Under the pieces are notes generated by a model. It made no database searches, was not told the DNA's origin, and saw nothing but the letters and a program-made list of their open reading frames with translations. DNA of 64,000 nt from Lacipirellula parvula. GTDB lineage: Bacteria > Planctomycetota > Planctomycetia > Pirellulales > Lacipirellulaceae. Location: positions 3,454,501 to 3,518,500 of the forward strand of contig NZ_AP021861.1 of the NCBI RefSeq assembly GCF_009177095.1. Reading direction: 5' to 3'. The first letter of the stretch is position 1. Every line of letters begins with the position of its first letter. Of the stretch, positions 1 through 64,000 are shown one piece after another. The translations under genes were made by a program, and so were the position numbers.

Positions 1-2454
1 GCGGAGATCGGCGGCCGAGGCGTCGACGGAATCTTCGGCGCCGAGACGTCGAGGACGGAGAAGCGACACGCCCGGCGTCTTCGCGAGCCGAGCGAGATCG
101 AGGCCCGTTTCGGCGAGGGCGTCGTCGAGCGTCGCACGGCCGGAAACGGCTTGGCGAAGGCGTTCCGACGCGTTGGCGCCGGCGAGGAGGTCTTCAGTGC
201 AAAGGATGAGCCTAGCGTCAGGCCGGCGGTTGATGATCCGCGTCGCGACGACACTGTAGAAATTGGTCGTTTGCTGGTAGCGCCACGCATTCCATGCCGG
301 GAGGAGCGGCCCACTGACTTGTTCGCTGCGACGGGCGAAGCGTTCGTGCCCGTCGATGAGCAGCGTGGTTTCCATGGCGAGGGCGAAGCTGGTTGCCGTT
401 TCGTCGTCGAGGGCCCAGCCGATGCCGGGCGTGACGCCATAGCCTCCGCCGTGCAGTTGCAGCGCGACGCCGCCCCAAGCCGGGTGCTGGTCGTAACGCT
501 GCGCGAGACGACTGACAACGGCGGTGAGTTCGGCCTGCACGTCGGGATGGAGCAAGTTGTAATGAGGCGCCGTCGCGGTGGTCTGGTGATTCGTCACGCG
601 CCATGGCTGGCCGTCGCCGCCGATACATTCGATGCCGGCGACGCCGGCGCTCGCGGTGCGGCGGATGGCTTCAATCGCCGGCAGCGGCGAGGCAAGTTCC
701 ACGGCAGGAACGAGCGTGAGCCCTTCGCGATCAAAAATGCGGAGCAGCACTTCGAGCACGTCTTTGCGGATCGGATCTTCGCCGGTCGCGGCGAGCAGAC
801 CGGAGTCGAATCGCGGCGACACGCCGAGCCCGGCGACGGGGGCGAGCGAGGCGCCTTCGCTGGCGATCGAGACGACGGCGCCGTTGTAGCCGGCGGCATG
901 CAGTTGCTGGGCGAGGCGATTGGCGGCGGTGAGGAACGTGTGCCACGTTTCGATGCTGCGACCGCTCTCGGCGTCGAACTCGCCGGCGGCGCCGAAAGAA
1001 TCGGCGAACGTCGGCGCCGCGATGTACGCGGCGGCCAGACGCTGTTTCGCTGCGGGGCTGGCGGGATCGTTCGGCGCGGCCTTCGTCGTGCGGTGTTGGA
1101 GGCGAATTTTGCCGTAGAGGGCGCCCTGATCGTGCGAGCGGTTGGCAATCAGCACGGCGGGCGATTTGGTGCGAGGCCAGAAGACGATGCGATGGGTGAC
1201 GACGCCGGTTTTCGCGTCGACGGTTTGCGTCGTTTGATCGGCGGTGAAGACGCCCCAATCGCGGCCGAAGGTGCGAACCTCGCCGGCGGCGTCGGGTTCG
1301 ATGATGCTGACGGTAAGATGTTGCTCTTGGTCGCGCGGAACCTCAAGCTCGATGGCGTGCGGCTCGCCGACGCTTTTCACCGGAAGCAGGTAGGCCTGCC
1401 AGGCGAGATCGTCGGACGGCGACGTGGGCGGCAGTTCAACGAGGCTTTGCCCCAGCGGCGAGAGAAGCGGCTTAACGTTGCCGAGCGGCCGCGGGGTCGA
1501 GAAGCCGGGGAGCTTTTCGACCTGCGTCCAGTGCGGAAGCCGTTGCCACCATGACGAGCTCGTGGCGTCGATCATCGCCACCGTTTCCCATTCGTCGGTG
1601 AGCCGCGGCAGCTTGGCGGCGGGATCGACGACGACGAAGCCGACGTTGCGGGCGGCGAGTTCCGAACCCTTGTCCCATGGCGCCAGGCGACTAGCGAAGC
1701 CGGCGGGGCGTTCAACGAGCGTGATCCGCAGGCGGTAGGCGCCTTCGGCTTTCGGGACGGCGAGTTCGACGGGGATTTCGCTCAGGTTTTGCGGATCGCA
1801 GGCGAAGGTCGCTTGCCAGAGAGCGGCGGGCGAACCTTGGCGGTAGAGCTTCGCTTCGAGCGTCGCGGGCGCCGTGAGCAGAGACGCAACTTGCGGCCGC
1901 AGCGTCAGCCGCAGCGACTCTTCGGGATTGAATACCAAGTGATCGCGATTGAGCTGGACGCAAAGCAAATCGCCCGGGGCGCGTTCAACGCGAACGTAGC
2001 TGCCGAGATCGTCGAGCGGCGTCTGCTGCTTGGTTCCGGCGAGATCGCTGAGTTTGAACTCGACCGGTTTGGCTGGTTCGTCGGGTGATTTGCGGAGGTC
2101 GACGACGACGCTCGCCGTCTCGTCCGCGCGGATGGTGACGTCGCAACCATCAGCTTGGCGGCGGAGCAGGGGGGCGATGACGATGCGATTTTCGACGAGA
2201 CGAACGGCGGCCGCTTCGTCGGCTTCAACGCCGAGGGGTTGCAGATCGCTCAGTTCGCCGCCGGCAACCGCGATGGCGCCGATCCATTTCTGCTGCGACT
2301 GAGCGTTGGCGCCCCAACCAAAGCGGAGGCGGACTTCGATCGTTTCAGCGAGTGCGCACTCGGAGCCCAACGCCAGCGCCGCGATGGCCGCCACGAGGGC
2401 GACGAATCGCGTCGGCGCATGAGGCCGGCAGATCGGACTTCCTTGTCCGAGCAT
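1..2454 (-). CDS. Secreted TIM-barrel glycoside-hydrolase-like protein (3' end outside window)
   Basis: The minus-strand frame is open from the ATG at 2454 to the window edge (818 codons, no stop), so the C-terminus is missing. An in-frame TAG at 2467-2469 just upstream leaves this ATG as the only start. Residues 1-38 are a signal peptide with a hydrophobic ALVAAIAALALG core and a cleavage site near CALAET. The next roughly 550 residues look like beta-rich domains. A barrel-like part follows: LTLVPAVELASPLP near residue 585 and a QRYDQHPAWGGVALQLHGGG stretch at about 650-670, the style of planctomycete family-10-type (GHL10-like) glycosyl hydrolases. The substrate cannot be told and the family assignment is inference. 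Long frames on the + strand here are antisense shadows. Confidence 0.7.
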   Translation of the reverse strand, partial: MLGQGSPICRPHAPTRFVALVAAIAALALGSECALAETIEVRLRFGWGANAQSQQKWIGAIAVAGGELSDLQPLGVEADEAAAVRLVENRIVIAPLLRRQADGCDVTIRADETASVVVDLRKSPDEPAKPVEFKLSDLAGTKQQTPLDDLGSYVRVERAPGDLLCVQLNRDHLVFNPEESLRLTLRPQVASLLTAPATLEAKLYRQGSPAALWQATFACDPQNLSEIPVELAVPKAEGAYRLRITLVERPAGFASRLAPWDKGSELAARNVGFVVVDPAAKLPRLTDEWETVAMIDATSSSWWQRLPHWTQVEKLPGFSTPRPLGNVKPLLSPLGQSLVELPPTSPSDDLAWQAYLLPVKSVGEPHAIELEVPRDQEQHLTVSIIEPDAAGEVRTFGRDWGVFTADQTTQTVDAKTGVVTHRIVFWPRTKSPAVLIANRSHDQGALYGKIRLQHRTTKAAPNDPASPAAKQRLAAAYIAAPTFADSFGAAGEFDAESGRSIETWHTFLTAANRLAQQLHAAGYNGAVVSIASEGASLAPVAGLGVSPRFDSGLLAATGEDPIRKDVLEVLLRIFDREGLTLVPAVELASPLPAIEAIRRTASAGVAGIECIGGDGQPWRVTNHQTTATAPHYNLLHPDVQAELTAVVSRLAQRYDQHPAWGGVALQLHGGGYGVTPGIGWALDDETATSFALAMETTLLIDGHERFARRSEQVSGPLLPAWNAWRYQQTTNFYSVVATRIINRRPDARLILCTEDLLAGANASERLRQAVSGRATLDDALAETGLDLARLAKTPGVSLLRPRRLGAEDSVDASAADLR

Positions 2455-2653
2455 CGCGTAACGATCCTAGAGTGCGAGCAGTGAATGCTGAGAGCGACGG
2501 AGGAGCCCGACGAGCGGCCAAATCCGTGGCAGCGCGGCAGGATTGTAGGAGGCGGAAGGTTGCCTCACTAGGTCATTTATCGGGTGCAAGTGGAGGGGAA
2601 CTCGCGACTTGCGCCGATTTTTGCGGCAGCCCCATGTTGCAGATTGAGAATTG

Positions 2654-3871
2654 CTAGCGGCTTGGAGAGCCGAACTCTGCTAGCAACTCCGCAACGTCGT
2701 CGGGGCAGCGGTCGGCGATTTCGTTGGCTTCCCAGCGGTCGTCAGGCTTGGCGAAGAGTTCGATGGTTGGCTCAGCTTCGCTAAGCTCGCTGGATTTCGC
2801 TGCTTGCCGCAGCAGCCAGCTTTGCGTGCGCATTGCCATTTCGCCATGCTTGCCGATGGCGACCACGCGATCGCGGGCGGGTATCGGCTGCGACGCATCG
2901 CTTGGCGACGGCGGGAGGGAGCAGCCGAGCCATTCGAGTAGGTAGGGGGCGAGGTCGGCGGGCTGCACAAGTTCGCTCGCACGCGGCGGAGCGACCGGTG
3001 CACCGTCGGGGCGGCGGAGTATGCAGGGGATGTGCGTCACTTCGCCGTAGAGGTCGTGGACCTCGCTCCCCGCGGCGCCATGTTCGCCAAGCGCGAAGCC
3101 GCGGCAGCCGACCACTAGCACAGCGGTCGATTCGGCGAGACCCGTGGCCGTCAGCATCTCCAGCAGCATGCCGATGCACTCGTCGAGGATCGTCGTTTGC
3201 GCAGCGTAGGAGGCGCGCTGGAGCAGCAGTTCGTCGGAGTTCGTGGTTTCCAAACGGAGCGGCGGCGTGACGAACGTCGGCGCCTCGGGGTCGTCCTCGT
3301 CGAGCAGCGATTGCCGAAGTTCGATCGGGGCGTCCCAGGCGCCGTGATAGCCGCGGGCATGGAGCCAGAGTAGGCGGGGAGGCTCGGCGCCAGCTGTCGC
3401 TGAATCTTCCGCGACGCTCCACTGTTCGAGTTGGTCGGCGGCGATCGCAAAGAGCTGCGCGAGTTCCGTGTCGGCCATGCTCTCGGCCGTCGCGGGCTGG
3501 GGAAATTCGAGCGCGCGGACGTCGCGGAAGCCGAGTTGGTCGCCTTGCTCGGCGAGCCAGACGTCGTCGGTGGTGAGCGACGCGGCGATGCCGGCGGCGA
3601 GAAGTTGCGGCAGCAGGCCGGCGGAATGCGCGGCGGCGAGGGGCTTGAGGTTCGTCGGTTCGACGCCGTCGTATGGCGCGGGCACGCCGAGCCAAGCAGC
3701 GCGGTAAAACCCGGCAAGCGCCGGCGAATCGACCATCATCCAATCGAACAGCAACGACTCGCTCGCGAGCCGATCGAGCGCGGGAGTCGGGTGCCAGGCG
3801 TTTCCGTAGGCGCCGAGGGCGGACGCGCGAAGACCGTCGACGGCAATGACAATGGCGTGGCGTGGTGGCAT
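2654..3871 (-). CDS. Sulfatase/alkaline-phosphatase-fold protein with degenerate active site
   Basis: The 405-residue product starts with AIVIAVDGLRASALGAYGN, the usual first strand and metal-binding Asp plus Arg of sulfatases. Further on it keeps VVGCRGFALGEHGAAGSEVH, comparable to the DNG..GEHG metal region. The formylglycine motif C-x-P/A-x-R expected near residues 45-65 is not there; the aligned stretch reads VDSPALAGFYRAAWLG, with no Cys and no arginine at the right distance. No signal peptide is obvious, unlike the true sulfatases later in the window. It may be an inactive relative or a phosphatase-like enzyme using Ser. It lies 200 bp upstream of the secreted hydrolase on the same strand. 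Fold confidence is high, activity unknown. Confidence 0.8.
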   Translation of the reverse strand: MPPRHAIVIAVDGLRASALGAYGNAWHPTPALDRLASESLLFDWMMVDSPALAGFYRAAWLGVPAPYDGVEPTNLKPLAAAHSAGLLPQLLAAGIAASLTTDDVWLAEQGDQLGFRDVRALEFPQPATAESMADTELAQLFAIAADQLEQWSVAEDSATAGAEPPRLLWLHARGYHGAWDAPIELRQSLLDEDDPEAPTFVTPPLRLETTNSDELLLQRASYAAQTTILDECIGMLLEMLTATGLAESTAVLVVGCRGFALGEHGAAGSEVHDLYGEVTHIPCILRRPDGAPVAPPRASELVQPADLAPYLLEWLGCSLPPSPSDASQPIPARDRVVAIGKHGEMAMRTQSWLLRQAAKSSELSEAEPTIELFAKPDDRWEANEIADRCPDDVAELLAEFGSPSR

Positions 3872-3895
3872 GGCGCCACTATATCAAAATCGCAC

Positions 3896-4690
3896 TCACT
3901 GCGGGGCGGGCGCCCGGCGACGCCAGTCTTGCCAGATCAACTGCGGAAAGACCCAGGCGTCGCGGGCGTAGCGTTTCGCAAGGCGGCCTGGTTCGCTCGA
4001 GAGGCGGTGAAGCCATTCGAGACCGACGCGGCGCATCCAGCGCGGGGCGCGGCTTTTTTCGCCGGCGAGGAAGTCGATCGTGGCGCCGACGCAGAGGGCG
4101 ACCTTTGCTTGCAACTCGGCGGCGTGGGCGTGGATCCAAAGTTCTTGCTTCGGGGCGCCGAGGCCGAGGATCAATAAATCGGGCTGAGCGGCGGCGACGG
4201 TGGCGAAGATTTTGTCGTTCTCGGCAGGATCCTTCTCGAAGCCGAGCGGCGGCGAGAGCGTGCCGACGATTTCAACATGGGGCCAGCGAGCAATGACATT
4301 CTCGGCGGCCCGTTCGGCGACGCCTGGCGCGGCGCCGAGCAGGTACACACGCAGCGGCGGCTGGTTTTGTTCCGCATCGGCGTTCGCCCGTTTGAAGAGG
4401 GCAGGGGCGAGATCGCTGCCGGCAACCCGCTCGGGAAGCGCGCGGCCGAGCAATCGCGACGCCCAAATCACCGGCGCCCCGTCGGCGAGAATCAGAGATG
4501 CATCGGCGTACGACGCGCGGAGCGCGGCGTTCGTCTGATACATCACCGTGTGATCGACGTTCGGCGTCACGACGTACTGGCAGCGACGCTCGCGGGGCGT
4601 GCGACACCAATCGAGAATCGTGCTGATGCTCTCAGGCATGTCGAGCGCGTGGATCGTCATGCCGAACAGGTTGATTTGAGGGATGGGCAT
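3896..4690 (-). CDS. WecG/TagA/CpsF family glycosyltransferase
   Basis: The 264-residue protein matches the WecG/TagA/CpsF (GT26) family over its full normal length. Visible landmarks are YVVTPNVDHTVMYQ near residue 40, the catalytic-region ADGAPVIWASRLLG near 70, and GLGAPKQELWIHAHAAEL near 170. Members transfer an N-acetylhexosamine such as ManNAc from a UDP-sugar to an undecaprenyl-linked acceptor at the cytoplasmic membrane face. It is the last gene of a minus-strand group with the O-antigen ligase and the Wzz-like protein, so it probably adds an early sugar of the same exopolysaccharide repeat unit. The exact sugar is unknown. Confidence 0.92.
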   Translation of the reverse strand: MPIPQINLFGMTIHALDMPESISTILDWCRTPRERRCQYVVTPNVDHTVMYQTNAALRASYADASLILADGAPVIWASRLLGRALPERVAGSDLAPALFKRANADAEQNQPPLRVYLLGAAPGVAERAAENVIARWPHVEIVGTLSPPLGFEKDPAENDKIFATVAAAQPDLLILGLGAPKQELWIHAHAAELQAKVALCVGATIDFLAGEKSRAPRWMRRVGLEWLHRLSSEPGRLAKRYARDAWVFPQLIWQDWRRRAPAPQ

Positions 4691-4722
4691 CGGGGTAGTG
4701 CGTAGGGTTCAGGATTCGGGGT

Positions 4723-6120
4723 TCAGGATGAGGCGGGGAGAGCGTGCCACGGCGCGGTGGGGACTGGTTGGGTGACGGTTAGCGTTTCTGCGCGGCGTGC
4801 TAGGAGTGCAGACGAGACGCCGGCGCAGAGGAATAGGGGCCAGTGTTCCGTGGGGAGCAGCGTCAGGTCGTGGAACAACGCCGACGAAACGTAGTTGAGG
4901 ACGACGGCGAGTTGGAACAGGCCTTGGGAGCGTTCCCACATTGGTAGGTCTTCGGCGCGGTAGAGCTGCCACGCCATCCGCGTCCAGGCGACGAGCAGCG
5001 CAAGGAACAGCGTCACGCCGACGATGCCGGTCTCGACCAAGATGCTGAGGACCGTGTTGTGATGGTCGAGGTTGCGGAGCGATTCGAGTTCAAGCTGCTG
5101 GCTGCGGTCGGAGAGGTACGGCATCTTCAGGTCGTAGTAGCGACCGAACCCGCAGCCGAGGAGCGGCGCGTCGCGCCACATCCGCATCGAAACGTAGACG
5201 AACGACGCCCGTTGGTAGACCGAGTGCTCGGCCGAGGCGTCGGAGTCTTTGCGGCTGAGGTTCGTCACCTTGTCGCCGAGCGCGACGACGCCGATGGCGC
5301 CGCCGAGGATCACGCCAATCGCCAGGGCAGTGCGCCACTTGGGGAGTTGAAGTGCAGGAACAACGGCGAGGCCCGCGGCGAGGCCGATCCAGGTGGAGCG
5401 AGTGAACGTGAGAAAGATGCCGCCGGCGATGGCGAGCAGCAATCCGGCGACGGCGCCTTGCGCGAGTCGCGAGAGTTTGGGCCACAACATCCACGCCGCC
5501 CAGAAGCAGACGGTGAGCATAATGCCCAAGCTCGCCGAGTTGAGCGACGGTCCGCGGGCGCGGCCGAAATGGGTGCCGAGTAGCGGGTCGGAAATGTAGC
5601 GGGGGAACACGGCCCACCACTGCTTGGTGATTTCAGCGAACGCGGTGAACGCGAGGAACCCGCCGAGGCCGGCGAGAATCCACAGCATGCCGCGCCAGCG
5701 GCGTTCGCCGTCGTTCGACGTGCGGGCGGCAAGGTAGAGGGCGGCGGGAATCCAGAACGCGGCAATGAGACGCCACCACGGTTTCACGGTGGAACCATCG
5801 GGCGGCGGCGTGGGGGTCATGGCGCAACGAACGGTGAAGTAACCGATCGCGGCGAGCAACAGCCAATCGGCCGGCGAGATGTGTCGCAGCGCGAGTTCGC
5901 CTTGGCGCCATTTCCAAATGTAGGCGGCGCCGAAGCCGATCAGCAGGATGCGGTCGACGGTGAGCGGTATCGGGCCGATGTGGGCGGTCCACAACGGCGG
6001 CGCGAGGACGTAGCCCAGGGCGATGAAGGCGCCGCAGCCCATCCAAAGCGAACCCCACCGCGCATACGCCGCCCACCAGAGCAGTCCGCCGAGGGCAGCG
6101 ATGGCGATGGCGACTTCCAT
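4723..6120 (-). CDS. O-antigen ligase/polymerase family membrane protein (Wzy/WaaL type)
   Basis: A polytopic membrane protein of 465 residues with about ten to twelve hydrophobic segments. The Wzy_C-type signature is at residues ~350-365 (LDHHNTVLSILVETG), in the large periplasmic loop typical of O-antigen ligases and polymerases, with GCGFGRYYDLK shortly before it. The ATG at 6120 (MEVAIAIAALGG) is preferred: the frame stays open 37 codons further, but those codons read through an inverted repeat (6150-6231) and give a cysteine- and histidine-rich leader with no membrane character. It probably polymerises or ligates the repeat unit exported by the flippase at 10633-12192. Confidence 0.88.
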   Translation of the reverse strand: MEVAIAIAALGGLLWWAAYARWGSLWMGCGAFIALGYVLAPPLWTAHIGPIPLTVDRILLIGFGAAYIWKWRQGELALRHISPADWLLLAAIGYFTVRCAMTPTPPPDGSTVKPWWRLIAAFWIPAALYLAARTSNDGERRWRGMLWILAGLGGFLAFTAFAEITKQWWAVFPRYISDPLLGTHFGRARGPSLNSASLGIMLTVCFWAAWMLWPKLSRLAQGAVAGLLLAIAGGIFLTFTRSTWIGLAAGLAVVPALQLPKWRTALAIGVILGGAIGVVALGDKVTNLSRKDSDASAEHSVYQRASFVYVSMRMWRDAPLLGCGFGRYYDLKMPYLSDRSQQLELESLRNLDHHNTVLSILVETGIVGVTLFLALLVAWTRMAWQLYRAEDLPMWERSQGLFQLAVVLNYVSSALFHDLTLLPTEHWPLFLCAGVSSALLARRAETLTVTQPVPTAPWHALPASS

Positions 6121-6149
6121 AGCGGAATGGTGACAGTGGGTCTTCGTCT

Positions 6150-6231
6150 TTGGGTGGCACTGGCATTCTGCCAGTGTGAAGTGGGTACTCGCTCGGCAGT
6201 TCTGCACTGGCAGGATGCCAGTGGCACCCAC
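6150..6231. repeat. Inverted repeat upstream of the O-antigen ligase gene
   Basis: Two 26-nt units, 6150-6175 and 6206-6231, are near-perfect reverse complements of each other (core CACTGGCA..TGCCAGTG), and each unit is itself a hairpin. Together they can form a cruciform with a 30-nt spacer. Reading through the repeat gives the spurious leader seen before the ligase ATG. No function can be assigned; such paired-hairpin units resemble REP/BIME elements. Confidence 0.8.
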
Positions 6232-6270
6232 GGGGAGCCCAGTTTCAGGCGGGCATTAGTTGGGCGGCAG

Positions 6271-8070
6271 TTAATTGGCGGATTGCTTGGCGACTTGGAT
6301 CGCTTCTTGCAACGACATGGCCGGGGCAACGCCGACGCCGACGGGCGGCAGGCTGCCGAGCGCACTTGGGAGCGCACCGGGCGGAAGCGGCAGCGAGGGT
6401 TTGCGTTCAGGCATCGTCGCGACCGGCGCCGCGGCCGGGCGGCCAGTGCCAAGCAAGTGTTTCGAGGCGGCGGCGAGGTCGGCGCTCGTGCCGAGGCCGC
6501 TCCAATGCTCAGCCGGCGGGCGAGTTTCGACGTCCCACGGCTGCGCACTGCGCGGCATTGCGGGCGGCTCGGCCTGCGCTGCAGGCGCGAAGTGTTCCAC
6601 TGGCTGCAGTGGCGCGCGTGCGGGAACGGGTTCGAATGTTTCAGCACGACGTTGCGTTGGCGCCGGTGCATACGGAACCGTTTGCGATGGAGCGGGACGA
6701 ACTCCCACGACCGACTGCGTCGTTTCTTGCGGCGCCCCGACGGCCGTGAAGAAAATGAGCGCGACGCCGAGCATGCCGCCGCCGACGGCGCCGGCGAGCG
6801 CGATGATCGTGCGGCCCGGCCCAACCGGGCGGGGGCCTGTTTCGGGCGTGCCGATGCGAGTCACGAGGCTGGCGCCCTGGGCGGCGGCTTCGGCAGCCTT
6901 CGCGGTGCTCAAGTTATGACGGGCCTGGTTGAGCGTCGCGCGGCTGTTGTCGACTGCGGCGATGCGGTTGGCATACTCGGCCCGTTGCTCGGCGAGTTTG
7001 ACGAGCCGCGCTTGCAGGGCGTGCAGCCGCGTTTCGGTAGCGGTGACGCGCTGTTCGGCGAGGTTCTTTTCCACTTCGGCGCCGTTGACGGCGGCATCAA
7101 GTTCGCGGTGGAGGTCGTTGCGGATCTGCGCTTCGCTTTCAATGGCTGCCTTTACTTGCGGATGCTCGTCCGAACGGGTGCCAGAGAGTTGAGCGGTGGT
7201 GATTTGGGCCTTGATGAGGCCATCCTTCAGTTGCCGCAACGCAGGTTGCGTCGTCAGCAAGCTATTCGGGGTCGCGATCAGCTGTTGGGCGTCTTGCTGC
7301 GCCGCTTCGAGCAGCGAGATCAGCTCGCCCGCTTCGCGGACCTGCGTTTGGAACTTCCGCAGATCAGATTCAAGCTGCACGAGCTCCGTGCGGAGGTCGC
7401 TTTGGCCGCTCGAACCGGAATGCAGCATGCGGAGCTCGCCGAGGTCGGCGCCGACTTCGGTTTCGAGCGACGCCAGCTTCGCCGTTTGATCGTTGTTCAT
7501 CGTCGTGGCGAGATCGACCTGCTCTTGCAGTTCGGCGACGAGGCTTTGGGCCCGTTCGGTGCGGAGTTGCTTCAGGGCGAGGTCGAGCTGGCGGCAAAGT
7601 TCGCCGACGAGAGCAATCGCACGCTTGCGATCGGGGTCTTTCACATAGAAGTAGAAGACCTCGGTCTTGCCGAACTCGCCGCCGTGGGGCGGGAGCATCT
7701 TGAGGTGCTCGCGGAACTTGTCGATTTCCTCGGCGTCGGGTTCGCCGGCGGCGCCGTTGAGTTCTTGGTTGACCGCCTTGAGGGTGCCGACGACGACCTG
7801 CTGACTCTTGGCGACTTCGAGAATCGTTTCCTGCAACGTGCGCATCTCGTAGAGATCGGCGAACTTGCCGGGCGTGGGGCCGCGGGCGCCAGCGGTTTCC
7901 TGCCGCACGACGAGCCCTTGCGACGCTTCCCAGTAGCGCGGCATCACCAGTGAATAGGCGGCCGCGAGCACGCCGCCGACGATGGCGGGCGCAAGGATTA
8001 GCGCCTTCTTCCGCCACAGCAGGCGGGCGAGTTCGTGCGGCGTGAGCGAGGGAAAGGGAGCGGCATTCAT
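6271..8070 (-). CDS. Wzz/GumC-like chain-length determinant protein
   Basis: The 599-residue product starts at the ATG at 8070 (MNAAPFPSLTPHELARLLW); the open frame runs 135 codons further upstream but crosses the 91-bp repeat at 8364-8454 and looks non-coding. A first membrane helix lies at about residues 17-40, followed by a Wzz-type periplasmic domain, a long glutamine- and leucine-rich coiled coil (about 150-390) and a second membrane helix at about 418-442. The tail of about 155 residues is proline- and alanine-rich. No Walker A tyrosine-kinase domain is fused, so it is a polysaccharide co-polymerase of the kinase-less kind. It faces the FemAB-like gene across a 444-bp divergent region and should set polymer length for this locus. 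Confidence 0.88.
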   Translation of the reverse strand: MNAAPFPSLTPHELARLLWRKKALILAPAIVGGVLAAAYSLVMPRYWEASQGLVVRQETAGARGPTPGKFADLYEMRTLQETILEVAKSQQVVVGTLKAVNQELNGAAGEPDAEEIDKFREHLKMLPPHGGEFGKTEVFYFYVKDPDRKRAIALVGELCRQLDLALKQLRTERAQSLVAELQEQVDLATTMNNDQTAKLASLETEVGADLGELRMLHSGSSGQSDLRTELVQLESDLRKFQTQVREAGELISLLEAAQQDAQQLIATPNSLLTTQPALRQLKDGLIKAQITTAQLSGTRSDEHPQVKAAIESEAQIRNDLHRELDAAVNGAEVEKNLAEQRVTATETRLHALQARLVKLAEQRAEYANRIAAVDNSRATLNQARHNLSTAKAAEAAAQGASLVTRIGTPETGPRPVGPGRTIIALAGAVGGGMLGVALIFFTAVGAPQETTQSVVGVRPAPSQTVPYAPAPTQRRAETFEPVPARAPLQPVEHFAPAAQAEPPAMPRSAQPWDVETRPPAEHWSGLGTSADLAAASKHLLGTGRPAAAPVATMPERKPSLPLPPGALPSALGSLPPVGVGVAPAMSLQEAIQVAKQSAN

Positions 8071-8514
8071 CGCGTGTGTCTCGATCGATGAGGGCGGAGA
8101 GCGCGCGGCGATCCGCTCGCGCAGGGCTCCCCTCCCGATACACGAACGTAGCTCATGGAGGATCGCTGCCGGCGGAATCGGCGGCCGCCGGGGATGTGGC
8201 GCGGCTGGCCTGACCGGCCGAGCCGCTACAGCCGCTACTTCGGGATTCCGTTGTCGGCGTTTCACGAATCCCGACCTATGTTTTCGCTGACTTTCGGACG
8301 ACGGACGGGCCGCCCGTGCGCGAGCGTTGCGCGCGGGTGCGGCTCTCTGCATTGCCGGAGGGGTGTGGGAGGGGTCTCCGACCCCGAAGCGGCGCTGCTC
8401 TCCAATCTTGGTTTGGAGTGGTGCGCGGAATCGGCGTCGGAGACGCCTCCCACAAAGAGAACCGCACTTCCACAAAATAACTCAACTCCACAGTTCAACG
8501 CTGAGATTGCCACG
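8071..8514. other. Divergent intergenic region of the exopolysaccharide locus
   Basis: This 444-bp stretch separates the Wzz-like gene (-) from the FemAB-like gene (+) and must hold promoters for both arms. I could not pick convincing -35/-10 pairs. The main visible structure is the 91-bp repeat copy A at 8364-8454, flanked by short inverted GTGCGG-type arms (about 8336-8347 and 8456-8467). Confidence 0.6.
8364..8454 (+). repeat. 91-bp double-hairpin repeat, family I copy A
   Basis: The 24-nt arms at 8364-8387 and 8431-8454 are inverted with two mismatches. Each arm is itself a 6-bp hairpin: GGGGTC-TCC-GACCCC on the left and GGCGTC-GGA-GACGCC on the right. The two mismatches between the arms are compensated inside each arm, so the local hairpins are the maintained structure. 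The same 91-bp length is found at 15295, 21859, 24095 and 59585. Confidence 0.9.
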
Positions 8515-9630
8515 GTGCGACTCCAACGCTTCGACAATCTGAACGACCTGCTGCCCTACCGCGATGCCTGGGATCGGCTCGCCGGTGGGCTGGCGTTTCG
8601 CCGTTGGACGTGGCTCGCGGCGTGGTGGCGGCATTACGGCGAAGAGCAGGGCGAGCGCGAGCTCAGCGTCTGGTTAGCATTCAGCGATGCGTCCGATTCG
8701 CCGGAGAGCGTTCGCGCCATCTTGCCCGCGTATTGCGAAACGACCTGGACGCAAGGCTGCGTGTTGCGGCTGCTGGGCGATGGGGAAGTTTGCAGCGATC
8801 ACCTGGGGCTGCTGGTTGATCCTTCGTTTGAGACCGATGCGGTGGACGGCATCGCTGAAGCGATCGCCGCCATTGGCGAGATTGATCTCGTTGGTTTCAC
8901 GGCGGTTGATGATGCTGATCGGGCGACGACGAACTTGCTCGGGAGCCTGGCGCGGCGCGACTTTACGACGCGGCGGATGCCGACTGATCGCTGTTGGGCG
9001 ATTGATCTGCCGGCGAGCTGGGACGAGTTTCTCGCCCTGCAATCGAAGTCCCACCGCAAACAGATCCGCCAGATGGAACGCCGCGTGCTCGACTCGCCGC
9101 GGGCGGTTTGGCGGATGATCGAGTCGCCTGGCGACTTCGGCGACGCTTGGCAAACGCTGGTCGACTTGCATCAGCGGCGGCGGCAATCGCTCGGCGAGCC
9201 GGGCTGCTTTGCCTCGCCGACCTGGGCCGCGTTCCATTGGGACGTCGCTCAGCAATTGCTCGCGGAAGGCCGGTTGCGGCTTTCGACGCTTGCACTAGAC
9301 GGCCAGCCGATCGCCGCGGAGTACCACGTCGGCAACGCCGAAGCGACTTGGGCCTACCAAGGGGGCGTCGATCCGACGCGGCTCGCCGACGAGCCGGGCC
9401 AACTGTCGACCATTTGCTCGATCCGCCACGCAATCGCCGCCGGGCAGTCGCAATTCGACTTCCTTCGCGGCGACGAACCCTACAAAGCTCACTGGCGCGC
9501 AACGCCGCGCCAAGCCTACCGATTGACTGCAGTTCCGCATCGACTCTGGCCGCGGTTGCGCGACCGGGTGCGCGGGAGCGCGACCAACTTACGAACGACC
9601 GCCAAGCAACTCACTTCGCTCTTTAGCTAA
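8515..9630 (+). CDS. FemAB/CelD-like GNAT-fold acyltransferase of polysaccharide locus
   Basis: The product resembles the GNAT-fold acetyltransferases of exopolysaccharide loci (CelD/BcsL, FemAB-related). Diagnostic stretches are LQSKSHRKQIRQMERRVLD in the middle and, near the end, IAAEYHVGNAEATWAYQGG and FDFLRGDEPYKAHWR, a hallmark of this family. I chose the GTG at 8515 (VRLQRFDNLNDLLPYR), giving 371 residues, because the frame upstream reads through the 91-bp repeat and no ATG lies between; the start is therefore uncertain. It probably acylates the polymer or its lipid-linked precursor. It sits 7 nt before the deacetylase gene, consistent with an operon. Confidence 0.85.
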   Translation: MRLQRFDNLNDLLPYRDAWDRLAGGLAFRRWTWLAAWWRHYGEEQGERELSVWLAFSDASDSPESVRAILPAYCETTWTQGCVLRLLGDGEVCSDHLGLLVDPSFETDAVDGIAEAIAAIGEIDLVGFTAVDDADRATTNLLGSLARRDFTTRRMPTDRCWAIDLPASWDEFLALQSKSHRKQIRQMERRVLDSPRAVWRMIESPGDFGDAWQTLVDLHQRRRQSLGEPGCFASPTWAAFHWDVAQQLLAEGRLRLSTLALDGQPIAAEYHVGNAEATWAYQGGVDPTRLADEPGQLSTICSIRHAIAAGQSQFDFLRGDEPYKAHWRATPRQAYRLTAVPHRLWPRLRDRVRGSATNLRTTAKQLTSLFS

Positions 9631-9637
9631 CGAGTCG

Positions 9638-10570
9638 ATGCCGCAGACCTCCGCGTTTTTTCGCCCCCCTGAGGTGTTTCACATGCTAGCCGAAGCTTGC
9701 AAAGAACCACTGCTGGGCATGTACTACCTCGCAACGTTGCCGTTGCGTCGGCGGCGGGCTGCGCAGTTGGTCGCCGCGGGGCAGGCGCCGATCATGTCGC
9801 TCTTCTACCATCGAGTCGCCGACGAGAATCCAAACGACTGGACGATCTCGAACCAGCGATTCAAAGAAGAGATGATCTGGCTGCGGGAACGGTTCGAAAT
9901 CATTTCGTTGACCGAAGCGCAGCAGCGGATGGGCTCAGAGGCGAACCGCACCGCGGCGGTGAGCATCACGTTCGACGACGGCTATGCCGATAATTGTCGC
10001 GAAGCGCTGCCGTGGCTGATCGAGCAAGAGATTCCGTTCACGTACTTCGTCGCGTCGGGGAACGTCCTGGAAGGTCGGCCGTTCGTCCACGACGTGCGGC
10101 AAGGCAAACCGCTCGAGCCAAATACGCCGGAGCAGATTCGCGTGTTGGCCGAAGCGGGCGTCGAGATCGGCGCCCATACTCGCAATCACATCAACCTCGG
10201 CCCGATCACCTCGCAGCAGATTCTCGACAGCGAGATTATCGGTTCCAAGACGGATTTGGAAAAAATCGTCGGCCGATCGGTGCGCTACTTTGCGTTTCCG
10301 TTCGGACTGCATGCGAATCTGTCGCAGCAAGCGTTCGCGACGGCGTTTCGCGCCGGATACTGGGGCGTCTGCTCGGCGTACGGCGGCTACAACATGCCGG
10401 GCGACGATCCGTTCCACATCCAGCGCATCCACGGCGACCCGAGTTGGGCGCGGTTCTGCAACTGGATGACCGCTGATCCGCGGAAGTTCCGGCGGATTCC
10501 GCGGTTTGATGCGGGGGACTTCCGCGGGGATGCGAGGTCGGAATTGAAGGGTGCTGAGGGTTCGTTGTGA
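9638..10570 (+). CDS. Polysaccharide deacetylase (NodB domain)
   Basis: The 310-residue protein contains a NodB homology domain. Motif 1 is SITFDDGYADN near residue 108 (catalytic and metal-binding Asp pair) and motif 2 is EIGAHTRNHINL near 180 (zinc-binding His pair). The later AFPFGLHANLS region corresponds to motif 3. Family-4 carbohydrate esterases remove N- or O-acetyl groups from polysaccharides. There is no clear signal peptide, so it may act on lipid-linked intermediates on the cytoplasmic side. The gene directly follows the FemAB-like acyltransferase, so the locus encodes both an acylating and a deacylating step. Confidence 0.93.
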   Translation: MPQTSAFFRPPEVFHMLAEACKEPLLGMYYLATLPLRRRRAAQLVAAGQAPIMSLFYHRVADENPNDWTISNQRFKEEMIWLRERFEIISLTEAQQRMGSEANRTAAVSITFDDGYADNCREALPWLIEQEIPFTYFVASGNVLEGRPFVHDVRQGKPLEPNTPEQIRVLAEAGVEIGAHTRNHINLGPITSQQILDSEIIGSKTDLEKIVGRSVRYFAFPFGLHANLSQQAFATAFRAGYWGVCSAYGGYNMPGDDPFHIQRIHGDPSWARFCNWMTADPRKFRRIPRFDAGDFRGDARSELKGAEGSL

Positions 10571-10632
10571 CTCGCGTTTGGTTGGTGGTTGAGAATTTTA
10601 TGTGATGTCCCGCCGACGACGTCGGCGGCTTT

Positions 10633-12192
10633 ATGAGAGTCGGATCTATCGCTACTGAAGCTGACAACTCGAAGACGCTGGACAAGCGCCGGAACCTGGA
10701 GGCTGATACGCTCGCTGCGAGCGTGATCATCCTGCTCGTGGTGACGGTCGTCCAGCGAACCGTTGGCTTCGGCCGCGGGATCTTATTCTGCCGCTGGCTG
10801 AGCCCCGAGTCGCTCGGCGAGTGGGAGATGGTGTACAGTTTTTTGATGCTGGCGGCGCCGCTCGCGGTACTTGGCGTGCCGGGGTCGTTTGGCCGTTACG
10901 CCGAACATTACCGGCAACGCGGGCATTTGCGAACGTTCCTCAACCGGGCGACGCTGTGGACGACGGCGTGCGGCCTGGTTTCGGTGGCGATCATCGAACT
11001 GATGGCGCCGCAGCTCTCGCAAATGATGTTCGGCGACGCGAAGTACGCCGACGTCATGCGGAACATCGGCTTCTGCCTGCTGACGATCATCTTGCAGCAC
11101 ACGCTGACCGCGTTGCTGACGGCGTTGCGACTCGTGCGGATCGTCTCGGCGATGCAGTTCGCCCAGAGCATCCTATTCGCGGTGATTTCGCTCGCGCTGA
11201 TGTGGAAGTATCCGACGATGAACAGCATTCTGTTCGGGTACTCGATCGCTTGCTTGATTTCGTCGGTCGGCGCCATCATTTGGGCGTGGCCGGCGTTCAC
11301 CCACCTCGATCGGCCCGAAGACGATTTGGTTCACCGCGAGTTCTGGACGAAATTGCTGCGATTCGCATTTTTCGTGTGGGTAACGAACCTTTTGACGCAC
11401 CTGTTTGCGATCGTCGATCGCTACATGATCGTCCACTGTGCGGGGCTGACGCCGAGCCAAGCACTCGAACAAGTCGGCCACTACCACAGCAGCCGGATTA
11501 TTCCGCTGCTGATGGTGTCGGTTGCCGATCTGCTTAGCGGGCTGGTGATGCCGCATCTTAGCCACGACTGGGAAGCGGGCCGCCGCGAGAACGTATCGAA
11601 GCGGCTCAACCTTACGATCAAGTTGACGTCAATTTGCATGATCGTCTTCGGCGTGGCGGTGCTGATCATCGCGCCGCCGCTGTTCCACATCGTGCTGCAG
11701 AGCAAGTACGACGACGGCTTGCACGTGCTGCCGTGGACGCTGGCCGGCTGCATTTGGTACGGCGTCTACATCGTCGCCCAGAACTATCTGTGGTGTGCCG
11801 AGAAGGCGCGCCTCTCGACCTTGCCGCTGTTTATCGGCCTGGTGCTGAACATCATTTTGAACTTCATGTTGCTCCCGTACTACGGCTTGCACGGAGCGGT
11901 ATTCGCCACGGCGATTTCGACCTGCGTCTGCCTGCTGGTGGTGTTAGGGCTGAATCGTCGGCATGGAATGCACGTCGACGGCGGTACGTGGTTGCTGTCG
12001 ATCGCGCCCATGGCGCTCGGCTTTGGGCTGTGGCCCTCGGTGGTCGTCGGCGGGGCCGTCGTGGCGACGAGCTTGCTGACGCCGTGGGTGCTCACGCCGC
12101 TGGAACAATACGAACTCAAACACTTCGCCTTCGAATCGCTCGCCAAGGTGCTACCTGTGCTGCGGCGCCCGCGCGTTCGGGCGGCGAACTGA
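10633..12192 (+). CDS. Oligosaccharide flippase (Wzx/MVF family)
   Basis: The 519-residue integral membrane protein has about twelve to fourteen hydrophobic segments and the layout of polysaccharide export (Wzx/RfbX) flippases: ILFCRWLSPESLGEWEMVYS in the first helices, VPGSFGRYAEHYRQRG after the second pair, and FVWVTNLLTHLFAIVDRYMI in the middle. Such proteins move undecaprenyl-linked repeat units across the inner membrane. Together with the ligase/polymerase (4723) and the Wzz-like protein (6271) it completes a Wzx/Wzy export set. It is followed after 24 bp by the GT4 gene. The specificity is not visible. Confidence 0.9.
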   Translation: MRVGSIATEADNSKTLDKRRNLEADTLAASVIILLVVTVVQRTVGFGRGILFCRWLSPESLGEWEMVYSFLMLAAPLAVLGVPGSFGRYAEHYRQRGHLRTFLNRATLWTTACGLVSVAIIELMAPQLSQMMFGDAKYADVMRNIGFCLLTIILQHTLTALLTALRLVRIVSAMQFAQSILFAVISLALMWKYPTMNSILFGYSIACLISSVGAIIWAWPAFTHLDRPEDDLVHREFWTKLLRFAFFVWVTNLLTHLFAIVDRYMIVHCAGLTPSQALEQVGHYHSSRIIPLLMVSVADLLSGLVMPHLSHDWEAGRRENVSKRLNLTIKLTSICMIVFGVAVLIIAPPLFHIVLQSKYDDGLHVLPWTLAGCIWYGVYIVAQNYLWCAEKARLSTLPLFIGLVLNIILNFMLLPYYGLHGAVFATAISTCVCLLVVLGLNRRHGMHVDGGTWLLSIAPMALGFGLWPSVVVGGAVVATSLLTPWVLTPLEQYELKHFAFESLAKVLPVLRRPRVRAAN

Positions 12193-12216
12193 TCCCGCTA
12201 AGTTGCGAGGCTTGCG

Positions 12217-13449
12217 ATGGAAACTGTCGAACGTTCGAAACCACTGCGCGTCTTGTTCTTGCTGACGAGCATGCCGGTCGGCGGCGCCGAGACGCTGCTG
12301 GTGAACCTCGTGCGGCGGCTCGACCGCAAGCGGTTCGCGCCGGAAATCGTCTGCCTCAAAGAGCCTGGTCCGCTCGGCGAGATGCTGGCGGCCGAGATGC
12401 CAGTGCATCACGATTTGCTCGCCTGCAAATACGACGTGCGGATTCTGCCGCGGTTGTGGTCGCTGATGCGGCGGCCGCAGGCCGATGCGGTGGTGACCGT
12501 CGGCGCCGGCGACAAGATGTTTTGGGGACGGCTGGCCGCGTATCTCGCAGGCGTCCCGGTGGTGGCGTCGGCGCTCCACAGCACCGGCTGGCCTGATGGC
12601 GTCGGCCGGCTCAATCGCATGCTAACGCGGATCACCGACGCCTTCATCGGCGTCGCCGACGCGCATGCGGTTCACCTCGTGCAGAACGAACGGTTCCCCA
12701 CCGCGAAGGTGAACACGATTTACAACGGCGTCGATTGCGAGCGATTCTCGCCGCAAGATGCGACGCCGATTCGCAATGAACTCGGCATCGCCGCCGATGC
12801 GCCGGTGGTCGGCATTCTCGCCGCGCTCCGCCCCGAGAAAAATCACGAGCTGTTCCTGCATGGCGCCGCGGCGATTCGCCAAACGCTGCAGGCGGCGCAG
12901 TTCATCGTCGTCGGCGACGGACCGAAGCGGAATGAATTACAAATGCTGGCGAAGAAGCTGGGGCTTGCTGAAGCGGTGCACTTCGTCGGTTCGCGGAGCG
13001 ACGTCCCCGCGCTGCTCGCGGCGTGCAGCGTCGTGGCGCTCACTTCGCACAACGAGGCGTCGCCGGTGTCGATTCTCGAAGCCCTCGCCTGCGGGGTGCC
13101 GGTGGTGGCGTCGAACGTCGGCTCGGTACGCGAGACGGTCGTCGACGGCGTCACGGGGCGGCTGTTCGCGCCGGGCGACGAGGGAGCGTTCGTCGGGGCG
13201 ACCGTCGAACTACTGCAGAATCAGGAAGAGGCCCGCCGGCTGGGCGAAGAAGGGCGACGGAGGGTCGAGGCCCGCTGGTCGCTGGAAGCGATGGTTCGCG
13301 GCTACGAAGAGCTGATCGAGCGGATTTTCGTCTCGAAGCAGGTGGCGAAATTGGCTCCCGCCCTGGCGACGGACGACGACGAGGGGCCGAGCACGCTGCC
13401 GTTTTTGACGGGCGTTTTGCCGCGGCGGAATGCCAAGGGGACGATGTAA
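12217..13449 (+). CDS. Glycosyltransferase family 4
   Basis: The 410-residue GT-B glycosyltransferase has the N-terminal LTSMPVGGAETLLVNLVRRL motif typical of GT4 enzymes of lipid-linked sugar assembly, a linker with VNTIYNGVDCERFSP, and the donor-binding C-terminal domain with ILAALRPEKNHELF, FIVVGDGPKRNEL, VALTSHNEASPVSILEALAC and the retaining-enzyme glutamates. It should add one sugar of the repeat unit from a nucleotide-sugar donor in the cytoplasm. It is the last gene of the + arm of the exopolysaccharide locus and is followed by a GC-rich palindromic repeat. Confidence 0.93.
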   Translation: METVERSKPLRVLFLLTSMPVGGAETLLVNLVRRLDRKRFAPEIVCLKEPGPLGEMLAAEMPVHHDLLACKYDVRILPRLWSLMRRPQADAVVTVGAGDKMFWGRLAAYLAGVPVVASALHSTGWPDGVGRLNRMLTRITDAFIGVADAHAVHLVQNERFPTAKVNTIYNGVDCERFSPQDATPIRNELGIAADAPVVGILAALRPEKNHELFLHGAAAIRQTLQAAQFIVVGDGPKRNELQMLAKKLGLAEAVHFVGSRSDVPALLAACSVVALTSHNEASPVSILEALACGVPVVASNVGSVRETVVDGVTGRLFAPGDEGAFVGATVELLQNQEEARRLGEEGRRRVEARWSLEAMVRGYEELIERIFVSKQVAKLAPALATDDDEGPSTLPFLTGVLPRRNAKGTM

Positions 13450-13463
13450 AAGATTTTTTCTTG

Positions 13464-13561
13464 TGGCTCCCTCCCCCTTGCGGGGAGGGCGGGGGGAGGG
13501 GGTTAAAGCGGGTACCAGCTACGCCCCCCTCCCTAACCCTCCCCTCAAGGGGGAGGGGACC
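13464..13561. repeat. GC-rich palindromic repeat, family II copy 1
   Basis: A 98-bp unit with C/G-run arms. Each arm forms a hairpin (CCCTCCCC/GGGGAGGG type) and the two arms are also complementary to one another. The centre carries GGTAC followed by CAGCT, close to the centre of the copies at 33794 and 41465. It separates the GT4 gene from the acyltransferase gene and could also act as a terminator, although no U-tract follows. Confidence 0.8.
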
Positions 13562-13707
13562 AGAACAATCAATTTTTGGCGCGGTTGTGTGCGGGCGGAA
13601 TCGCGAGCGTTCGGCGAGTTGAGAATGCCCAAATCGCGTGCATTCCGCTCGACTCGCCCCGCTATTACCATACAGCTTCGCCATTTTCCGAAACCCCGCC
13701 GTCTGAC

Positions 13708-14310
13708 ATGGTCACCGAAACCCTGCTCACCTGGATTGCCCGCGCGATTAGCGGGGCGAGCGTGCGCTGGGTCGAATCGCAACCCGACACCTGCCAGCGG
13801 GTGTACTTCGCCAATCACACGAGCCACCTCGACGTGATCCTGGTCTGGTCGGCTCTGCCGACGCCGGTTCGCCGGCTCACTCGGCCGGTCGCCGCCAAGG
13901 ATTACTGGTCAAAGGGCTGGCTTAAGCCGCGGCTCGCGAAAAGTTTCAACGCGATGCTGATCGACCGGACCGAGATCAAGGTCCACCAAAGCCCCGTCGA
14001 CCTGATGGTTCGCGAGATCGGCCGCACGCAGTCGATCATCATGTTCCCGGAGGGGGGGCGTTCGAGCGGCGAATCGGTCGGCGAATTCAAGAGCGGGCTC
14101 TACTACCTCGCCAAGAAGCGGCCCGACCTCGAGTTAGTGCCGGTCTACATCAACAACATGAATCGCATTTTGCCGCGCGGCGAGTTTCTGCCCGTGCCGC
14201 TGTTGTCGTCGGTGACGTTCGGCCCGCCGTTGTGGCTTGAGGCCAGCGAACCGAAGCCCGATTTTCTCGCCCGTGCCCGCGACGCGATCCTCCGCTTGAA
14301 GGAGGTCTGA
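13708..14310 (+). CDS. 1-acyl-sn-glycerol-3-phosphate acyltransferase (PlsC-like)
   Basis: The 200-residue acyltransferase has the PlsC-family motifs in order: NHTSHLD (H-x4-D catalytic pair), RTEIKVHQ after it, FPEGGRSS (motif III, phosphate binding) and VPVYINN (motif IV). The ATG at 13708 (MVTETLLTWIAR) is preferred over an open frame starting 44 codons earlier, which begins in low-quality sequence next to the repeat. It makes or remodels phosphatidic acid. Its stop is 2 nt before the CdsA start, so the two genes form a phospholipid-synthesis operon: phosphatidate is made and then activated to CDP-diacylglycerol. Confidence 0.88.
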   Translation: MVTETLLTWIARAISGASVRWVESQPDTCQRVYFANHTSHLDVILVWSALPTPVRRLTRPVAAKDYWSKGWLKPRLAKSFNAMLIDRTEIKVHQSPVDLMVREIGRTQSIIMFPEGGRSSGESVGEFKSGLYYLAKKRPDLELVPVYINNMNRILPRGEFLPVPLLSSVTFGPPLWLEASEPKPDFLARARDAILRLKEV

Positions 14311-14312
14311 CG

Positions 14313-15257
14313 ATGAATCCGAACCTGTTAATCTTCGTCGGAACCGTGCTGCTGCTCTTGGGAGTGGCGACGTTCGTCGGTCAGTGGCTGCGGAAACGCG
14401 AGTCGCCGGCGCTCGATCGCCGAGCGATCGAATCGTTCAACTCGCGCATCCAGGCGTGGTGGTTTTTTACCGCCGTGATCGTCATCGCGTTCCTGTTGCC
14501 ATGGCTCACCGTGGTGCTGTTCGCGTTTATTGCGTTCTGGGCGCTGCGGGAGTTCGTCACGCTGACGCCGACGCGCATCGGCGACCACCGGGCGCTGTTT
14601 TGGGTCTTTTTCTTCTTCACGCCGATGCAGTTTTTGCTTGTCTACCTCGACAAGTATGGGCTCTACAGCGTGTTGATCCCAGTATTCGCGTTTCTGTTCA
14701 TCGCGGCGCGGGCGGCGGTATACGGCGACTACGACCGCTTCTTGGAGCGAATCGCCAAGGTGCAGTGCGCGCTCATGATTTGCGTCTATTGCTTAAGCTT
14801 TGCACCGGCCCTGCTGTACCTGAAGCTCGACACGCCGGAACGGTACTATCCGGCCGGGATGCTGTTCTTCTTCATCACGATCGTGCTCGCCTCGGACCTG
14901 CTCGAGTGGTTTTGGAGCCGGATTTACGCGCGGCACCTCATCGCTCAGAAGGTCGACCCCGTGATGTCGTGGGAAGGGGTGCTGGCCGGGGCGGCGTCGA
15001 CGGCGCTCCTGGGCGTGCTGCTGCAGTGGGCGTCGCCGTTCCAGTACTGGTGGCAAACCTCGGCGATGGCGCTACTGATCGCGCTGAGCGGGGCGGCTGG
15101 CTCGCTGACGATGTCGGCGATCAAGAAAGACCGCGGCGAAGTTTCAAGCGGGAACTTCGTCGAAGGGCACGGCGGCGTGCTGAGCCGGATCGATTCGATC
15201 TGCTTCGCGGCGCCGGTGTTTTATCACGTGACGCGGTACTTTTTCGGGGCGGTTTGA
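14313..15257 (+). CDS. cdsA: Phosphatidate cytidylyltransferase
   Basis: The 314-residue membrane protein has about eight hydrophobic helices. The C-terminal family signature is present as SAIKKDRGEVSSG followed by FVEGHGGVLSRIDS, which matches the S-x-x-K-R/K..KD..x-H-G-G-x-x-x-R-x-D pattern. It converts phosphatidate and CTP to CDP-diacylglycerol. The start is supported by an AAGGAGG Shine-Dalgarno sequence 8 nt before the ATG at 14313, one of the few strong ones in the window. It is coupled to the upstream acyltransferase with a 2-nt gap. Confidence 0.92.
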   Translation: MNPNLLIFVGTVLLLLGVATFVGQWLRKRESPALDRRAIESFNSRIQAWWFFTAVIVIAFLLPWLTVVLFAFIAFWALREFVTLTPTRIGDHRALFWVFFFFTPMQFLLVYLDKYGLYSVLIPVFAFLFIAARAAVYGDYDRFLERIAKVQCALMICVYCLSFAPALLYLKLDTPERYYPAGMLFFFITIVLASDLLEWFWSRIYARHLIAQKVDPVMSWEGVLAGAASTALLGVLLQWASPFQYWWQTSAMALLIALSGAAGSLTMSAIKKDRGEVSSGNFVEGHGGVLSRIDSICFAAPVFYHVTRYFFGAV

Positions 15258-15265
15258 GCGCGTTA

Positions 15266-15290
15266 GCCCCCGGTTCTTCAAACCGGGGGG
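15266..15290. terminator. Hairpin after cdsA (family III, copy 1)
   Basis: A 9-bp perfect stem, CCCCCGGTT pairing with AACCGGGGG around a CTTCA loop, begins 9 nt after the cdsA stop. The same hairpin in the opposite orientation lies at 19935-19960, so it is a repeated unit. The position suits a Rho-independent-like terminator but there is no T-run. Confidence 0.5.
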
Positions 15291-15294
15291 TGAT

Positions 15295-15385
15295 TGTGGG
15301 AGGGGTCTCCGACCCCGATGCAGCATTGCGGGTCGATAACGGTTTGGAATGGTAACCGAAATCGGCGTCGGAGACGCCTCCCACA
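15295..15385 (+). repeat. 91-bp double-hairpin repeat, family I copy B
   Basis: Same 91-bp length and arms as copy A: GGGGTC-TCC-GACCCC at the left and GGCGTC-GGA-GACGCC at the right. The centre (GGTTTGGAATGGTAACCG) resembles the centre of copy D when that is read on the other strand. It fills the space between cdsA and the convergent peptidase gene. Confidence 0.9.
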
Positions 15386-15397
15386 GAACAGACGCGA

Positions 15398-16444
<1,047 letters not shown>

Positions 16445-16871
16445 GCTCTTCCTTTGCGATTAAAGGACCATCCTTGTCCTGGGATCGCGACGATCGCTGC
16501 GGGGCTAGCGTCGCGACGTTTCGCATGCGGCCTGCGTGTAGAGCAACTGTGGGGCCGAATCCATCCGGCCGTTAACTCAGAGCTTGCCGATTCGAGGGTC
16601 AAGGCGGGGATTAACGGGACGAAATCGTAGACTTACGGGTCACGATAGCGGGGGTTCCGTTCCGTCAAGGTTTGCAGAATTTACCGCGCTCGCCGTAAAT
16701 TGGCAAAGAGCGATTGATTGAGAAAAGCGGAGAAGCAGTGCTAGCACGGCAAGGCGTACTTGCGATTCATGAAGGAACGTGCAGCGAGCCGGGCCGTCTC
16801 GGCCCCGGCGCGTTCTCAGAGATTTAAACCCAAGGGCCGGAGGGATAAACCCTCCGGCTCGCAGTTGCACT
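16445..16871. other. Intergenic region between FabI and peptidase genes
   Basis: The 427-bp region lies between fabI (upstream on -) and the peptidase gene, both on the minus strand. The part next to 16444 should hold the peptidase promoter. A perfect hairpin lies just after the fabI stop (16836-16858). I see no further coding frame of good quality. Confidence 0.5.
16836..16858 (-). terminator. Hairpin downstream of fabI
   Basis: A 9-bp perfect stem, GCCGGAGGG pairing with CCCTCCGGC around an ATAAA loop, starts 13 nt after the fabI stop on the minus strand. It is likely to end the fabI transcript. It could instead be a repeat, as many hairpins here are. Confidence 0.5.
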
Positions 16872-17702
16872 TTACTTCGCTTGCGCGGCTTTGATTTGGT
16901 CGACCATCCGCCCCGGCGAGCCCATCGCGTTGTACCCGCCGTCGAGGTGCAGGATCTCGGCGGTGACGCCGGCGGACATATCCGACAGCAGGAACGCGCC
17001 GCACTTGCCCGCTTCTTCGTGGGTGATGTTGCGGCCAAGGGGCGCCATCGCTTCGTAAAGCGACAGCATCTGATCGACGCCGGCGCCGCGACCCGAGATC
17101 GTTTGCAGCGGACCGGCGCTGAGGGCGTTGACGCGGATGCCGCGCGGGCCGAGGTCGAACGCCAGGTACTTCACGATCGAATCAAGGGCCGCCTTGCAGA
17201 CGCCCATGATGTTGTAGCCAGGGACGCACTTCTCGCCGCCGTAATAGGTGAGCGTGAGGACGCTGGCGCCATCTTTCAGCACGCCCTTCGCTCCCTTGGT
17301 GAGCGCGATCAGGCTGTAGGCGCTAATTTCCATCGCGATCTTGAAGCCTTCGCGGCTCGTGTCGAGCGTATCGCCCTTGAGATCTTCCGGCGGGGCGAAG
17401 GCGATCGAGTGGAGCAGGAAGTCGATCTTGCCAATCTCCGCCTCGCAACGGGTCATCGCGTCGGCGATGTGCTCGTCGTTGGTGGCGTCCATCGGGGTGA
17501 AGAACTTGGCGTTCTCCTGGCCTTCGACCAGCTTCGTGATGCGGCCGAGGTTCTTCTGGCGGGCGTCGTCGGCCTTATCGGGCATGTAGGTGAAGCCGCA
17601 GACGCCCCCCTCACGCATGATCAGCTCGGCGATGGCCCAGGCGATCGACTTCTCGTTGAAGACGCCGGTGATGAGACCCTTTTTGCCGCTGAACATGCCC
17701 AT
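16872..17702 (-). CDS. fabI: Enoyl-[acyl-carrier-protein] reductase (NADH)
   Basis: The 276-residue protein has the short-chain-dehydrogenase fold of FabI. GVFNEKSIAWAIA near residue 13 is the FabI form of the dinucleotide-binding loop, HSIAFAPPEDLKG near 95 is typical, and the catalytic Tyr-x6-Lys pair is in YYGGEKCVPGYNIMGVCKAA (Tyr of GYNIMG and the following Lys). AGPLQTISGRGAG is the substrate-loop region. It performs the last reduction in fatty-acid elongation. Length and motifs are standard for FabI; nothing indicates a FabK or FabV type. Confidence 0.95.
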   Translation of the reverse strand: MGMFSGKKGLITGVFNEKSIAWAIAELIMREGGVCGFTYMPDKADDARQKNLGRITKLVEGQENAKFFTPMDATNDEHIADAMTRCEAEIGKIDFLLHSIAFAPPEDLKGDTLDTSREGFKIAMEISAYSLIALTKGAKGVLKDGASVLTLTYYGGEKCVPGYNIMGVCKAALDSIVKYLAFDLGPRGIRVNALSAGPLQTISGRGAGVDQMLSLYEAMAPLGRNITHEEAGKCGAFLLSDMSAGVTAEILHLDGGYNAMGSPGRMVDQIKAAQAK

Positions 17703-18003
17703 AACCCGCTCCTAAATCGCCGCGAATGCCCTGAAGTGCCGGGGTCGGACGACCCGCGGCAGTCGCCGATCCTCCGAGCGGATCAGCGAGCGTCGCAGGA
17801 TACACCGCTATCGTCGGCAACGGTAGGGGGGCGTTTTACCCCTGCATTTCCGCGGAATTTCGCCTGAAACAATCAATCAGACAACACTGCCGCTTGACTG
17901 AACGTCCACAAAAAGATACAGTTGCAATAAGTCAAAAAGATGTCATGTGCCGTCGCACCTGCGTCAATCGACCTCCTCCCTGGCATAAACTGAGAACAGT
18001 CCC
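17703..18003. other. Divergent region between fabI and the sigma-54-type activator gene
   Basis: The 301-bp region separates fabI (-) from the regulator (+) and should carry both promoters. The 17880-17960 part is clearly richer in A and T than its surroundings. A plausible sigma-70 pair for the + gene is listed separately. No coding frame. Confidence 0.5.
17894..17922 (+). promoter_or_regulatory. Candidate sigma-70-type promoter for the GAF/AAA+ regulator
   Basis: TTGACT at 17894-17899 and TACAGT at 17917-17922 are separated by 17 nt, in a locally A/T-rich stretch about 80 nt before the GTG start at 18004. The -35 matches 5 of 6 consensus bases and the -10 matches 4 of 6. This is pattern matching only. 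Confidence 0.3.
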
Positions 18004-19899
18004 GTGGCTCAAAGCGCCGATCAGATTCCGCTGCTCCGCCTGCTGCTAGCTAGCTCGGGGCGGCACGACACCCTCAAGGGCCTGCTCGACGAGGTGCTGC
18101 CCGAAGCGCGGGAACTGCTGCCGGCCGCTTCGCTGGTGGTGGTTCACTCGAACCCGCCCAAGTGGGAAGTGCAATCCGCCAGCGGTATGGGCGAGCGGCA
18201 GGTTCCGGCGGAGCTCGTCGCCGATGCGATCGACCGCGACGGCGTCGCTGCCAGCGCTGATTGGCTGGCTGCTCCGCTCGGCGAAGGGTACGCCATTGCC
18301 GCGCGCGGGCTGAGCGATCAAGCGGCGTTCCGGCAGTTTGCCGAAGGGCTCGCCGCAGCCGATCGTTCGGTGCTCGGCCGGCAGCGGCGTGAGCATCGCA
18401 TTCGCCGGCTGGAGACGATTCTCGAAATCACCCACGCCTGGCGGCAGACGAACTCAATGGAGGCGCTGCTCAAGGCGATGGCCGAAGCCGCGACCGAACT
18501 GCTGCAAGGCGACCGCGCGAGCATCTTTCTGTGGGATCGGCCGAAGCATGAGCTCGTGGGTCGGCCCGCGCTCGGCGTCAAAGGAAACGAGCTGCGCATC
18601 CCGGACGACTCGGGCATCGTCGGCCAGGTGATCCACAGCGGCGAGCCGCGTCGCGTCGGCGGCGGGCTCGGCGACGAGCAGATCGATCGCGACGTCGACC
18701 GCTCGACCGGCTACACGACGCACTCGATTCTCTGCGTGCCGCTCCTCGCGCCGAATGGCCGCTGCCTGGGCGCGTTCGAGGTCCTCAACAAGCGGCAAGG
18801 GCATTTCACCGACGACGACGAGCGCGGTCTGATCGAGCTGGCTGCGCACGCCGCGGTGGCGCTGCAGAACACGCAAGAATTTGAAGAACTGCTGACGAAG
18901 CATCAGCAACTCGTCGCGGAAGCGGCGCAGGGACTTCAGCTGATTGGCGAGAGCCCGGCAGTCGAGGCGGTTCGTTCAACGATCCGCCGCATTGCCGACA
19001 CCGATCTCGCGATTCTCATTCTCGGCGACAACGGTACTGGCAAAGAAGTCGTTGCCCGCTCGATTCACTACCTCAGCCGCCGGCGCGAACAACCGTTCAT
19101 CGCGGTGAATTGCGCGGCGATTGCCGAGACGCTGCTGGAAAGCGAACTGTTCGGCCACGAAAAGGGGGCGTTCACCGACGCCCGCGAATCGCGGCCGGGC
19201 AAGTTCGAGCTCGCCTCGGGCGGCACGCTGTTTCTCGACGAGATCGGCGACATGAGCCTTGGCGGGCAGGCGAAGCTGCTACGCGTGCTCGAAGACAAAA
19301 CGGTGGTCCGCGTCGGCGGGTCGACGCCGATTCATACCGAGGTTCGCATCCTCGCAGCGACGAACCAAGACCTCAGCGCGATGGTCCGTGCCAAACGGTT
19401 CCGCGAGGATTTGTTCTTCCGGCTGAATGTGGTGAGCCTCGAACTGCCGCCGCTCCGCGAACGCGGCGAAGATGTGCTGCGGCTGGCCGATCACTTCCTG
19501 CAGACATTTTGCCGGTCGATGGGGCGCAAGACGCCGAAGTTCTCGGCCGCCGCGCGGAAGCGATTACTCGCGCACAACTGGCCCGGCAACGTCCGCGAGC
19601 TACGTAACCTGGCCGAGCGGCTCGCCTACCTTACCACTGGCGACGTCGTCGAGGTCGATGACTTGGTGCTCATCGAATCTAGCGGCAGCGACGCCGATCG
19701 GCTCGCCGAGTTTGAGGGTTCGCTCGCCGACGCGACGCGCGACTTCCAGCAGCACTACATTCGCAAGACGATCGACGGCTCGCGCGGCAACATGAGCAGC
19801 GCGGCGAAGCGGTTGGGGCTCCACCGGTCCAATCTCTACCGCAAGATGCGGCAGTTGGGGATGGCGACCGATGGGGCGGAGGATGAGGGGGACGAGTAG
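18004..19899 (+). CDS. GAF-AAA+-Fis transcriptional activator (sigma-54-interaction type)
   Basis: The 631-residue regulator starts with GTG. Order of parts: an N-terminal region of unknown type (1-150), a GAF sensor domain (about 150-290), an AAA+ sigma-54-activation domain (about 315-545) and a Fis-type helix-turn-helix at the C-terminus ([18 protein letters not shown]). In the AAA+ domain the Walker A reads GDNGTGKE, Walker B is [10 protein letters not shown], and [12 protein letters not shown] is typical. The loop that contacts sigma-54, normally GAFTGA, reads GAFTDA at about residue 388, so dependence on sigma-54 is uncertain. No receiver domain is present, so it is not a classic response regulator. 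A shared hairpin separates it from convergent dnaA. Confidence 0.9.
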
Positions 19900-19934
19900 T
19901 TGCGTTGTGCGCAGCGGAAATTGGCGGTGCGCAA

Positions 19935-19960
19935 GCCCCCCGGTTTGAAGAACCGGGGGC
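19935..19960. terminator. Bidirectional hairpin between regulator and dnaA (family III, copy 2)
   Basis: A GCCCCC..GGGGGC hairpin with stem CCCCGGTT/AACCGGGG lies in the 68-bp gap between two convergent genes, ideally placed to stop transcription from both sides. It is the reverse-complement copy of the hairpin at 15266-15290. Confidence 0.55.
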
Positions 19961-19967
19961 TAATTCA

Positions 19968-21434
19968 TCATGCGGTGCGGAGCTTGGCTTCGATGCGGCG
20001 GACCGCTTCTTCCACTTGGCAGAGTTGATCGCCGACGACGATCTCGCCCCGTTCGGCGATGAGACCGTCGAACTTCCGCTGGGCGGAAACGACCGTGCTA
20101 TGGCTGCGGCGGCCGAAAAAGTCGCCGATTTCGCTCAGAGCGGCCCGGGTGAACTTGCGGGCGAGCCACATCGCGAGCATCCGCGGTTCGGCGACCGAAC
20201 GCGATTTGCGTTGCGACTTGAGGCTCGTCGATTCGACGCCGAAGACTTCGCAGACCGCCTTTTGGATGTCGATGAGTCGCACTTGCGGCGAATGTTGGCG
20301 GCAGAAGTCGGCGATCGCGCCGCCGGCAATTTCGAACGTGATCGGCTTGCGGGCCGCCATGCTCGCGGCGACGAGGCGGTTGATGGCGCCGCTTAAGAGC
20401 CGGCCGCTGCCGACGACTTGCTGTGCGACGAGTTGCATCACGTCTTCGCCCATCGCGATGTCCATGCGGCTGCTCATTGCCCGCACGATGCCGAGCCGCG
20501 TGGCGTAGTCGGGCGGATCGATCGCGACGGCGAGGCCGGCCGAGATCCGCGACGCGAGTTCAACGCTGATTGCTTGAAGTTCCGACGCCGGCCGATCGCT
20601 CGACAGCACGACTTGCCCGCCGCGGCTTTGCACGGCGTCGATCGTGTATAGCAGTTCTTCGAGCGTCGCCCGCTTGTTGTTGAGGAAGTGGACGTCGTCG
20701 ATGGCGAGCAGGTCGAGGCTGCGGGTTTTCTGCCGCAGGCCAGGGAGGGCCCGCTTGTCGAGGGCTTCGAGGAACTGGGCGGTGAACTGCTCGGCAGTGA
20801 GTTGCATCACCCGCGGGCGTTGCCGCGAGGCGCGACCCATCGCGGCGACGGCGCTCAGTAAGTGCGACTTGCCGGTGCCCGACGGGCCGTAGATTAACAG
20901 CGGGCTAAACCGCCCCAGTTGTTGCGTGGCGGTGCGGGCCGCTTCGGCCGCCATGCGATTCGAATCGCCGACGACAAAATCTTCAAAGGTCCAACGCGGG
21001 CGTTTGCGTTCGGCTGCTTGTTCAGGCAAAGCGGCGAGCAGCGCGGCCGCCGGTTGCGGGATGGCCGGCGTTTCGACGATGCCGTCGAGCGAGAGTTGCG
21101 ACGGGCAGTATTGTTTGCGGCGCGTGTGACGCGGGGCGCGTTTGAGCGTCGCCGCTTCGCTGCCGGCGGCCGGCGACGATTGAGCAGGTTGCGCGGTTGC
21201 GGCAAATTCCACGGCTGGCGACGAACCAAAGATGGTCGCACTGCACGAAGCGAGCGCTTCGTGCAGATTGCGACGGAGCCATTGCACTTCGAGTTGCGAA
21301 GCGCAGCCCACCTGCAGCACGCCGTCGGCGAGCGTCAGCGTTGTTTGCGGCCCGAGCCACAACTCATAGCGCTCGTTCCCGAGGCTACGGCGTAACTCTT
21401 GGCGCAATGCGGACAGCCTGTCCGAATCGTCCAT
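19968..21434 (-). CDS. dnaA: Chromosomal replication initiator protein DnaA
   Basis: The 488-residue protein shows the four DnaA domains. Domain I is at 1-80 (LRQELRRSLGNERYELWLGP), then a variable linker, the AAA+ domain III with Walker A GPSGTGKSHLLSA near residue 180, Walker B SLDLLAIDDVHFL and sensor region, and the DNA-binding domain IV with RKSRSVAEPRMLAMWLARKF and GDFFGRRSHSTVVSAQRKF. The ATG at 21434 is chosen because AGGAAG stands 6 nt before it; an in-frame ATG 12 codons upstream lacks this. It initiates replication at oriC. The gene is not next to dnaN here. It is convergent with the GAF regulator. Confidence 0.95.
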   Translation of the reverse strand: MDDSDRLSALRQELRRSLGNERYELWLGPQTTLTLADGVLQVGCASQLEVQWLRRNLHEALASCSATIFGSSPAVEFAATAQPAQSSPAAGSEAATLKRAPRHTRRKQYCPSQLSLDGIVETPAIPQPAAALLAALPEQAAERKRPRWTFEDFVVGDSNRMAAEAARTATQQLGRFSPLLIYGPSGTGKSHLLSAVAAMGRASRQRPRVMQLTAEQFTAQFLEALDKRALPGLRQKTRSLDLLAIDDVHFLNNKRATLEELLYTIDAVQSRGGQVVLSSDRPASELQAISVELASRISAGLAVAIDPPDYATRLGIVRAMSSRMDIAMGEDVMQLVAQQVVGSGRLLSGAINRLVAASMAARKPITFEIAGGAIADFCRQHSPQVRLIDIQKAVCEVFGVESTSLKSQRKSRSVAEPRMLAMWLARKFTRAALSEIGDFFGRRSHSTVVSAQRKFDGLIAERGEIVVGDQLCQVEEAVRRIEAKLRTA

Positions 21435-22007
21435 GACCACTTCCTGTGAGCTTTCAAAAATGCGCAACACGACCGCGACGGAAACGACCCGGGAAATTCA
21501 TTTACCCGGTCGCCCCCGCTGATTACTCGTGCGTGCGCCCACCCGTTGGAGAAGCGATCGGTCGCGTCAACGGCCGATCGACGTTGTTCGTTGTCACCTG
21601 CGAGAGGCGATTCTAGGGACGCTAGCACTCCTGTCAAAGCCCTTGACTTCATTCGGCGGCGCGTCCTTTTCGCCGCTCGCGAAAAGGGTCGAGAAACGGG
21701 CCCTCCCGATCGTGCGCTCGCGGAGAAAAAAATTAAACTCTGAAGAAGGGCGTGGGTGGATAACGTGTTGGGGTTCGAATTCGTGTTGGCGAATCGCTCG
21801 CGATTGCGAATCAGACGTTAAATGTCGGATGATTCGACACTACGAGTCGAGCTAGTTCTGTGGGAGGGGTCTCCGACCCCGAAGCCGGTATCATTGCCGT
21901 GAAATGTTCGGAGTGGAGAACGACCTCGGCGTCGGAGACGCCTCCCACAATGAATCACAATGAATGCTGCGCTGCACTCGCAACAGAAGTCTTGATCGCA
22001 GCGCTTG
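21435..22007. other. Region upstream of dnaA (possible regulatory or origin DNA)
   Basis: The 573-bp gap upstream of dnaA has no good coding frame. It holds an A-rich tract (about 21723-21740), a single 8-of-9 match to the DnaA box at 21755-21763 (GGTGGATAA), and the 91-bp repeat copy C at 21859-21949. One box is too little to call an origin. Confidence 0.5.
21859..21949 (+). repeat. 91-bp double-hairpin repeat, family I copy C
   Basis: Exactly 91 bp with the same arms as copies A and B (left GGGGTC/GACCCC hairpin, right GGCGTC/GACGCC hairpin). The centre is different in sequence but of the same length. It lies between dnaA and the acetyltransferase gene. Confidence 0.9.
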
Positions 22008-22976
22008 TTACGCTCGCGCGCGTAAACGGGCGTACACGACGCGCTCGCCCCACGTGATGAAACCGAGCGCGCGATACATCTGCAGCGCCGGTTCGTTCGC
22101 GGCGTCGACGGCGAGGACTAACCGCTCGGCATGGCGGCTGGCCGCGACCGACATTGCGAACTCAACAATCGCGGAGCCGTAGCCTCGACCGCGCGCCGCG
22201 GCGGCGACGCCCATGTAGACGACTTCCCAATTCCCCAACCCAGGGTGTTCAGCGAGGATCAGCACCCCCACATCTAGGCCCTCGGCCTGAGCGAGGTACC
22301 AGTGCTCGGGGCGATGCGTGCCTTGCGAGCGGTAACCTTCAAGAACTTCGGCGAGGGGGCGAACGCCGTCGAGTTGCGGACAATCGAGCGTGCCGACGTA
22401 GGTTTGCTCAATCAGTTGTTGCAAGCGGACGGCCTCGCGCTCGGCGTCGCCTGCAAAGTGGAGCCCATTCGGCGCCGACGGTTGCCGATGGGCGCCGACC
22501 GGCAGAGCGTCGCCGGTGAGGTCGACATATAAGTAACGCAGCGTCGTGAAACGCGGAAAGCCGGCGAGTTCACAATCGGCGTCGGCGTAACCATCGTCGG
22601 GGCTGGCGACGAGTTGCGTGAGCGGGATGTGCCGCTCGTCGACGAACGCGGCGGCGGCCCGCATCACGGCGAGGCCGGCGGCATCGTTCACGGGCGGAAT
22701 CCACAGGCAGGCGGTATCGCCCGGCAAGCGTTGCACCCAAGCGACGGCGGCGATCGCCGCGGGGTCGGCTTCGTGGACCGAGGCGGCAAGTGCGGCGCTG
22801 CTCGTGGGAGCGATCAGCAGCCCGTCCCAAGCGGCCGCATCAGCAACGCCAGTGGCATGAAGCGCCTGGGCCAATCCTGCCTGCAAGTCGCCCGGCAGCG
22901 CGTCGTGCAGCTTCCGCAGCGCCGCGGGGCGCCAAGCGGGAGGGGAGGGGACGACGGTGCACGGCTTTTCGGGCAT
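22008..22976 (-). CDS. GNAT family N-acetyltransferase
   Basis: The C-terminal third has the GNAT acetyl-CoA fold: NWEVVYMGVAAAARGRGYGS gives the R/Q-x-x-G-x-G/A pyrophosphate loop (ARGRGYGSAIVEFAM), followed by LVLAVDAANEPALQMYRALGF, the usual last strand and helix. The N-terminal part (about 1-170) may be a second, degenerate GNAT-like domain. I start it at the ATG at 22976 (MPEKPCTVVPSPPAWRP), giving 322 residues; 51 extra upstream codons overlap the 3' end of the next gene and look non-coding. Substrate unknown. Confidence 0.85.
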   Translation of the reverse strand: MPEKPCTVVPSPPAWRPAALRKLHDALPGDLQAGLAQALHATGVADAAAWDGLLIAPTSSAALAASVHEADPAAIAAVAWVQRLPGDTACLWIPPVNDAAGLAVMRAAAAFVDERHIPLTQLVASPDDGYADADCELAGFPRFTTLRYLYVDLTGDALPVGAHRQPSAPNGLHFAGDAEREAVRLQQLIEQTYVGTLDCPQLDGVRPLAEVLEGYRSQGTHRPEHWYLAQAEGLDVGVLILAEHPGLGNWEVVYMGVAAAARGRGYGSAIVEFAMSVAASRHAERLVLAVDAANEPALQMYRALGFITWGERVVYARLRARA

Positions 22977-23053
22977 CGCGACAGCATAGCCGATGGCGGG
23001 GCAGGCCGCTCGGAGGCGTTTTGTCGCTCGAGCCTCGCCCGACCGGCGGCCTG

Positions 23054-24013
23054 CTAATAAATCCCGTTGCGGTTGAGCTGGTTGAGCTGCCCCTCGGTCG
23101 CGCGGCTGCGGGGGCGGAATGATTCCCACATCGACTTTTTCTCCGCAGCCGGTTCTTCCTTCTTTTCGGCGCTCGCCGTTTCGGTTGGCTTGGCCTCCTC
23201 GGCGGCGGGATTGGCGGCTGTTGCCGCCTTAGGATCGGCGGGAACCGTCGACGTGCCAGGCGCCGCCGGCGGGGGCGTCGAGACCGACGCGACTTGCGGC
23301 TTCAGCGGTTTGGCCGTCGCGGGATCTTGGAGTTCGAACTCCACCGTAAAACTGTCGTGTAGGTTGCTGGTGTTCAGGACTGGCGCCACCTGCGTGCGGA
23401 GTTCGCTGATGACGTCGTCTCCCTGGCGGACTTGCAGGAGCTGTTGCCCTGCAATCACCGTCGGCACCGCCTGCAAGCCGAACCGTTGGTGAAGCAGCAT
23501 CGCCAGTTGCGTTGTGTCGCCGGTCCAACCGCGGAACGAAATCCGCTTCACGCGTCCGTCGGCCCCGAAGAAGTAGGTGAGCGAGCCGGCGATGTCGTAC
23601 ACCTGCGTGCCGCTGACCAGCGGGACACGGACGCCGAACAGATCGAGATCGGCGAGCGCCGTCGATTTGCGATCCCAGCGTTGGTAGACCCACTCCTTCG
23701 TGACGTCGAACCGCAAGATTTCGGGGAGCGCGTAGGTCATCGCCGAGGTCCGCGGCGTCGACGCGGGGAGCAGCGGCGTGGTGGCGTGGGCGAAGGGGGA
23801 AGCCGGCGCGGCAGTCGCGGCCGGAGTGGCGCCGCCTGCGGGGGCTGCAGCGGCCGCCGCGTTGTGCGCGGGAGCGGCCGGAGCCGGCGTCGCGGGGGCC
23901 GCTGCGGCGGGTTGGCGAATTTGCTCGGCCCATTCGGGGGCATTCGTCGCGATGTAAGGAACCGCTACCGACGCGGCCAGGAGCGCGGGCATTGCTAAAG
24001 TTCGTGAGATCAT
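23054..24013 (-). CDS. Periplasmic protein of unknown function (planctomycete type)
   Basis: The 319-residue protein has an N-terminal hydrophobic segment (MPALLAASVAVPYIATN), then a long Ala/Pro-rich stretch (about 34-85), a conserved-looking domain at about 90-225 that begins ILRFDVTKEWVYQRWDRKS and includes VPLVSGTQVYDIAGSLTYFF, and a charged Ala/Glu/Lys-rich tail. The domain style (a tension between a strand-rich fold and phrases such as YFFGADGRVKRISFRGWTG) recalls proteins conserved in Pirellulales with no assigned role. It probably sits in the periplasm behind a single anchor. It is upstream of the acetyltransferase on the same strand, 77 nt apart. Confidence 0.7.
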   Translation of the reverse strand: MISRTLAMPALLAASVAVPYIATNAPEWAEQIRQPAAAAPATPAPAAPAHNAAAAAAPAGGATPAATAAPASPFAHATTPLLPASTPRTSAMTYALPEILRFDVTKEWVYQRWDRKSTALADLDLFGVRVPLVSGTQVYDIAGSLTYFFGADGRVKRISFRGWTGDTTQLAMLLHQRFGLQAVPTVIAGQQLLQVRQGDDVISELRTQVAPVLNTSNLHDSFTVEFELQDPATAKPLKPQVASVSTPPPAAPGTSTVPADPKAATAANPAAEEAKPTETASAEKKEEPAAEKKSMWESFRPRSRATEGQLNQLNRNGIY

Positions 24014-24353
24014 CTTCCCCGTCGCTCCCCGGCTCGCAGGGTGGTGAGTACGATAGACCCTCCCCCTAAATCGAGCCTGGCTCCAAAAATCATCTGTGGG
24101 AGGCGTCTCCGACGCCGATGACGGTTACCACTGCCAACGATTGCGGCAGCGCGACGTCGCTTCGGGATCAGAGATCCCTCCCACAGACTTTTTTGGGCAA
24201 GGCTCTAACTTCCTGTTCGACCAGCGAGCGGCGTCAACTTGCCTCGTCGGCCGCGCGCCGCCGCACCTTACTCCACGCCTAAACGCGCCACATCCCCGAC
24301 GCGCGTAGCAGGCGTCGCGACCCGACTCCCATCGACCGTCATCCACTCACGCC
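24014..24353. other. Divergent intergenic region with extended repeat copy D
   Basis: The 340-bp space between the periplasmic protein gene (-) and the methyltransferase gene (+) is dominated by the repeat unit at 24073-24205. The remaining bases show no clear promoter match or coding frame. Confidence 0.5.
24073..24205 (-). mobile_element. Extended family I repeat copy D (MITE-like)
   Basis: The 91-bp core is at 24095-24185 and is read on the minus strand. Its right hairpin has GGGATC-AGA-GATCCC instead of GGGGTC-GGA-GACCCC, a compensated base-pair change. Outside the core, 24073-24094 and 24186-24205 form outer inverted arms (GAGCC..GC.CC..AAAAA) that resemble the outer arms of copy E. No coding capacity. 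Confidence 0.7.
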
Positions 24354-25565
24354 ATGGCAAACCTTGACGACTATGCCTGGCTGACTGGCGACGCCGCGGC
24401 CGCTGCGGCGCTCGCGGCGTACGCCGACGACCCGCGGCCGGAGTTGCAGCAGCAAAACGAACTGCGGAAGCAGTTCACGCCGGAGCGGGCGCGGCTGGTG
24501 CTCGAGCAGATTGGGCTGCGGCGCCGCGGGGTGCAAAAGTTCGGTCCGCTCGCGATGCAGATGTTCTTCGCGCCGGTGGCGCTCGAGCAAGCGACCGACG
24601 GCGAGATTGCGGCGTACAAGGCGGCGCGGTTTCGAGCGATTGGGGCAGGGCGGTTAGTGCACGATTACTGCTGCGGCATCGGCGGCGATTTGATGGCGCT
24701 GGCCGCGGCGGGGCCGGCGATTGGTTGGGATTCGTCGCTGGCTGTGAGGTTGCTCGCGGAGCGGAACTTGGCCGCGGCGGCGATGGCGGCAGGTTCAAAC
24801 GTCAGTCAGGGCGAAGTTCGCGATGGGGACGTAGCGGCACTGACGCCCGATGCCGGCGATGCGTGGCATGTCGATCCCGATCGTCGCGCGGATGGGCGGC
24901 GGTCGACGACGCTTGAACATCACTCGCCCGGCCCCGAAGTGATCGACCGCTGGCGAGCCGCAGCGCCCGACGGCGCCGTCAAACTTTCGCCAGCCAGCAC
25001 GCCTCCCGAGGATTGGGAGCGCGAGGGGGAACTCGAGTGGATCACCTCGCAGCGCGAGTGCCGGCAGCTGGTGGCTTGGTTCGGGCAACTCGCTCTCTCG
25101 CCGGGAGAGCGGCGGGCGACGATTGTGCTTGGCAATTCGCAAAGCGCGAGCTTCGTGGGCGAGGGAGAGATTGATTGCGTCGCCGCGAACGAACCGCTGC
25201 GCTATTTATATGATCCCGATCCGTCGCTGGTCGCCGCGCATTTGTTGGGGGCGATCGCTGAGCACCACTCGTTGGAGTCGCTGGGCGCGGGGGGCGTTTA
25301 TCTCACCGGCGACGAACCGATTGCTGATCCGCTGCTTGCGGGGTTCGCCGTCGAAGAAGTCTTCCCACTGCGCGTTTCCGCAGTGGCGAGTTGGCTATCC
25401 GCACGCGGCGTCGGCCGGCTGGAGGTGAAGAAGCGTGGCGTGACGGTCGACCCCGAAAAATTTCGCCGCGACTTAAAACTCCGCGGCGACGACGCAGCGA
25501 CGCTGATTCTTACGCGCATCGGCAAACGGCAAGTGGCGATCGTAGCCCGCAGATTGGCGACGTGA
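24354..25565 (+). CDS. Class I SAM-dependent methyltransferase with THUMP-like C-terminal domain
   Basis: The 403-residue protein has SAM motif I as LVHDYCCGIGGDLMALAAAG near residue 100, and WHVDPDRRADGRR near 165, matching the DPPRRG-like catalytic region of this family. The N-terminal 95 residues are helical. The last third contains FAVEEVFPLRVSAVASWLSA and LEVKKRGVTVDPEKFRRDLK, which fit the THUMP-like domain of these methyltransferases. It is probably an RNA or small-molecule methyltransferase in the cytoplasm. It is followed by an inverted repeat and then the ebo-like cluster on the same strand. Confidence 0.85.
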   Translation: MANLDDYAWLTGDAAAAAALAAYADDPRPELQQQNELRKQFTPERARLVLEQIGLRRRGVQKFGPLAMQMFFAPVALEQATDGEIAAYKAARFRAIGAGRLVHDYCCGIGGDLMALAAAGPAIGWDSSLAVRLLAERNLAAAAMAAGSNVSQGEVRDGDVAALTPDAGDAWHVDPDRRADGRRSTTLEHHSPGPEVIDRWRAAAPDGAVKLSPASTPPEDWEREGELEWITSQRECRQLVAWFGQLALSPGERRATIVLGNSQSASFVGEGEIDCVAANEPLRYLYDPDPSLVAAHLLGAIAEHHSLESLGAGGVYLTGDEPIADPLLAGFAVEEVFPLRVSAVASWLSARGVGRLEVKKRGVTVDPEKFRRDLKLRGDDAATLILTRIGKRQVAIVARRLAT

Positions 25566-25590
25566 TGGCAGAACAGCTCTTTTAAATACT

Positions 25591-25679
25591 TTTAACACAG
25601 AGGACACAGAGAGCACGGAGAAATGCAAGACGACACAATTCATTGGCCTCTCTGTGGCCTCTGTGCTCTCTGTGTTAAA
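25591..25679. repeat. Inverted repeat of the AACACAGAGGACACAGAG type (family IV copy 1)
   Basis: Arms TTTAACACAGAGG.. at 25591-25620 and ..CTCTGTGTTAAA at about 25646-25679 are inverted with few mismatches around a short centre. A related element is at 28507-28602. It lies between the methyltransferase and the first TIM-barrel gene and may work as a terminator. Confidence 0.75.
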
Positions 25680-25785
25680 TGCGCTTTCCTGAATTCCGAC
25701 GGCTGCCTGGAGGGGTAACTTCCGCCCCCTTCGCAGGCTAAAATGGGGGCTTACCAATCCTCAGCCCAGTCGCGGTTGCCGCCGT

Positions 25786-26655
25786 ATGAAACTTGCCTTC
25801 AGTTCCAACGCTTATCTTCGCTACACGCTGAAGGAGACGGTGCGGCGGATTGCCGAGATTGGTTACGAAGGGATCGAGCTCCTCGCCGACGTGCCGCATG
25901 CGTGGCCCGCGGGGATGTTGCCGGAGCAGCTTGAAGAGATTCGCCAGACGATCGCCGACTCGGGGCTGACGATTTCGAACATCAACGCGTTCATGATGAA
26001 CGCCGTCGCCGATCCGCGGCAGCCGTATTGGCATCCGGGGTGGACCGATCCCGATCCGCACTACCGCGCGATCCGCCGCGAACACACGAAGCGGGCGCTC
26101 AAGCTGGCGGCCCAACTCGGCGCGCCGCACATCACCACCGAACCGGGCGGCCAACTGGCGCCGGGACAGTCGCGGGCCGATGCGAGCCAGATCTTTTACG
26201 ACGAGCTGATGCCCTGCCTCGAGGTGGCCGAGCAACTCGGCGTGGGGCTGCTCATCGAGCCGGAGCCCGATCTGCTGATTGAGCGGTTCGACGAATACCT
26301 GGAATTCGTCGAGCGGATTGATTCGCCGCAGCTGGGGCTGAATTTTGACGTCGGCCATGCCTACTGCGTCGGCGAGGATCCGCAAGATTGGGTTGCCAAA
26401 ATGGCGGATCACACGGTCCACTATCACCTGGAAGACATCGCCGACACGCGAATTCATCAGCACATGGTGCCAGGGCAGGGGGCGATCGATTTCCCGGCGA
26501 CGCTGCGGGAGATCCAAAAGACCGGCTACGACGGTTGGCTGACGGTGGAATTGTATCCGTACGGCGTGAGCCCTGACCCCGCGGCGCGGGAAGCTCGGGA
26601 GTTTTTGACGCGCGCCCTCCGCGACCTCGGCGTGCCGGAGACTTCCGCGTCATGA
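25786..26655 (+). CDS. Sugar phosphate isomerase/epimerase-like TIM barrel (ebo-like cluster)
   Basis: The 289-residue protein has the xylose-isomerase-like TIM-barrel fold (AP_endonuc_2 type): MKLAFSSNAYLRYTLKETVR at strand 1, GYEGIELLADVPHAWP at strand 2, GAPHITTEPGGQLAPG in the middle, LLIEPEPDLLI at strand 5, LGLNFDVGHAYCVGEDPQ and VHYHLEDIADTRIHQHM with the metal-binding Asp/His/Glu residues. Its stop overlaps the UbiA start by 4 nt (ATGA), so the two are translationally coupled. With UbiA, a second TIM barrel, a phosphatase-fold protein and TatD nearby, it belongs to an ebo-like metabolite-traffic cluster. The substrate is unknown. Confidence 0.88.
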   Translation: MKLAFSSNAYLRYTLKETVRRIAEIGYEGIELLADVPHAWPAGMLPEQLEEIRQTIADSGLTISNINAFMMNAVADPRQPYWHPGWTDPDPHYRAIRREHTKRALKLAAQLGAPHITTEPGGQLAPGQSRADASQIFYDELMPCLEVAEQLGVGLLIEPEPDLLIERFDEYLEFVERIDSPQLGLNFDVGHAYCVGEDPQDWVAKMADHTVHYHLEDIADTRIHQHMVPGQGAIDFPATLREIQKTGYDGWLTVELYPYGVSPDPAAREAREFLTRALRDLGVPETSAS

Positions 26656-27404
26656 GCAGCGTCGCGCAGCCTGGTTGGATGCTCGCCTGGTGGCAACTGC
26701 TGCGTGCGGCCAACGTTTTTACCGCGGCCTCGAACGTGCTGGCCGGCTTTTTAATTGTGCAGCGCAGCTTCGAGCCAGCGGGGGCGCTTGCCGCGCTCGT
26801 GGCAAGTTCGGCCTGCCTGTATCTCGCGGGGATGGTGCTGAACGACTTTTTTGACGCCGAGATCGACGCGGCTGAACGGCCGGAGCGGCCGATTCCTTCG
26901 GGGCGGATTCCGCGCGGCGTCGCGGGGCTGGTCGGTTGGTCGCTGCTGGCGATCGGCGTCTTGCTCGCGCTCGCGATTAGCTACCAACAGGCGAACATCG
27001 CGCCAGGGCTGATCGGCGTGCTGCTGGCGATCGCGGTGGTGCAGTACGACGGCGGGCTGAAGAAGACGCGCTTCGGGCCATACGCGATGGGCTGGTGCCG
27101 AGTGCTCAACGTGCTGTTGGGGGCGAGCGTGGCGATTGATCTGTCGCACCGCGTCGTGCCGTTCGCGTATGCCGTGGCGATCGGAGCCTACACGGTCGGG
27201 CTTACCTACGTTGCGCGTAGCGAAATGGTGGGCAACTTCGCGCGGAGTTTGCACATTCGCAACGTCGTGACGCGGCTGTTGCAGGGGTTCATCGTGATCG
27301 ACGCGATTGCCGCGACGCTTGCTGCCGGTTGGATCGCGGGATTGGCGGTGCTTTGCTTGTTGATTCCGACGCTGATCATCGCGCGCTGGGCGGCGATGAC
27401 GTGA
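26652..27404 (+). CDS. eboC: UbiA-like prenyltransferase-fold membrane protein (EboC-like)
   Basis: The 250-residue protein has about eight membrane helices. The first Asp-rich motif is intact (NDFFDAEIDAAERPERPIP), as in UbiA prenyltransferases. The second motif region reads YDGGLKKTRFGPYAMGWCR, without the second DxxxD, the form found in EboC-type proteins, so it may not be a conventional prenyltransferase. EboC belongs to the ebo cluster, linked in cyanobacteria to moving a scytonemin precursor to the periplasm. The gene overlaps the upstream TIM-barrel gene by 4 nt and ends 2 nt before a GAGTTGC array. The eboC name rests on family resemblance and neighbours. Confidence 0.82.
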   Translation: MSSVAQPGWMLAWWQLLRAANVFTAASNVLAGFLIVQRSFEPAGALAALVASSACLYLAGMVLNDFFDAEIDAAERPERPIPSGRIPRGVAGLVGWSLLAIGVLLALAISYQQANIAPGLIGVLLAIAVVQYDGGLKKTRFGPYAMGWCRVLNVLLGASVAIDLSHRVVPFAYAVAIGAYTVGLTYVARSEMVGNFARSLHIRNVVTRLLQGFIVIDAIAATLAAGWIAGLAVLCLLIPTLIIARWAAMT

Positions 27405-27406
27405 GC

Positions 27407-27515
27407 GAGTTGCGAGTTGCGAGTTGCGAGTTGCGAGTTGCGAGTTGCGAGTTGCGAGTTGCGAGTTGCGAGTTGCGAGTTGCGAGTTGCGAGTTGCGAG
27501 TTGCGAGTTGCGAGT
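27407..27515. repeat. Perfect tandem array of GAGTTGC, 15 copies
   Basis: Fifteen uninterrupted identical 7-bp units span 27407-27511, followed by a partial unit (GAGT). The array starts directly after the UbiA stop. Units of 7 bp keep no reading frame unless in multiples of three; the translation cycles through ELRVASC. A degenerate inverted counterpart (ACTCGCAACTCG) lies at 27621-27650. Perfect identity suggests recent slippage or strand-copying. Confidence 0.97.
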
Positions 27516-27583
27516 AAGAATTGTGGAGGCGAGGCGCATGCGTCAATGTCATTTTGTTGCTTAACACACGAATCCCTCCCCTA

Positions 27584-27606
27584 GCCCCTCCCTTCGAGGG
27601 AGGGGG
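27584..27606. repeat. GC-rich hairpin related to family II
   Basis: CCCCTCCCT and AGGGAGGGG pair perfectly around a TCG loop, between the heptamer array and the second TIM-barrel gene. It looks like a single arm of the family II repeat. Confidence 0.6.
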
Positions 27607-27656
27607 ATACTTACTCTCCAAACTCGCAACTCGAAACCCGCGACTCGCCACTTCCC

Positions 27657-28487
27657 ATGCAGCTCGGCTACGTCACCAATGGCTTCGCCCACCACAGCCT
27701 ACCGGCGGCGCTGGAGGTGTTGGCTAGCATCGGGTACCGCAGCGTCGCGATCACGCTCGACCATGGTTCGCTCAATCCGTTTGCCGCGGATTTTGAGAAA
27801 GAATTGCACGCGACGGCAGAGTTGCTCGCGAAGTATCAGCTGCGCAGCGTGATCGAAACCGGCGCGCGGTTTCTGCTCGATCCAAAAGTAAAACATGAAC
27901 CGACGCTCTTGTCGCAGCGGGAAGAAGATCGACTGCGGCGGATCGATTTTCTGCAGCAAGCGATCGATGCGGCGCAGTTCCTCGGCAGCGATTGCGTCTC
28001 GCTCTGGGCGGGCGTCGTTCATCACGCGGCAGGTCGCAAGGCGGCGCTGGCCGACCTCACGGCGGGCCTGCAGCGGGTCGTTGAGTATGCCGAACGCCAG
28101 AGCGTGACGATTGGCTTCGAACCCGAGCCGGGGATGCTGATCGACACGATGGATTCGTTCGCAGAACTGCTCGACCGCCTCGATTCGCCGCGACTGCAGC
28201 TGACGCTCGACGTCGGCCACCTCCACTGCCTCGGCGAAACGCCGATCGCGGACGTGATTCGTCGTTGGAGCGCACGGCTCGTCAACGTTCACATCGAAGA
28301 TATGCGGGCCGGGGTGCACGATCACCTGAGGTTCGGTGAGGGGGAGATGGACTTTCCACCGATCATCGCGGCGCTCCGCGAGGTCGACTATGATGGCGGC
28401 GTTCACGTGGAACTAAGCCGCCATAGCCACGACGCACCGCGCGTGGCGAAACTGGCGTTTGAATTTTTGTCACCAATGCTGCGATAA
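27657..28487 (+). CDS. Second sugar phosphate isomerase/epimerase-like TIM barrel (EboE-like candidate)
   Basis: The 276-residue protein is also a xylose-isomerase-like TIM barrel: MQLGYVTNGFAHHSLPAALE at the start, GYRSVAITLDHGSLNPF at strand 2, GSDCVSLWAGVVHH, VTIGFEPEPGMLIDTMDSFA, LQLTLDVGHLHCLGE and LVNVHIEDMRAGVHDHLRFG with the metal-site residues. It shares the fold but little direct sequence with the protein at 25786. In ebo clusters one TIM-barrel protein (EboE) is expected, so either this or the 25786 protein may take that role; which one cannot be decided here. It starts 142 nt after the heptamer array began. Confidence 0.85.
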   Translation: MQLGYVTNGFAHHSLPAALEVLASIGYRSVAITLDHGSLNPFAADFEKELHATAELLAKYQLRSVIETGARFLLDPKVKHEPTLLSQREEDRLRRIDFLQQAIDAAQFLGSDCVSLWAGVVHHAAGRKAALADLTAGLQRVVEYAERQSVTIGFEPEPGMLIDTMDSFAELLDRLDSPRLQLTLDVGHLHCLGETPIADVIRRWSARLVNVHIEDMRAGVHDHLRFGEGEMDFPPIIAALREVDYDGGVHVELSRHSHDAPRVAKLAFEFLSPMLR

Positions 28488-28506
28488 ACTGCATAAGAAC
28501 AAATTC

Positions 28507-28602
28507 TTCAACGCAGAGGGCACTGAGATCGCAGAGGAAAGGCAGGGGACGGATTTTAGCTGCCTAGTATTTCTCTGTGTCCTCTGTGCTCTCTGTGTTG
28601 AA
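28507..28602. repeat. Inverted repeat of the AACACAGAGG type (family IV copy 2)
   Basis: Arms beginning TTCAACGCAGAGG (28507) and ending CTCTCTGTGTTGAA (28602) are inverted with mismatches. It is related to 25591-25679. It fills the gap before the phosphatase-fold gene and ends 26 nt before that gene's ATG. Confidence 0.75.
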
Positions 28603-28628
28603 AAGTATTTTTGAAACTACAAACAACC

Positions 28629-29954
28629 ATGCCCGAATACGTCATCTTGCTCACCGTCCCCGGCCTGCGTCGTCAGGATCTCGCCCACATGCCGCGATTG
28701 GCGGCGCTCACTACGGGCGGCGATCAGGCGGAATTGGCGCCGACGTTTCCCGCCGTCACCTGCACGGTGCAGTCGAGCATCACCACCGGCACGCCGCCGA
28801 GCGAGCATGGCGTCATCGCGAACGGTTTTTATTGGCGCGATCGGCAGGCGGTCGAGATGTGGACGACGCCGAACGAGTGCGTCGACCGGCCGCAGATTTG
28901 GGATACCCTGCACGAGCAGGCGCCCGGCGTGACGTCGGCCGTTTGGTTCCCGCTGCATACGAAGCATTGCGGGGCCGACTACGTTTGCTTGCCGGCGCCG
29001 GTGCACAATCCCGACGGCAGCGAGTCGCTGTGGTGCTACACGAAGCCCGAGATGCTGTACGGCGACTTCCTCGCGAAGCTCGGCCACTTCCCGCTGATGA
29101 ACTACTGGGGGCCGATGTCGAACATCAAGTCGACGGAGTGGATCGTCTCGTCGGCGATTCAGGCGGCCGAGCAGTTCAAGCCGAACTTTTTTTACTTGTA
29201 CATGCAGCATCTCGACTACGCGCCGCAGAAGTTTGGGCCTGATAGTCCCGAGGCACGGCAGGCGCTGGTCGACCTCGATAGGGAAACCGGCCGGCTGGTC
29301 GATGGGTTTGCCGCGGCCTATGGCGATGCGAAACCGTTGTGGCTCGTCGCGAGCGAGTACGTCATCACGGCGGTCGATCATGTCGTCTATCCGAACCGGT
29401 TACTCCGCGACGCGGGGCTGCTGACGGTGAAGGAAGTCGACGGCGGCGAGTTGATCGACTTCGCGGCGAGCCGCGCGTGGGCGCTGGCCGATCATCAGTT
29501 CTCGCATATCTTCGTCCGCGATCAGGATGCGGCGACGATCAAGGAAGTGCGAGCGCTATTTGAAGGGTTGGAGGGCGTCGCGGAAGTCTTTGAACCTAAG
29601 AATGCCCCGCAGTACGATCTCAACCACGAGCGGAGCGGCGAACTCGTCGTCGTCAGCGAGTCGAATAGCTGGCAAGCGTATTACTGGTGGAACGACGATG
29701 CGCGGGCGCCAAAGTTCGCTCGCAGCGTCGACATTCACCGCAAGCCGGGGTACGACCCGGTGGAGATGTTCTTCGACCCGGCGACGCGCGGCATTCCGCT
29801 CGATGCGACGCTAGTCAAAGGCTCGCACGGTGCGCCGGCGAACGACGCCGCCCAACGGGGCGTGTTGCTCAGCTCGCAGAAGGGTGTCTTCGTCGAAGGC
29901 CCGACAGCCGACACCGACGTGGCAGAAATCGTGCTGCGGCAGTTTGGGCTCTAG
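28629..29954 (+). CDS. Alkaline-phosphatase-fold nucleotide pyrophosphatase/phosphodiesterase family protein (EboF-like)
   Basis: The 441-residue protein resembles nucleotide pyrophosphatase/phosphodiesterases. The nucleophile region reads TFPAVTCTVQSSITTG (Thr expected as nucleophile), followed by PPSEHGVIANGFYW, and further metal ligands fit ADHQFSHIF near residue 290 and VKGSHGAPANDAAQRG near 400. There is no signal peptide. The ATG at 28629 (MPEYVILLTVPGLRR) is preferred to an upstream one at 28611, which falls beside the repeat. A protein of this fold (EboF) is part of ebo clusters. It is convergent with the TatD gene across a third inverted repeat. Confidence 0.85.
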   Translation: MPEYVILLTVPGLRRQDLAHMPRLAALTTGGDQAELAPTFPAVTCTVQSSITTGTPPSEHGVIANGFYWRDRQAVEMWTTPNECVDRPQIWDTLHEQAPGVTSAVWFPLHTKHCGADYVCLPAPVHNPDGSESLWCYTKPEMLYGDFLAKLGHFPLMNYWGPMSNIKSTEWIVSSAIQAAEQFKPNFFYLYMQHLDYAPQKFGPDSPEARQALVDLDRETGRLVDGFAAAYGDAKPLWLVASEYVITAVDHVVYPNRLLRDAGLLTVKEVDGGELIDFAASRAWALADHQFSHIFVRDQDAATIKEVRALFEGLEGVAEVFEPKNAPQYDLNHERSGELVVVSESNSWQAYYWWNDDARAPKFARSVDIHRKPGYDPVEMFFDPATRGIPLDATLVKGSHGAPANDAAQRGVLLSSQKGVFVEGPTADTDVAEIVLRQFGL

Positions 29955-29960
29955 CGATGG

Positions 29961-30141
29961 GTTGAATACGGGGATTTTTAACCACGAAACACACGAAAAA
30001 GACGAAAGGAAATGCGAGGAGACAGGAACTGGTTCCTCATTTCCGCCACGACGAGATAGCTAACTACCGTTCGCTAGCCATTGAGTATTTTCTTTTTCGT
30101 TCTTTTCGTGTGTTTCGTGGTAAAAATCCCCGCATTTAAAC
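29961..30141. repeat. Long inverted repeat of the ACCACGAAACACACGAAA type
   Basis: The left arm (about 29961-30012) and right arm (about 30088-30141) are reverse complements over about 50 nt with a few gaps, including GGGGATTTTT and ACCACGAAACACACGAAA. It lies between two convergent genes, with the right arm touching the TatD stop codon at 30142-30144. A bidirectional terminator role is possible. Confidence 0.8.
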
Positions 30142-30960
30142 CTAAGCATCCAGCGGGGAATTGAATCGAAAGCCGCGGCTTTGGCCGAAGAACTTCAACG
30201 GGTTCTCGTAAACGACGCGACGGATCAGCGATTCGGCGTGGCCGCGCTTGCGCATCTCCATGATGAAGTCGGGGACCGCGGTCGGCTTCGACGGGCCCCA
30301 GTCGCCGGCGGAGTTTACTAGTAGCCGCTCGGGGCCGTAGATTTCGACCATGTCGCACGCCCGTTGCGGCGTACATTTGCTCACGGGGTAGAGCGTCATC
30401 CCCGCCCAGAAGCCTTGGTCGAGCACCAGCCCCACGGTGTGCTCTTCGACGTGATCGACTAGCACGCGGTCGCGTTGCAGGCGGCCGTCGCCGGTGAGCA
30501 TGTCGAGAATCATCCTCGTCCCCTGGTATTTGTCTTCCAGGTGGGGCGTGTGGATGAGAATCTGCTCGTTCGTCTTCACCGCGAGGTCGATGTGCTCGAG
30601 GAAGACGGTCGCTTCGTTGCGGGTGTTCTTGTTGAGGCCGATCTCGCCGATGCCGAGGACGCCGGGGCGGTCGAGGAACTCGGGGATCATCGCGATCACT
30701 TCGCGCGAGAGGGCGACGTTCTCCGCTTCCTTCGCGTTGATGCATAGCCAAGTGAAGTGTTGGATGCCGTACCAACCCGCGCGCTTTGGTTCGAACGCCG
30801 TGAGCTGTTCGAAATAGTCGCGAAAGCCGTCGACGCTGCCGCGATCGTAGCCGGCCCAGAACGCCGGCTCGCTGACGGCGACGCAGCCCATTTTGGCAAG
30901 CGTTTCGTAATCGTCCGTGGTCCGCGAGACCATGTGGATGTGGGGGTCGATGTAATACAC
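30142..30960 (-). CDS. eboB: TatD-family metal-dependent hydrolase (EboB-like)
   Basis: The amidohydrolase-fold protein opens with YYIDPHIHMVSRTTDDYE, whose HxH is the first metal pair; GVLGIGEIGLNKN has the metal-bridging Glu, EQILIHTPHLED a further His, and DRVLVDHVEEHT and LLVNSAGDWG the last ligands. I use the GTG at 30960, giving 272 residues, because it retains the HxH; the ATG after it would remove the motif, and an ATG 46 codons upstream gives an implausible Arg-rich leader that overlaps the next gene. TatD-like EboB is a standard member of ebo clusters. It is on the opposite strand to the rest, facing the phosphatase-fold gene. Confidence 0.82.
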   Translation of the reverse strand: MYYIDPHIHMVSRTTDDYETLAKMGCVAVSEPAFWAGYDRGSVDGFRDYFEQLTAFEPKRAGWYGIQHFTWLCINAKEAENVALSREVIAMIPEFLDRPGVLGIGEIGLNKNTRNEATVFLEHIDLAVKTNEQILIHTPHLEDKYQGTRMILDMLTGDGRLQRDRVLVDHVEEHTVGLVLDQGFWAGMTLYPVSKCTPQRACDMVEIYGPERLLVNSAGDWGPSKPTAVPDFIMEMRKRGHAESLIRRVVYENPLKFFGQSRGFRFNSPLDA

Positions 30961-31073
30961 CGCGCTGTTCGCCGCCGTTTCAAGCCACCGGTTTTGCGGT
31001 GGGCGTTGGTGGGTCTGGGATCGAAAACGGTTCGTCCACCGGCGTAACCGGCAGCTTCTATTGCTCGCGTTGG

Positions 31074-31328
31074 TTACACCTCGAGGCGCGATCGCCACTG
31101 CTCGTCGTAATCGCGGCTGAAGAGAAGCTGCACGCGGGCGGCGCGGCTCGGGTCTTCGGCCAGCAGCAGTTGGATCGCCTTTTCGAGCCGTTCGCGGCGA
31201 CCGCCGTCGTCGCCGGCCGGCACGGCCCGGTCGAGCCGATCAAGGCCTGCCGCGATTTCCAGAATCTTAGCCCGCAGCGGCAGGAACTCTTGCTCCAGCA
31301 CGGCGTCGCGCGTTCGTTCGCCAGTCAT
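31074..31328 (-). CDS. Small protein of unknown function upstream of TatD
   Basis: An 84-residue, mostly helical, charged protein: MTGERTRDAVLEQEFLPLRA at the start and AARVQLLFSRDYDEQWRSRL at the end. AAGGAGAG stands about 9 nt before the ATG at 31328, which decides this start over the ATG 18 nt upstream. It precedes the TatD gene by 113 nt on the same strand, so it is probably co-transcribed with it. It has no signal peptide or membrane helix. I do not recognise the family; it is much shorter than known EboA proteins, so it is not called EboA. Confidence 0.7.
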   Translation of the reverse strand: MTGERTRDAVLEQEFLPLRAKILEIAAGLDRLDRAVPAGDDGGRRERLEKAIQLLLAEDPSRAARVQLLFSRDYDEQWRSRLEV

Positions 31329-31652
31329 TGTCGATCTCTCCTTCATGGCACGCGTTTCCTGCCGCGGTGGCGTCGTAACGATCGTCCGACGCCTGCTCCT
31401 TCAGCTCAGCCTTCCAGTTTCGCCGACCGCCGAGCGGGTTGCAATGACCGGCACGGCGGGCCGCAGTCTGGCTGTAGCGATCGCACGGGTTACGCCGCGT
31501 TTGGAACCGTCTGCACCTTTCCACAGCGGCGGCGTGCGCGAAACCGCCAATTCGGTCGTAACTTCGTGTCGATTTCTGCGGCACGGTCGCTCACACGGCG
31601 TAGATTTCAGCGTCAACCCACGGTGCGCGGCGACGCTGCGCATTTGTGAACC
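31329..31652. other. Divergent region between the TatD-side genes and the HEAT-repeat gene
   Basis: The 324-bp space between the 84-aa gene (-) and the HEAT-repeat gene (+) should contain two promoters. I see no repeat element, terminator or strong -35/-10 pair, and no coding frame of good quality. Confidence 0.45.
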
Positions 31653-33311
31653 TTGCATTTCCCGTTCGTCGCTCTCGCCCCCCGCGAGCCAGCACCGGTG
31701 CATCCACTCCAGCGAACTATCGACGCCCTGGCGAAGAGTCACAACGAGGCGGCCACGCCGACGCTGATTGCTGCGCTCGGAACGCAGTCGATCGAAGTCT
31801 TCGACGGCGTCGTGCGGGCCTTGTGTGCGCGCCGCAGCAAGGCCGGCCATCTCGCCGTGCTGCGGTACTGGGACGTGCTGACGCCGTCGCAAAAGTTGAT
31901 CGTCGAGAAGGGACGCTGCCGTATGGGCGTCGCGCTTCGCGAAGCGCTGCTCGACGGCGACGACAAGCTGTTCAGCGCCGCGTACGAATTCGTCGAAGCG
32001 TCCGGCGATTATGACTTGGTCCCCACGCTCGTGATGGTCGCCGAGCAGACGTGCGGCGAGCGCGCCGACGCCGCGGTGTCGCTAACGCTCAACCTCGTCG
32101 ACCAGCTCTGCCGTTGGCTGGCCGCGGAGCGCGAGCCGGTGCTCGGCCGCGATCCCGACACGATTCGCTACTGCGTGCTCGAAAGCCTCGAGCGCTCGGT
32201 AGAGCGATACCGGCAGCACCACCGGGCCGAGCTGCTCGAAGCGTTCGTCGTGCTCGCCGGCCCAGACAGTAAGCTGCTGCGCAACATTCTGGAAACGCCG
32301 TACCATCCGTGTCACCAGAGCATCGTCAAATCGATCACGGCGAGCATCAGCCCCAGCATGCTGCGGCTGCTGACGACGATGTACGCCTACCGCGACGCCC
32401 CGCCGGCGCTGCGGAACGTGATCGCGAAGCGAACCGACCAGCCGTTTATCGACGCCTTCCTGGCGATTCCGCTCGATTCGAAGAACACGCTACTGCACCG
32501 TAACCTGGTTCGCACGAAGGGCATTGCCTGCTGCGAAGCGAATCCGGCGATCCTGGCCCAACTTTCCGACGAACAACAAGCCGCCGCGATGCGGATGCTG
32601 GCCGCGTCTGGCGCCAGCGACGATCACAAGCTGAGCCTTGCCGAGATCCTGATGAAGCATGGGCCCGTCGAGGGTCGAGTCGCCGCGTGCGAGGCGCTTC
32701 GCATAATCTCCGGTCAACGGGCCAACCAGATCGCGCTGCAGGCGTTGCAGGACGAAGCGGGCGAGGTCCAGGCGGCCGCGGTGCGGCAATTGCGCGAACG
32801 GCGGATTCCGGGAGCGATGAATAAGCTGCTCGAGTTGGTGCAAAGCCCGATCGAAGCGGTCAGTTCCGCGGCGCGCGACGCGCTGTGGGAATTCATGTTC
32901 GACAACTTCAACGCTCGGTTCGATCTGCTCGACGAATCGGCGCGGCGCGACATGGGCGTACGCGTCGCCTTGGTCGATCGGACGAGCGTCGCACGACTCA
33001 CTACAGAACTTGCGAATCCGTCACGGCGTCATCGGCTGCGAGCCATCGAAATGGCGACGTCGATGGGCTTGTTGCCGAAGATTTCCGACGCGCTGATCGA
33101 ACGCTTGCAAGACGAAGATCATATGGTGCGCGTCGCGGCCGCCGATGCGCTGCAATTCTGCACGGCCGACGACGTGCGGAACGCGCTGCTCGCCGCGATT
33201 GGCGACAGCAGTCCCGCGGTGCAGGTCGCGGTGCGAAACAGTTTGCGAACCCTCGGCGCCGAAATCCCCGGCGGCGACCAGCCGACGGTGATCGGGAGGG
33301 TGGCGCCATGA
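31653..33311 (+). CDS. HEAT-repeat protein of unknown function
   Basis: The product is helical throughout. The N-terminal part contains LAKSHNEAATPTLIAALGTQ and the C-terminal half has clear HEAT-type units such as ALQALQDEAGEVQAAAVRQL, LIERLQDEDHMVRVAAADAL and LLAAIGDSSPAVQVAVRNSL. Such solenoids mediate protein-protein contacts; no enzymatic motif is visible. There is no signal peptide. The start is a TTG at 31653 (552 residues); a GTG at 31698 is an equally possible start, as neither has a Shine-Dalgarno site. Its stop overlaps the ATG of the next gene (ATGA), so the two are translationally coupled and probably act together. Confidence 0.82.
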   Translation: MHFPFVALAPREPAPVHPLQRTIDALAKSHNEAATPTLIAALGTQSIEVFDGVVRALCARRSKAGHLAVLRYWDVLTPSQKLIVEKGRCRMGVALREALLDGDDKLFSAAYEFVEASGDYDLVPTLVMVAEQTCGERADAAVSLTLNLVDQLCRWLAAEREPVLGRDPDTIRYCVLESLERSVERYRQHHRAELLEAFVVLAGPDSKLLRNILETPYHPCHQSIVKSITASISPSMLRLLTTMYAYRDAPPALRNVIAKRTDQPFIDAFLAIPLDSKNTLLHRNLVRTKGIACCEANPAILAQLSDEQQAAAMRMLAASGASDDHKLSLAEILMKHGPVEGRVAACEALRIISGQRANQIALQALQDEAGEVQAAAVRQLRERRIPGAMNKLLELVQSPIEAVSSAARDALWEFMFDNFNARFDLLDESARRDMGVRVALVDRTSVARLTTELANPSRRHRLRAIEMATSMGLLPKISDALIERLQDEDHMVRVAAADALQFCTADDVRNALLAAIGDSSPAVQVAVRNSLRTLGAEIPGGDQPTVIGRVAP

Positions 33312-33718
33312 GCGGCAACCTAGCGCTCGCCGCCGCCTTGCTGGGCGAAATCGGCGACAACTTCCCGCAGTCGGGGCGACGCCTCAACTGGTCCGACTTG
33401 TGGGCCTACGGCATCGCCGTGGTCCTCGGCGCCATCGTGACGGCAGTGATGCTGTACTTGCGGCGTCGCAACGACATGACGATTCACTGCAACAATTCGT
33501 GGAAGCTGTTCCGCGAGTTGTGCCAAATCCATGGGCTCGATCTGCCGAGCCAACGGCTGCTCGCCGCTCTGGCGACCGCCCGCGGGTACGAACAGCCGAC
33601 GCAGGTCTTTTTGGCGCCGGAGGCGTTCGATGTTAGCGATCTGCCGCCGTCTTGGCAGCTGAGCGCTGGGCATCTGCATCGTTTGAAGCAGGTGCTGTTT
33701 GATCTGCAGCGCGGTTGA
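33308..33718 (+). CDS. Small membrane-anchored protein coupled to the HEAT-repeat protein
   Basis: The 136-residue protein has one membrane helix at about residues 31-52 (LWAYGIAVVLGAIVTAVMLY) followed by RRRNDM and a cytoplasmic-looking domain of about 80 residues with WKLFRELCQIHGLDLPSQR and HLHRLKQVLFDLQRG. Its ATG overlaps the upstream stop by 4 nt. A single anchor next to a HEAT solenoid suggests that it recruits the solenoid to the membrane; this is inference. I do not recognise a named family. Confidence 0.75.
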   Translation: MSGNLALAAALLGEIGDNFPQSGRRLNWSDLWAYGIAVVLGAIVTAVMLYLRRRNDMTIHCNNSWKLFRELCQIHGLDLPSQRLLAALATARGYEQPTQVFLAPEAFDVSDLPPSWQLSAGHLHRLKQVLFDLQRG

Positions 33719-33793
33719 TTGCGGCGTCACGCCATCTTCTACGACGGTCGCGTGCGATTCATAGCGAGTGGACGTCCCACTCATCGATTATCT

Positions 33794-33893
33794 GGCTCCC
33801 TCCCCCTGGAGGGGAGGGCTGGGGAGGGGGGATGAACCCTGGTACCCGCTGCAGTCACCCCTCCCTAACCCTCCCCCTCAAGGGGAGGGGACC
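33794..33893. repeat. GC-rich palindromic repeat, family II copy 2
   Basis: A 100-bp unit with C/G-run arms, between two convergent genes. Each arm is a hairpin and the arms are mutually complementary. The centre has GGTACCCGCT, matching copies at 13464 and 41465 in kind. The position would suit a bidirectional terminator. Confidence 0.8.
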
Positions 33894-33913
33894 ACAGAAT
33901 CCTGCGTTTAACA

Positions 33914-36900
33914 TTACGCGCCTTGGGGCGTGGCATTGTCTCGCGACCCGCCGCTCGGCGCGGCGGTAATCAGCGGCCAAGCGTAAGCGATCACGACAAT
34001 CGCCAATTGGCTCAACATGACAAGCGCCAACTTCGAGGCGCGGCCTTCGGTGAAACCGTAGGAGTGGAGCCCCTCGCCCATTTCGTTGACGCCGAACCAC
34101 GACCAAAGCGTTACGATGTTGCCGCAAACGGCCAGAGCGGCCAGACCGCGCTCGCCAGCCATCTTGCCCCAACGGGCATGCAGCACGATGGCGTTCCAGA
34201 TGACGATCATCAGGGCGCCGTTTTCCTTCGGATCCCAACCCCAGAAACGTCCCCACGAATCGTCGGCCCACAGACCGCCGAGAATCGTGCCGATGAAGCT
34301 GAAGAACATCGCGAAGCAGATCGTGCCGTAGGTCATGCGGGTGAGTTGACGGCGTTGATTGTCGTCGAGTCGACCGCTGAGCAAGCCGAGGACGATCGTG
34401 ATAATCCCGAGGGCGCCCGCGAGGAGCGTCGTCGCGTAGCCGAGGGTAATGCAGACGACGTGTGTCGCGAGCCAGAAGTTGGTATCGAGCACCGCCTGCA
34501 TGACGCCGATCGTGTCGCCGTCGTTGTCGAGCGTCAGATAGTACGCCACAATCATCGTCGGGAAGCCGAGCGACGCTGCCAGCAGATTGCCGATGCCCAG
34601 CTTGTAGATCACTTCGAAAAGCAAGGCGAAGAAGACCGCCGCCCACCCAATGAACACCGCCGACGAGTAAAGGTTCGTGATCGGCGGGCGTCCCGAAATG
34701 TAGATCCGGCAGATCAGCCCGAACGTGTGCAGCGCGAACGTGAACCACAGCAGCCAGTTCGCCGAACGATTGAATCCTTCCGGCCAACCGAGCCAGGCAA
34801 GCACCGCCAGCACGAACGCCGCGATGTACAGGACAATGCACAGGACGAACGGGCTGAAGTTGTTGAAATAGGCTTCGAACTCGATGCGGTCGAGCTTCAA
34901 GCGTTCCGCCGGTTTGCGCGGAATGGCTCCCGCCTGCACGGCCACCGAATCTTCGTGCTTTTTCTCCGCCGCGGCCCGCTCTCCGACCACTTCACGATAG
35001 TCGGCAATCGCGGTGTTGAAGTCTTGCGACTTGTTACCCGCGTAGGCGACGAGAATTTTGCGCATCAGCTCCGGGGCGGGGTCGACTTCGACTTTCGTCT
35101 CCGGCGCCTGCTCTCCAGCCATCTTGCGCGCTTGAGCCTGCGCCTGGATCAGCAACGCGTTCATCTCGCCTTCGAGCGACGTGCTCCAGGTTGCTGCAGG
35201 AGTGGTCGGCGGAATCGGACGAGGCGCCCCGCCCGCGTTCAGCTGATTGATGTCGGCGCGCGTCTGCTGAATGCTGTTGATCACTTCTTGTTGCGTCACC
35301 TCGCCGCCGCTCATCCCCGCCAACTCGGGAGGGCTGAAGGCGGCGATCAGCATGCGGATCGTGTTGAGTTTGTTGCCCAACTCGACGAACTTCTTCTGGG
35401 TGAGCGTGCGATTGTCCGCGGGAACGTCGGCGGCCATTTTGATTTGACGATCCATCTCGTCGCCGCTGCTCGTGAGTTCCTCGATGCTGTAGCGGAAGCC
35501 GTGGCGCGGCTTCAGCTTCAGCGCCTGAAGAACGTCGAGATTCTCGACTTTGATCACCTGGTGTTCGCGGAACGCCGGCGAGCGAGTCACGACGTCGAGC
35601 AACCAGCGGATGGCCGGTTGGCTCTTACCGGTGCCGGAGTCGGTGAAGGTCTCATGGCCCGATAGCGTGCGCAAGGCGTTGCTGGCGAGCGAGTCCATCG
35701 GCTGGGTGCGGCCGCCGTAGGCGACCGGCAGTTTGGCGAATTCGTAAATCTGCATTTCGCCCGCCGGAGCTTTGGCAGGGCGAGAACGGCCGACGACGAA
35801 CCCCGCAAAGAACAACACAACCAGGGCGGGAATCCAGACTTCCTTTCGGCGCCATTCCGCGAGCGCGAGCTTTCGCCGCGTGACGGTCTCCGCGCTGGCA
35901 AGCTTGCGGGCTTCGTCCTCGCGGCGAGAAACGAAGCGAAAAATCCCTTGGCCGAAGTGAACCAACATCCCTGCCGCGACGATCATGCAGGCGACGTACG
36001 GAATCATCCAACCGGCGTTGCTAACGACCTGCAGCGTCGTGCTGCGCAAGTTGTCGGGATCGTAGCTCGCCTGATAAATCGTTTCGCCGGCGTAGCGGAT
36101 CGGGTTATTCATCGACGTCGACAGCGGCACATCGACGTTCTGCTCCGGATCTCGCAGCTGGACGATCGATTCAAAGTTCTTCGGGGTCGGCGTGCCTTCG
36201 TACTTTTCGAACTTGAACTCTTTCAACGTGATTGAATAGTCCTTCGGAACTCGCTTGTAGCGGAGCGCGATTTGATACGTCTTGCCGTCGGCCTCGAACA
36301 CGTCGCCGCCGTACAGCGTCCATAGCAGCCAGCGTCCGAGCGAGCCATCCGCTGCGTCAGCGCTTCCTGACTTTGCATTGCGGTTGATCAGCTCGACGAC
36401 CGCGGCCGGGGCGTCGTTGGATTGCTTGACGGCAATGCCGTTGTTGGTCGCCACCGGCTGCACGACGCGGAGTTGTCCGAAGCCTTGCGTCGCCGGGCTC
36501 TCCTCGCCCGGATAGGCGCGCCGCACATTGGCGTTCGGGAGCAGGTCGACGATTCGCACATCGAAGGGAAGCGAATCGGCGTGAATCAACTCGCCTTCGG
36601 CCACTATCTCTTCCTTGCCGTCGACGGTTTGCTTCTGCGGCGCCGATTTGTCGAGAAGCGCTCCCGGAATGATGGTGACGACGTCTTTCGACGGGTCGCT
36701 AACGTCGGTGATCGCCAGTTCCCAGGAGCGAATGTCGTCGGCGTAGGACTTCGTTTCGCCTTCCAACAGATGCATCTGCGCTTCGACGACGTACTGCGAA
36801 GTGAAGAGTTCGCCGAACATCAGCAGCGCGATGCCGCCGTGCAGCAAGACAACGCCGCCCCGTTTGCCGAAGAGCACCCAGCAAGCGAGCGCGAGCACGA

Positions 36901-37648
36901 TGCTCGCCGAGGTGCCTTTCGCGAGTTGCCACAAGATCCGCAGGCCCGCGGCGTCGAGGCGAACGTCGGGATTGGCGAACAACCAAATCGAGAGGCCAAT
37001 CAACAGCACCGCTGCGGCCGCGCCGAACCACCAGAGCCAAACGCCGGCCGACTCCCATGCCTTGCGGCGGGTGAGCGCGAGGACGTAGGCGAGCGTCAGC
37101 GACACGGCGCCCAGCCCGGCCCGCATCGCGTGCCAAAGGTTGTTGAGAAACGCCTCGGGAAGCTCGCTTTCGATCGCCGTGTTGGCTCCGCTCGCAATGA
37201 CGCCGTAGGTGATCGCCGCTCCCGCCGCCAGCAACGCGACGCCGCCCCACAACCGCCCGCCGCGGGCGGTGACTTTAAACCGCAGCCCATGCGCTGCGAG
37301 CAGGTTGATCGCGAGGCAAACCCCCAACGTCTCGCCGCCCGGAAACGGAAAGCTGACGTTCGGCACGTTCCACGTGCGGGAGAAGAAAATCTTCAGCTCG
37401 ATCCACGCGATCGGCGTGCGGAAATAGTCGTGAACGACGCGCCAGACGTCGTAGTCGATCTGCGCGAGCGTGCCCGCCAGCACCAGAAATAGCGACAGCG
37501 ACAGCAGCGTGACCGTGAGGCGCAACGACGCCAAGGGGGCCAACAGTTGCACCAGGAACGGCTTCGGCTGCGCCGCTCCGCGGGTCCGCCCTGCGCCGTC
37601 GCCGGGGAGATCGATCGCATCATGCCGTGGAAGATCGACAGTGGCCAT
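33914..37648 (-). CDS. Fused CcsB-CcsA cytochrome c maturation protein
   Basis: A 1244-residue fusion of ResB/CcsB and CcsA, the heme-handling parts of System II cytochrome c biogenesis. The N-terminal ResB part has four membrane helices and a large periplasmic domain (about 250-560). A middle soluble stretch (about 640-880) is not part of the standard proteins and has no obvious family. The C-terminal CcsA part has about eight helices and the heme-binding WWD motif GGLWADDSWGRFWGWDPKE near residue 1130. It delivers heme to apocytochromes c outside the membrane. It lies 15 nt downstream of the lipoprotein gene on the same strand. Confidence 0.9.
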   Translation of the reverse strand: MATVDLPRHDAIDLPGDGAGRTRGAAQPKPFLVQLLAPLASLRLTVTLLSLSLFLVLAGTLAQIDYDVWRVVHDYFRTPIAWIELKIFFSRTWNVPNVSFPFPGGETLGVCLAINLLAAHGLRFKVTARGGRLWGGVALLAAGAAITYGVIASGANTAIESELPEAFLNNLWHAMRAGLGAVSLTLAYVLALTRRKAWESAGVWLWWFGAAAAVLLIGLSIWLFANPDVRLDAAGLRILWQLAKGTSASIVLALACWVLFGKRGGVVLLHGGIALLMFGELFTSQYVVEAQMHLLEGETKSYADDIRSWELAITDVSDPSKDVVTIIPGALLDKSAPQKQTVDGKEEIVAEGELIHADSLPFDVRIVDLLPNANVRRAYPGEESPATQGFGQLRVVQPVATNNGIAVKQSNDAPAAVVELINRNAKSGSADAADGSLGRWLLWTLYGGDVFEADGKTYQIALRYKRVPKDYSITLKEFKFEKYEGTPTPKNFESIVQLRDPEQNVDVPLSTSMNNPIRYAGETIYQASYDPDNLRSTTLQVVSNAGWMIPYVACMIVAAGMLVHFGQGIFRFVSRREDEARKLASAETVTRRKLALAEWRRKEVWIPALVVLFFAGFVVGRSRPAKAPAGEMQIYEFAKLPVAYGGRTQPMDSLASNALRTLSGHETFTDSGTGKSQPAIRWLLDVVTRSPAFREHQVIKVENLDVLQALKLKPRHGFRYSIEELTSSGDEMDRQIKMAADVPADNRTLTQKKFVELGNKLNTIRMLIAAFSPPELAGMSGGEVTQQEVINSIQQTRADINQLNAGGAPRPIPPTTPAATWSTSLEGEMNALLIQAQAQARKMAGEQAPETKVEVDPAPELMRKILVAYAGNKSQDFNTAIADYREVVGERAAAEKKHEDSVAVQAGAIPRKPAERLKLDRIEFEAYFNNFSPFVLCIVLYIAAFVLAVLAWLGWPEGFNRSANWLLWFTFALHTFGLICRIYISGRPPITNLYSSAVFIGWAAVFFALLFEVIYKLGIGNLLAASLGFPTMIVAYYLTLDNDGDTIGVMQAVLDTNFWLATHVVCITLGYATTLLAGALGIITIVLGLLSGRLDDNQRRQLTRMTYGTICFAMFFSFIGTILGGLWADDSWGRFWGWDPKENGALMIVIWNAIVLHARWGKMAGERGLAALAVCGNIVTLWSWFGVNEMGEGLHSYGFTEGRASKLALVMLSQLAIVVIAYAWPLITAAPSGGSRDNATPQGA

Positions 37649-37663
37649 ACTTCGCCGCCTTGG

Positions 37664-38953
37664 TTACTTGCCGTCGCCGGCAAATTTGATCGACTCGATG
37701 AACTTGTTGAACGGTTCTTGCTGCGCTTCGACGAGCTTGCGGTCGCCCTTCATTTTGAAGAACCAGATTTGCTCGCCCCGTTTCGCCATCGCGGCGATCG
37801 TGCCGAGCGCGCCTTCACCCTCGGGGCCGAGCAACACGAACGAATGGCCCTCGATGCCGTCGATCATCGTCGGCTTCGCCGCCTGTTCCAGTTCTTGCTC
37901 GGATAACTGCAGGCCGACTTCGCCTGACCACCGCTGCGCTTGGGCTTTGGGATCGGCCATCATTTGCACGTTGGGGAACGGCATCACGGTGATTTCGGCT
38001 TGCCGATCGCCGTCGGCGACGAGGAACGCCGCCTTCCGCATGCTGCTCATGACGCCCGGCTTCCAACCTTCCGGAGCCGCGTAGGTGAACTCCGTCGGCC
38101 GCGGCATTTCGGTCGCGGGCGTACCGCCGCTGCCCATCGGCGGCATGGGGCGTTGCATCGGCGGCTGCGTTGCGACTGGCGGAGTGCTCGGCGCCGCAGC
38201 GGTTCCGGCCGGCGCTTCTGCGTCTGCAGTTTCAGTCGCCGCAGCATCGGCGCCGGCGACAGGCGGATGCCCCGCCGGCATCCCCGTGGCGCCCGGCATC
38301 GCACCGCTCATCGGCTGCATGACGCCAATCAATTCGATGAAGGTCGCCTTGACCGCATCGTCGGCCGTTGGCTTCTCTTTGACCAGCTTCGCAATCTCAT
38401 CGGCCGAGAGCCTCGATTGCTGCAGTTGGCCGACCCAGCGATCGATGTTGATTTTGCGGAACTCTTCCCAGTCGGCCGTCAGCGGCAGCGACGAGACGGC
38501 GAGTTCCAGCGTCTTCCCTTCAAAGGGGATCTCAATCGTCGCGGCCCGCATCGCGCTGGCAGGTTTTTCGGTCCAACCTTCCGGGAGCGCCCAGGTGGGC
38601 GGTTTCCCGTCGCCGCTGAGCTTCACCGTCGCCAGGAACTCGTCGAACGACTTCCGCAGCGGATCGAGCCCTTCGCCGCGGGCGACCAGCTTGAAGAACC
38701 AGGCTTGGCTCTTCTGCGGATCCGTCGCTTTCTCGGCGATAATCGCCGCCAGCATATGGTCGGTGCTGGCGCGGACCTCCTCGACGTCGAACACGGTGCG
38801 AAACTTTTCGGTCGCCGGCGTTTCGTAGGTGGCGACCTTCGGCTCTTCGCCGCAACCGGCGAGAGCCGGGACAATTGCCGCGAGGAGGGGAAGAGCGAGC
38901 CAGCCGGAACAAGCGTGACGCACAGCGCGTCCGGAGCGGCGATTGGTAGGCAT
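37664..38953 (-). CDS. Lipoprotein with a duplicated domain, operon partner of CcsBA
   Basis: The 429-residue product starts at the ATG at 38953 (MPTNRRSGRAVRHACS) and has a lipobox LPLLAAIVPALAGC, so it is a predicted lipoprotein. The chain holds two copies of a domain beginning with a PEGW motif: ALPEGWTEKPASAMRAATIE and AAPEGWKPGVMSSMRKAAFL, each followed by RW(V/S)GxxxxL. They are separated by a Met/Pro/Ala-rich linker (about 215-295). Each domain also has a partner block ending GDGK (AWFFKLVARGEG.. and IWFFKMKGDRKL..). It is upstream of the cytochrome c maturation gene, 15 nt apart, so it may help in heme or apocytochrome handling. Function unknown. Confidence 0.8.
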   Translation of the reverse strand: MPTNRRSGRAVRHACSGWLALPLLAAIVPALAGCGEEPKVATYETPATEKFRTVFDVEEVRASTDHMLAAIIAEKATDPQKSQAWFFKLVARGEGLDPLRKSFDEFLATVKLSGDGKPPTWALPEGWTEKPASAMRAATIEIPFEGKTLELAVSSLPLTADWEEFRKINIDRWVGQLQQSRLSADEIAKLVKEKPTADDAVKATFIELIGVMQPMSGAMPGATGMPAGHPPVAGADAAATETADAEAPAGTAAAPSTPPVATQPPMQRPMPPMGSGGTPATEMPRPTEFTYAAPEGWKPGVMSSMRKAAFLVADGDRQAEITVMPFPNVQMMADPKAQAQRWSGEVGLQLSEQELEQAAKPTMIDGIEGHSFVLLGPEGEGALGTIAAMAKRGEQIWFFKMKGDRKLVEAQQEPFNKFIESIKFAGDGK

Positions 38954-39112
38954 CAGTATCGGCGGGAATGAGGTGGAAGGCCTGCCCGGCGCTCCACAGG
39001 CGCCGCGCAGCAAATCAGCCACCCATTATAGGGCGGTCCCCCTCCCCAGGGATACCGCTATCGGACGCCGGTAGCCGCGGGGCAACGCCCCCGACGGAGC
39101 GAAATGCGCCGA

Positions 39113-39131
39113 CCGCGACCACCGGTCGCGG
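39113..39131. repeat. Perfect hairpin between two minus-strand genes
   Basis: CCGCGACC and GGTCGCGG pair perfectly around an ACC loop. It lies just after the 39164 gene (minus strand), about 33 nt past its stop, and could terminate that transcript. The flanking bases also resemble repeat sequence (GTAGCC..GGCTACC). Confidence 0.5.
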
Positions 39132-39163
39132 CTTTGTTGCCCAGGACGCAAAGTTTGCCTGGG

Positions 39164-40714
39164 CTACCGCATCCCGAACATGCCGCCGATCGACTCGAGC
39201 AGCGAATCGTTGAGCGTCAGGTTGTCTTCCCAACTCCAGATGTTGCGGACCATGTCGAGCGACAGGACGCCGGCGAACATCAGCAGGAAGAAGCACGAGG
39301 CGAGGCCGAGGATGTTCATCAACGAATATTCGCCTTGGTTGCGAGCTGCCGCCGCCGGAGCGCCGGAGAACGCCGCCATCTCGAATTCGCCGGGGGCGCC
39401 GTCGCCGTAATCGTCGCTGAGAACGACGCCGTCGTCCCCTTCGATTTCAGCGAAGGCGTCGTCGCCGAGCAGGCCGGCCTCTTCCGTACCGCCCAAATCG
39501 CCAAGGTCGGCGTCGAGGGCGATCACCTGCGAACTGCTGTCGCCGTCGTCGTCGCTTTCGTTGAGCGGGGTGAGCCGGAACGAATCGTCGGTTTGCAGCT
39601 TCGGCGCTGCGGCTGGCTTAATGTTGCTGCCAACGAGCGAGAGATCGGATTCGCCGTTGCCGCCGCCGAGGGTCAGCGAGTCGAGAATGGCCGAGCCGCC
39701 GATTTCGAGCGGGATGTCGTCAAGCGCCAAACCGCTGTCCGACGGCGAGAGGTTGATGCCGCTGTCGCCGCTGTCGAGCGTGATATCGCTGCCGCCGTCG
39801 GAGGCCAGCACGAAGTCGTCTTCGTCGGTCGCCAGTTCCAGGTCGGACGTCGGGCCAGCGTTCGCCTTTGCCTTGCCGGCGTCGAGGTCGACTTCCGGCA
39901 CCGGATCGGTGCCGTCGTCGAGTTCCAAGTCGTCTTCGATCTTTAGATCGCTATCGGGCGGGGCGAGTTGCTGAGCGAAGTTCGATTTCTCTTCCGCAGC
40001 GACCGGCTGGGCTGCACCGAGGCCCAAGCTCGACTCAGCCGCGAGATCGAGTTCCAGTTCTTCGAGGTCCTCGAATGCGCTCGTAGCGCCCGATTCCTTC
40101 TCTAGTTCGTCGAGAACGCCGGAGCCGGCGACGCCAGCCGAGAGGACGTTCGAGGCGCCCCCAGCGAGGGCGACGTCGCTGCCGTCGAGCGACAGGTCGT
40201 CTTCGGTGACCAACTCCAGGTCGGCGTCGGGCGAATTCCGCTTGCTGCGGCCGATGATCGTGCTGGCTGCCGGGAGCGATTCGCCGAGTTCTTCTTCGCT
40301 CAACAGGATGGAATCGGAGGGGTCGTTCGCTGCGACCGGTTCGTCGTGAATGCTGAGCTGCGGATCGCTGCCGCCGGCCGTGACGGTGTCATCCTGGTCT
40401 TCCGCGAGTTCAAGCTCGCTCCCTAGGGAGAAGTCGTCGTCTTCGGCGAGTTGTAAATCGTCGAGGTCGTCGAGTCCGACCAGCGGCGAGGAATCGACCA
40501 GATCGTCGGATCCAATGAGGCTGATGTCGCTTGGCGGAGGGGAATCGGGAATCCCCTCGGTCGCCATCCGTTCGATTTCGTCGCTGCGGAACTTCCAGCT
40601 GGATCCGTCGCGGTAGGCCCGCAACTCTCCATCTTCACGGAGCTGGTTGAGACGCTCCGAGGTGATGCCGAGCTTTTCGACGGCCTCTTCGAATTTGACG
40701 AACTTCTGCTCCAT
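39164..40714 (-). CDS. HTH-acidic-membrane protein (planctomycete type)
   Basis: The 516-residue protein starts with a MerR/excisionase-like DNA-binding helix-turn-helix: KFEEAVEKLGITSERLNQL followed by GELRAYRDGSSWKFRSDEIE. About 380 residues rich in Asp, Ser, Glu and Gly follow, with repeated units such as SGDSGINLSPSDSGLAL. Near the C-terminus is one hydrophobic helix (LMNILGLASCFFLLMFAGVL). The combination suggests a membrane-tethered regulator, with the acidic part unstructured, although a role as a structural or adaptor protein is possible. The gene is not part of the cytochrome c operon, being separated by a hairpin. Confidence 0.78.
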   Translation of the reverse strand: MEQKFVKFEEAVEKLGITSERLNQLREDGELRAYRDGSSWKFRSDEIERMATEGIPDSPPPSDISLIGSDDLVDSSPLVGLDDLDDLQLAEDDDFSLGSELELAEDQDDTVTAGGSDPQLSIHDEPVAANDPSDSILLSEEELGESLPAASTIIGRSKRNSPDADLELVTEDDLSLDGSDVALAGGASNVLSAGVAGSGVLDELEKESGATSAFEDLEELELDLAAESSLGLGAAQPVAAEEKSNFAQQLAPPDSDLKIEDDLELDDGTDPVPEVDLDAGKAKANAGPTSDLELATDEDDFVLASDGGSDITLDSGDSGINLSPSDSGLALDDIPLEIGGSAILDSLTLGGGNGESDLSLVGSNIKPAAAPKLQTDDSFRLTPLNESDDDGDSSSQVIALDADLGDLGGTEEAGLLGDDAFAEIEGDDGVVLSDDYGDGAPGEFEMAAFSGAPAAAARNQGEYSLMNILGLASCFFLLMFAGVLSLDMVRNIWSWEDNLTLNDSLLESIGGMFGMR

Positions 40715-40831
40715 CGCAACCTCGCGTTAGCTCGGCCCCCCAGAGGGGGTTCGAGGGTTCTCGCGCGGCGCGACTCCATTACTGCAGTCCGCGTGAAAAG
40801 TGACCAGTGAGTTTTCTGTTCCCAGCGGCAA

Positions 40832-41170
40832 CTACTGCTGCAGCTGTTTGCCTCTCATAATTTCCTGCGGCGAAATGCCTGGGCTGTTCCAATAGTCCAG
40901 CATCAAATCACCGGTAAAGTCGCGTGCACTCTTGAGCGTGATTTCGCCCGACGTTTTGTCGATGTGGTAGACGACAATCCGCTTCGTCGCCGGTTCCACA
41001 ATCGTCAATGCCGTCGGTTTGGCGTCGGTCGAGGGAAGCAGATACGTGATCAGTTGCCCGGCGCCGCCGAAGTTGGGCATCGACGCCGGCTGTTGAGCCT
41101 CCGCCGACCATACCAACCCCGCCGCCGCAATCACAACTGCCAGTCCGACCCCTCGATACGACTTGCCCAC
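40832..41170 (-). CDS. Small secreted protein of unknown function
   Basis: The 112-residue protein begins at the GTG at 41170 (VGKSYRGVGLAVVIAAAGLV), supported by GGAGG 8 nt upstream; the open frame continues to an ATG at 41239, but that start has no such site. A signal peptide ends near SAEAQQ. The mature part of about 90 residues reads LLPSTDAKPTALTIVEPATK and KRIVVYHIDKTSGEITLKSA, beta-strand-like. It ends with ISPQEIMRGKQLQQ. It lies 117 nt upstream of the HTH-acidic gene on the same strand. No family recognised. Confidence 0.75.
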   Translation of the reverse strand: MGKSYRGVGLAVVIAAAGLVWSAEAQQPASMPNFGGAGQLITYLLPSTDAKPTALTIVEPATKRIVVYHIDKTSGEITLKSARDFTGDLMLDYWNSPGISPQEIMRGKQLQQ

Positions 41171-41689
41171 GGTTCCATCCTCCAGCGCTGGCGACCTGGC
41201 GGCCGCGCTTCTGGAAGAGGCGAATGAACTCCTGTTCATTCTAAATGGGCCGCTCCCAGGTTCAAGAAAAAATCAACCGATCCTGTTGCCCTGCCTTAAG
41301 TTACTCCACGGCCGGCATAACCGCTACAATCGCCGCCGTGGCCGCACAGTCTACCCCGGCTCGCTAGTCTCCCACAACGCCACTCGGTGTTGAGCGCGCA
41401 GCCCCGACTTCCGAAGTTTATTCAACTACCAGCTGTAGACGCCCCACAGAAACCGAAACAGTGAGGTCCCCTCCCCCTTGAGGGGAGGGTTAGGGAGGGG
41501 GCCGGCAGCGTGTACCGGCGTTCCACCCCCTCCCCAGCCCTCCCCTCAAGGGGGAGAGAGCCAGAATATTTTGCTTGAGGGGCTTGCAGTTAAATAAGCT
41601 TCTTAGCCCGGGCCAAAAACCTCACCGACGGGCCGAACCCTGCTACATTGGCTAGCTACTTCCCCGACTTCTTTGGTAGTTTGCTCAGC
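41171..41689. other. Divergent intergenic region with a family II repeat
   Basis: A 519-bp region between a small secreted protein gene (-) and a phosphatase gene (+). It holds the GC-rich repeat copy 3 (41465-41562). The rest, about 41240-41460 and 41565-41689, has no coding frame of good quality. A promoter for each neighbour is expected but no clear pair is visible. Confidence 0.45.
41465..41562. repeat. GC-rich palindromic repeat, family II copy 3
   Basis: A 98-bp unit in the opposite orientation to copies 1 and 2. Left arm GGTCCCCTCCCCCTTGAGG and right arm ..AGGGGGAGAGAGCC are complementary with a few differences, and each arm forms its own hairpin. The centre reads GTGTACCGGCG, the reverse of the GGTAC centre seen elsewhere. 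Confidence 0.8.
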
Positions 41690-42508
41690 ATGAGCTCCAC
41701 TCCTCCCGCCGATCCCGCCACCCAATCCCGCCTTGATTTGGCTGTTTCCGTCGCCCGAGCCGCCGGGACCGCCACGCTGCAATGGTTCCGTCAGTCGGCC
41801 CTGGCCGTCGAGCGGAAGGGGGACGGCTCGCCGGTGACCGCCGCCGACCGGGCCGCCGAATCGCTCCTCCGCGAGCAGATTTCGGCCCAATTCCCCGACG
41901 ACGCGATCCTGGGCGAAGAATTTGGCGAGAAGCCGGGAACCTCCTCTTACCAGTGGGTGCTCGACCCGATCGACGGGACGAAGAGCTTTATCAGCGGGGT
42001 GCCGCTCTACACGACCCTCGTGGCCGTGTTGAAGGATAACCAACCGCTGGTGGGCGTCATTTATTCCCCGGCGACAAAGGAAATTGTCTACGCCGCCGCG
42101 GGTGGACAGACCATGTACGAGAACGGCGACAACCGCGCCGTCGAGGCCCGCGTCTCCGGCACCGAGCGACTCGCCGAAGCAACCTTCTTAACCACGGAAC
42201 TGAAGACATTCGACGAGGTGGGCGAAAAAGGTTCCCGCGGCGTCTACAACCAGCTCGAAAAGGCGTGCCGACTCACCCGCACCTGGGGCGACGCCTACGG
42301 CTATATGCTCATCGCCACCGGCCGAGCCGACGTGATGATCGACCCGATCATGAACCTGTGGGACGCCGCGGCGTTGCAGCCGATTATCGAAGGGGCAGGG
42401 GGCTACTATTCCGACTGGCAAGGTCGGCCCTCGGTCCACACGGGCAACTCGCTGGCGACCAACCCGCAACTAGCGGGGTTGGTGCTGAGCATCACCCGCG
42501 AAGGCTAA
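41690..42508 (+). CDS. Inositol-monophosphatase family phosphatase (HisN-like)
   Basis: The 272-residue protein has the three metal-binding motifs of the inositol monophosphatase family: GEEFGEKPG near residue 78, the double-Asp WVLDPIDGTKSFISGVPLY near 95 and LWDAAALQPIIEGAGG near 222. The sequence after the second motif (SFISGVPLYTTLVAV) is the form common in histidinol-phosphatase (HisN) members rather than in inositol phosphatases, but substrate cannot be settled from sequence. I start at the ATG at 41690 (MSSTPPADPATQSRL); a TTG at 41648 is possible. The following GDSL gene is 53 nt downstream. Confidence 0.88.
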   Translation: MSSTPPADPATQSRLDLAVSVARAAGTATLQWFRQSALAVERKGDGSPVTAADRAAESLLREQISAQFPDDAILGEEFGEKPGTSSYQWVLDPIDGTKSFISGVPLYTTLVAVLKDNQPLVGVIYSPATKEIVYAAAGGQTMYENGDNRAVEARVSGTERLAEATFLTTELKTFDEVGEKGSRGVYNQLEKACRLTRTWGDAYGYMLIATGRADVMIDPIMNLWDAAALQPIIEGAGGYYSDWQGRPSVHTGNSLATNPQLAGLVLSITREG

Positions 42509-42561
42509 GCAGTTCTTCGTCCGCTCCCTATGGCCGGAAGCATGAGCGCCCGGAGCAGCCT

Positions 42562-43749
42562 GTGACTAGCTTTCCGCAACGCTCGCTCGCCCTCATCGCG
42601 TTTGCCGCAGCGTTACTCATCGCCGACGCGAGCGCCGACGACGCCCCCTACAGCAAGCTCGTCATCTTCGGCGACAGCCTCTCCGACGTCGGCAACGTCG
42701 CGAGTTCCTCCTTCGGCATTTATCCGGGAAAATACTACACGAACAACCGCTTTTCGAACGGCCCGGTCTGGGTCGAGACGCTCGCTGCCGGCCTTGGTCT
42801 CCCTGCCGTCACGCGCAGCACCGCCGGCGGCGACAACTTCGCTTACGGGGGCGCCCAGACGACCGGCACCGGCGGCATCGAAGGCGCCTTCATCCGCGAC
42901 ATCGACGAGCAGGTGACGCAGTACCTCAACCAGCGCACCGTCGATCCGGCGGCGCTTTACGTCGTCTTCGCCGGCGCCAACGATTTCATCGGCGGTAAAA
43001 CGAACGTGGCGCCGCCCGCCGCGAAACTGACCGCCGACATGTCGCGGCTCATCGCCGCCGGCGCCCGCAACTTTCTGGTGCCGAACCTACCCCTCCTGGG
43101 CGGCACGCCCCGCTTCAACGGCAACGCCACGACGGCGGCAACGTACAACGCCCGCACGGCGCAGTTCAACGCCACGATGGATGCATCGCTAGTCGACCTG
43201 AGCGACGACGCCACGGGACTGACGTTCTTCCGCCTCGACGTCGCCGGCCTCTTCGCTGAAGCGATTGTGACGCCGGCGAAGTTCGGGCTCGTCAACGTCA
43301 CGAATGCCGCGGCGCCAGGCCTCTCGCCGGGCGACAGTAGCTACAACACGGCGCTCATCGCTGCGAACGCAAGCCAATATCTCTTTTGGGACGACCTTCA
43401 TCCCACGACCGCCGTCCACTCCATTCTCGCTACGCGTGCTCGTGCGCTCGTCGACGGCACGCCCGGCGACTTCGATGCCGATGGCTACGTCGACGCCGAC
43501 GATTTGATGCATTGGCGCGAGAACTTCGGCGTCTCCGCCGCAGCGACGCGGGCCATGGGCGACGCCAACGGCGACGGCGTGGTCGACGGCGCCGATTTCT
43601 TGGAATGGCAACGGCACGCCGTTCCGTCGGCGCAGGTTCACGCTGTTCCCGAAGCCTCAAGTTGGCTGCTGGCGATGGGCTTGCCCCTTCTCATCCAGTT
43701 TGCACGGGTCCAGCCGACGCGGGCCTCTTCGCGATTCGCGCAGCGCTGA
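42562..43749 (+). CDS. Secreted GDSL/SGNH hydrolase with dockerin repeats and PEP-CTERM anchor
   Basis: The 395-residue product starts at a GTG (VTSFPQRSLALIAFAAALL) with a signal peptide ending near DASADD. The SGNH hydrolase domain carries the Ser block VIFGDSLSDVGN, the Asn block FAGANDFIGG and the last block FWDDLHPTTAVH (catalytic Asp and His). Next is a pair of dockerin-like calcium loops, GDFDADGYVDADDLMHWREN and GDANGDGVVDGADFLEWQRH. The C-terminus is a PEP-CTERM-like tail: VPEASSWLLAMGL, a hydrophobic segment and a basic end. It is likely a surface esterase or lipase. Exosortase is not in the window. Confidence 0.9.
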   Translation: MTSFPQRSLALIAFAAALLIADASADDAPYSKLVIFGDSLSDVGNVASSSFGIYPGKYYTNNRFSNGPVWVETLAAGLGLPAVTRSTAGGDNFAYGGAQTTGTGGIEGAFIRDIDEQVTQYLNQRTVDPAALYVVFAGANDFIGGKTNVAPPAAKLTADMSRLIAAGARNFLVPNLPLLGGTPRFNGNATTAATYNARTAQFNATMDASLVDLSDDATGLTFFRLDVAGLFAEAIVTPAKFGLVNVTNAAAPGLSPGDSSYNTALIAANASQYLFWDDLHPTTAVHSILATRARALVDGTPGDFDADGYVDADDLMHWRENFGVSAAATRAMGDANGDGVVDGADFLEWQRHAVPSAQVHAVPEASSWLLAMGLPLLIQFARVQPTRASSRFAQR

Positions 43750-43833
43750 GAGTGAAGCCACAATCCCGAGGCGGCGGCAATTTCGGAATTACGGCGTTTC
43801 TGATATAGTATCTGGCTCCCAGGAGCCAGCTTG

Positions 43834-46800
43834 ATGCCGCGAGTTTGGTCGAATCTTCTGCGCTACACGCTTTCCGCAGTAATCATCGCGTCCGCGGCGG
43901 CTGGCGCCCACGCACAATTGACGGCCCAGTGGTCGGCGCCAGTCAGCGGCCAATGGACGCAAGCGAGCCGCTGGTCAACCGCACCGCTTGCTCCGACGTC
44001 GCTCGGCGATCGCGCGACGCTCGGCGTCCAGGGAGCCCCCTACGTCGTCACGGCCCAGACGGTGGCCATCGATCGCATCTCCGTCGCGTCTCCCGACGCC
44101 ACGCTGCGCGTCGAGGGGGGCGTCGTCTCGGCTGCCAATGGCATCGACGTCTCCGCCGGCAAGTTGGAGTTGATCAGCGGCGCCATCGAGAACACCCGCA
44201 TCTCCGGCGACGGCGCGGTCGTTGTGTCAGGAAACACAACATCGTCCGCCATCCTCAAGAACGTGACGCTGGCCGCCGATGCGAACGTCGCGTTTCCCGC
44301 AGCCAGCCTTCAACGGTTTCGAATCGATAGTTCGCTAGAGTTGGAAAACGCCACGCTGACTGTCACCGACACCTACACGGAATTCCAAGGGCCGGGCCAA
44401 CTTGGCGGGCAAGGAACAATTCGCTTCGAGTCAAGCGGCGACCCGTTGTTCGCCAAGAACAACTACGCGGTCGGAAGTTGGGTGCTCGAACCGGGCGTTG
44501 ATATGGTGTTCGCCGGAGGCACGCATCGCTGGCAACCGCTCGGACAGACGACCGGCCGCCTGATCAATCGCAGCAACATCGCGGTCGAGCCAGGCGCCAC
44601 CTTGCAACTCTTCTCTTCGACCTCTTCCACCTACGGCTCCTTCCGCAACGAAGGAACGATCACCGTCGGCGAAGGCGCCTCGCTGGGGATGCGCGTCCAC
44701 ACGCTCGTTGGCGAGACGGGAGGCGTCGGCAACGTACTGCTGGCCCCTAACAGCACCTTTTGGCTCGGCGCCAGCTACATCTTCTACATCGACAAACCGA
44801 TCAACGTGCCGGCTACGGCCCGGCTGGAACTTGCCGGCGGTTGGGTCAATCAGTCGCAGATTAATCTCGCGCCGGGGGCGACCCTTCGCCTGCACGATAC
44901 CTCGGGCAGCACCAACTGGGGCGCTATCGAGGCTTCCGGCGCCACCGTCGAGCTCGGGTACGCGGTTCCCTTCTCGCGGCTCGCGCAGCTCAAGACCTCC
45001 AGCGCCACCAAGTTCGTCGGCTACAACGGCGGCGGCGCCGTCGCGCTCGAAGGGAAAACAGTCAATCTCGCGACGCGTGCCGGAATCTGGAGCCTCGAAA
45101 AGCTGACCATCAGCGGAGGCACGCTTACCGGGCTGGCCAACGGCGGCACGATCAATCTGGCGAGCACCTTGTACCTAACGGACGTTCGCCTGGCCGCCGC
45201 GAACAACATCGCCGCGGGCCGGACAGTTGTTTCGGGCGCTTCGACGATCGCCGCTCCGCTTTCGCTGAGCGGCGGGACGCTGTCGCTAGGCGGCACGTGG
45301 AAGAACGAAAGCGTCGTGTCGGGCGCCGCAGGTCGGCTGAAGCTCGCGACCTGGTCGACGAGTCCCGGCACAATCGCGATGACCGGCGGCAGCGTCCAAA
45401 TCGGGTTCAATCAAAACTTCTCGCAGTTGCTGACGCTGCCGGTTGGCTCGCCGGACGAGTTTGAAATTGGTAGCACCGTCAATTTGCAAAACGCGACGAT
45501 CAACCTCGCCACGCTTCCTTGGGACCTGCAAGTCGGCGTCGCCGACGATGCGTCCGGGATGTTGCAAAATGGCGTCATCTCCGCCACGAACGGCCGAGCG
45601 CTGCGCGTCGAGGAGGGAACGCTCAGCAATATCGAACTCCTCGCCGACCTCGATTCGGCCGGATCGACGACGTTTGCAGGCGCGTCGGCGACCGTGCGCA
45701 ATGCGTCGCTGTCGGGTACGGGCATTTCCATTTCTTCGACGGCGGCGCTGTTGGACCGCGTCACCATCGACGGCGACGTGACGCTGAGCACCGCTGGCGC
45801 CCAGGTCATCAACGGCCTCACCGTCGACGGCGACCTCCACTTGGAAACCAATCGCGTCCAAATGACCGGCAACCAAACGATCGGCGGCGCCGGGAAAATC
45901 ACGACTGCAGGCTTTCGATCGACGCCAGGCGGCGGATTCATTGTTCAGAACGGAACGCTGACGCTCGCCAAAGACTTAACATTTCTCGGCCAGCGACGCG
46001 GGAGCCGCCTCGAGACGACCGGCGGCGGAGTCGTCAATCGCGGAAAGATTACCGTCGCTCGCGACGACTACGCAGCCACTTACAACGACCTGACAGGTCC
46101 AGGGCTCACGATCAAAGCCAGCAGCTTCACCCAAACGGGAGAGCTTTCGGTCGTGACTGGCGAGGAGTTGCGCGTCGAAGTCAACGATTGGGCCAACGAC
46201 GGCGTCGTCCGCCTCGCCGGAGGCAAACTGACGGCGGCGGGTACGGCGTTCCGCAACGGGCCGAACGGCGAAATCACCGGCCCCGGCGTGATCGACCTCG
46301 CCGCAACAACATTCATGAATCTCGGCCGCGTCGCTCCCGGCGCTGCGGTCGGTGCGCTGACCTTCAGCGGCAACTACGCCCAGAACGCCTTGGGGCAGCT
46401 CGCGATCGAACTGGGCGGCACGACGCCCGGCGTCTCGCACGATCTGCTCGCCGTCACCGGTGCGGCGACGCTCGGCGGCTCGCTGAAAGTTTCATTCGTC
46501 GCAGGCTTCACGCCGACGGCCGGCAGTCTGTTTACATTCCTCACCGCTCAAAACATCACCGGCACGTTCAGCACAACGACTCTTCCCACGCTGCCGGCCC
46601 GCCTGATTTGGGAAACGGCGTACGGCGCGAATAGCGTCGCCTTGCGCGTCGTGCTACCAGGCGATTTCACCGGCGACGGCCGCGTCGATGGCGCCGACTT
46701 TCTGACGTGGCAGCGCGGCGGTTCGCCCCGTCCTTTCGCCGCCGCCGACCTCACCCTTTGGCGCCAAAATTTCGGGGTCGCCTTTCCCGCAGCGTCGACG

Positions 46801-46896
46801 GCTGCCGCTACCAGCGTGCCGGAACCGGCGAGCGTTCTGTGCGCCGCCCTCGGGGGCGTTGCTTTGCTCGCGCAACGACGACCGCGCAAGTCTTAA
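43834..46896 (+). CDS. Large beta-rich exoprotein with dockerin repeat and PEP-CTERM anchor
   Basis: The 1020-residue protein starts at the ATG at 43834, with AGGAG 8 nt upstream. After a signal peptide (SAVIIASAAAGAHAQ) the chain consists of many strand-forming units rich in Gly, Thr and Asn, such as ITVGEGASLGMRVHTLVGET, the style of beta-helix or autotransporter-passenger proteins. Near the end is one dockerin-like calcium loop (GDFTGDGRVDGADFLTWQRG) and a half unit (ADLTLWRQNFGV), then VPEPASVLCAALGGVALL and the basic end QRRPRKS, a typical PEP-CTERM anchor. No catalytic residues are evident. It may be a cell-surface or matrix component. Confidence 0.85.
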   Translation: MPRVWSNLLRYTLSAVIIASAAAGAHAQLTAQWSAPVSGQWTQASRWSTAPLAPTSLGDRATLGVQGAPYVVTAQTVAIDRISVASPDATLRVEGGVVSAANGIDVSAGKLELISGAIENTRISGDGAVVVSGNTTSSAILKNVTLAADANVAFPAASLQRFRIDSSLELENATLTVTDTYTEFQGPGQLGGQGTIRFESSGDPLFAKNNYAVGSWVLEPGVDMVFAGGTHRWQPLGQTTGRLINRSNIAVEPGATLQLFSSTSSTYGSFRNEGTITVGEGASLGMRVHTLVGETGGVGNVLLAPNSTFWLGASYIFYIDKPINVPATARLELAGGWVNQSQINLAPGATLRLHDTSGSTNWGAIEASGATVELGYAVPFSRLAQLKTSSATKFVGYNGGGAVALEGKTVNLATRAGIWSLEKLTISGGTLTGLANGGTINLASTLYLTDVRLAAANNIAAGRTVVSGASTIAAPLSLSGGTLSLGGTWKNESVVSGAAGRLKLATWSTSPGTIAMTGGSVQIGFNQNFSQLLTLPVGSPDEFEIGSTVNLQNATINLATLPWDLQVGVADDASGMLQNGVISATNGRALRVEEGTLSNIELLADLDSAGSTTFAGASATVRNASLSGTGISISSTAALLDRVTIDGDVTLSTAGAQVINGLTVDGDLHLETNRVQMTGNQTIGGAGKITTAGFRSTPGGGFIVQNGTLTLAKDLTFLGQRRGSRLETTGGGVVNRGKITVARDDYAATYNDLTGPGLTIKASSFTQTGELSVVTGEELRVEVNDWANDGVVRLAGGKLTAAGTAFRNGPNGEITGPGVIDLAATTFMNLGRVAPGAAVGALTFSGNYAQNALGQLAIELGGTTPGVSHDLLAVTGAATLGGSLKVSFVAGFTPTAGSLFTFLTAQNITGTFSTTTLPTLPARLIWETAYGANSVALRVVLPGDFTGDGRVDGADFLTWQRGGSPRPFAAADLTLWRQNFGVAFPAASTAAATSVPEPASVLCAALGGVALLAQRRPRKS

Positions 46897-46950
46897 GCCC
46901 GCTGCCGCAGCGCGTTGAAATTTGCCGCCCGCTTGGCGAAACTCTGGTGT

Positions 46951-47502
46951 ATGTCTACCTACATCGGTTTCCTGCGGGCCGTGAACGTCGGCGGCAACTC
47001 CAAGATTGCCATGGCCGACTTGAAGGCGCTACTCGTCGACCTCGGGTTCGACGATCCCCGCACGCTGCTCCAGACCGGCAACCTCGTTTTCGGCGCCGCG
47101 AAGACCAGCGCCGCGAAACTGGAAACGCGGCTTGAGCAAGCACTGACGGACGAATTCGGCCTCGCCACCGACGTCTTCGTCCGCACCGCTAGCGAGTGGA
47201 GCGCAGCGATCGCGGCCAACCCGTTTCCAAAAGCGGCGGCGGACGATCCGAGCCATTTAGTGGTCATGCCGCTGAAAAAGGCGCCGACGAAACAGGCCGT
47301 CGGCGCCCTGCAAGCGGCGATCGCGGGTCGCGAAACGGTCGCCGCCGTCGGCCGGGAACTCTTCCTTGTCTACCCCGACGGCATCGGCCGGTCGAAGCTG
47401 ACGATCAAGATGATCGAGTCGAAGCTCGACACGCGCGGCACCGGCCGCAATTGGAATACAGCCCTCAAGCTGGTACAGCTGGCCGCTGCCGTCGGCGGCT
47501 GA
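46951..47502 (+). CDS. DUF1697 family protein
   Basis: The 183-residue protein matches the DUF1697 family: STYIGFLRAVNVGGNSKIAM at the N-terminus, LLVDLGFDDPRTLLQTGNLV, and the conserved C-terminal GRSKLTIKMIESKLDTRGTG followed by RNWNTALKLVQL. The ATG at 46951 (MSTYIGFLRA) is the family's usual start; an upstream ATG at 46915 adds 12 residues that do not fit. It is cytoplasmic with no known enzymatic activity. It lies between two exoprotein genes without obvious functional relation. Confidence 0.9.
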   Translation: MSTYIGFLRAVNVGGNSKIAMADLKALLVDLGFDDPRTLLQTGNLVFGAAKTSAAKLETRLEQALTDEFGLATDVFVRTASEWSAAIAANPFPKAAADDPSHLVVMPLKKAPTKQAVGALQAAIAGRETVAAVGRELFLVYPDGIGRSKLTIKMIESKLDTRGTGRNWNTALKLVQLAAAVGG

Positions 47503-47689
47503 GCAGGCGCCGGCGGCTCGCCGCGTCCGCAGGGTAGGGGGTTGCCTCCGCTAAAGCCGAGGCGACAATTTTCCCACTTTCCGCCCCACGCCGCGAAGCG
47601 GCTCCGTGAGTCGCGGGTTACACTGTCATCGGCTGCTCGCCTCTGGGGCAGCCACATCGCGTCAGGCGGCGCCCCTCGAAGAAGCCATC

Positions 47690-49096
47690 ATGCTGTCACG
47701 CCGACTACGCGCTCTCGCCGTCTCCCTCGCAGCGATCTGTTCGCCAGCGATCGCCGCCGAAAATCCGAACGGCATCTACATCCTCAGCACGGCGGTCAAC
47801 AACCCCAACACGCCGCAAGACGATCGCCTCGCGAACATCCGCAACTACGATTTCGTCTCGGGCTACACGCTGCGGCTGTTTTGGAACGACCTGGAAACGT
47901 CTCCGGGCGTTTACAACTTCAACGTCATCAACGAGGCGATCAACCTGCTGGCGCCCCTTAATCAAGGATTGAGCCTTGAGATCTTCACCGGCGAAGAGCC
48001 GCAGTATGTACTCGACGGCGCGGCGGCCAAATACACCGATCATCGCGGCGGAGTGAACCCCGTGCCATGGGACGCCTTCGCTCAGTCGCGGCATGCGGCG
48101 CTCTACGCAGCGCTAGGCGATTACGCCGTCACTGCCGACGGTTCCACGCACGCGCTGCGTGACGATCCGACGCTCCGCTCGATCGACGCGGCCCCGGTCG
48201 GGCTGAACTTTGGCGTCCGCGATCTCAACGGCGCCATTCGCGCGCATCCCGACTACACCCAGCAGCGGTACGTCGATAGCGTTGCAGCCGGCGTCGCCAC
48301 GGCGGCCGCCGCCTTTCCGCGCGATCAAAACTTTCTCGCCTTCTTCGCGTTCAACGACAGCCAGCCCGGCGTACCGGTCGACGAACAGCTGATCGCGCGA
48401 CTCGCCCCCCTCTACAACGGCCCGGGCCAACCAGAGCTCGCGTTCTTCATCGAGAACCTTTCCGACGACGGCCCGCTGCCGCAACCGAACGGAATGGGCG
48501 CCGGCAACAATCTGCTCGATTGGTCGAACCTTGGCGGGCCGTCGATGATCCAAGCCCTCGACTCGTGGCTCGTCCACCGCCCGGAGCGTGACGCGCAACT
48601 CGATAGCCGCAACCCCGCCACTGGCATCGAACTCGCCTACAACGCCTACGGCACGCGTTTTTTCGAGATCTACGTCGCCGACGTCGACGGCGCGATGAAC
48701 GGAGCCCTCGACGCCGCAGGTCAACCGATCGTCGACGACCTGCGGGCGTGGCACGACATCCTCACGCAGCCAACAGCCAGCGCCGACTTCAACGGCAACG
48801 GCGTCGTCGACGCGGCCGACCTCGCCATCTGGAAACAAGGCTTCGGCAATCCCGGCAGCACGCTCCCCGCAGATGGCGACGCCAACGGCGACGGCATCGT
48901 CGACGGCGCCGACTTTTTAGATTGGCAGCGGCAGGCGGGTGGCGGCAATGCCGCGCTCGCAAGAGTTGCAGTTCCCGAGCCCGCAGCGATAGCGTTGGCG
49001 CTACTCGCCGCCGGCTGCACGCTGCTTCGGGTGGCATGTCGTCGCGAAGCGTCGACATGTTGGCATCCACTCAGGGTTTGCATGCTCATGCCTTAG
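47690..49096 (+). CDS. Secreted dockerin/PEP-CTERM protein with repeat-derived C-terminus
   Basis: The 468-residue product starts at the ATG at 47690 with a signal peptide (ALAVSLAAICSPAIAAEN). The middle (about 30-360) resembles a TIM-barrel-type fold, with IRNYDFVSGYTLRLFWNDLE and an acidic stretch later, but no catalytic motif can be named. Two dockerin-like calcium loops follow (ADFNGNGVVDAADLAIWKQG and GDANGDGIVDGADFLDWQRQ), then VPEPAAIALALLAAGC, a PEP-CTERM anchor. The last 21 residues, from VACRRE onward, and the TAG stop are encoded by a dispersed repeat (49031-49114), so the original end was replaced or extended. It is likely surface-attached. Confidence 0.85.
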   Translation: MLSRRLRALAVSLAAICSPAIAAENPNGIYILSTAVNNPNTPQDDRLANIRNYDFVSGYTLRLFWNDLETSPGVYNFNVINEAINLLAPLNQGLSLEIFTGEEPQYVLDGAAAKYTDHRGGVNPVPWDAFAQSRHAALYAALGDYAVTADGSTHALRDDPTLRSIDAAPVGLNFGVRDLNGAIRAHPDYTQQRYVDSVAAGVATAAAAFPRDQNFLAFFAFNDSQPGVPVDEQLIARLAPLYNGPGQPELAFFIENLSDDGPLPQPNGMGAGNNLLDWSNLGGPSMIQALDSWLVHRPERDAQLDSRNPATGIELAYNAYGTRFFEIYVADVDGAMNGALDAAGQPIVDDLRAWHDILTQPTASADFNGNGVVDAADLAIWKQGFGNPGSTLPADGDANGDGIVDGADFLDWQRQAGGGNAALARVAVPEPAAIALALLAAGCTLLRVACRREASTCWHPLRVCMLMP

Positions 49097-49114
49097 AGGG
49101 CAAGAGGATGCCAC
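49031..49114 (-). repeat. Dispersed repeat, family V copy 1 (overlaps a gene end)
   Basis: An 84-bp unit bounded by GTGGCAT and ATGCCAC, read on the minus strand. It carries the CTCTTGCCCTCTAAGGCATG and GTCGACGCTTCGCGACGAC blocks shared with 63041-63137 and with the split copy at 59541-59774. It overlaps the last 66 nt of the upstream gene and supplies its stop codon. Confidence 0.8.
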
Positions 49115-49219
49115 TCAACACAGCGGCTAGCCTCAGAAGCCGCTACATCCTACGATCATCCCTTACGCGAGATGTTATTGCTGGGGTGAGAAATTTCGAA
49201 CTCGTATGAAGAGGCGTCG

Positions 49220-50317
49220 ATGGCCGGCATTTTTGAAACGTTTCAACTGAAGGGCGTCACGCTCCGCAACCGCACGGTCGTGTCGCCGATGTGCCAGTAC
49301 ATGGCCCACGACGGCGAAATGAACGATTGGCACCGCGTCCATTACCCGTCGTTCGCTCGCGGCGGCGCGGGGTTGGTAATCGTCGAAGCGACGGCCGTCT
49401 CACCGGAAGGCCGCATCACTTGGGCCGATTCTGGATTGTGGAACGACCGGCAGGCCGAACTGTTCGCGCCGATCGTCAGCAGCGTGAAGCAGTGGGGAGC
49501 GGCGGCGGGCATTCAGATCGCCCACGCCGGTCGCAAAGCGGCGACGAATCGCCCGTGGGAAGGGGACGATCAGATCCCGCTCGGCGAGCCGAACTCGTGG
49601 GAAGCGATCGCTCCGTCGGCGCTCGCCTTCGGCGGCCCCGGCATGATGCGGGCGCCGCGCGAGATGACGCTCGAGGACATTGCTCGCGTGCAGGCCGACA
49701 CCGTCGCCACCGCCGTGCGGGCCCGCGACGTCGGCTTCGACTGGCTGCAACTCCACATGGCTCACGGTTACCTCGCGCAGAATTTCTTCTCGCCGATCTC
49801 CAACCACCGCACCGATCGCTACGGCGGGAGCGCCGAGAACCGAGCACGTTACTTGCTGGAGACGTTCACCGCCGTGCGCAAGGTCTGGCCAGAGGACCGG
49901 CCGCTGCAGGTACGACTGGGCGTCGTCGAATTCCACGGCGACGACGAAGCGATGCTCGGCGAAAGCATCGCGCTGTTGCAGCAAATGAAGCGAGAAGGGC
50001 TGGATTCGGTCGACGTCTCGATCGGTTTCAATACGCCCGAAGCAAAGATCCCCTGGGGAGCCAACTTTATGGGCGACGTCGCCGCACGCGTGCGCCGCGC
50101 GACGGGCCTGCCGACGACGACGAGTTGGTACGTGTCGGATCCCAAAGAGGCCGACGCTCTTGTCCGCGAGGAGAAAATTGATCTCGTGACGCTTGGTCGC
50201 CCCTTCTTGGCCAACCCCCACTGGCCGTACCGCGCCGCGAAGGAGCTCGGCGTGGAAAACGCCGCGTGGAGCACGCTGCCGGCGGCTTACGCCCATTGGC
50301 TGGCGCGGTATCGCTAA
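49220..50317 (+). CDS. NADH:flavin oxidoreductase (Old Yellow Enzyme, YqjM type)
   Basis: The 365-residue FMN-dependent TIM-barrel enzyme has VVSPMCQYMAHDG near residue 22, where the Cys is the redox-tuning residue of the YqjM class, IQIAHAGRKAA near 95, the His pair in LQLHMAHGYLAQNFFSPISN near 180 that binds the substrate carbonyl, and RYGGSAENRARYLLE after it. LVTLGRPFLANPHWPYRA is the phosphate-binding end. It reduces activated alkenes using NADPH or NADH. Length and motifs are standard for the class. It stands alone between two groups of genes. Confidence 0.93.
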   Translation: MAGIFETFQLKGVTLRNRTVVSPMCQYMAHDGEMNDWHRVHYPSFARGGAGLVIVEATAVSPEGRITWADSGLWNDRQAELFAPIVSSVKQWGAAAGIQIAHAGRKAATNRPWEGDDQIPLGEPNSWEAIAPSALAFGGPGMMRAPREMTLEDIARVQADTVATAVRARDVGFDWLQLHMAHGYLAQNFFSPISNHRTDRYGGSAENRARYLLETFTAVRKVWPEDRPLQVRLGVVEFHGDDEAMLGESIALLQQMKREGLDSVDVSIGFNTPEAKIPWGANFMGDVAARVRRATGLPTTTSWYVSDPKEADALVREEKIDLVTLGRPFLANPHWPYRAAKELGVENAAWSTLPAAYAHWLARYR

Positions 50318-50398
50318 CGGCATTTACGCATCGGATGCCTCCGCTGTGCGCCCGATTTGCCGCGCGACGTGTAACGCTAGATTAGTGGGCGATAGCTC

Positions 50399-51913
50399 TC
50401 ACTTCTGCAGTTCGATCTTCGGCGGCGTCCACGAACCGTCGAGCACCGCCTGCTTCGGCCAGTAGGCCCGAATGAACAACGAAAAGTCGGCCTCTTTCGG
50501 CGTCGGCAGCCAGTTCGCTTCGTGCTCAGCGCCCGGCGACTCGCTCTGCACATAGAGCGTTAGCGATCCATCGGCATTTTCTTTCAGCGTCTTCGCGTTC
50601 TTGGTTCCCAGCGAATAGCGATTGAGCGCGTTGGGCGAGAAGAGGTGCTTGTCGTTGTACAGCGTCAGCGACCAGAAGCCTTCAACGGGCGGCGTTTGTC
50701 CCTTCGGGAACGTCACCGTGTACTTATTCGCGCTATTCAGCCGCGCTCCGGTCGAATCGTAGTCGGCGTAAATATACCGCGTGGTGCTCGGCGCGTTGTC
50801 GTACATGTTCGACCGCGCCGTGGCCGCACGCGAGAGGTAGTCGACGCCCCACGCCGCGCCGTTGGAAGGAGAATTCCAACCATTCCCCACCGGTCGGCCA
50901 TTGTTGTGAAATTCAAACAGCGGTTTGATGAGCGACTCTTCCGCGTCGATCGCCGTTTGCGTGAGGATCGCTTTGATCTTCGGATCCTTCGCCGCCGCAT
51001 CGAGCACCCCTTGGAATTGGGCGTAGAGCGATTCCTCGCCCGGCAGCGGCGGGATCTCCTTCATGACTTGCGGAAGTTCATCGAAGAACTTCTCTGGCAC
51101 GACCCACTTCGCTTCGCCGGAACCCGCTCCGGCGGGCGATGGGAATGCCGGCGTCTTGTGCCAATCCTTCGTCTTCATCGTCCCGTCGAACTCGCTGAGC
51201 GGGTAAACGGCAATCTGGCTGAGCAGTGGCTGGATCGCCGCCTTATCGGCGGGATCGTCGCTCTGGAAGACGCGAGGAAAAATCACGGCTAAGTCTGTCG
51301 ACGAACGATAGACCTCCGTCACGCCGTCTGGTTTCTTGCCCTGCCATTCGGGGCCGACGATCAAATAGAACCCCGGCTTCGTACCATTCTGCTGGCCCAT
51401 GTTGCAGAAGGCGTCGGTACGGGCGTCGCACAGTTGGTACGTCCAGAATCGATCGCCGAAATCAGGCACCTGCACGATGACGGGCTTGGAGTTCAAACGC
51501 TGGTAGCCCGCGCCGTAGACAGTGTCCTGGTTGGGGCAGGTGACGAACCGCTCTTCGGCGTCGATGTAATCGGTCAGCATCGAAATCTGCCCCGGCGGCG
51601 CGACCGGCACGATGCCCCCCATTCGCCCCGGCTCGGGAAGATTTTTGATCGCCTCCGAGCGGTTGTAGTTGTTCACCAACGGCCAGCCCCAGAGATAGGC
51701 CATCCGGCCGACCGTTTCGACGTATTCTTTCGTCATCACGGTGCCAGCGGGAGTGCCGGGAACTTCGGTGGCAGACTTGGGCGGGGGCACTTGGTCTGCG
51801 TGAACCTGAGCGGCAGACACAACCACAACAGCAAAACAGAATTGGCGCCAAAGCGAGCGGCCAACTTGCAAGTTCGAACTCGCAACGATCGCACTGTTTA
51901 AAATCGTTGGCAT
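50399..51913 (-). CDS. Secreted DUF1254/DUF1214 domain protein
   Basis: The 504-residue protein has a signal peptide (LWRQFCFAVVVVSAAQVHA). Near residues 60-200 is the DUF1254 region (RMAYLWGWPLVNNYNRSEAI, CPNQDTVYGAGYQRLNSKPV), and near 390-490 the DUF1214 region (GFWSLTLYNDKHLFSPNALN, RYSLGTKNAKTLKENADGSL). These two domains form a known periplasmic protein family of uncertain biochemical role. It lies 51 nt downstream of the arylsulfatase gene on the same strand and is probably co-transcribed with it. Confidence 0.9.
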   Translation of the reverse strand: MPTILNSAIVASSNLQVGRSLWRQFCFAVVVVSAAQVHADQVPPPKSATEVPGTPAGTVMTKEYVETVGRMAYLWGWPLVNNYNRSEAIKNLPEPGRMGGIVPVAPPGQISMLTDYIDAEERFVTCPNQDTVYGAGYQRLNSKPVIVQVPDFGDRFWTYQLCDARTDAFCNMGQQNGTKPGFYLIVGPEWQGKKPDGVTEVYRSSTDLAVIFPRVFQSDDPADKAAIQPLLSQIAVYPLSEFDGTMKTKDWHKTPAFPSPAGAGSGEAKWVVPEKFFDELPQVMKEIPPLPGEESLYAQFQGVLDAAAKDPKIKAILTQTAIDAEESLIKPLFEFHNNGRPVGNGWNSPSNGAAWGVDYLSRAATARSNMYDNAPSTTRYIYADYDSTGARLNSANKYTVTFPKGQTPPVEGFWSLTLYNDKHLFSPNALNRYSLGTKNAKTLKENADGSLTLYVQSESPGAEHEANWLPTPKEADFSLFIRAYWPKQAVLDGSWTPPKIELQK

Positions 51914-51964
51914 CGGAAACGTGCCCCTATTTCGTTTTCGGAATCAGCTCAGCGTCGCGATGGG

Positions 51965-54328
51965 CTACTCAAGATCGACCGTCACGCTTTCAATCTCCCC
52001 GTTGAACGCAAACGGCGGCTTGTAGTCGAAGGAAACCGCCGAGCCGACGTCCATGCCGACGTCGAGCCCTTCGCTGATTGACATCTGAATCGGAATCGTC
52101 CGCTCCAAGCGACCTTCGGCGATCCGCTTCCCGTTCACCGACAGCGTCACCGTGCCTCCCTGGCCCATGTCGGCGTAGTTCTGCGGGTTCGGTTTGCCGT
52201 CATACTTAAACTCAGCGACGAGCGTCGCCTTTCCTTTCGGCAGCGGTTCGTGGGCCGCGAGCGTCGTCCGATCATTGGCGAGGAAGTTGTAGACGAACGT
52301 CGGTTTTCCTTCCTTCAGATATAGGCCGTAGCCTCCTTCGAGTCCGCCTTGCGTGACGATCATTCCCTCGGCCTTTTCAGGGACGTCTATCTGGGCCGTC
52401 ACCTTCCACGACTTGTTGAGCATCGGCGGCGAGGCAGCGTCGGGCAGGCCGACGGTTCCCGGGTAGTAAGTGATGTGGTTGCGTCCCCGCACGAGGCTGG
52501 GGCGGCCCATCGCTTCCGCGTTCATCCGAATCGTGCCGCGCCAGTCGAGCGGCAACACATTGTGCTCGGCCGCCTCGACCCACCACAGGTCTTGCAACTC
52601 GCGGAGCTTCGCCGGCTCCTTCGCGGCGAGATCCTCGGCCTGCGAGAAATCTTCGTCAACGTGATACAACTCCCATCGCTGCTTGTCTGGATCGAACCCT
52701 TCGCGGGTCGCTTGCCACGGCGGAAACGAAACCGCCGACGCCATCCATCCTTCGTGGTAGATGCCACGATTGAGCGCCATCTCAAAGTACTGCGTCGTGC
52801 GTTGCTCTTTCGCCTTTGCATCGTCGAATGCCGCGGCGAAGCTCGCTCCCTCGATTGGCTTCTGCTCGATGCCATTCAGTTCCGTCGGCGCCGTGATGCC
52901 GCAGACTTCGTAGATGGTCGGCACGACGTCGATCGTGTGCGTGAACTGCGATCGCATCCCTCCCTGATCTTTAATCTTCGCCGGCCACGAAATGATCATT
53001 GGATTGCGAGTGCCGCCAAAGTGGGACGCCACCTGCTTCGTCCACTGGAACGGCGTGTTCATCGCATGCGCCCAGGCGCTCGGGAAGTGATTAAAATGCT
53101 TCGGCCCGCCGAGCTCGTCGATCGCCTTGATGTTGTCTTGCCACTTTTCGGCAAAACCGTTGAAGAACATGTTTTCGCTCAGCGAACCCTCGATGCCGCC
53201 TTCAGCGCTCGAACCGTTGTCGCCCGCGATGTAGATGATGACCGTGTTGTCGGCGTCGGGCAGGGCCTTCACCGCCTCGACGATGCGGCCCATCTCATGA
53301 TCGCAGTGGGCGCCGTACGCACAGAAGACTTCCATCATCCGCGCGTAGAGCCGTTTTTGATCGGCGTTGAGCGACTCCCACGCCGGCAGGCCGTCGGGGC
53401 GCGCCGTCAGTTTCGCATTCGCCGGGATGACGCCCAGCTTCTTCTGCCGCGCGAACGTTTCCTTGCGGTACTCATCCCAGCCGTTATCGAACTTCCCCTT
53501 AAACTTCGCGATCCAATCTTTGGGGGCTTGATGGGGAGCATGCGTCGCCCCTGGCGCCACGTACAAGAAAAACGGCTTGTCGGGCGAGATGCTTTTCGCT
53601 TTGCGCAGCCACGCGATCGAGTGGTCGGCGAGATCCTCGGTGAGATGGTAATTGGGATCGTCCGACGCCGGCACGAGGTTGCGATTTTCATACAGCACCG
53701 GGTTCCAATGGTTCATGTCGCCGGCGTTGAACCCGTAGAAGTAGTCGAACCCCAGCCCGTTCGCCCAACGATCGAACGGCCCCGCGTCACTTAGTTCCCA
53801 CGTCGGCGTGTTGTGATTCTTGCCGATCCAGGCGGTGTTGTAGCCATTCTGCCGCAGCACCTCGCCGACCGTGCCGCAGCTGCGCGGCAAGATGCACGTG
53901 TAACCGTCGTACCCGGTAGCGAGCTCGGTGATCCCCGCGAACGCTGCGGAGTGATGGTTGCGGCCGGTGATGAGCGCCGCTCGCGTCGGACTGCAGAGCG
54001 CGGTTGTGTGGAAGCGGTTGAACCGCAAGCCTTCCTTCGCAAGCCGATCCATCGTCGGCGAGGGGACACCGCCGCCGAACGTGTTGAACTGCCCAAAGCC
54101 GGCGTCGTCGAGCAAGATGAGCACGACGTTCGGCGCCCCCTTTGGCGCTTTTACGGGCTGCGGGAATTGGGCGGGATCGGAATCAAGGTAAGTGCGACCG
54201 ACGTTGCCGGAAAAATGGAAGTCGGGCCGCGGTAGCACCGCGGGCGTTGGTTCGGCAGCTAGGGCGATTGTTGCAAGGCTCACAGTTGCAGCAGCGAGCG
54301 CGAGCGCATAACGATGTTGCAGGAACAT
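51965..54328 (-). CDS. Arylsulfatase (large, periplasmic)
   Basis: The 787-residue product starts at the ATG at 54328 (MFLQHRYALALAAATVSL) with a signal peptide ending near ALAAEP; an open frame of 48 further codons runs into a repeat region and is not used. NVVLILLDDAGFGQFNTFGG holds the metal-binding Asp pair, and HTTALCSPTRAALITGR the formylglycine site (CSPTR). GDNGSSAEGGIEGSL and GGTRNPMIISWPAKIKDQGG follow. The last 150 residues form a beta-sandwich of the type found in long arylsulfatases. It hydrolyses sulfate esters and needs the FGE activating enzyme encoded elsewhere. It precedes the DUF1254 gene. Confidence 0.95.
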   Translation of the reverse strand: MFLQHRYALALAAATVSLATIALAAEPTPAVLPRPDFHFSGNVGRTYLDSDPAQFPQPVKAPKGAPNVVLILLDDAGFGQFNTFGGGVPSPTMDRLAKEGLRFNRFHTTALCSPTRAALITGRNHHSAAFAGITELATGYDGYTCILPRSCGTVGEVLRQNGYNTAWIGKNHNTPTWELSDAGPFDRWANGLGFDYFYGFNAGDMNHWNPVLYENRNLVPASDDPNYHLTEDLADHSIAWLRKAKSISPDKPFFLYVAPGATHAPHQAPKDWIAKFKGKFDNGWDEYRKETFARQKKLGVIPANAKLTARPDGLPAWESLNADQKRLYARMMEVFCAYGAHCDHEMGRIVEAVKALPDADNTVIIYIAGDNGSSAEGGIEGSLSENMFFNGFAEKWQDNIKAIDELGGPKHFNHFPSAWAHAMNTPFQWTKQVASHFGGTRNPMIISWPAKIKDQGGMRSQFTHTIDVVPTIYEVCGITAPTELNGIEQKPIEGASFAAAFDDAKAKEQRTTQYFEMALNRGIYHEGWMASAVSFPPWQATREGFDPDKQRWELYHVDEDFSQAEDLAAKEPAKLRELQDLWWVEAAEHNVLPLDWRGTIRMNAEAMGRPSLVRGRNHITYYPGTVGLPDAASPPMLNKSWKVTAQIDVPEKAEGMIVTQGGLEGGYGLYLKEGKPTFVYNFLANDRTTLAAHEPLPKGKATLVAEFKYDGKPNPQNYADMGQGGTVTLSVNGKRIAEGRLERTIPIQMSISEGLDVGMDVGSAVSFDYKPPFAFNGEIESVTVDLE

Positions 54329-54376
54329 CTTACTCTCCGACGAGAATGAAAAGGCAATTGACGACTCGTTGTCATG

Positions 54377-54582
54377 CCGGAGCCCCCGAAGGGGGCGGCA
54401 TGATGTAGCCAGGGGCGCCAGCCCCTGGCTTGAAGCAGCGTGATGCCCAGAGCCCCGTGAGGGGCGACACATTTCTAGAACGTGATGACAACAGTGCCGC
54501 CCCTCACGGGGCTAACCAAACTATTCGGCCCAGAGACCAGGGGCTCGCGCCCCTGGCTACATCACTCGGCCCCTCCGGGGCC
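54377..54582. repeat. 206-bp composite palindrome between two sulfatase genes
   Basis: The left half (54377-54470) and right half (54494-54582) are inverted versions of the same composite unit: a CCCCGGAGGGG-type hairpin, TGATGTAGCCAGGGGCGCC..CCTGG, and AGCCCCGTGAGGGGCG..CAC. Each half contains its own hairpins (for example 54408-54429 and 54538-54557). It dominates the 389-bp gap (54329-54717) upstream of the sulfatase at 51965; the rest of that gap shows nothing recognisable. Confidence 0.8.
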
Positions 54583-54717
54583 AACAATGCAGTTAGCAAT
54601 TGATATCGTTAGCCGATGCGCATTCCTGACACGGGCAGAACGAGCCGAAACATTCACGATATCCAGGCTCACACTCACAGATAGTCCGGTGCGAGGTATG
54701 CAAAAACCCTCACCCGC

Positions 54718-56388
54718 TCACTTCGCCGGCGTTTCCCCTTCTTTCAGCATCGGGAACGCCGCTTCAATCTTCTTCTTCGCTTTGATCTCGCGCAGCGTCT
54801 CATCCAGAATCGTCGCCGGATTGAAGCTGGGCGGCGTCGACCGCGGCGGGAATTCTTCGAACGTCTCCGCAAACACGAAGACGTCGTTCATCACGCCATA
54901 CATCATCTGAACGTGATTCATCTGCCAATCCCAGAACGTGTTCGACGTGATGTCAGCCCGCTCGTAGGGATCTTGGAACAAATTGAAGATCTTCTGCAGC
55001 CGCAGCTTAGTGAACGGCTCGGCCCAGACTTGCATCGTGCCGGGCGAGCGTTGTTCTTCGAAAACGTACTTGTAGTCGCCCTGTCGATAGCCGACGAGTT
55101 CGCCGTCGTCGTCGCTGTAGAAGAAATCGTTGCGAGCGCTCTTGGCGCCGTTGTTCTTGCCGGCAGTCCCTTCGACCGACGTGAGGAACTTCGACTGATC
55201 GTGCCCGTCGAGGTGAACCTTATAATCCTTGCCGTTGGCCTTGTAGCCTTGCTTCAGCTTGTCGACGATCGCCGGCTCGCCCGCGACCGCGCACAGCGTC
55301 GGAACCCAATCATTGTGGCTCATCAGCTCGTTGGTGATGGTTCCCGGCTTGATCTTCCCCGGCCAGCGCACGAGGCACGGCACGCGGAACGCCCCCTCCC
55401 AGTTCGTGTTCTTTTCCGAACGGAACGGCGTCATTGCCCCGTCAGGCCAGGTGTTCATGTGGGGGCCGTTGTCGCTTGAGTAAACGACGATCGTATTGTC
55501 GGCGATTCCCATGTCGTCGAGCGCCTTGAGGATCGAGCCGATCGTCTCGTCATGCTCGATCATGCCGTCGACGTATTCGCTGTCGCCGTGCGTATAGCGG
55601 CCGCGGTGTTCGGGCCGCACGTGGGTTCGCAAGTGCATCCGCGTCGAGTTGAACCAGCAGAAGAACGGCTTCCCCGCGTCGTGCTGCCGCTTCATGTAGT
55701 CGATCGCCGCCGCCGAAGTTTCGTCGTCGATCGTCTCCATCCGCTTCTTCGTGAGGGCGCCGGTATCTTCGATCTTCTGCTTGCCGATCTTGCCGAACCG
55801 CGGGTCGACGGTCGGGTCGTCGACGTCGGTCGCCGTGCACTTCAGCACGCCACGCGGGCCGTATTTCTTGAGGTACGCCGGATCTTTCGGGTAATCGGGC
55901 AGCTCCGGCTCTTCTTCAGCGTTGAGGTGGTAGAGGTTGCCAAAGAACTCGTCAAAGCCGTTCACCGTCGGCAGCGATTCGTTGCGATCGCCCACATGGT
56001 TCTTGCCGAACTGCCCAGTCGCGTAACCGAGATTCTTCAGCAACCCGCCAATGCTGGGGTCGAGTTGATTCATGCCCATCGGCGCGCCGGGGAAACCAAC
56101 CTTCGTCAGCCCGGAACGCAACCCATGCTGCCCGGTGAGGAATGCCGCGCGGCCGGCGGTGCACGATTGCTCGCCGTAGTAGTGGAGGAACCGCAGCCCC
56201 TCGTTCGCCAGGCGATCGATGTTCGGCGTTTCGTAGCCCATGACGCCGTCGCTGTAGGCGCTGACATTGGCGATGCCGATATCATCGCCGAAGATGACCA
56301 GGATATTCGGCTTCTCATCGGCCGCTTGAACCTGGGCGACGCTTGCCGCCGCCAACAACAGACACGCACGCCATGCGAGAGCGTTCAT
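54718..56388 (-). CDS. Arylsulfatase
   Basis: The 556-residue product starts at the ATG at 56388 (MNALAWRACLLLAAASVAQ), with a signal peptide ending near VQAADEKPN. NILVIFGDDIGIANVSAYSD has the metal-binding Asp pair, and EQSCTAGRAAFLTGQHG the formylglycine motif with alanine in place of proline (CTAGR), an accepted variant. GYATGQFGKNHVGD, WFNSTRMHLRTHV and YSSDNGPHMNTWPDG complete the active site. It is predicted to be periplasmic. The open frame runs 110 codons further upstream and crosses into the next intergenic region without coding character. It diverges from the amidase gene. Confidence 0.94.
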   Translation of the reverse strand: MNALAWRACLLLAAASVAQVQAADEKPNILVIFGDDIGIANVSAYSDGVMGYETPNIDRLANEGLRFLHYYGEQSCTAGRAAFLTGQHGLRSGLTKVGFPGAPMGMNQLDPSIGGLLKNLGYATGQFGKNHVGDRNESLPTVNGFDEFFGNLYHLNAEEEPELPDYPKDPAYLKKYGPRGVLKCTATDVDDPTVDPRFGKIGKQKIEDTGALTKKRMETIDDETSAAAIDYMKRQHDAGKPFFCWFNSTRMHLRTHVRPEHRGRYTHGDSEYVDGMIEHDETIGSILKALDDMGIADNTIVVYSSDNGPHMNTWPDGAMTPFRSEKNTNWEGAFRVPCLVRWPGKIKPGTITNELMSHNDWVPTLCAVAGEPAIVDKLKQGYKANGKDYKVHLDGHDQSKFLTSVEGTAGKNNGAKSARNDFFYSDDDGELVGYRQGDYKYVFEEQRSPGTMQVWAEPFTKLRLQKIFNLFQDPYERADITSNTFWDWQMNHVQMMYGVMNDVFVFAETFEEFPPRSTPPSFNPATILDETLREIKAKKKIEAAFPMLKEGETPAK

Positions 56389-56674
56389 CGCAGCCTCCGA
56401 AGATGTTCGTTGTGCAGAAAAGCGATTCGCGCGAGCGTTCGCTCGGCGAACTCGACCATCGGCGTCCCGCGGCAAGTATAGCTTGCTACGATCGGCAAAG
56501 TCCACAATTCCCGCATGATCGACCGCAATTGCGGCGAACGGTACGGCGCGAACTCCCCGTCCTGCACGCAGCGCCGATCGCAGCGGCAAACCGCCTGCGC
56601 ATCGAAACCTATAGTACTGACGAACGTCGACGCTTCCATGACTCGGCGACTTCCGTTTGCACTGCGAGGTGACG

Positions 56675-57760
56675 ATGCGCTCACGACTCTCCGCCTGCCT
56701 GCTGGCGACCTTTCTCATCGCTGGCGGATTCCTGGCGGTGACGCGGCTCGACGCCTGTTCGCGCGCCGTCTACCTCGGCCCCAACAGCACGATCATCACC
56801 GTTCGCAGCATGGACTGGGTGAGCAACATCGGCACGAACCTGTGGGTGATGCCGCGCGGCATCGCTCGCGACGGCGCCGCCGGGCCCAAGTCGATGGAGT
56901 GGACCTCGAAGTACGGCAGCGTGATTGGCTCTGCGTTCGACGCCGCCACCTGCGACGGCATGAACGAGCAAGGCCTCGTCACGAATCTGCTCTACCTGGC
57001 CGAATCGCAATACCCCACGCCCAAGCCGAACGACCCCCGCCGCACGATGTCGATTTCCGCGTGGGCTCAGTACGTGCTCGACAATTACTCGACCGTCGCC
57101 GAAGCGGTCGACGCCCTCAGCAAGGAAGAGTTTTACGTCGTCCCGGTTGAAACGCCCGATGGTCACGCCGGCACGGTGCACCTCGCCATTTCCGACCCGA
57201 CCGGCGACTCGGCGATCTTCGAATACGTCGACGGCCAACTCGTGATCCACCACGGCCGCGAGTACCAGGTGATGACCAACTCGCCGATCTACTCGCAGCA
57301 ACTCGCGCTCGACGCCTACTGGCAGCAAATCGGCGGCACGACGATGCTGCCCGGCACGAACCGCGCCTCCGATCGCTTCGTCCGGGCGTCGTTCTACATC
57401 AACGCCGTCCCGCAGACGGACAAGATTGAAGAAGCGATCGCCAGCGCGTTCAGCGTCATTCGCAACGTCTCGGTGCCGCTCGGCATCTCGACGCCAGGGC
57501 AGCCGAACATTTCGTCGACGCTGTGGCGCACCCTCTCCGACCACAAGAACCGCCGCTACTACTTCGAATCGACGAGCAGCCCGAGCATTTTTTGGATCGA
57601 CTTGGCCGACCTTGACCTCAAGGAAGGGGCGCCGGTGAAGAAGCTGACCGTCAACGACGGCTCGATTTACGCGGGCGACGCGGCGGACATGTTCAAGCCG
57701 ACGCCAGCGTTCAAGTTCCTGCCGGCCGTGCCGCCGGCTACGAGCGAAGCGAAGAAATAG
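56675..57760 (+). CDS. Linear amide C-N hydrolase of the choloylglycine hydrolase family
   Basis: The 361-residue Ntn-hydrolase starts at the ATG at 56675, with GAGGTG just upstream. A signal peptide runs to LDAC, and the Cys of DACSRAVYLG is the predicted nucleophile exposed after cleavage, as in bile-salt hydrolases and penicillin V acylases. VRSMDWVSNIGTNLW carries the conserved Arg and Asp, and GREYQVMTNSPIYSQQL the Asn of the oxyanion region; NRASDRFVRASFYI gives the conserved Arg. It would cleave amide bonds of an N-acyl substrate in the periplasm; the substrate is unknown here. It is divergent from the sulfatase. Confidence 0.9.
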   Translation: MRSRLSACLLATFLIAGGFLAVTRLDACSRAVYLGPNSTIITVRSMDWVSNIGTNLWVMPRGIARDGAAGPKSMEWTSKYGSVIGSAFDAATCDGMNEQGLVTNLLYLAESQYPTPKPNDPRRTMSISAWAQYVLDNYSTVAEAVDALSKEEFYVVPVETPDGHAGTVHLAISDPTGDSAIFEYVDGQLVIHHGREYQVMTNSPIYSQQLALDAYWQQIGGTTMLPGTNRASDRFVRASFYINAVPQTDKIEEAIASAFSVIRNVSVPLGISTPGQPNISSTLWRTLSDHKNRRYYFESTSSPSIFWIDLADLDLKEGAPVKKLTVNDGSIYAGDAADMFKPTPAFKFLPAVPPATSEAKK

Positions 57761-57913
57761 CCTCCTTCGCGTCGCCCAAGCGACAGCAGCTAGCACCGAC
57801 GGCGCCGCCACACCCCCACTTGATGTTGTGGTCCCGGCCGTTGGTCGATACATCACTCTAGCGGCGTTCCACTCGCACGGAATCGCCGCCCACCCCGTGA
57901 TGGCTCGACCGCA

Positions 57914-58630
57914 ATGACTTTCGCACCACTCGCCCGCTTGGCGTCGCATCGTCGCGCTGCGCGCACGCTGCTCGGCCTGCTTCACCTCAGCGGTGGGCTC
58001 GCCGCAATCGCCGCCGCCACGCCGGCCGTCGCGCAGCAGTACTACTACCAACCGGCGCCTAGCTACTACCGCAACGACACCGTCGGCGGCGCTGTGGTGG
58101 GCGGCGGACTCGGCGCCGTTACCGGCGCGCTCATCGGCGGCCGCGATCAACGCGGCGAAGGCGCCCTCATCGGCGCCGGCGTCGGAGCCCTTGCCGGCGG
58201 ACTCGTCGGCAACTCGGTCGACCAGGCCGACCGCCGCGCGACGGCCACCGGCGTCGCGGTCGCCAATCAAGCCAACGCCCAAGTCGCCGCCCAAGCGGTG
58301 ACCAATTTTGACCTCGTCGAAATGACCCGCGCCGGCGTCAGCGAAGACCTCATCATCAGCACCATTCGCAGCCGCGGCAGCCGCCTCGACCTCAGCCCCA
58401 ACGGCCTCATCGCGCTCAAGCAAAGCGGCGTGAGCGACCGCGTCGTCATGGCGGCTCAATCGTCGGCCCCCAATGGCTACGCCCCCGCCTACGTCGCTAC
58501 GGCGCCCGCGGCGGTGATTGCCCCGCGCCCGGTCGTGTACGTCGAGCCGGCGCCAGTGATTCACTATTACTCGGGCCCGCGGTGGGGATATCACTACCAT
58601 TACCACCACGGCCATCACGGCCATTGGTAA
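57914..58630 (+). CDS. Glycine-zipper protein with His-rich C-terminus
   Basis: The 238-residue protein has a signal-peptide-like start ([19 protein letters not shown]) and a [14 protein letters not shown] stretch. A glycine-zipper pair follows: [19 protein letters not shown] and [19 protein letters not shown], of the YMGG/Rick_17kDa type found in outer-membrane-associated proteins. A helical region ending [20 protein letters not shown] resembles planctomycete proteins with an HTH-like end. The last residues are rich in His, Tyr and Trp ([13 protein letters not shown]), possibly metal-binding. It is likely envelope-associated. No enzymatic role visible. Confidence 0.8.
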
Positions 58631-58655
58631 GGTGCGTCGCGAGCAGTCGCCGCGA

Positions 58656-59444
58656 TCACTCGTCGGCCGGACCGCTGCACAACAATCTGCAGTACCAGAC
58701 TCCAACGGCAACGACGGTCAACAGAAAGCCAACTGCCACGAGCTTCACCGCTCCCGCGGAGTTGACGCCGCATCGCGCCACCGCTCGGCGTCCCTCCAAC
58801 TCCGTCAGAAAGAATTCTGCCGGCATCGCCAGGATCGCAATGGCGAAGGCGATTGCGTAGACCAGCCCGCCGACGACGACGCCGGCAAACGTCGCCAGCG
58901 CGAGGATACTTGCCCACGACACATCCTCCTTACCCGCGATGAGCCAATTAAAGAAGCCGTAGACGGAGAGCACGCTGACTACCGCCAGGGTTTGACGGAC
59001 CAAGCGAAATCGCCGCCAGCGAGTTTCCAGCGGGGTAAACGGCACCTCCAAGCAGCGGTCGACGTGAAGCAGCAACTGCGACGTCACCTCCGCCACGCAC
59101 TGCGTGAGTCGACTCTCATCGGAGAACGAATCGAACGCCAAGCTAGCGACCGACTTCACGGCGACCGAAACGACTCTCGCCACTGCTCCTGCCGCACTGC
59201 CGCTGCCTGCCTGAACTTCGGACCTCGTCGCTTTCGCCTTGTGTTCGACAGTCCTCTCGTTGAGGCGACCGCAGATTCGAGCTGACACTCTCGTCACTCC
59301 GCCCGCGGCGACCAGCTCCACAATCTCAATCTGCAAGTCGTGCGATCGGACGAACTCGCGACGCAGTTCCAAGTGCTCCTGCAGCTGTTGCTGCAAGTAG
59401 TCGTCAAACGCGCCGCGCTCCCCGCTCTCGTTGTTCTCGTTCAT
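58656..59444 (-). CDS. Membrane protein of unknown function
   Basis: The 262-residue protein starts with a cytoplasmic helical part (about 1-150) including LQQQLQEHLELRREFVRSHD and ESRLTQCVAEVTSQLLLHVD, followed by three hydrophobic helices: LAVVSVLSVYGFFNWLI, ILALATFAGVVVGGLVYAIA and KLVAVGFLLTVVAVGVWYCR. There is no catalytic motif. It is convergent with the glycine-zipper gene, whose stop is 25 nt away. I do not recognise a family; coding character rests on clean membrane segmentation and good codon use. Confidence 0.68.
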   Translation of the reverse strand: MNENNESGERGAFDDYLQQQLQEHLELRREFVRSHDLQIEIVELVAAGGVTRVSARICGRLNERTVEHKAKATRSEVQAGSGSAAGAVARVVSVAVKSVASLAFDSFSDESRLTQCVAEVTSQLLLHVDRCLEVPFTPLETRWRRFRLVRQTLAVVSVLSVYGFFNWLIAGKEDVSWASILALATFAGVVVGGLVYAIAFAIAILAMPAEFFLTELEGRRAVARCGVNSAGAVKLVAVGFLLTVVAVGVWYCRLLCSGPADE

Positions 59445-59540
59445 CGACCGCTGCTTAACTCCAAAGGCGATTACTTGCCCCGCGATTCTCTGTTCGCCTC
59501 ACACGCTGCCGACGATTCTGCATTGACGTCGCGGCGATGG

Positions 59541-59774
59541 GCGCCATGCTCTTGCCCCTCAAGGGGCTTTGCCCAAAAATCATTTGTGGGAGGCGTCTCC
59601 GACGCCGATTTCGTCCACCACCACAAGCCGTGGTGGTTTCACCACGCCGCTTCGGGGTCGGAGACCCCGCCCATAGATTTTTTGGGCAAAGCCCCCTCAA
59701 GGCATGAGCATGCGAACTCTGCATGGCCTCTAACGAGCGCTTCCACATGTCGACGCTTCGCGACGACATGCCGC
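59541..59774 (+). repeat. Family V repeat, copy 3, split by an inserted element
   Basis: The left part CGCCATGCTCTTGCCCCTCA.. (from 59541) and right part GGCATGAGCATGCG..GTCGACGCTTCGCGACGAC (to about 59774) are both present, as in the uninterrupted copies at 49031 and 63041. Between them sits a 128-bp unit with terminal inverted repeats (59565-59692). Confidence 0.75.
59565..59692 (-). mobile_element. MITE-like element (family I copy E) inside a family V repeat
   Basis: A 128-bp unit with 15-bp perfect terminal inverted repeats (GGCTTTGCCCAAAAA at both ends) and a 91-bp core at 59585-59675 carrying the family I arms in reverse orientation. It is bounded by direct repeats CCCCTCAAGG at 59555-59564 and 59693-59702; the exact boundary between terminal repeat and duplication is ambiguous (5 to 10 bp). 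No coding capacity. This matches a non-autonomous transposable element. Confidence 0.82.
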
Positions 59775-59785
59775 CCGCCGCTAGC

Positions 59786-59953
59786 TTAAGGGCGCCACGC
59801 GTATCCGCAAGCGGGACACCGCGGCGGCTTACGGTCGGCCAGAAGGGCAAGCAACCCGATGGGGAAACCGACGATCGCGACCACAACTTGCCAAGTATGA
59901 AATTCGCGCGACGCGCTGCCCTCCTGGCACTTTGGACAGACGAATTTCGCCAT
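59786..59953 (-). CDS. 55-residue double-CxxC membrane peptide
   Basis: A short frame from the ATG at 59953 to the TAA at 59786 encodes MAKFVCPKCQEGSASREF.., a hydrophobic segment (VVVAIVGFPIGLLALLA) and ..KPPRCPACGYAWRP. Two CPxC knuckles flank a single membrane helix, so the two ends may form a zinc ribbon with the helix folding back, or bind metal separately. It is too short for a normal ORF search, and there is no Shine-Dalgarno site, but the even spacing of the Cys pairs and the hydrophobic core argue that it is real. It lies next to the split repeat. No named family recognised. Confidence 0.6.
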   Translation of the reverse strand: MAKFVCPKCQEGSASREFHTWQVVVAIVGFPIGLLALLADRKPPRCPACGYAWRP

Positions 59954-60278
59954 AGCAGTATTGATGTGGTCAGTTGTGCGAGCGGGAAATTGAATAGCGA
60001 GAGTGTAACCGATCTAGATTTCAGGTGGCAAACTCTCGATCGCTGCTACTCGCGCCTCGCTCTAAATATCACCGGGCGCCGCTTCCGTGCTAGTGAGAAG
60101 TGCCGCCCCTCCGCGGCCCTCCAACCTCCCCTTCTCCCCCTGGGAGAAGGGCCGGGGATGAAGCGAGCCCTCTCACACGCCCCTCACGACGCATGCATTC
60201 ACACGCCCCGCAACGCGATCCCCCCGCCACGCTATAATCACTTCCCGCCCAATCCCCTCACTCCACGGAGCCCCTCCC
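59954..60278. other. Intergenic region between the 55-aa peptide and a small secreted protein gene
   Basis: The 325-bp region contains the hairpin repeat at 60128-60153 and no good coding frame. It should hold the promoter of the + gene at 60279 and of the 55-aa gene (-), but no clear pair is visible. Confidence 0.4.
60128..60153. repeat. CCCTTCTCCC hairpin repeat (family VI copy 1)
   Basis: A CCCTTCTCCC/GGGAGAAGGG hairpin with flanks matching those at 62384-62408 (CAACCT on the left and GGGGATGA on the right), so the shared unit is about 45 bp. Confidence 0.6.
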
Positions 60279-60599
60279 ATGAAACCTTTCGCACTTGTTC
60301 TCGTTGGCATCGTCCTCGGTTGGGCCGCATCGGGCGTCGACTGGCCCCGCAACGCCGTCGGCCAAGAAGCCTCAATTATCACCGAGCGCTTGGCGCCCCC
60401 CGAAGCCGTCGCCACCGCCCCGGCCGAGCCGATGATGATGGCCCCATTCCTCCCCCAAATGTCCGGTCGCTTCCAAATCGCCTCGGAAGCGGGCGCTTGC
60501 TACCGCCTCGACACCGTCACGGGCCGCGTGTGGCACATCACCCTCCACATGAAGCCCCGCGTCGTCGCCGAAGCGGTCGAAATGCCCATCATGCAGTAA
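60279..60599 (+). CDS. Small secreted protein of unknown function
   Basis: The 106-residue protein begins KPFALVLVGIVLGWAASGVD, a signal peptide or single anchor. The middle contains many Met, Pro and Ala (APAEPMMMAPFLPQMSGRFQ), and the end has a compact segment, GACYRLDTVTGRVWHITLHM. Beta-strand-like phrases with TVTGRVWH resemble a short single-domain protein. I see no catalytic residues or repeats. It precedes the third arylsulfatase gene by 154 bp on the same strand, but a shared operon is not clear. Confidence 0.7.
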   Translation: MKPFALVLVGIVLGWAASGVDWPRNAVGQEASIITERLAPPEAVATAPAEPMMMAPFLPQMSGRFQIASEAGACYRLDTVTGRVWHITLHMKPRVVAEAVEMPIMQ

Positions 60600-60753
60600 G
60601 CCGGCATGCTTGCCGCCACTCGCTACGCGTTGGCGGCGATCTGCCTCGCGGCTCTGGTGCGCGGTAATTGTCTAAGCACGCCTCGTTTATGTACAATACG
60701 GCCCGTCGCTCCGACTGCGCGCTTCTCGCGCCGACTCCTCAGGGGATCACCTC

Positions 60754-62364
60754 ATGACCGCCGAACGCCTCTTGGCAATCGCCGCTCTGACGCTCGTTTC
60801 CGCTGTCCCCGCCCACGCAGCGGAAAGCCAAGGCTGGAACCGCACGGTTCGCATCGCCGACCACCTGGAACCAGCGCTGCCGCACCCCGAACAGCAGCAG
60901 GCCGTGCTCAAGAAGCTGCAACAGCTCGCCGCGAAGACCGGCCGCAAACCGAACATCCTGATCATCCTCGTCGATGACATGGGCTACGGCGATGTCGGCT
61001 GCAACGGCGGCGGCGCGATGGCCGGAGCCCCGACGCCGAACATCGACGCGCTAGCGCAAGGCGGCCTGCGGCTCACTTCCGCCTATGCGACGCCCCTTTG
61101 CACGCCGACGCGCGCGGCGCTCAACACCGGCCGCATCCCCGCGCGCAGCGGCCTCACCCGTCCGCTCCTAGCGAGCGATCGCCCAACGAAGAACCCTTGG
61201 GCGGACGAAGTCAGCGCCGCGAAGCTGCTCAGCGACAGCGGCTACGTCACGGCGCTCTCCGGCAAGTGGCACGTCGGCGAGGGCGAAGGAATGCAGCCCC
61301 ATCAGGTCGGCTACGACGAGTTCCACGGGTTCCTCTCCGTCGTGAGCGAGTACACGCAGTACATGATGCCGCGCAAGTACGAGCAGCTCGTCAAAGCCCC
61401 CGAGAAGCTCAAAACTTACAAGTCGCTCAGCGAATACAACGCCGTCGTCAGCGGCAAGAAGGGCGAAAAGCTCACGATCGACTACCCGCTCGAAACGTCG
61501 AAGCAGATGGGCAACTGCGACCAAGACTTCGCCAATTGGTCCGTCGACTTCATCAAGCGTTCCGCCGAAGCAAAGAAGCCGTTCTACTTGGTCCACGCCT
61601 TTGCGAAAGTTCACTTCGACAACTTCGCGGGCGATGGCTACGAAGGTCGCAGCCCCGCCAAGCTGCCGTATAAGGACGCGGTCGTCGAAGTCGACGACAT
61701 CGTCGGCCGACTCATCGCCACGCTGAAGGAAACCGGGCAGCTTGAAAACACGCTCGTGTTCTTCACGTCCGACAATGGACCGGAAGAAGACAGCTACCCC
61801 GACTGCGGCTACACCCCGTTCCGCGGCAGCAAGGGCACCACTTGGGAAGGCGGCGTGCGCGTTCCCGGCGTCGCCTACTGGCCCGGCGTCATCAAGCCCG
61901 GACGCGTTAGCGACGGGCTGTTCGACCTGATGGATCTGTTCAACACGTCGCTCGCGCTCGGCGGCATCGTCGACAAGATCCCCACGGAGCGCTACATCGA
62001 CGGCATCGATCAAACGTCGTTCCTGCTGAACGATGACGGCGAGTCGAACCGGCAAGCAGTGTTCTGCTACAACCAAGCCGACTTCTCAGGACTCCGCTGG
62101 GACTCGTTCAAGGCCTACTTCAAGGTGCAGCTGTCCGAACAGCCGTTCACGAACATCAGCATGTCGACCTACGTCCCCGTCGGCGTCTCGCCGTGGGTGT
62201 TCGACATTTATCGCGACCCGAAGGAACGTCGCACCATGAGCAACAGCGACTACGAATGGGCCTACGGTCCGGTCCTGCAAATGCAGTCGGAACATGCGAA
62301 GACGTTCGTCAAGTATCCTGCAAAAGATATCGGCCTTGGGATTGGTGCGCCTGATACGCATTAA
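60754..62364 (+). CDS. Arylsulfatase
   Basis: The 536-residue product has a signal peptide (LLAIAALTLVSAVPAHAAES). NILIILVDDMGYGDVGCNGG holds the first metal-binding Asp pair, and ATPLCTPTRAALNTGR the formylglycine site (CTPTR). GYVTALSGKWHVGEGEG, VHAFAKVHFDNFAG and FFTSDNGPEEDSYPD are the other active-site stretches. It is the third clear sulfatase of the window. The whole protein is a normal-length S1-type sulfatase with no C-terminal extension, acting in the periplasm on an unknown sulfate ester. Downstream, a hairpin repeat follows. Confidence 0.95.
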   Translation: MTAERLLAIAALTLVSAVPAHAAESQGWNRTVRIADHLEPALPHPEQQQAVLKKLQQLAAKTGRKPNILIILVDDMGYGDVGCNGGGAMAGAPTPNIDALAQGGLRLTSAYATPLCTPTRAALNTGRIPARSGLTRPLLASDRPTKNPWADEVSAAKLLSDSGYVTALSGKWHVGEGEGMQPHQVGYDEFHGFLSVVSEYTQYMMPRKYEQLVKAPEKLKTYKSLSEYNAVVSGKKGEKLTIDYPLETSKQMGNCDQDFANWSVDFIKRSAEAKKPFYLVHAFAKVHFDNFAGDGYEGRSPAKLPYKDAVVEVDDIVGRLIATLKETGQLENTLVFFTSDNGPEEDSYPDCGYTPFRGSKGTTWEGGVRVPGVAYWPGVIKPGRVSDGLFDLMDLFNTSLALGGIVDKIPTERYIDGIDQTSFLLNDDGESNRQAVFCYNQADFSGLRWDSFKAYFKVQLSEQPFTNISMSTYVPVGVSPWVFDIYRDPKERRTMSNSDYEWAYGPVLQMQSEHAKTFVKYPAKDIGLGIGAPDTH

Positions 62365-62383
62365 CCTACCGACCGCCAACCTG

Positions 62384-62408
62384 CCCCCTTCTCCCCCCGG
62401 GAGAAGGG
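62384..62408 (+). terminator. Hairpin after the sulfatase gene (family VI copy 2)
   Basis: CCCTTCTCCC pairs with GGGAGAAGGG around a CCC loop, about 20 nt after the sulfatase stop at 62364. The unit matches 60128-60153, so it is a repeat that also sits where a terminator would be. Confidence 0.5.
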
Positions 62409-62458
62409 CTGGGGATGAGGGCGAACCCGCCGTCCAGCCCAACCCTCGCACGCGCCGG

Positions 62459-62477
62459 TCGACGCTTCGCGACGACT
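62459..62477 (-). repeat. Fragment of the family V repeat at a gene end
   Basis: GTCGACGCTTCGCGACGAC at 62459-62477 matches the core of the family V copies at 49031, 59541 and 63041. It touches the stop codon of the 62477 gene. Confidence 0.6.
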
Positions 62478-62974
62478 CACCCTCCGTAAGAACGGTCAAA
62501 GAACTCCTTGGCCGGCATCACGTTCGTATACCCAGGCCACGTCGCGTTGATCTGGCTGGCTAAACCATAGGCAGGCGATTCCGGCGAGCAAGTGAAGTCG
62601 AAGTCGCAGCACGCATCGCGATAGTCGGGCTCCGAATCCTCGATGCAGTACCGCAACAGCCAGTCGTGGGAACTCGGGAAGATCGCCACCCGCACATGCT
62701 CGTCCTGATGGCGACTGTCGTACAGAGCGCGCGGGCTGGCGAACCTCTCGAGCAACTCTTCCCACGCAATCGGCGACGGCTCCGTCAGAAAGCCGTCATG
62801 CTCGTGCCAATCGTCGCTGACGTAAACGTCCGGAAAGGCGCCCTGCAATCGACCGGCCGCCAGCAGCAGCATTTCTTGCAGGATGCTCGGCCCATGTTCG
62901 TCGCACGTCGTCACGACCATGCCGTCGAACGGTGCTGAAGCGGCCTGCCAACGGCGTTGCAGTTCTGGCGTCAC
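62477..62974 (-). CDS. Protein of unknown function
   Basis: The 165-residue product starts at the GTG at 62974 (VTPELQRRWQAASAPFDGMV), with AAGGA 6 nt upstream; the open frame goes on to an ATG at 63103, but that part runs into the family V repeat at 63041-63137. The sequence has VVTTCDEHGPSILQEMLLLA, an alpha-beta pattern, several Trp and acidic pairs (DVYVSDDWHEHDGF), and two Cys in RDACCDFDFTCSPE. No signal peptide or membrane segment. I recognise no family. The short repeat fragment touches its end. Confidence 0.68.
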   Translation of the reverse strand: MTPELQRRWQAASAPFDGMVVTTCDEHGPSILQEMLLLAAGRLQGAFPDVYVSDDWHEHDGFLTEPSPIAWEELLERFASPRALYDSRHQDEHVRVAIFPSSHDWLLRYCIEDSEPDYRDACCDFDFTCSPESPAYGLASQINATWPGYTNVMPAKEFFDRSYGG

Positions 62975-63040
62975 GATAGTTCCTTGGCTCCATACGCAGT
63001 GCAAAGTGCCAATATACGGCCGCGAAGCCGCTTCCGCTGG

Positions 63041-63137
63041 GTGCAATGCTCTTGCCCTTCTAGGCATGAGCATGCTGAACTCGGAGCAGACTCCAACTCT
63101 CACATCAACATGTCGACGCTCCGCGACGATATGCCAC
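63041..63137 (+). repeat. Family V repeat, copy 2 (uninterrupted)
   Basis: A 97-bp unit with CTTGCCCTTCTAGGCATGAG near its start and GTCGACGCTCCGCGACGAT near its end. It corresponds to the empty site of the split copy at 59541-59774. It lies between two divergent genes. Confidence 0.75.
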
Positions 63138-63205
63138 CCGCACGTTACTGGAAATGGTTGTGGCGAATTAAATGATGGAAAAGCCTTTCAGAGACGTTAC
63201 AACGC

Positions 63206-64000
63206 ATGCTGGGGCTCCCGACTAGGCGACTACCTTTGCGCACTTTCTCCACGCTCGTTTCCACAGTCCTGCTCGTACTGAATTCTGCCCATGCTGCAGA
63301 CCGCTACCATGTGAGCGTTGTGCCCGACACGCTTGGGATTGGCGTCACCAACCCAATCAACTTCGTGCAATTCCAGGGCGAACTTTACTTTCGCGGGCAG
63401 ACATCCGCCCATGGTGCCGAACTGTTCAAGTATGACGGGAGCACGCTGCGGCTAGTTGCGGACAACGTGCCTGGTCCACGGGGTGGGAATATTTTTGACC
63501 CTATCGTCTTTCAGGACAGCTTGTACTTCACTTCATGGAATGGCTTCTCCGGGTACGAGCTATTCAAATTCGACGGGTCTTCAGCGACTATGGTCGCCGA
63601 TATCTACCCTGGTGAAATCGGCTCGGCCCCAGACGGAATGCTTGAATATCAAGGCAAGCTTCTGTTCAGTGCGCTCGATCCATCTGGCCGTAGCATGTAT
63701 TCTTATGACGGTTTGACCCTTACGCCAATTAGAGGCGCAAGTCCCGTTGAAAATTGGTTTAACTTCAGCGGGATTCGGTTTGGTGGAAGGCTACTTGTGA
63801 CTGCGCAGGGCGATGCCTCAACTGGGGTTGAGCTGTACGAATATAATGACGACTCTATCACGTTAGTAGATGATGTTTGGCCCGGAAATGGTTCCAGTGA
63901 GCCGCGATCGTTCTTAGAACTAAATGGCAAAGTGGTTTTCGCGGCTACTTATGGTGTTTCCGGTGACGGCCAATTCGAATACGGCTTATTCGATTACGAC
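63206..64000 (+). CDS. ELWxxDGT-like repeat exoprotein (3' end outside window)
   Basis: The frame from the ATG at 63206 stays open to the window edge (265 codons). A signal peptide (TFSTLVSTVLLVLNSAHAA) is followed by repeats of about 45-50 residues of the ELWxxDGT type: AELFKYDGSTLRLVADN, YELFKFDGSSATMVADI and VELYEYNDDSITLVDDV, each followed by xPG and strand-rich segments such as LEYQGKLLFSALD. Such repeats probably form a beta-propeller at the cell surface. The C-terminus, with any PEP-CTERM or dockerin part, is missing. This gene uses more A- and T-ending codons than its neighbours. Confidence 0.8.
   Translation, partial: MLGLPTRRLPLRTFSTLVSTVLLVLNSAHAADRYHVSVVPDTLGIGVTNPINFVQFQGELYFRGQTSAHGAELFKYDGSTLRLVADNVPGPRGGNIFDPIVFQDSLYFTSWNGFSGYELFKFDGSSATMVADIYPGEIGSAPDGMLEYQGKLLFSALDPSGRSMYSYDGLTLTPIRGASPVENWFNFSGIRFGGRLLVTAQGDASTGVELYEYNDDSITLVDDVWPGNGSSEPRSFLELNGKVVFAATYGVSGDGQFEYGLFDYD

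Follow-up and report, generated by a model that had tools for sequence, protein, structure and literature searches.

REPIN-carrying repeat units with outer inverted arms and 10-bp target duplications in Lacipirellula

Introduction

REPINs of the REP/RAYT (TnpA-REP) systems are characterized by two inverted REPs, a head of G-T-G-G type, short hairpins, a high copy number and one RAYT gene enclosed by the same arms, according to the accessible parts of the published descriptions (PMC3116915, PMC2817692, PMC8266576). The repeat described here, termed family I, shares these properties. Some family I units differ from REPINs in that they add outer inverted arms and a 10-bp target duplication. The mechanism of REPIN movement is called open in the accessible text of two papers (PMC3116915, PMC8266576), and a target duplication, which is the footprint of a cutting reaction, provides a handle on how REPINs move. 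A search of the accessible portions of the open-access literature turned up no account of target duplications in REPIN-bearing units. IS200/IS605 elements are described, in the part of PMC2817692 consulted, as having neither terminal inverted repeats nor a larger target duplication, and family I does not conform to this pattern. In Planctomycetes, Y1 transposases flanked by atypical structures have been described (PMC6006769, in the text available).

REP dimers are also found within longer palindromes, in Anabaena variabilis, Halothiobacillus neapolitanus and Thermomicrobium roseum, and the available text treats these palindromes as targets (PMC3733652). The word "duplication" is absent from the main text of that paper. 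Family I likewise has a REP dimer central in a longer palindrome; here, in contrast to the palindromes as described in that text, the palindrome arms are the ends of an inserted unit. The family I ends offer a way to test whether other REP dimers in long palindromes are likewise composite and mobile. A parallel for an insertion within a REP-type palindrome is provided by insertion sequences that target REPs, such as ISRm22, which enters at the palindrome axis and leaves 6-bp repeats (PMC1525189, in the part available). Those are coding insertion sequences, whereas in the present case a REPIN-bearing unit lies in another repeat that appears to be of REPIN type, and most other copies of the unit lie outside hairpins.

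MITEs of DDE insertion sequences are comparable to family I in length (∼128 bp), in being non-coding, and in having terminal inverted repeats with a target duplication of fixed length. Such ends, with the duplication adjoining them, are found in family I, and empty sites are found as well. Family I differs from MITEs in that its center is a RAYT-linked REPIN, and no autonomous parent element with the same ends was found in the genomes searched by end motif.

The element and its host repeat

The window is a stretch of 64,000 nucleotides (positions 3454501–3518500) of the single-contig, 6.92-Mb genome G000 of the genus Lacipirellula, which belongs to the Lacipirellulaceae, Planctomycetota. A family I copy within it interrupts a copy of another repeat, termed family V. 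The features, in window coordinates, are as follows.

59535–59564, plus strand: left part of the interrupted family V host repeat
59555–59564, plus strand: left target duplication CCCCTCAAGG, placed by the 10-bp rule of the family and present as a single copy in the empty family V copies L194 and L202
59565–59586, plus strand: left outer inverted arm GGCTTTGCCCAAAAATCATTTG, 22 nt
59585–59608, plus strand: REP 1, TGTGGGA head and hairpin GGCGTC-TCC-GACGCC
59652–59675, minus strand: REP 2, hairpin GGGGTC-TCC-GACCCC and a partly mutated head (TATGGGCGG), one mismatch
59674–59692, minus strand: right outer inverted arm, 19 nt (one base longer in most armed relatives)
59693–59702, plus strand: right target duplication CCCCTCAAGG
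59703–59778, plus strand: right part of the interrupted family V host repeat
63035–63141, plus strand: uninterrupted family V copy with the empty site, loop CCCTTCTAGG
49028–49110, minus strand: uninterrupted family V copy with the empty site, loop CCCTCTAAGG
24083–24203, plus strand: family I copy with outer arms, without a duplication by eye
8366–8456, minus strand: family I copy, only core
15297–15385, minus strand: family I copy, only core
21857–21950, minus strand: family I copy, only core

A preliminary description of this locus had noted direct repeats on both sides of a 128-bp unit at 59565–59692, and CCCCTCAAGG is indeed present at 59555–59564 and again at 59693–59702. The unit was also described as having perfect 15-bp terminal inverted repeats. 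A perfect 15-bp inverted repeat, GGCTTTGCCCAAAAA, does occur at 59565–59579 and 59679–59693, with base 59693 common to its right arm and to the right direct repeat. Within the unit the perfect terminal bases in register number 14, plus one extra G at the left; the unit stands as described and the arm is one base shorter than was given.

The surrounding sequence was taken to be a family V repeat with empty copies elsewhere, and this agrees with the matches at 63035–63141 (plus strand) and 49028–49110 (minus strand). A genome search with the 63035 copy as query gave 21 matches, part of them partial. In the aligned family V copies L194 and L202 the site reads GCCCCTCAAGGC and holds the 10-mer once; the loop varies in other copies. 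Family V forms a first hairpin, CATGCTCTTGCC-loop-GGCATGAGCATG, and a second, CATGTCGACGC..GCGACGACATG, with GGGTGGCATG as the start on the minus strand. The element is positioned in the loop of the first hairpin. The order of events proposed earlier, insertion after the host repeat existed, is borne out by family V copies of G000 in which the site is empty. On insertion the unit duplicates 10 bp of its target where its outer arms end; in the window the target was a hairpin loop in a preexisting family V copy.

Because several family V copies also show a GTGG-like head at their opposite end, family V looks like another REPIN-type repeat, a candidate to which no RAYT is assigned. In Lacipirellula limnantheis a REPIN copy adjoins a family V hairpin (L133; G003 2776000–2777100), a possible second meeting of the two families.

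The REPIN core and its RAYT

In the family I core (59585–59675) two REPs stand in inverted orientation, both of them made up of a GTGG head and a separate hairpin. The arms face each other at a fixed spacing, the core length being 86–87 bp in 97 of 107 copies, and the arm pattern has 231 matches in G000 compared with 2 for the reversed control. Differences between REP arms fall exactly at bases that pair within each arm, and thus what is preserved is the pairing of the small hairpins, not that of the large palindrome. The paired-base versions are GGCGTC/GACGCC and GGGGTC/GACCCC, and a third, GGCCTC/GAGGCC, is found in G016, a genome from another genus of the same family.

Four matches to PF01797 (Y1_Tnp) are present in G000, three of them without arms of this kind. 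The fourth lies between two perfect arms, at 1466060 (plus) and 1466601 (minus), which enclose a RAYT gene at 1466082–1466588. Its product has 168 amino acids, scores 44.9 bits with PF01797 and displays HYH and YIEHNPV motifs. A PF01797 gene (46 bits) also lies between arms of the same kind in G010, from another genus, and its product likewise ends in MLDREWWP. Two inverted GTGG-headed REPs and a RAYT gene enclosed by the same arms identify the family I core as a REPIN with its RAYT, and the presence of that gene between the arms rules out a mere partnerless palindrome. The RAYT locus itself has no outer arms (its best match to the end motif GGCTTTGC has 3 mismatches) and no flanking duplication.

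At two RAYT loci (L038 1402–1908 and L154) the stop codon is directly at the REP arm, with the ending MLDREWWP in both genera. The REPIN interior beside REP 1 (CGGTCACCA) resembles the last RAYT codons, as if REPINs might be internal deletions of a RAYT element.

Outer arms and the 10-bp duplication

The full unit is built of two layers. The inner one is the REPIN, i.e. two inverted REPs whose arms elsewhere in the genome enclose the single RAYT gene, and the outer one is a pair of ∼20-nt inverted arms. In some copies these outer arms read GGCTTTGC[A]CCAAAAATC and measure ∼22 nt at the left and ∼20 nt at the right. Direct repeats around the core were scored in 137 REPIN copies from three congeneric genomes, 90 from G000, 42 from G003 (L. 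limnantheis I41, NZ_CP036339.1, of the same genus) and 5 from G004. The 90 G000 pairs were drawn from the 231 single-arm matches, and pairs with fewer than 100 flanking bases were left out. Full copies are over-represented in the sample, as 15 G003 and 5 G004 stretches were picked since their BLAST hits reached the outer arms or near to them. As a control, left and right flanks were re-paired within the set in 2000 rounds.

Direct repeats are enriched at 17–26/15–24 nt from the core. A score of at least 7 is reached by 18 of the 137 copies (two of which, L120 and L187, are near-copies of one locus), whereas the 2000 re-pairings average 1.45 and never exceed 6; a score of at least 9 is reached by 7 of 137, where 0.11 is expected and the maximum with re-paired flanks is 3. 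At the same distances, among the first 131 copies, 11 of 40 armed copies score at least 7 (0.51 expected), as do 6 of 91 unarmed ones (0.76 expected). At the four other distance ranges no more than 1 of 40 armed and 3 of 91 unarmed copies do so, against 0.25–0.61 and 0.71–1.52 expected. One armed copy, by position L002, scores 10 at 28–37/26–35 nt. The enrichment is thus strong where the outer arms end and slight or absent where the REPs end.

The ends can also be set by the motif GGCTTTGC alone, blind to any repeat, and 20 copies then qualify. Flank identity in these is 0.63 at length 10, compared with 0.295 in re-paired flanks (z 8.8), and 0.17–0.37 at lengths 3–9 and 11–15. At least 8 of the 10 positions agree in ten of the 20 copies, and the other ten fall short. 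The window copy is among the 20, off register by one base because its right arm is one base shorter. The boundary between terminal repeat and duplication had seemed ambiguous, at 5 or up to 10 bp, because the perfect inverted repeat continues outward to GGGGCTTTGCCCAAAAA. Alignment of the copies with their flanks, the check proposed for the true ends, settles the matter in favor of 10 bp in copies with both outer arms; ends at 5 bp are rejected, since the identity is 0.37 (z 2.4) at length 5. The coincidence of inverted and direct repeats with element ends holds in part: most copies sampled in G000 have only the core, with no recognizable outer arm, and most of these lack a duplication.

The full form of family I is probably a non-autonomous, MITE-like unit of ∼128 bp that inserts with a 10-bp stagger and carries a REPIN. 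A transposase would have cut the two target strands 10 bp apart and joined the unit to them, with gap filling by the host. The exact ends and the fixed stagger define the 128-bp unit and the junction to be expected in transposition assays.

Direct repeats could also arise with no transposition at all, when replication slips or switches template at strong hairpins, or by chance. The element strand does fold strongly, at −44.4 kcal/mol compared with −19.1 (sd 2.6) in 200 shuffles, and copies L001 and L043 are located inside host hairpins. Against such an origin, which appears highly improbable, the repeat counts far exceed those of re-paired flanks and the length is fixed at 10 in two genera. 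Nor are hairpins generally preferred as targets: 5 of the 137 copies have a hairpin target at a score of at least 8, where 1.97 is expected, too weak an excess for hairpin loops to be taken as favored sites.

The same core in other genera

In G016 the same REP arms are found inside unrelated outer arms, [CT]AGGGCCGATCA... (CAGGGCCGATCA...), of 34–36 nt. Flank identity in the six G016 copies with both arms is 0.80 at length 10, compared with 0.385 (z 4.0), and five of the six match at 8 or more of 10 positions. A score of 7 is reached by 5 of 30 rows (0.47 expected, maximum 4 in 2000), one of which, L242, is arm sequence and not a duplication. Since the G016 duplications are also of 10 bp, the two arm sets share one stagger as well as the REP arms. 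The REPIN sets of G016 and G010 show no duplication at the Lacipirellula distance, and direct repeats are not enriched in G010 (21 rows, with locus L262 counted twice).

These observations raise the question of whether RAYT moves the whole unit, by recognizing the REP hairpins, cutting ∼20 nt outside them (34–35 nt in G016) and leaving a 10-bp duplication. REP arms and stagger are common to two genera whose outer arms are unrelated, conservation is higher in the REP arms than in the outer ones, perfect duplications adjoin diverged outer arms in L003, L010 and L136, and the searches by end motif and for ISAs1 gave no resident DDE gene with ends of this kind. Set against this, the RAYT locus is without outer arms or flanking duplication, armless copies show little duplication, and neither terminal inverted repeats nor larger duplications belong to IS200/IS605 elements as far as the accessible text of PMC2817692 describes them. 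We consider movement of the unit by RAYT to be possible though rather unlikely; if it occurs, REPIN movement is unlike that of IS200/IS605. Equally tentative is the broader proposal that in these Planctomycetota REPINs spread as the core of larger armed units, the REP/RAYT system itself making the 10-bp duplications and the outer arms being free to change between genera. Should this be so, long palindromes around REP dimers in other bacteria would be element ends and not targets.

Search for the responsible transposase

Terminal inverted repeats together with a target duplication of fixed length are what DDE transposases leave behind. This footprint is absent in IS200/IS605. A DDE-type enzyme is placed first: we lean somewhat toward a DDE transposase that acted in trans on the outer arms, as with MITEs, and that is now lost or unrecognized. 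The REPs would be kept by RAYT or by selection, with old copies shedding arms and duplications. The sharing of REP arms and stagger by two genera with unrelated outer arms argues against a DDE enzyme, as a single DDE system would not predict it.

Pattern searches of six genomes of the genus Lacipirellula, with up to 2 mismatches, revealed no transposase gene between such ends. All 19 off-core matches of one search were inspected, not every stretch being translated; six off-core matches of another search, in G001, G002, G004 and G005, lie outside this inspection. ISAs1 elements have CAGGG ends and an 8–10 bp duplication. The ends in G016 are CAGGGCC or TAGGGCC with 10 bp, and those in Lacipirellula are GGCTTTGC. 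The ISAs1 transposase domain, PF13808, is absent from six of seven genomes (G000, G002, G003, G004, G010 and G016), with one match in G005; the genomes without it include all three sampled ones that have such duplications. ISAs1, the only DDE family tested, is therefore rejected as parent, its domain being absent where needed. Two further candidates were set aside. A G004 gene (L161) has matches to the G016-type end motif, and its flanks form no matching arms. An 819-bp stretch in L220 has two weak end matches (12 of 17 each) and an open frame of 242 amino acids that by eye looks like a membrane-type protein.

Another possibility is a two-step origin, in which MITEs or plain palindromes, having inserted with 10-bp duplications, were later entered at their centers by REPINs. 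REP dimers in longer palindromes are known and are described as inserted into them (PMC3733652, in the text available). In G000, 12 of 22 matches to the outer-arm pattern lie off the REP core, compared with 3 for the reversed control, and REP-free repeats with similar ends occur at L213 and L218. Most off-core matches, however, are in sequence with no REP or partner end, and the place of the REPIN between the arms is fixed, with gaps of 20–25 nt in 19 of 20 copies and 19–22 nt in 18 of 20, which is not expected from repeated entry. A two-step origin seems improbable on this evidence.

The REP-free repeat in L213 (1509–1963; G000 447309–447761) is 453 bp in length and has inverted ends, TAGGCTTTG[CT]CCCMAAA, that resemble the family I outer arms. 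Other repeats are nested inside it, it has no open frame of 80 amino acids, and one of its ends is also present in L218 near 2046. Its similar pair of inverted ends fits one transposase serving several elements. An Rfam search of the window gave one match, elsewhere than at the element: the Acido-Lenti-1 RNA at 54381–54428 on the minus strand (40.8 bits). Window positions 54381–54582 share 84% identity with the interior of the L213 repeat, and because the surroundings match that interior, the Acido-Lenti-1 RNA here lies in a dispersed repeat.

Core-only copies and shared loci

At an outer-arm cut score of 14, 61 of the 90 G000 copies have neither outer arm, 29 have at least one and 8 have both; about 5% of background segments also pass this cut, and the 29 therefore include chance matches. 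REP arms in G000 are perfect in 163 of 180 cases, in a sampling that favored good arms. Three pairs of loci (L054/L012, L046/L002 and L128/L065) look like insertions common to G000 and G003. At these shared insertions the REP arms are 91–100% identical and the outer parts 53–78%, random pairs being 51% identical on average. Because the REP arms are more alike than the outer parts, the outer arms would appear to erode and the REP arms to persist, either under selection or because the core is copied afresh, two causes that are indistinguishable here.

Two other pairs, L136/L099 and L055/L028, occupy the same gene gap in two species, each copy with its own duplication or flank. Inner identity is 0.58 and 0.61, respectively, and 0.58 in random pairs. 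Since their middles differ, these may be independent insertions, possibly at favored sites.

At the window locus the surroundings are not collinear in L. limnantheis, where only the element and a ∼340-bp block match, in another arrangement. This block, at 60230–60569 of the window, is found again in L. limnantheis in inverted orientation, next to a different family I copy (L170 2064–2412). In the same species REPINs occur in groups of two and three, in L123 and L127 (G003 3979112–3979459 and 6669285–6669873); the flanks within these clusters are shared, and the clusters resemble local duplications.
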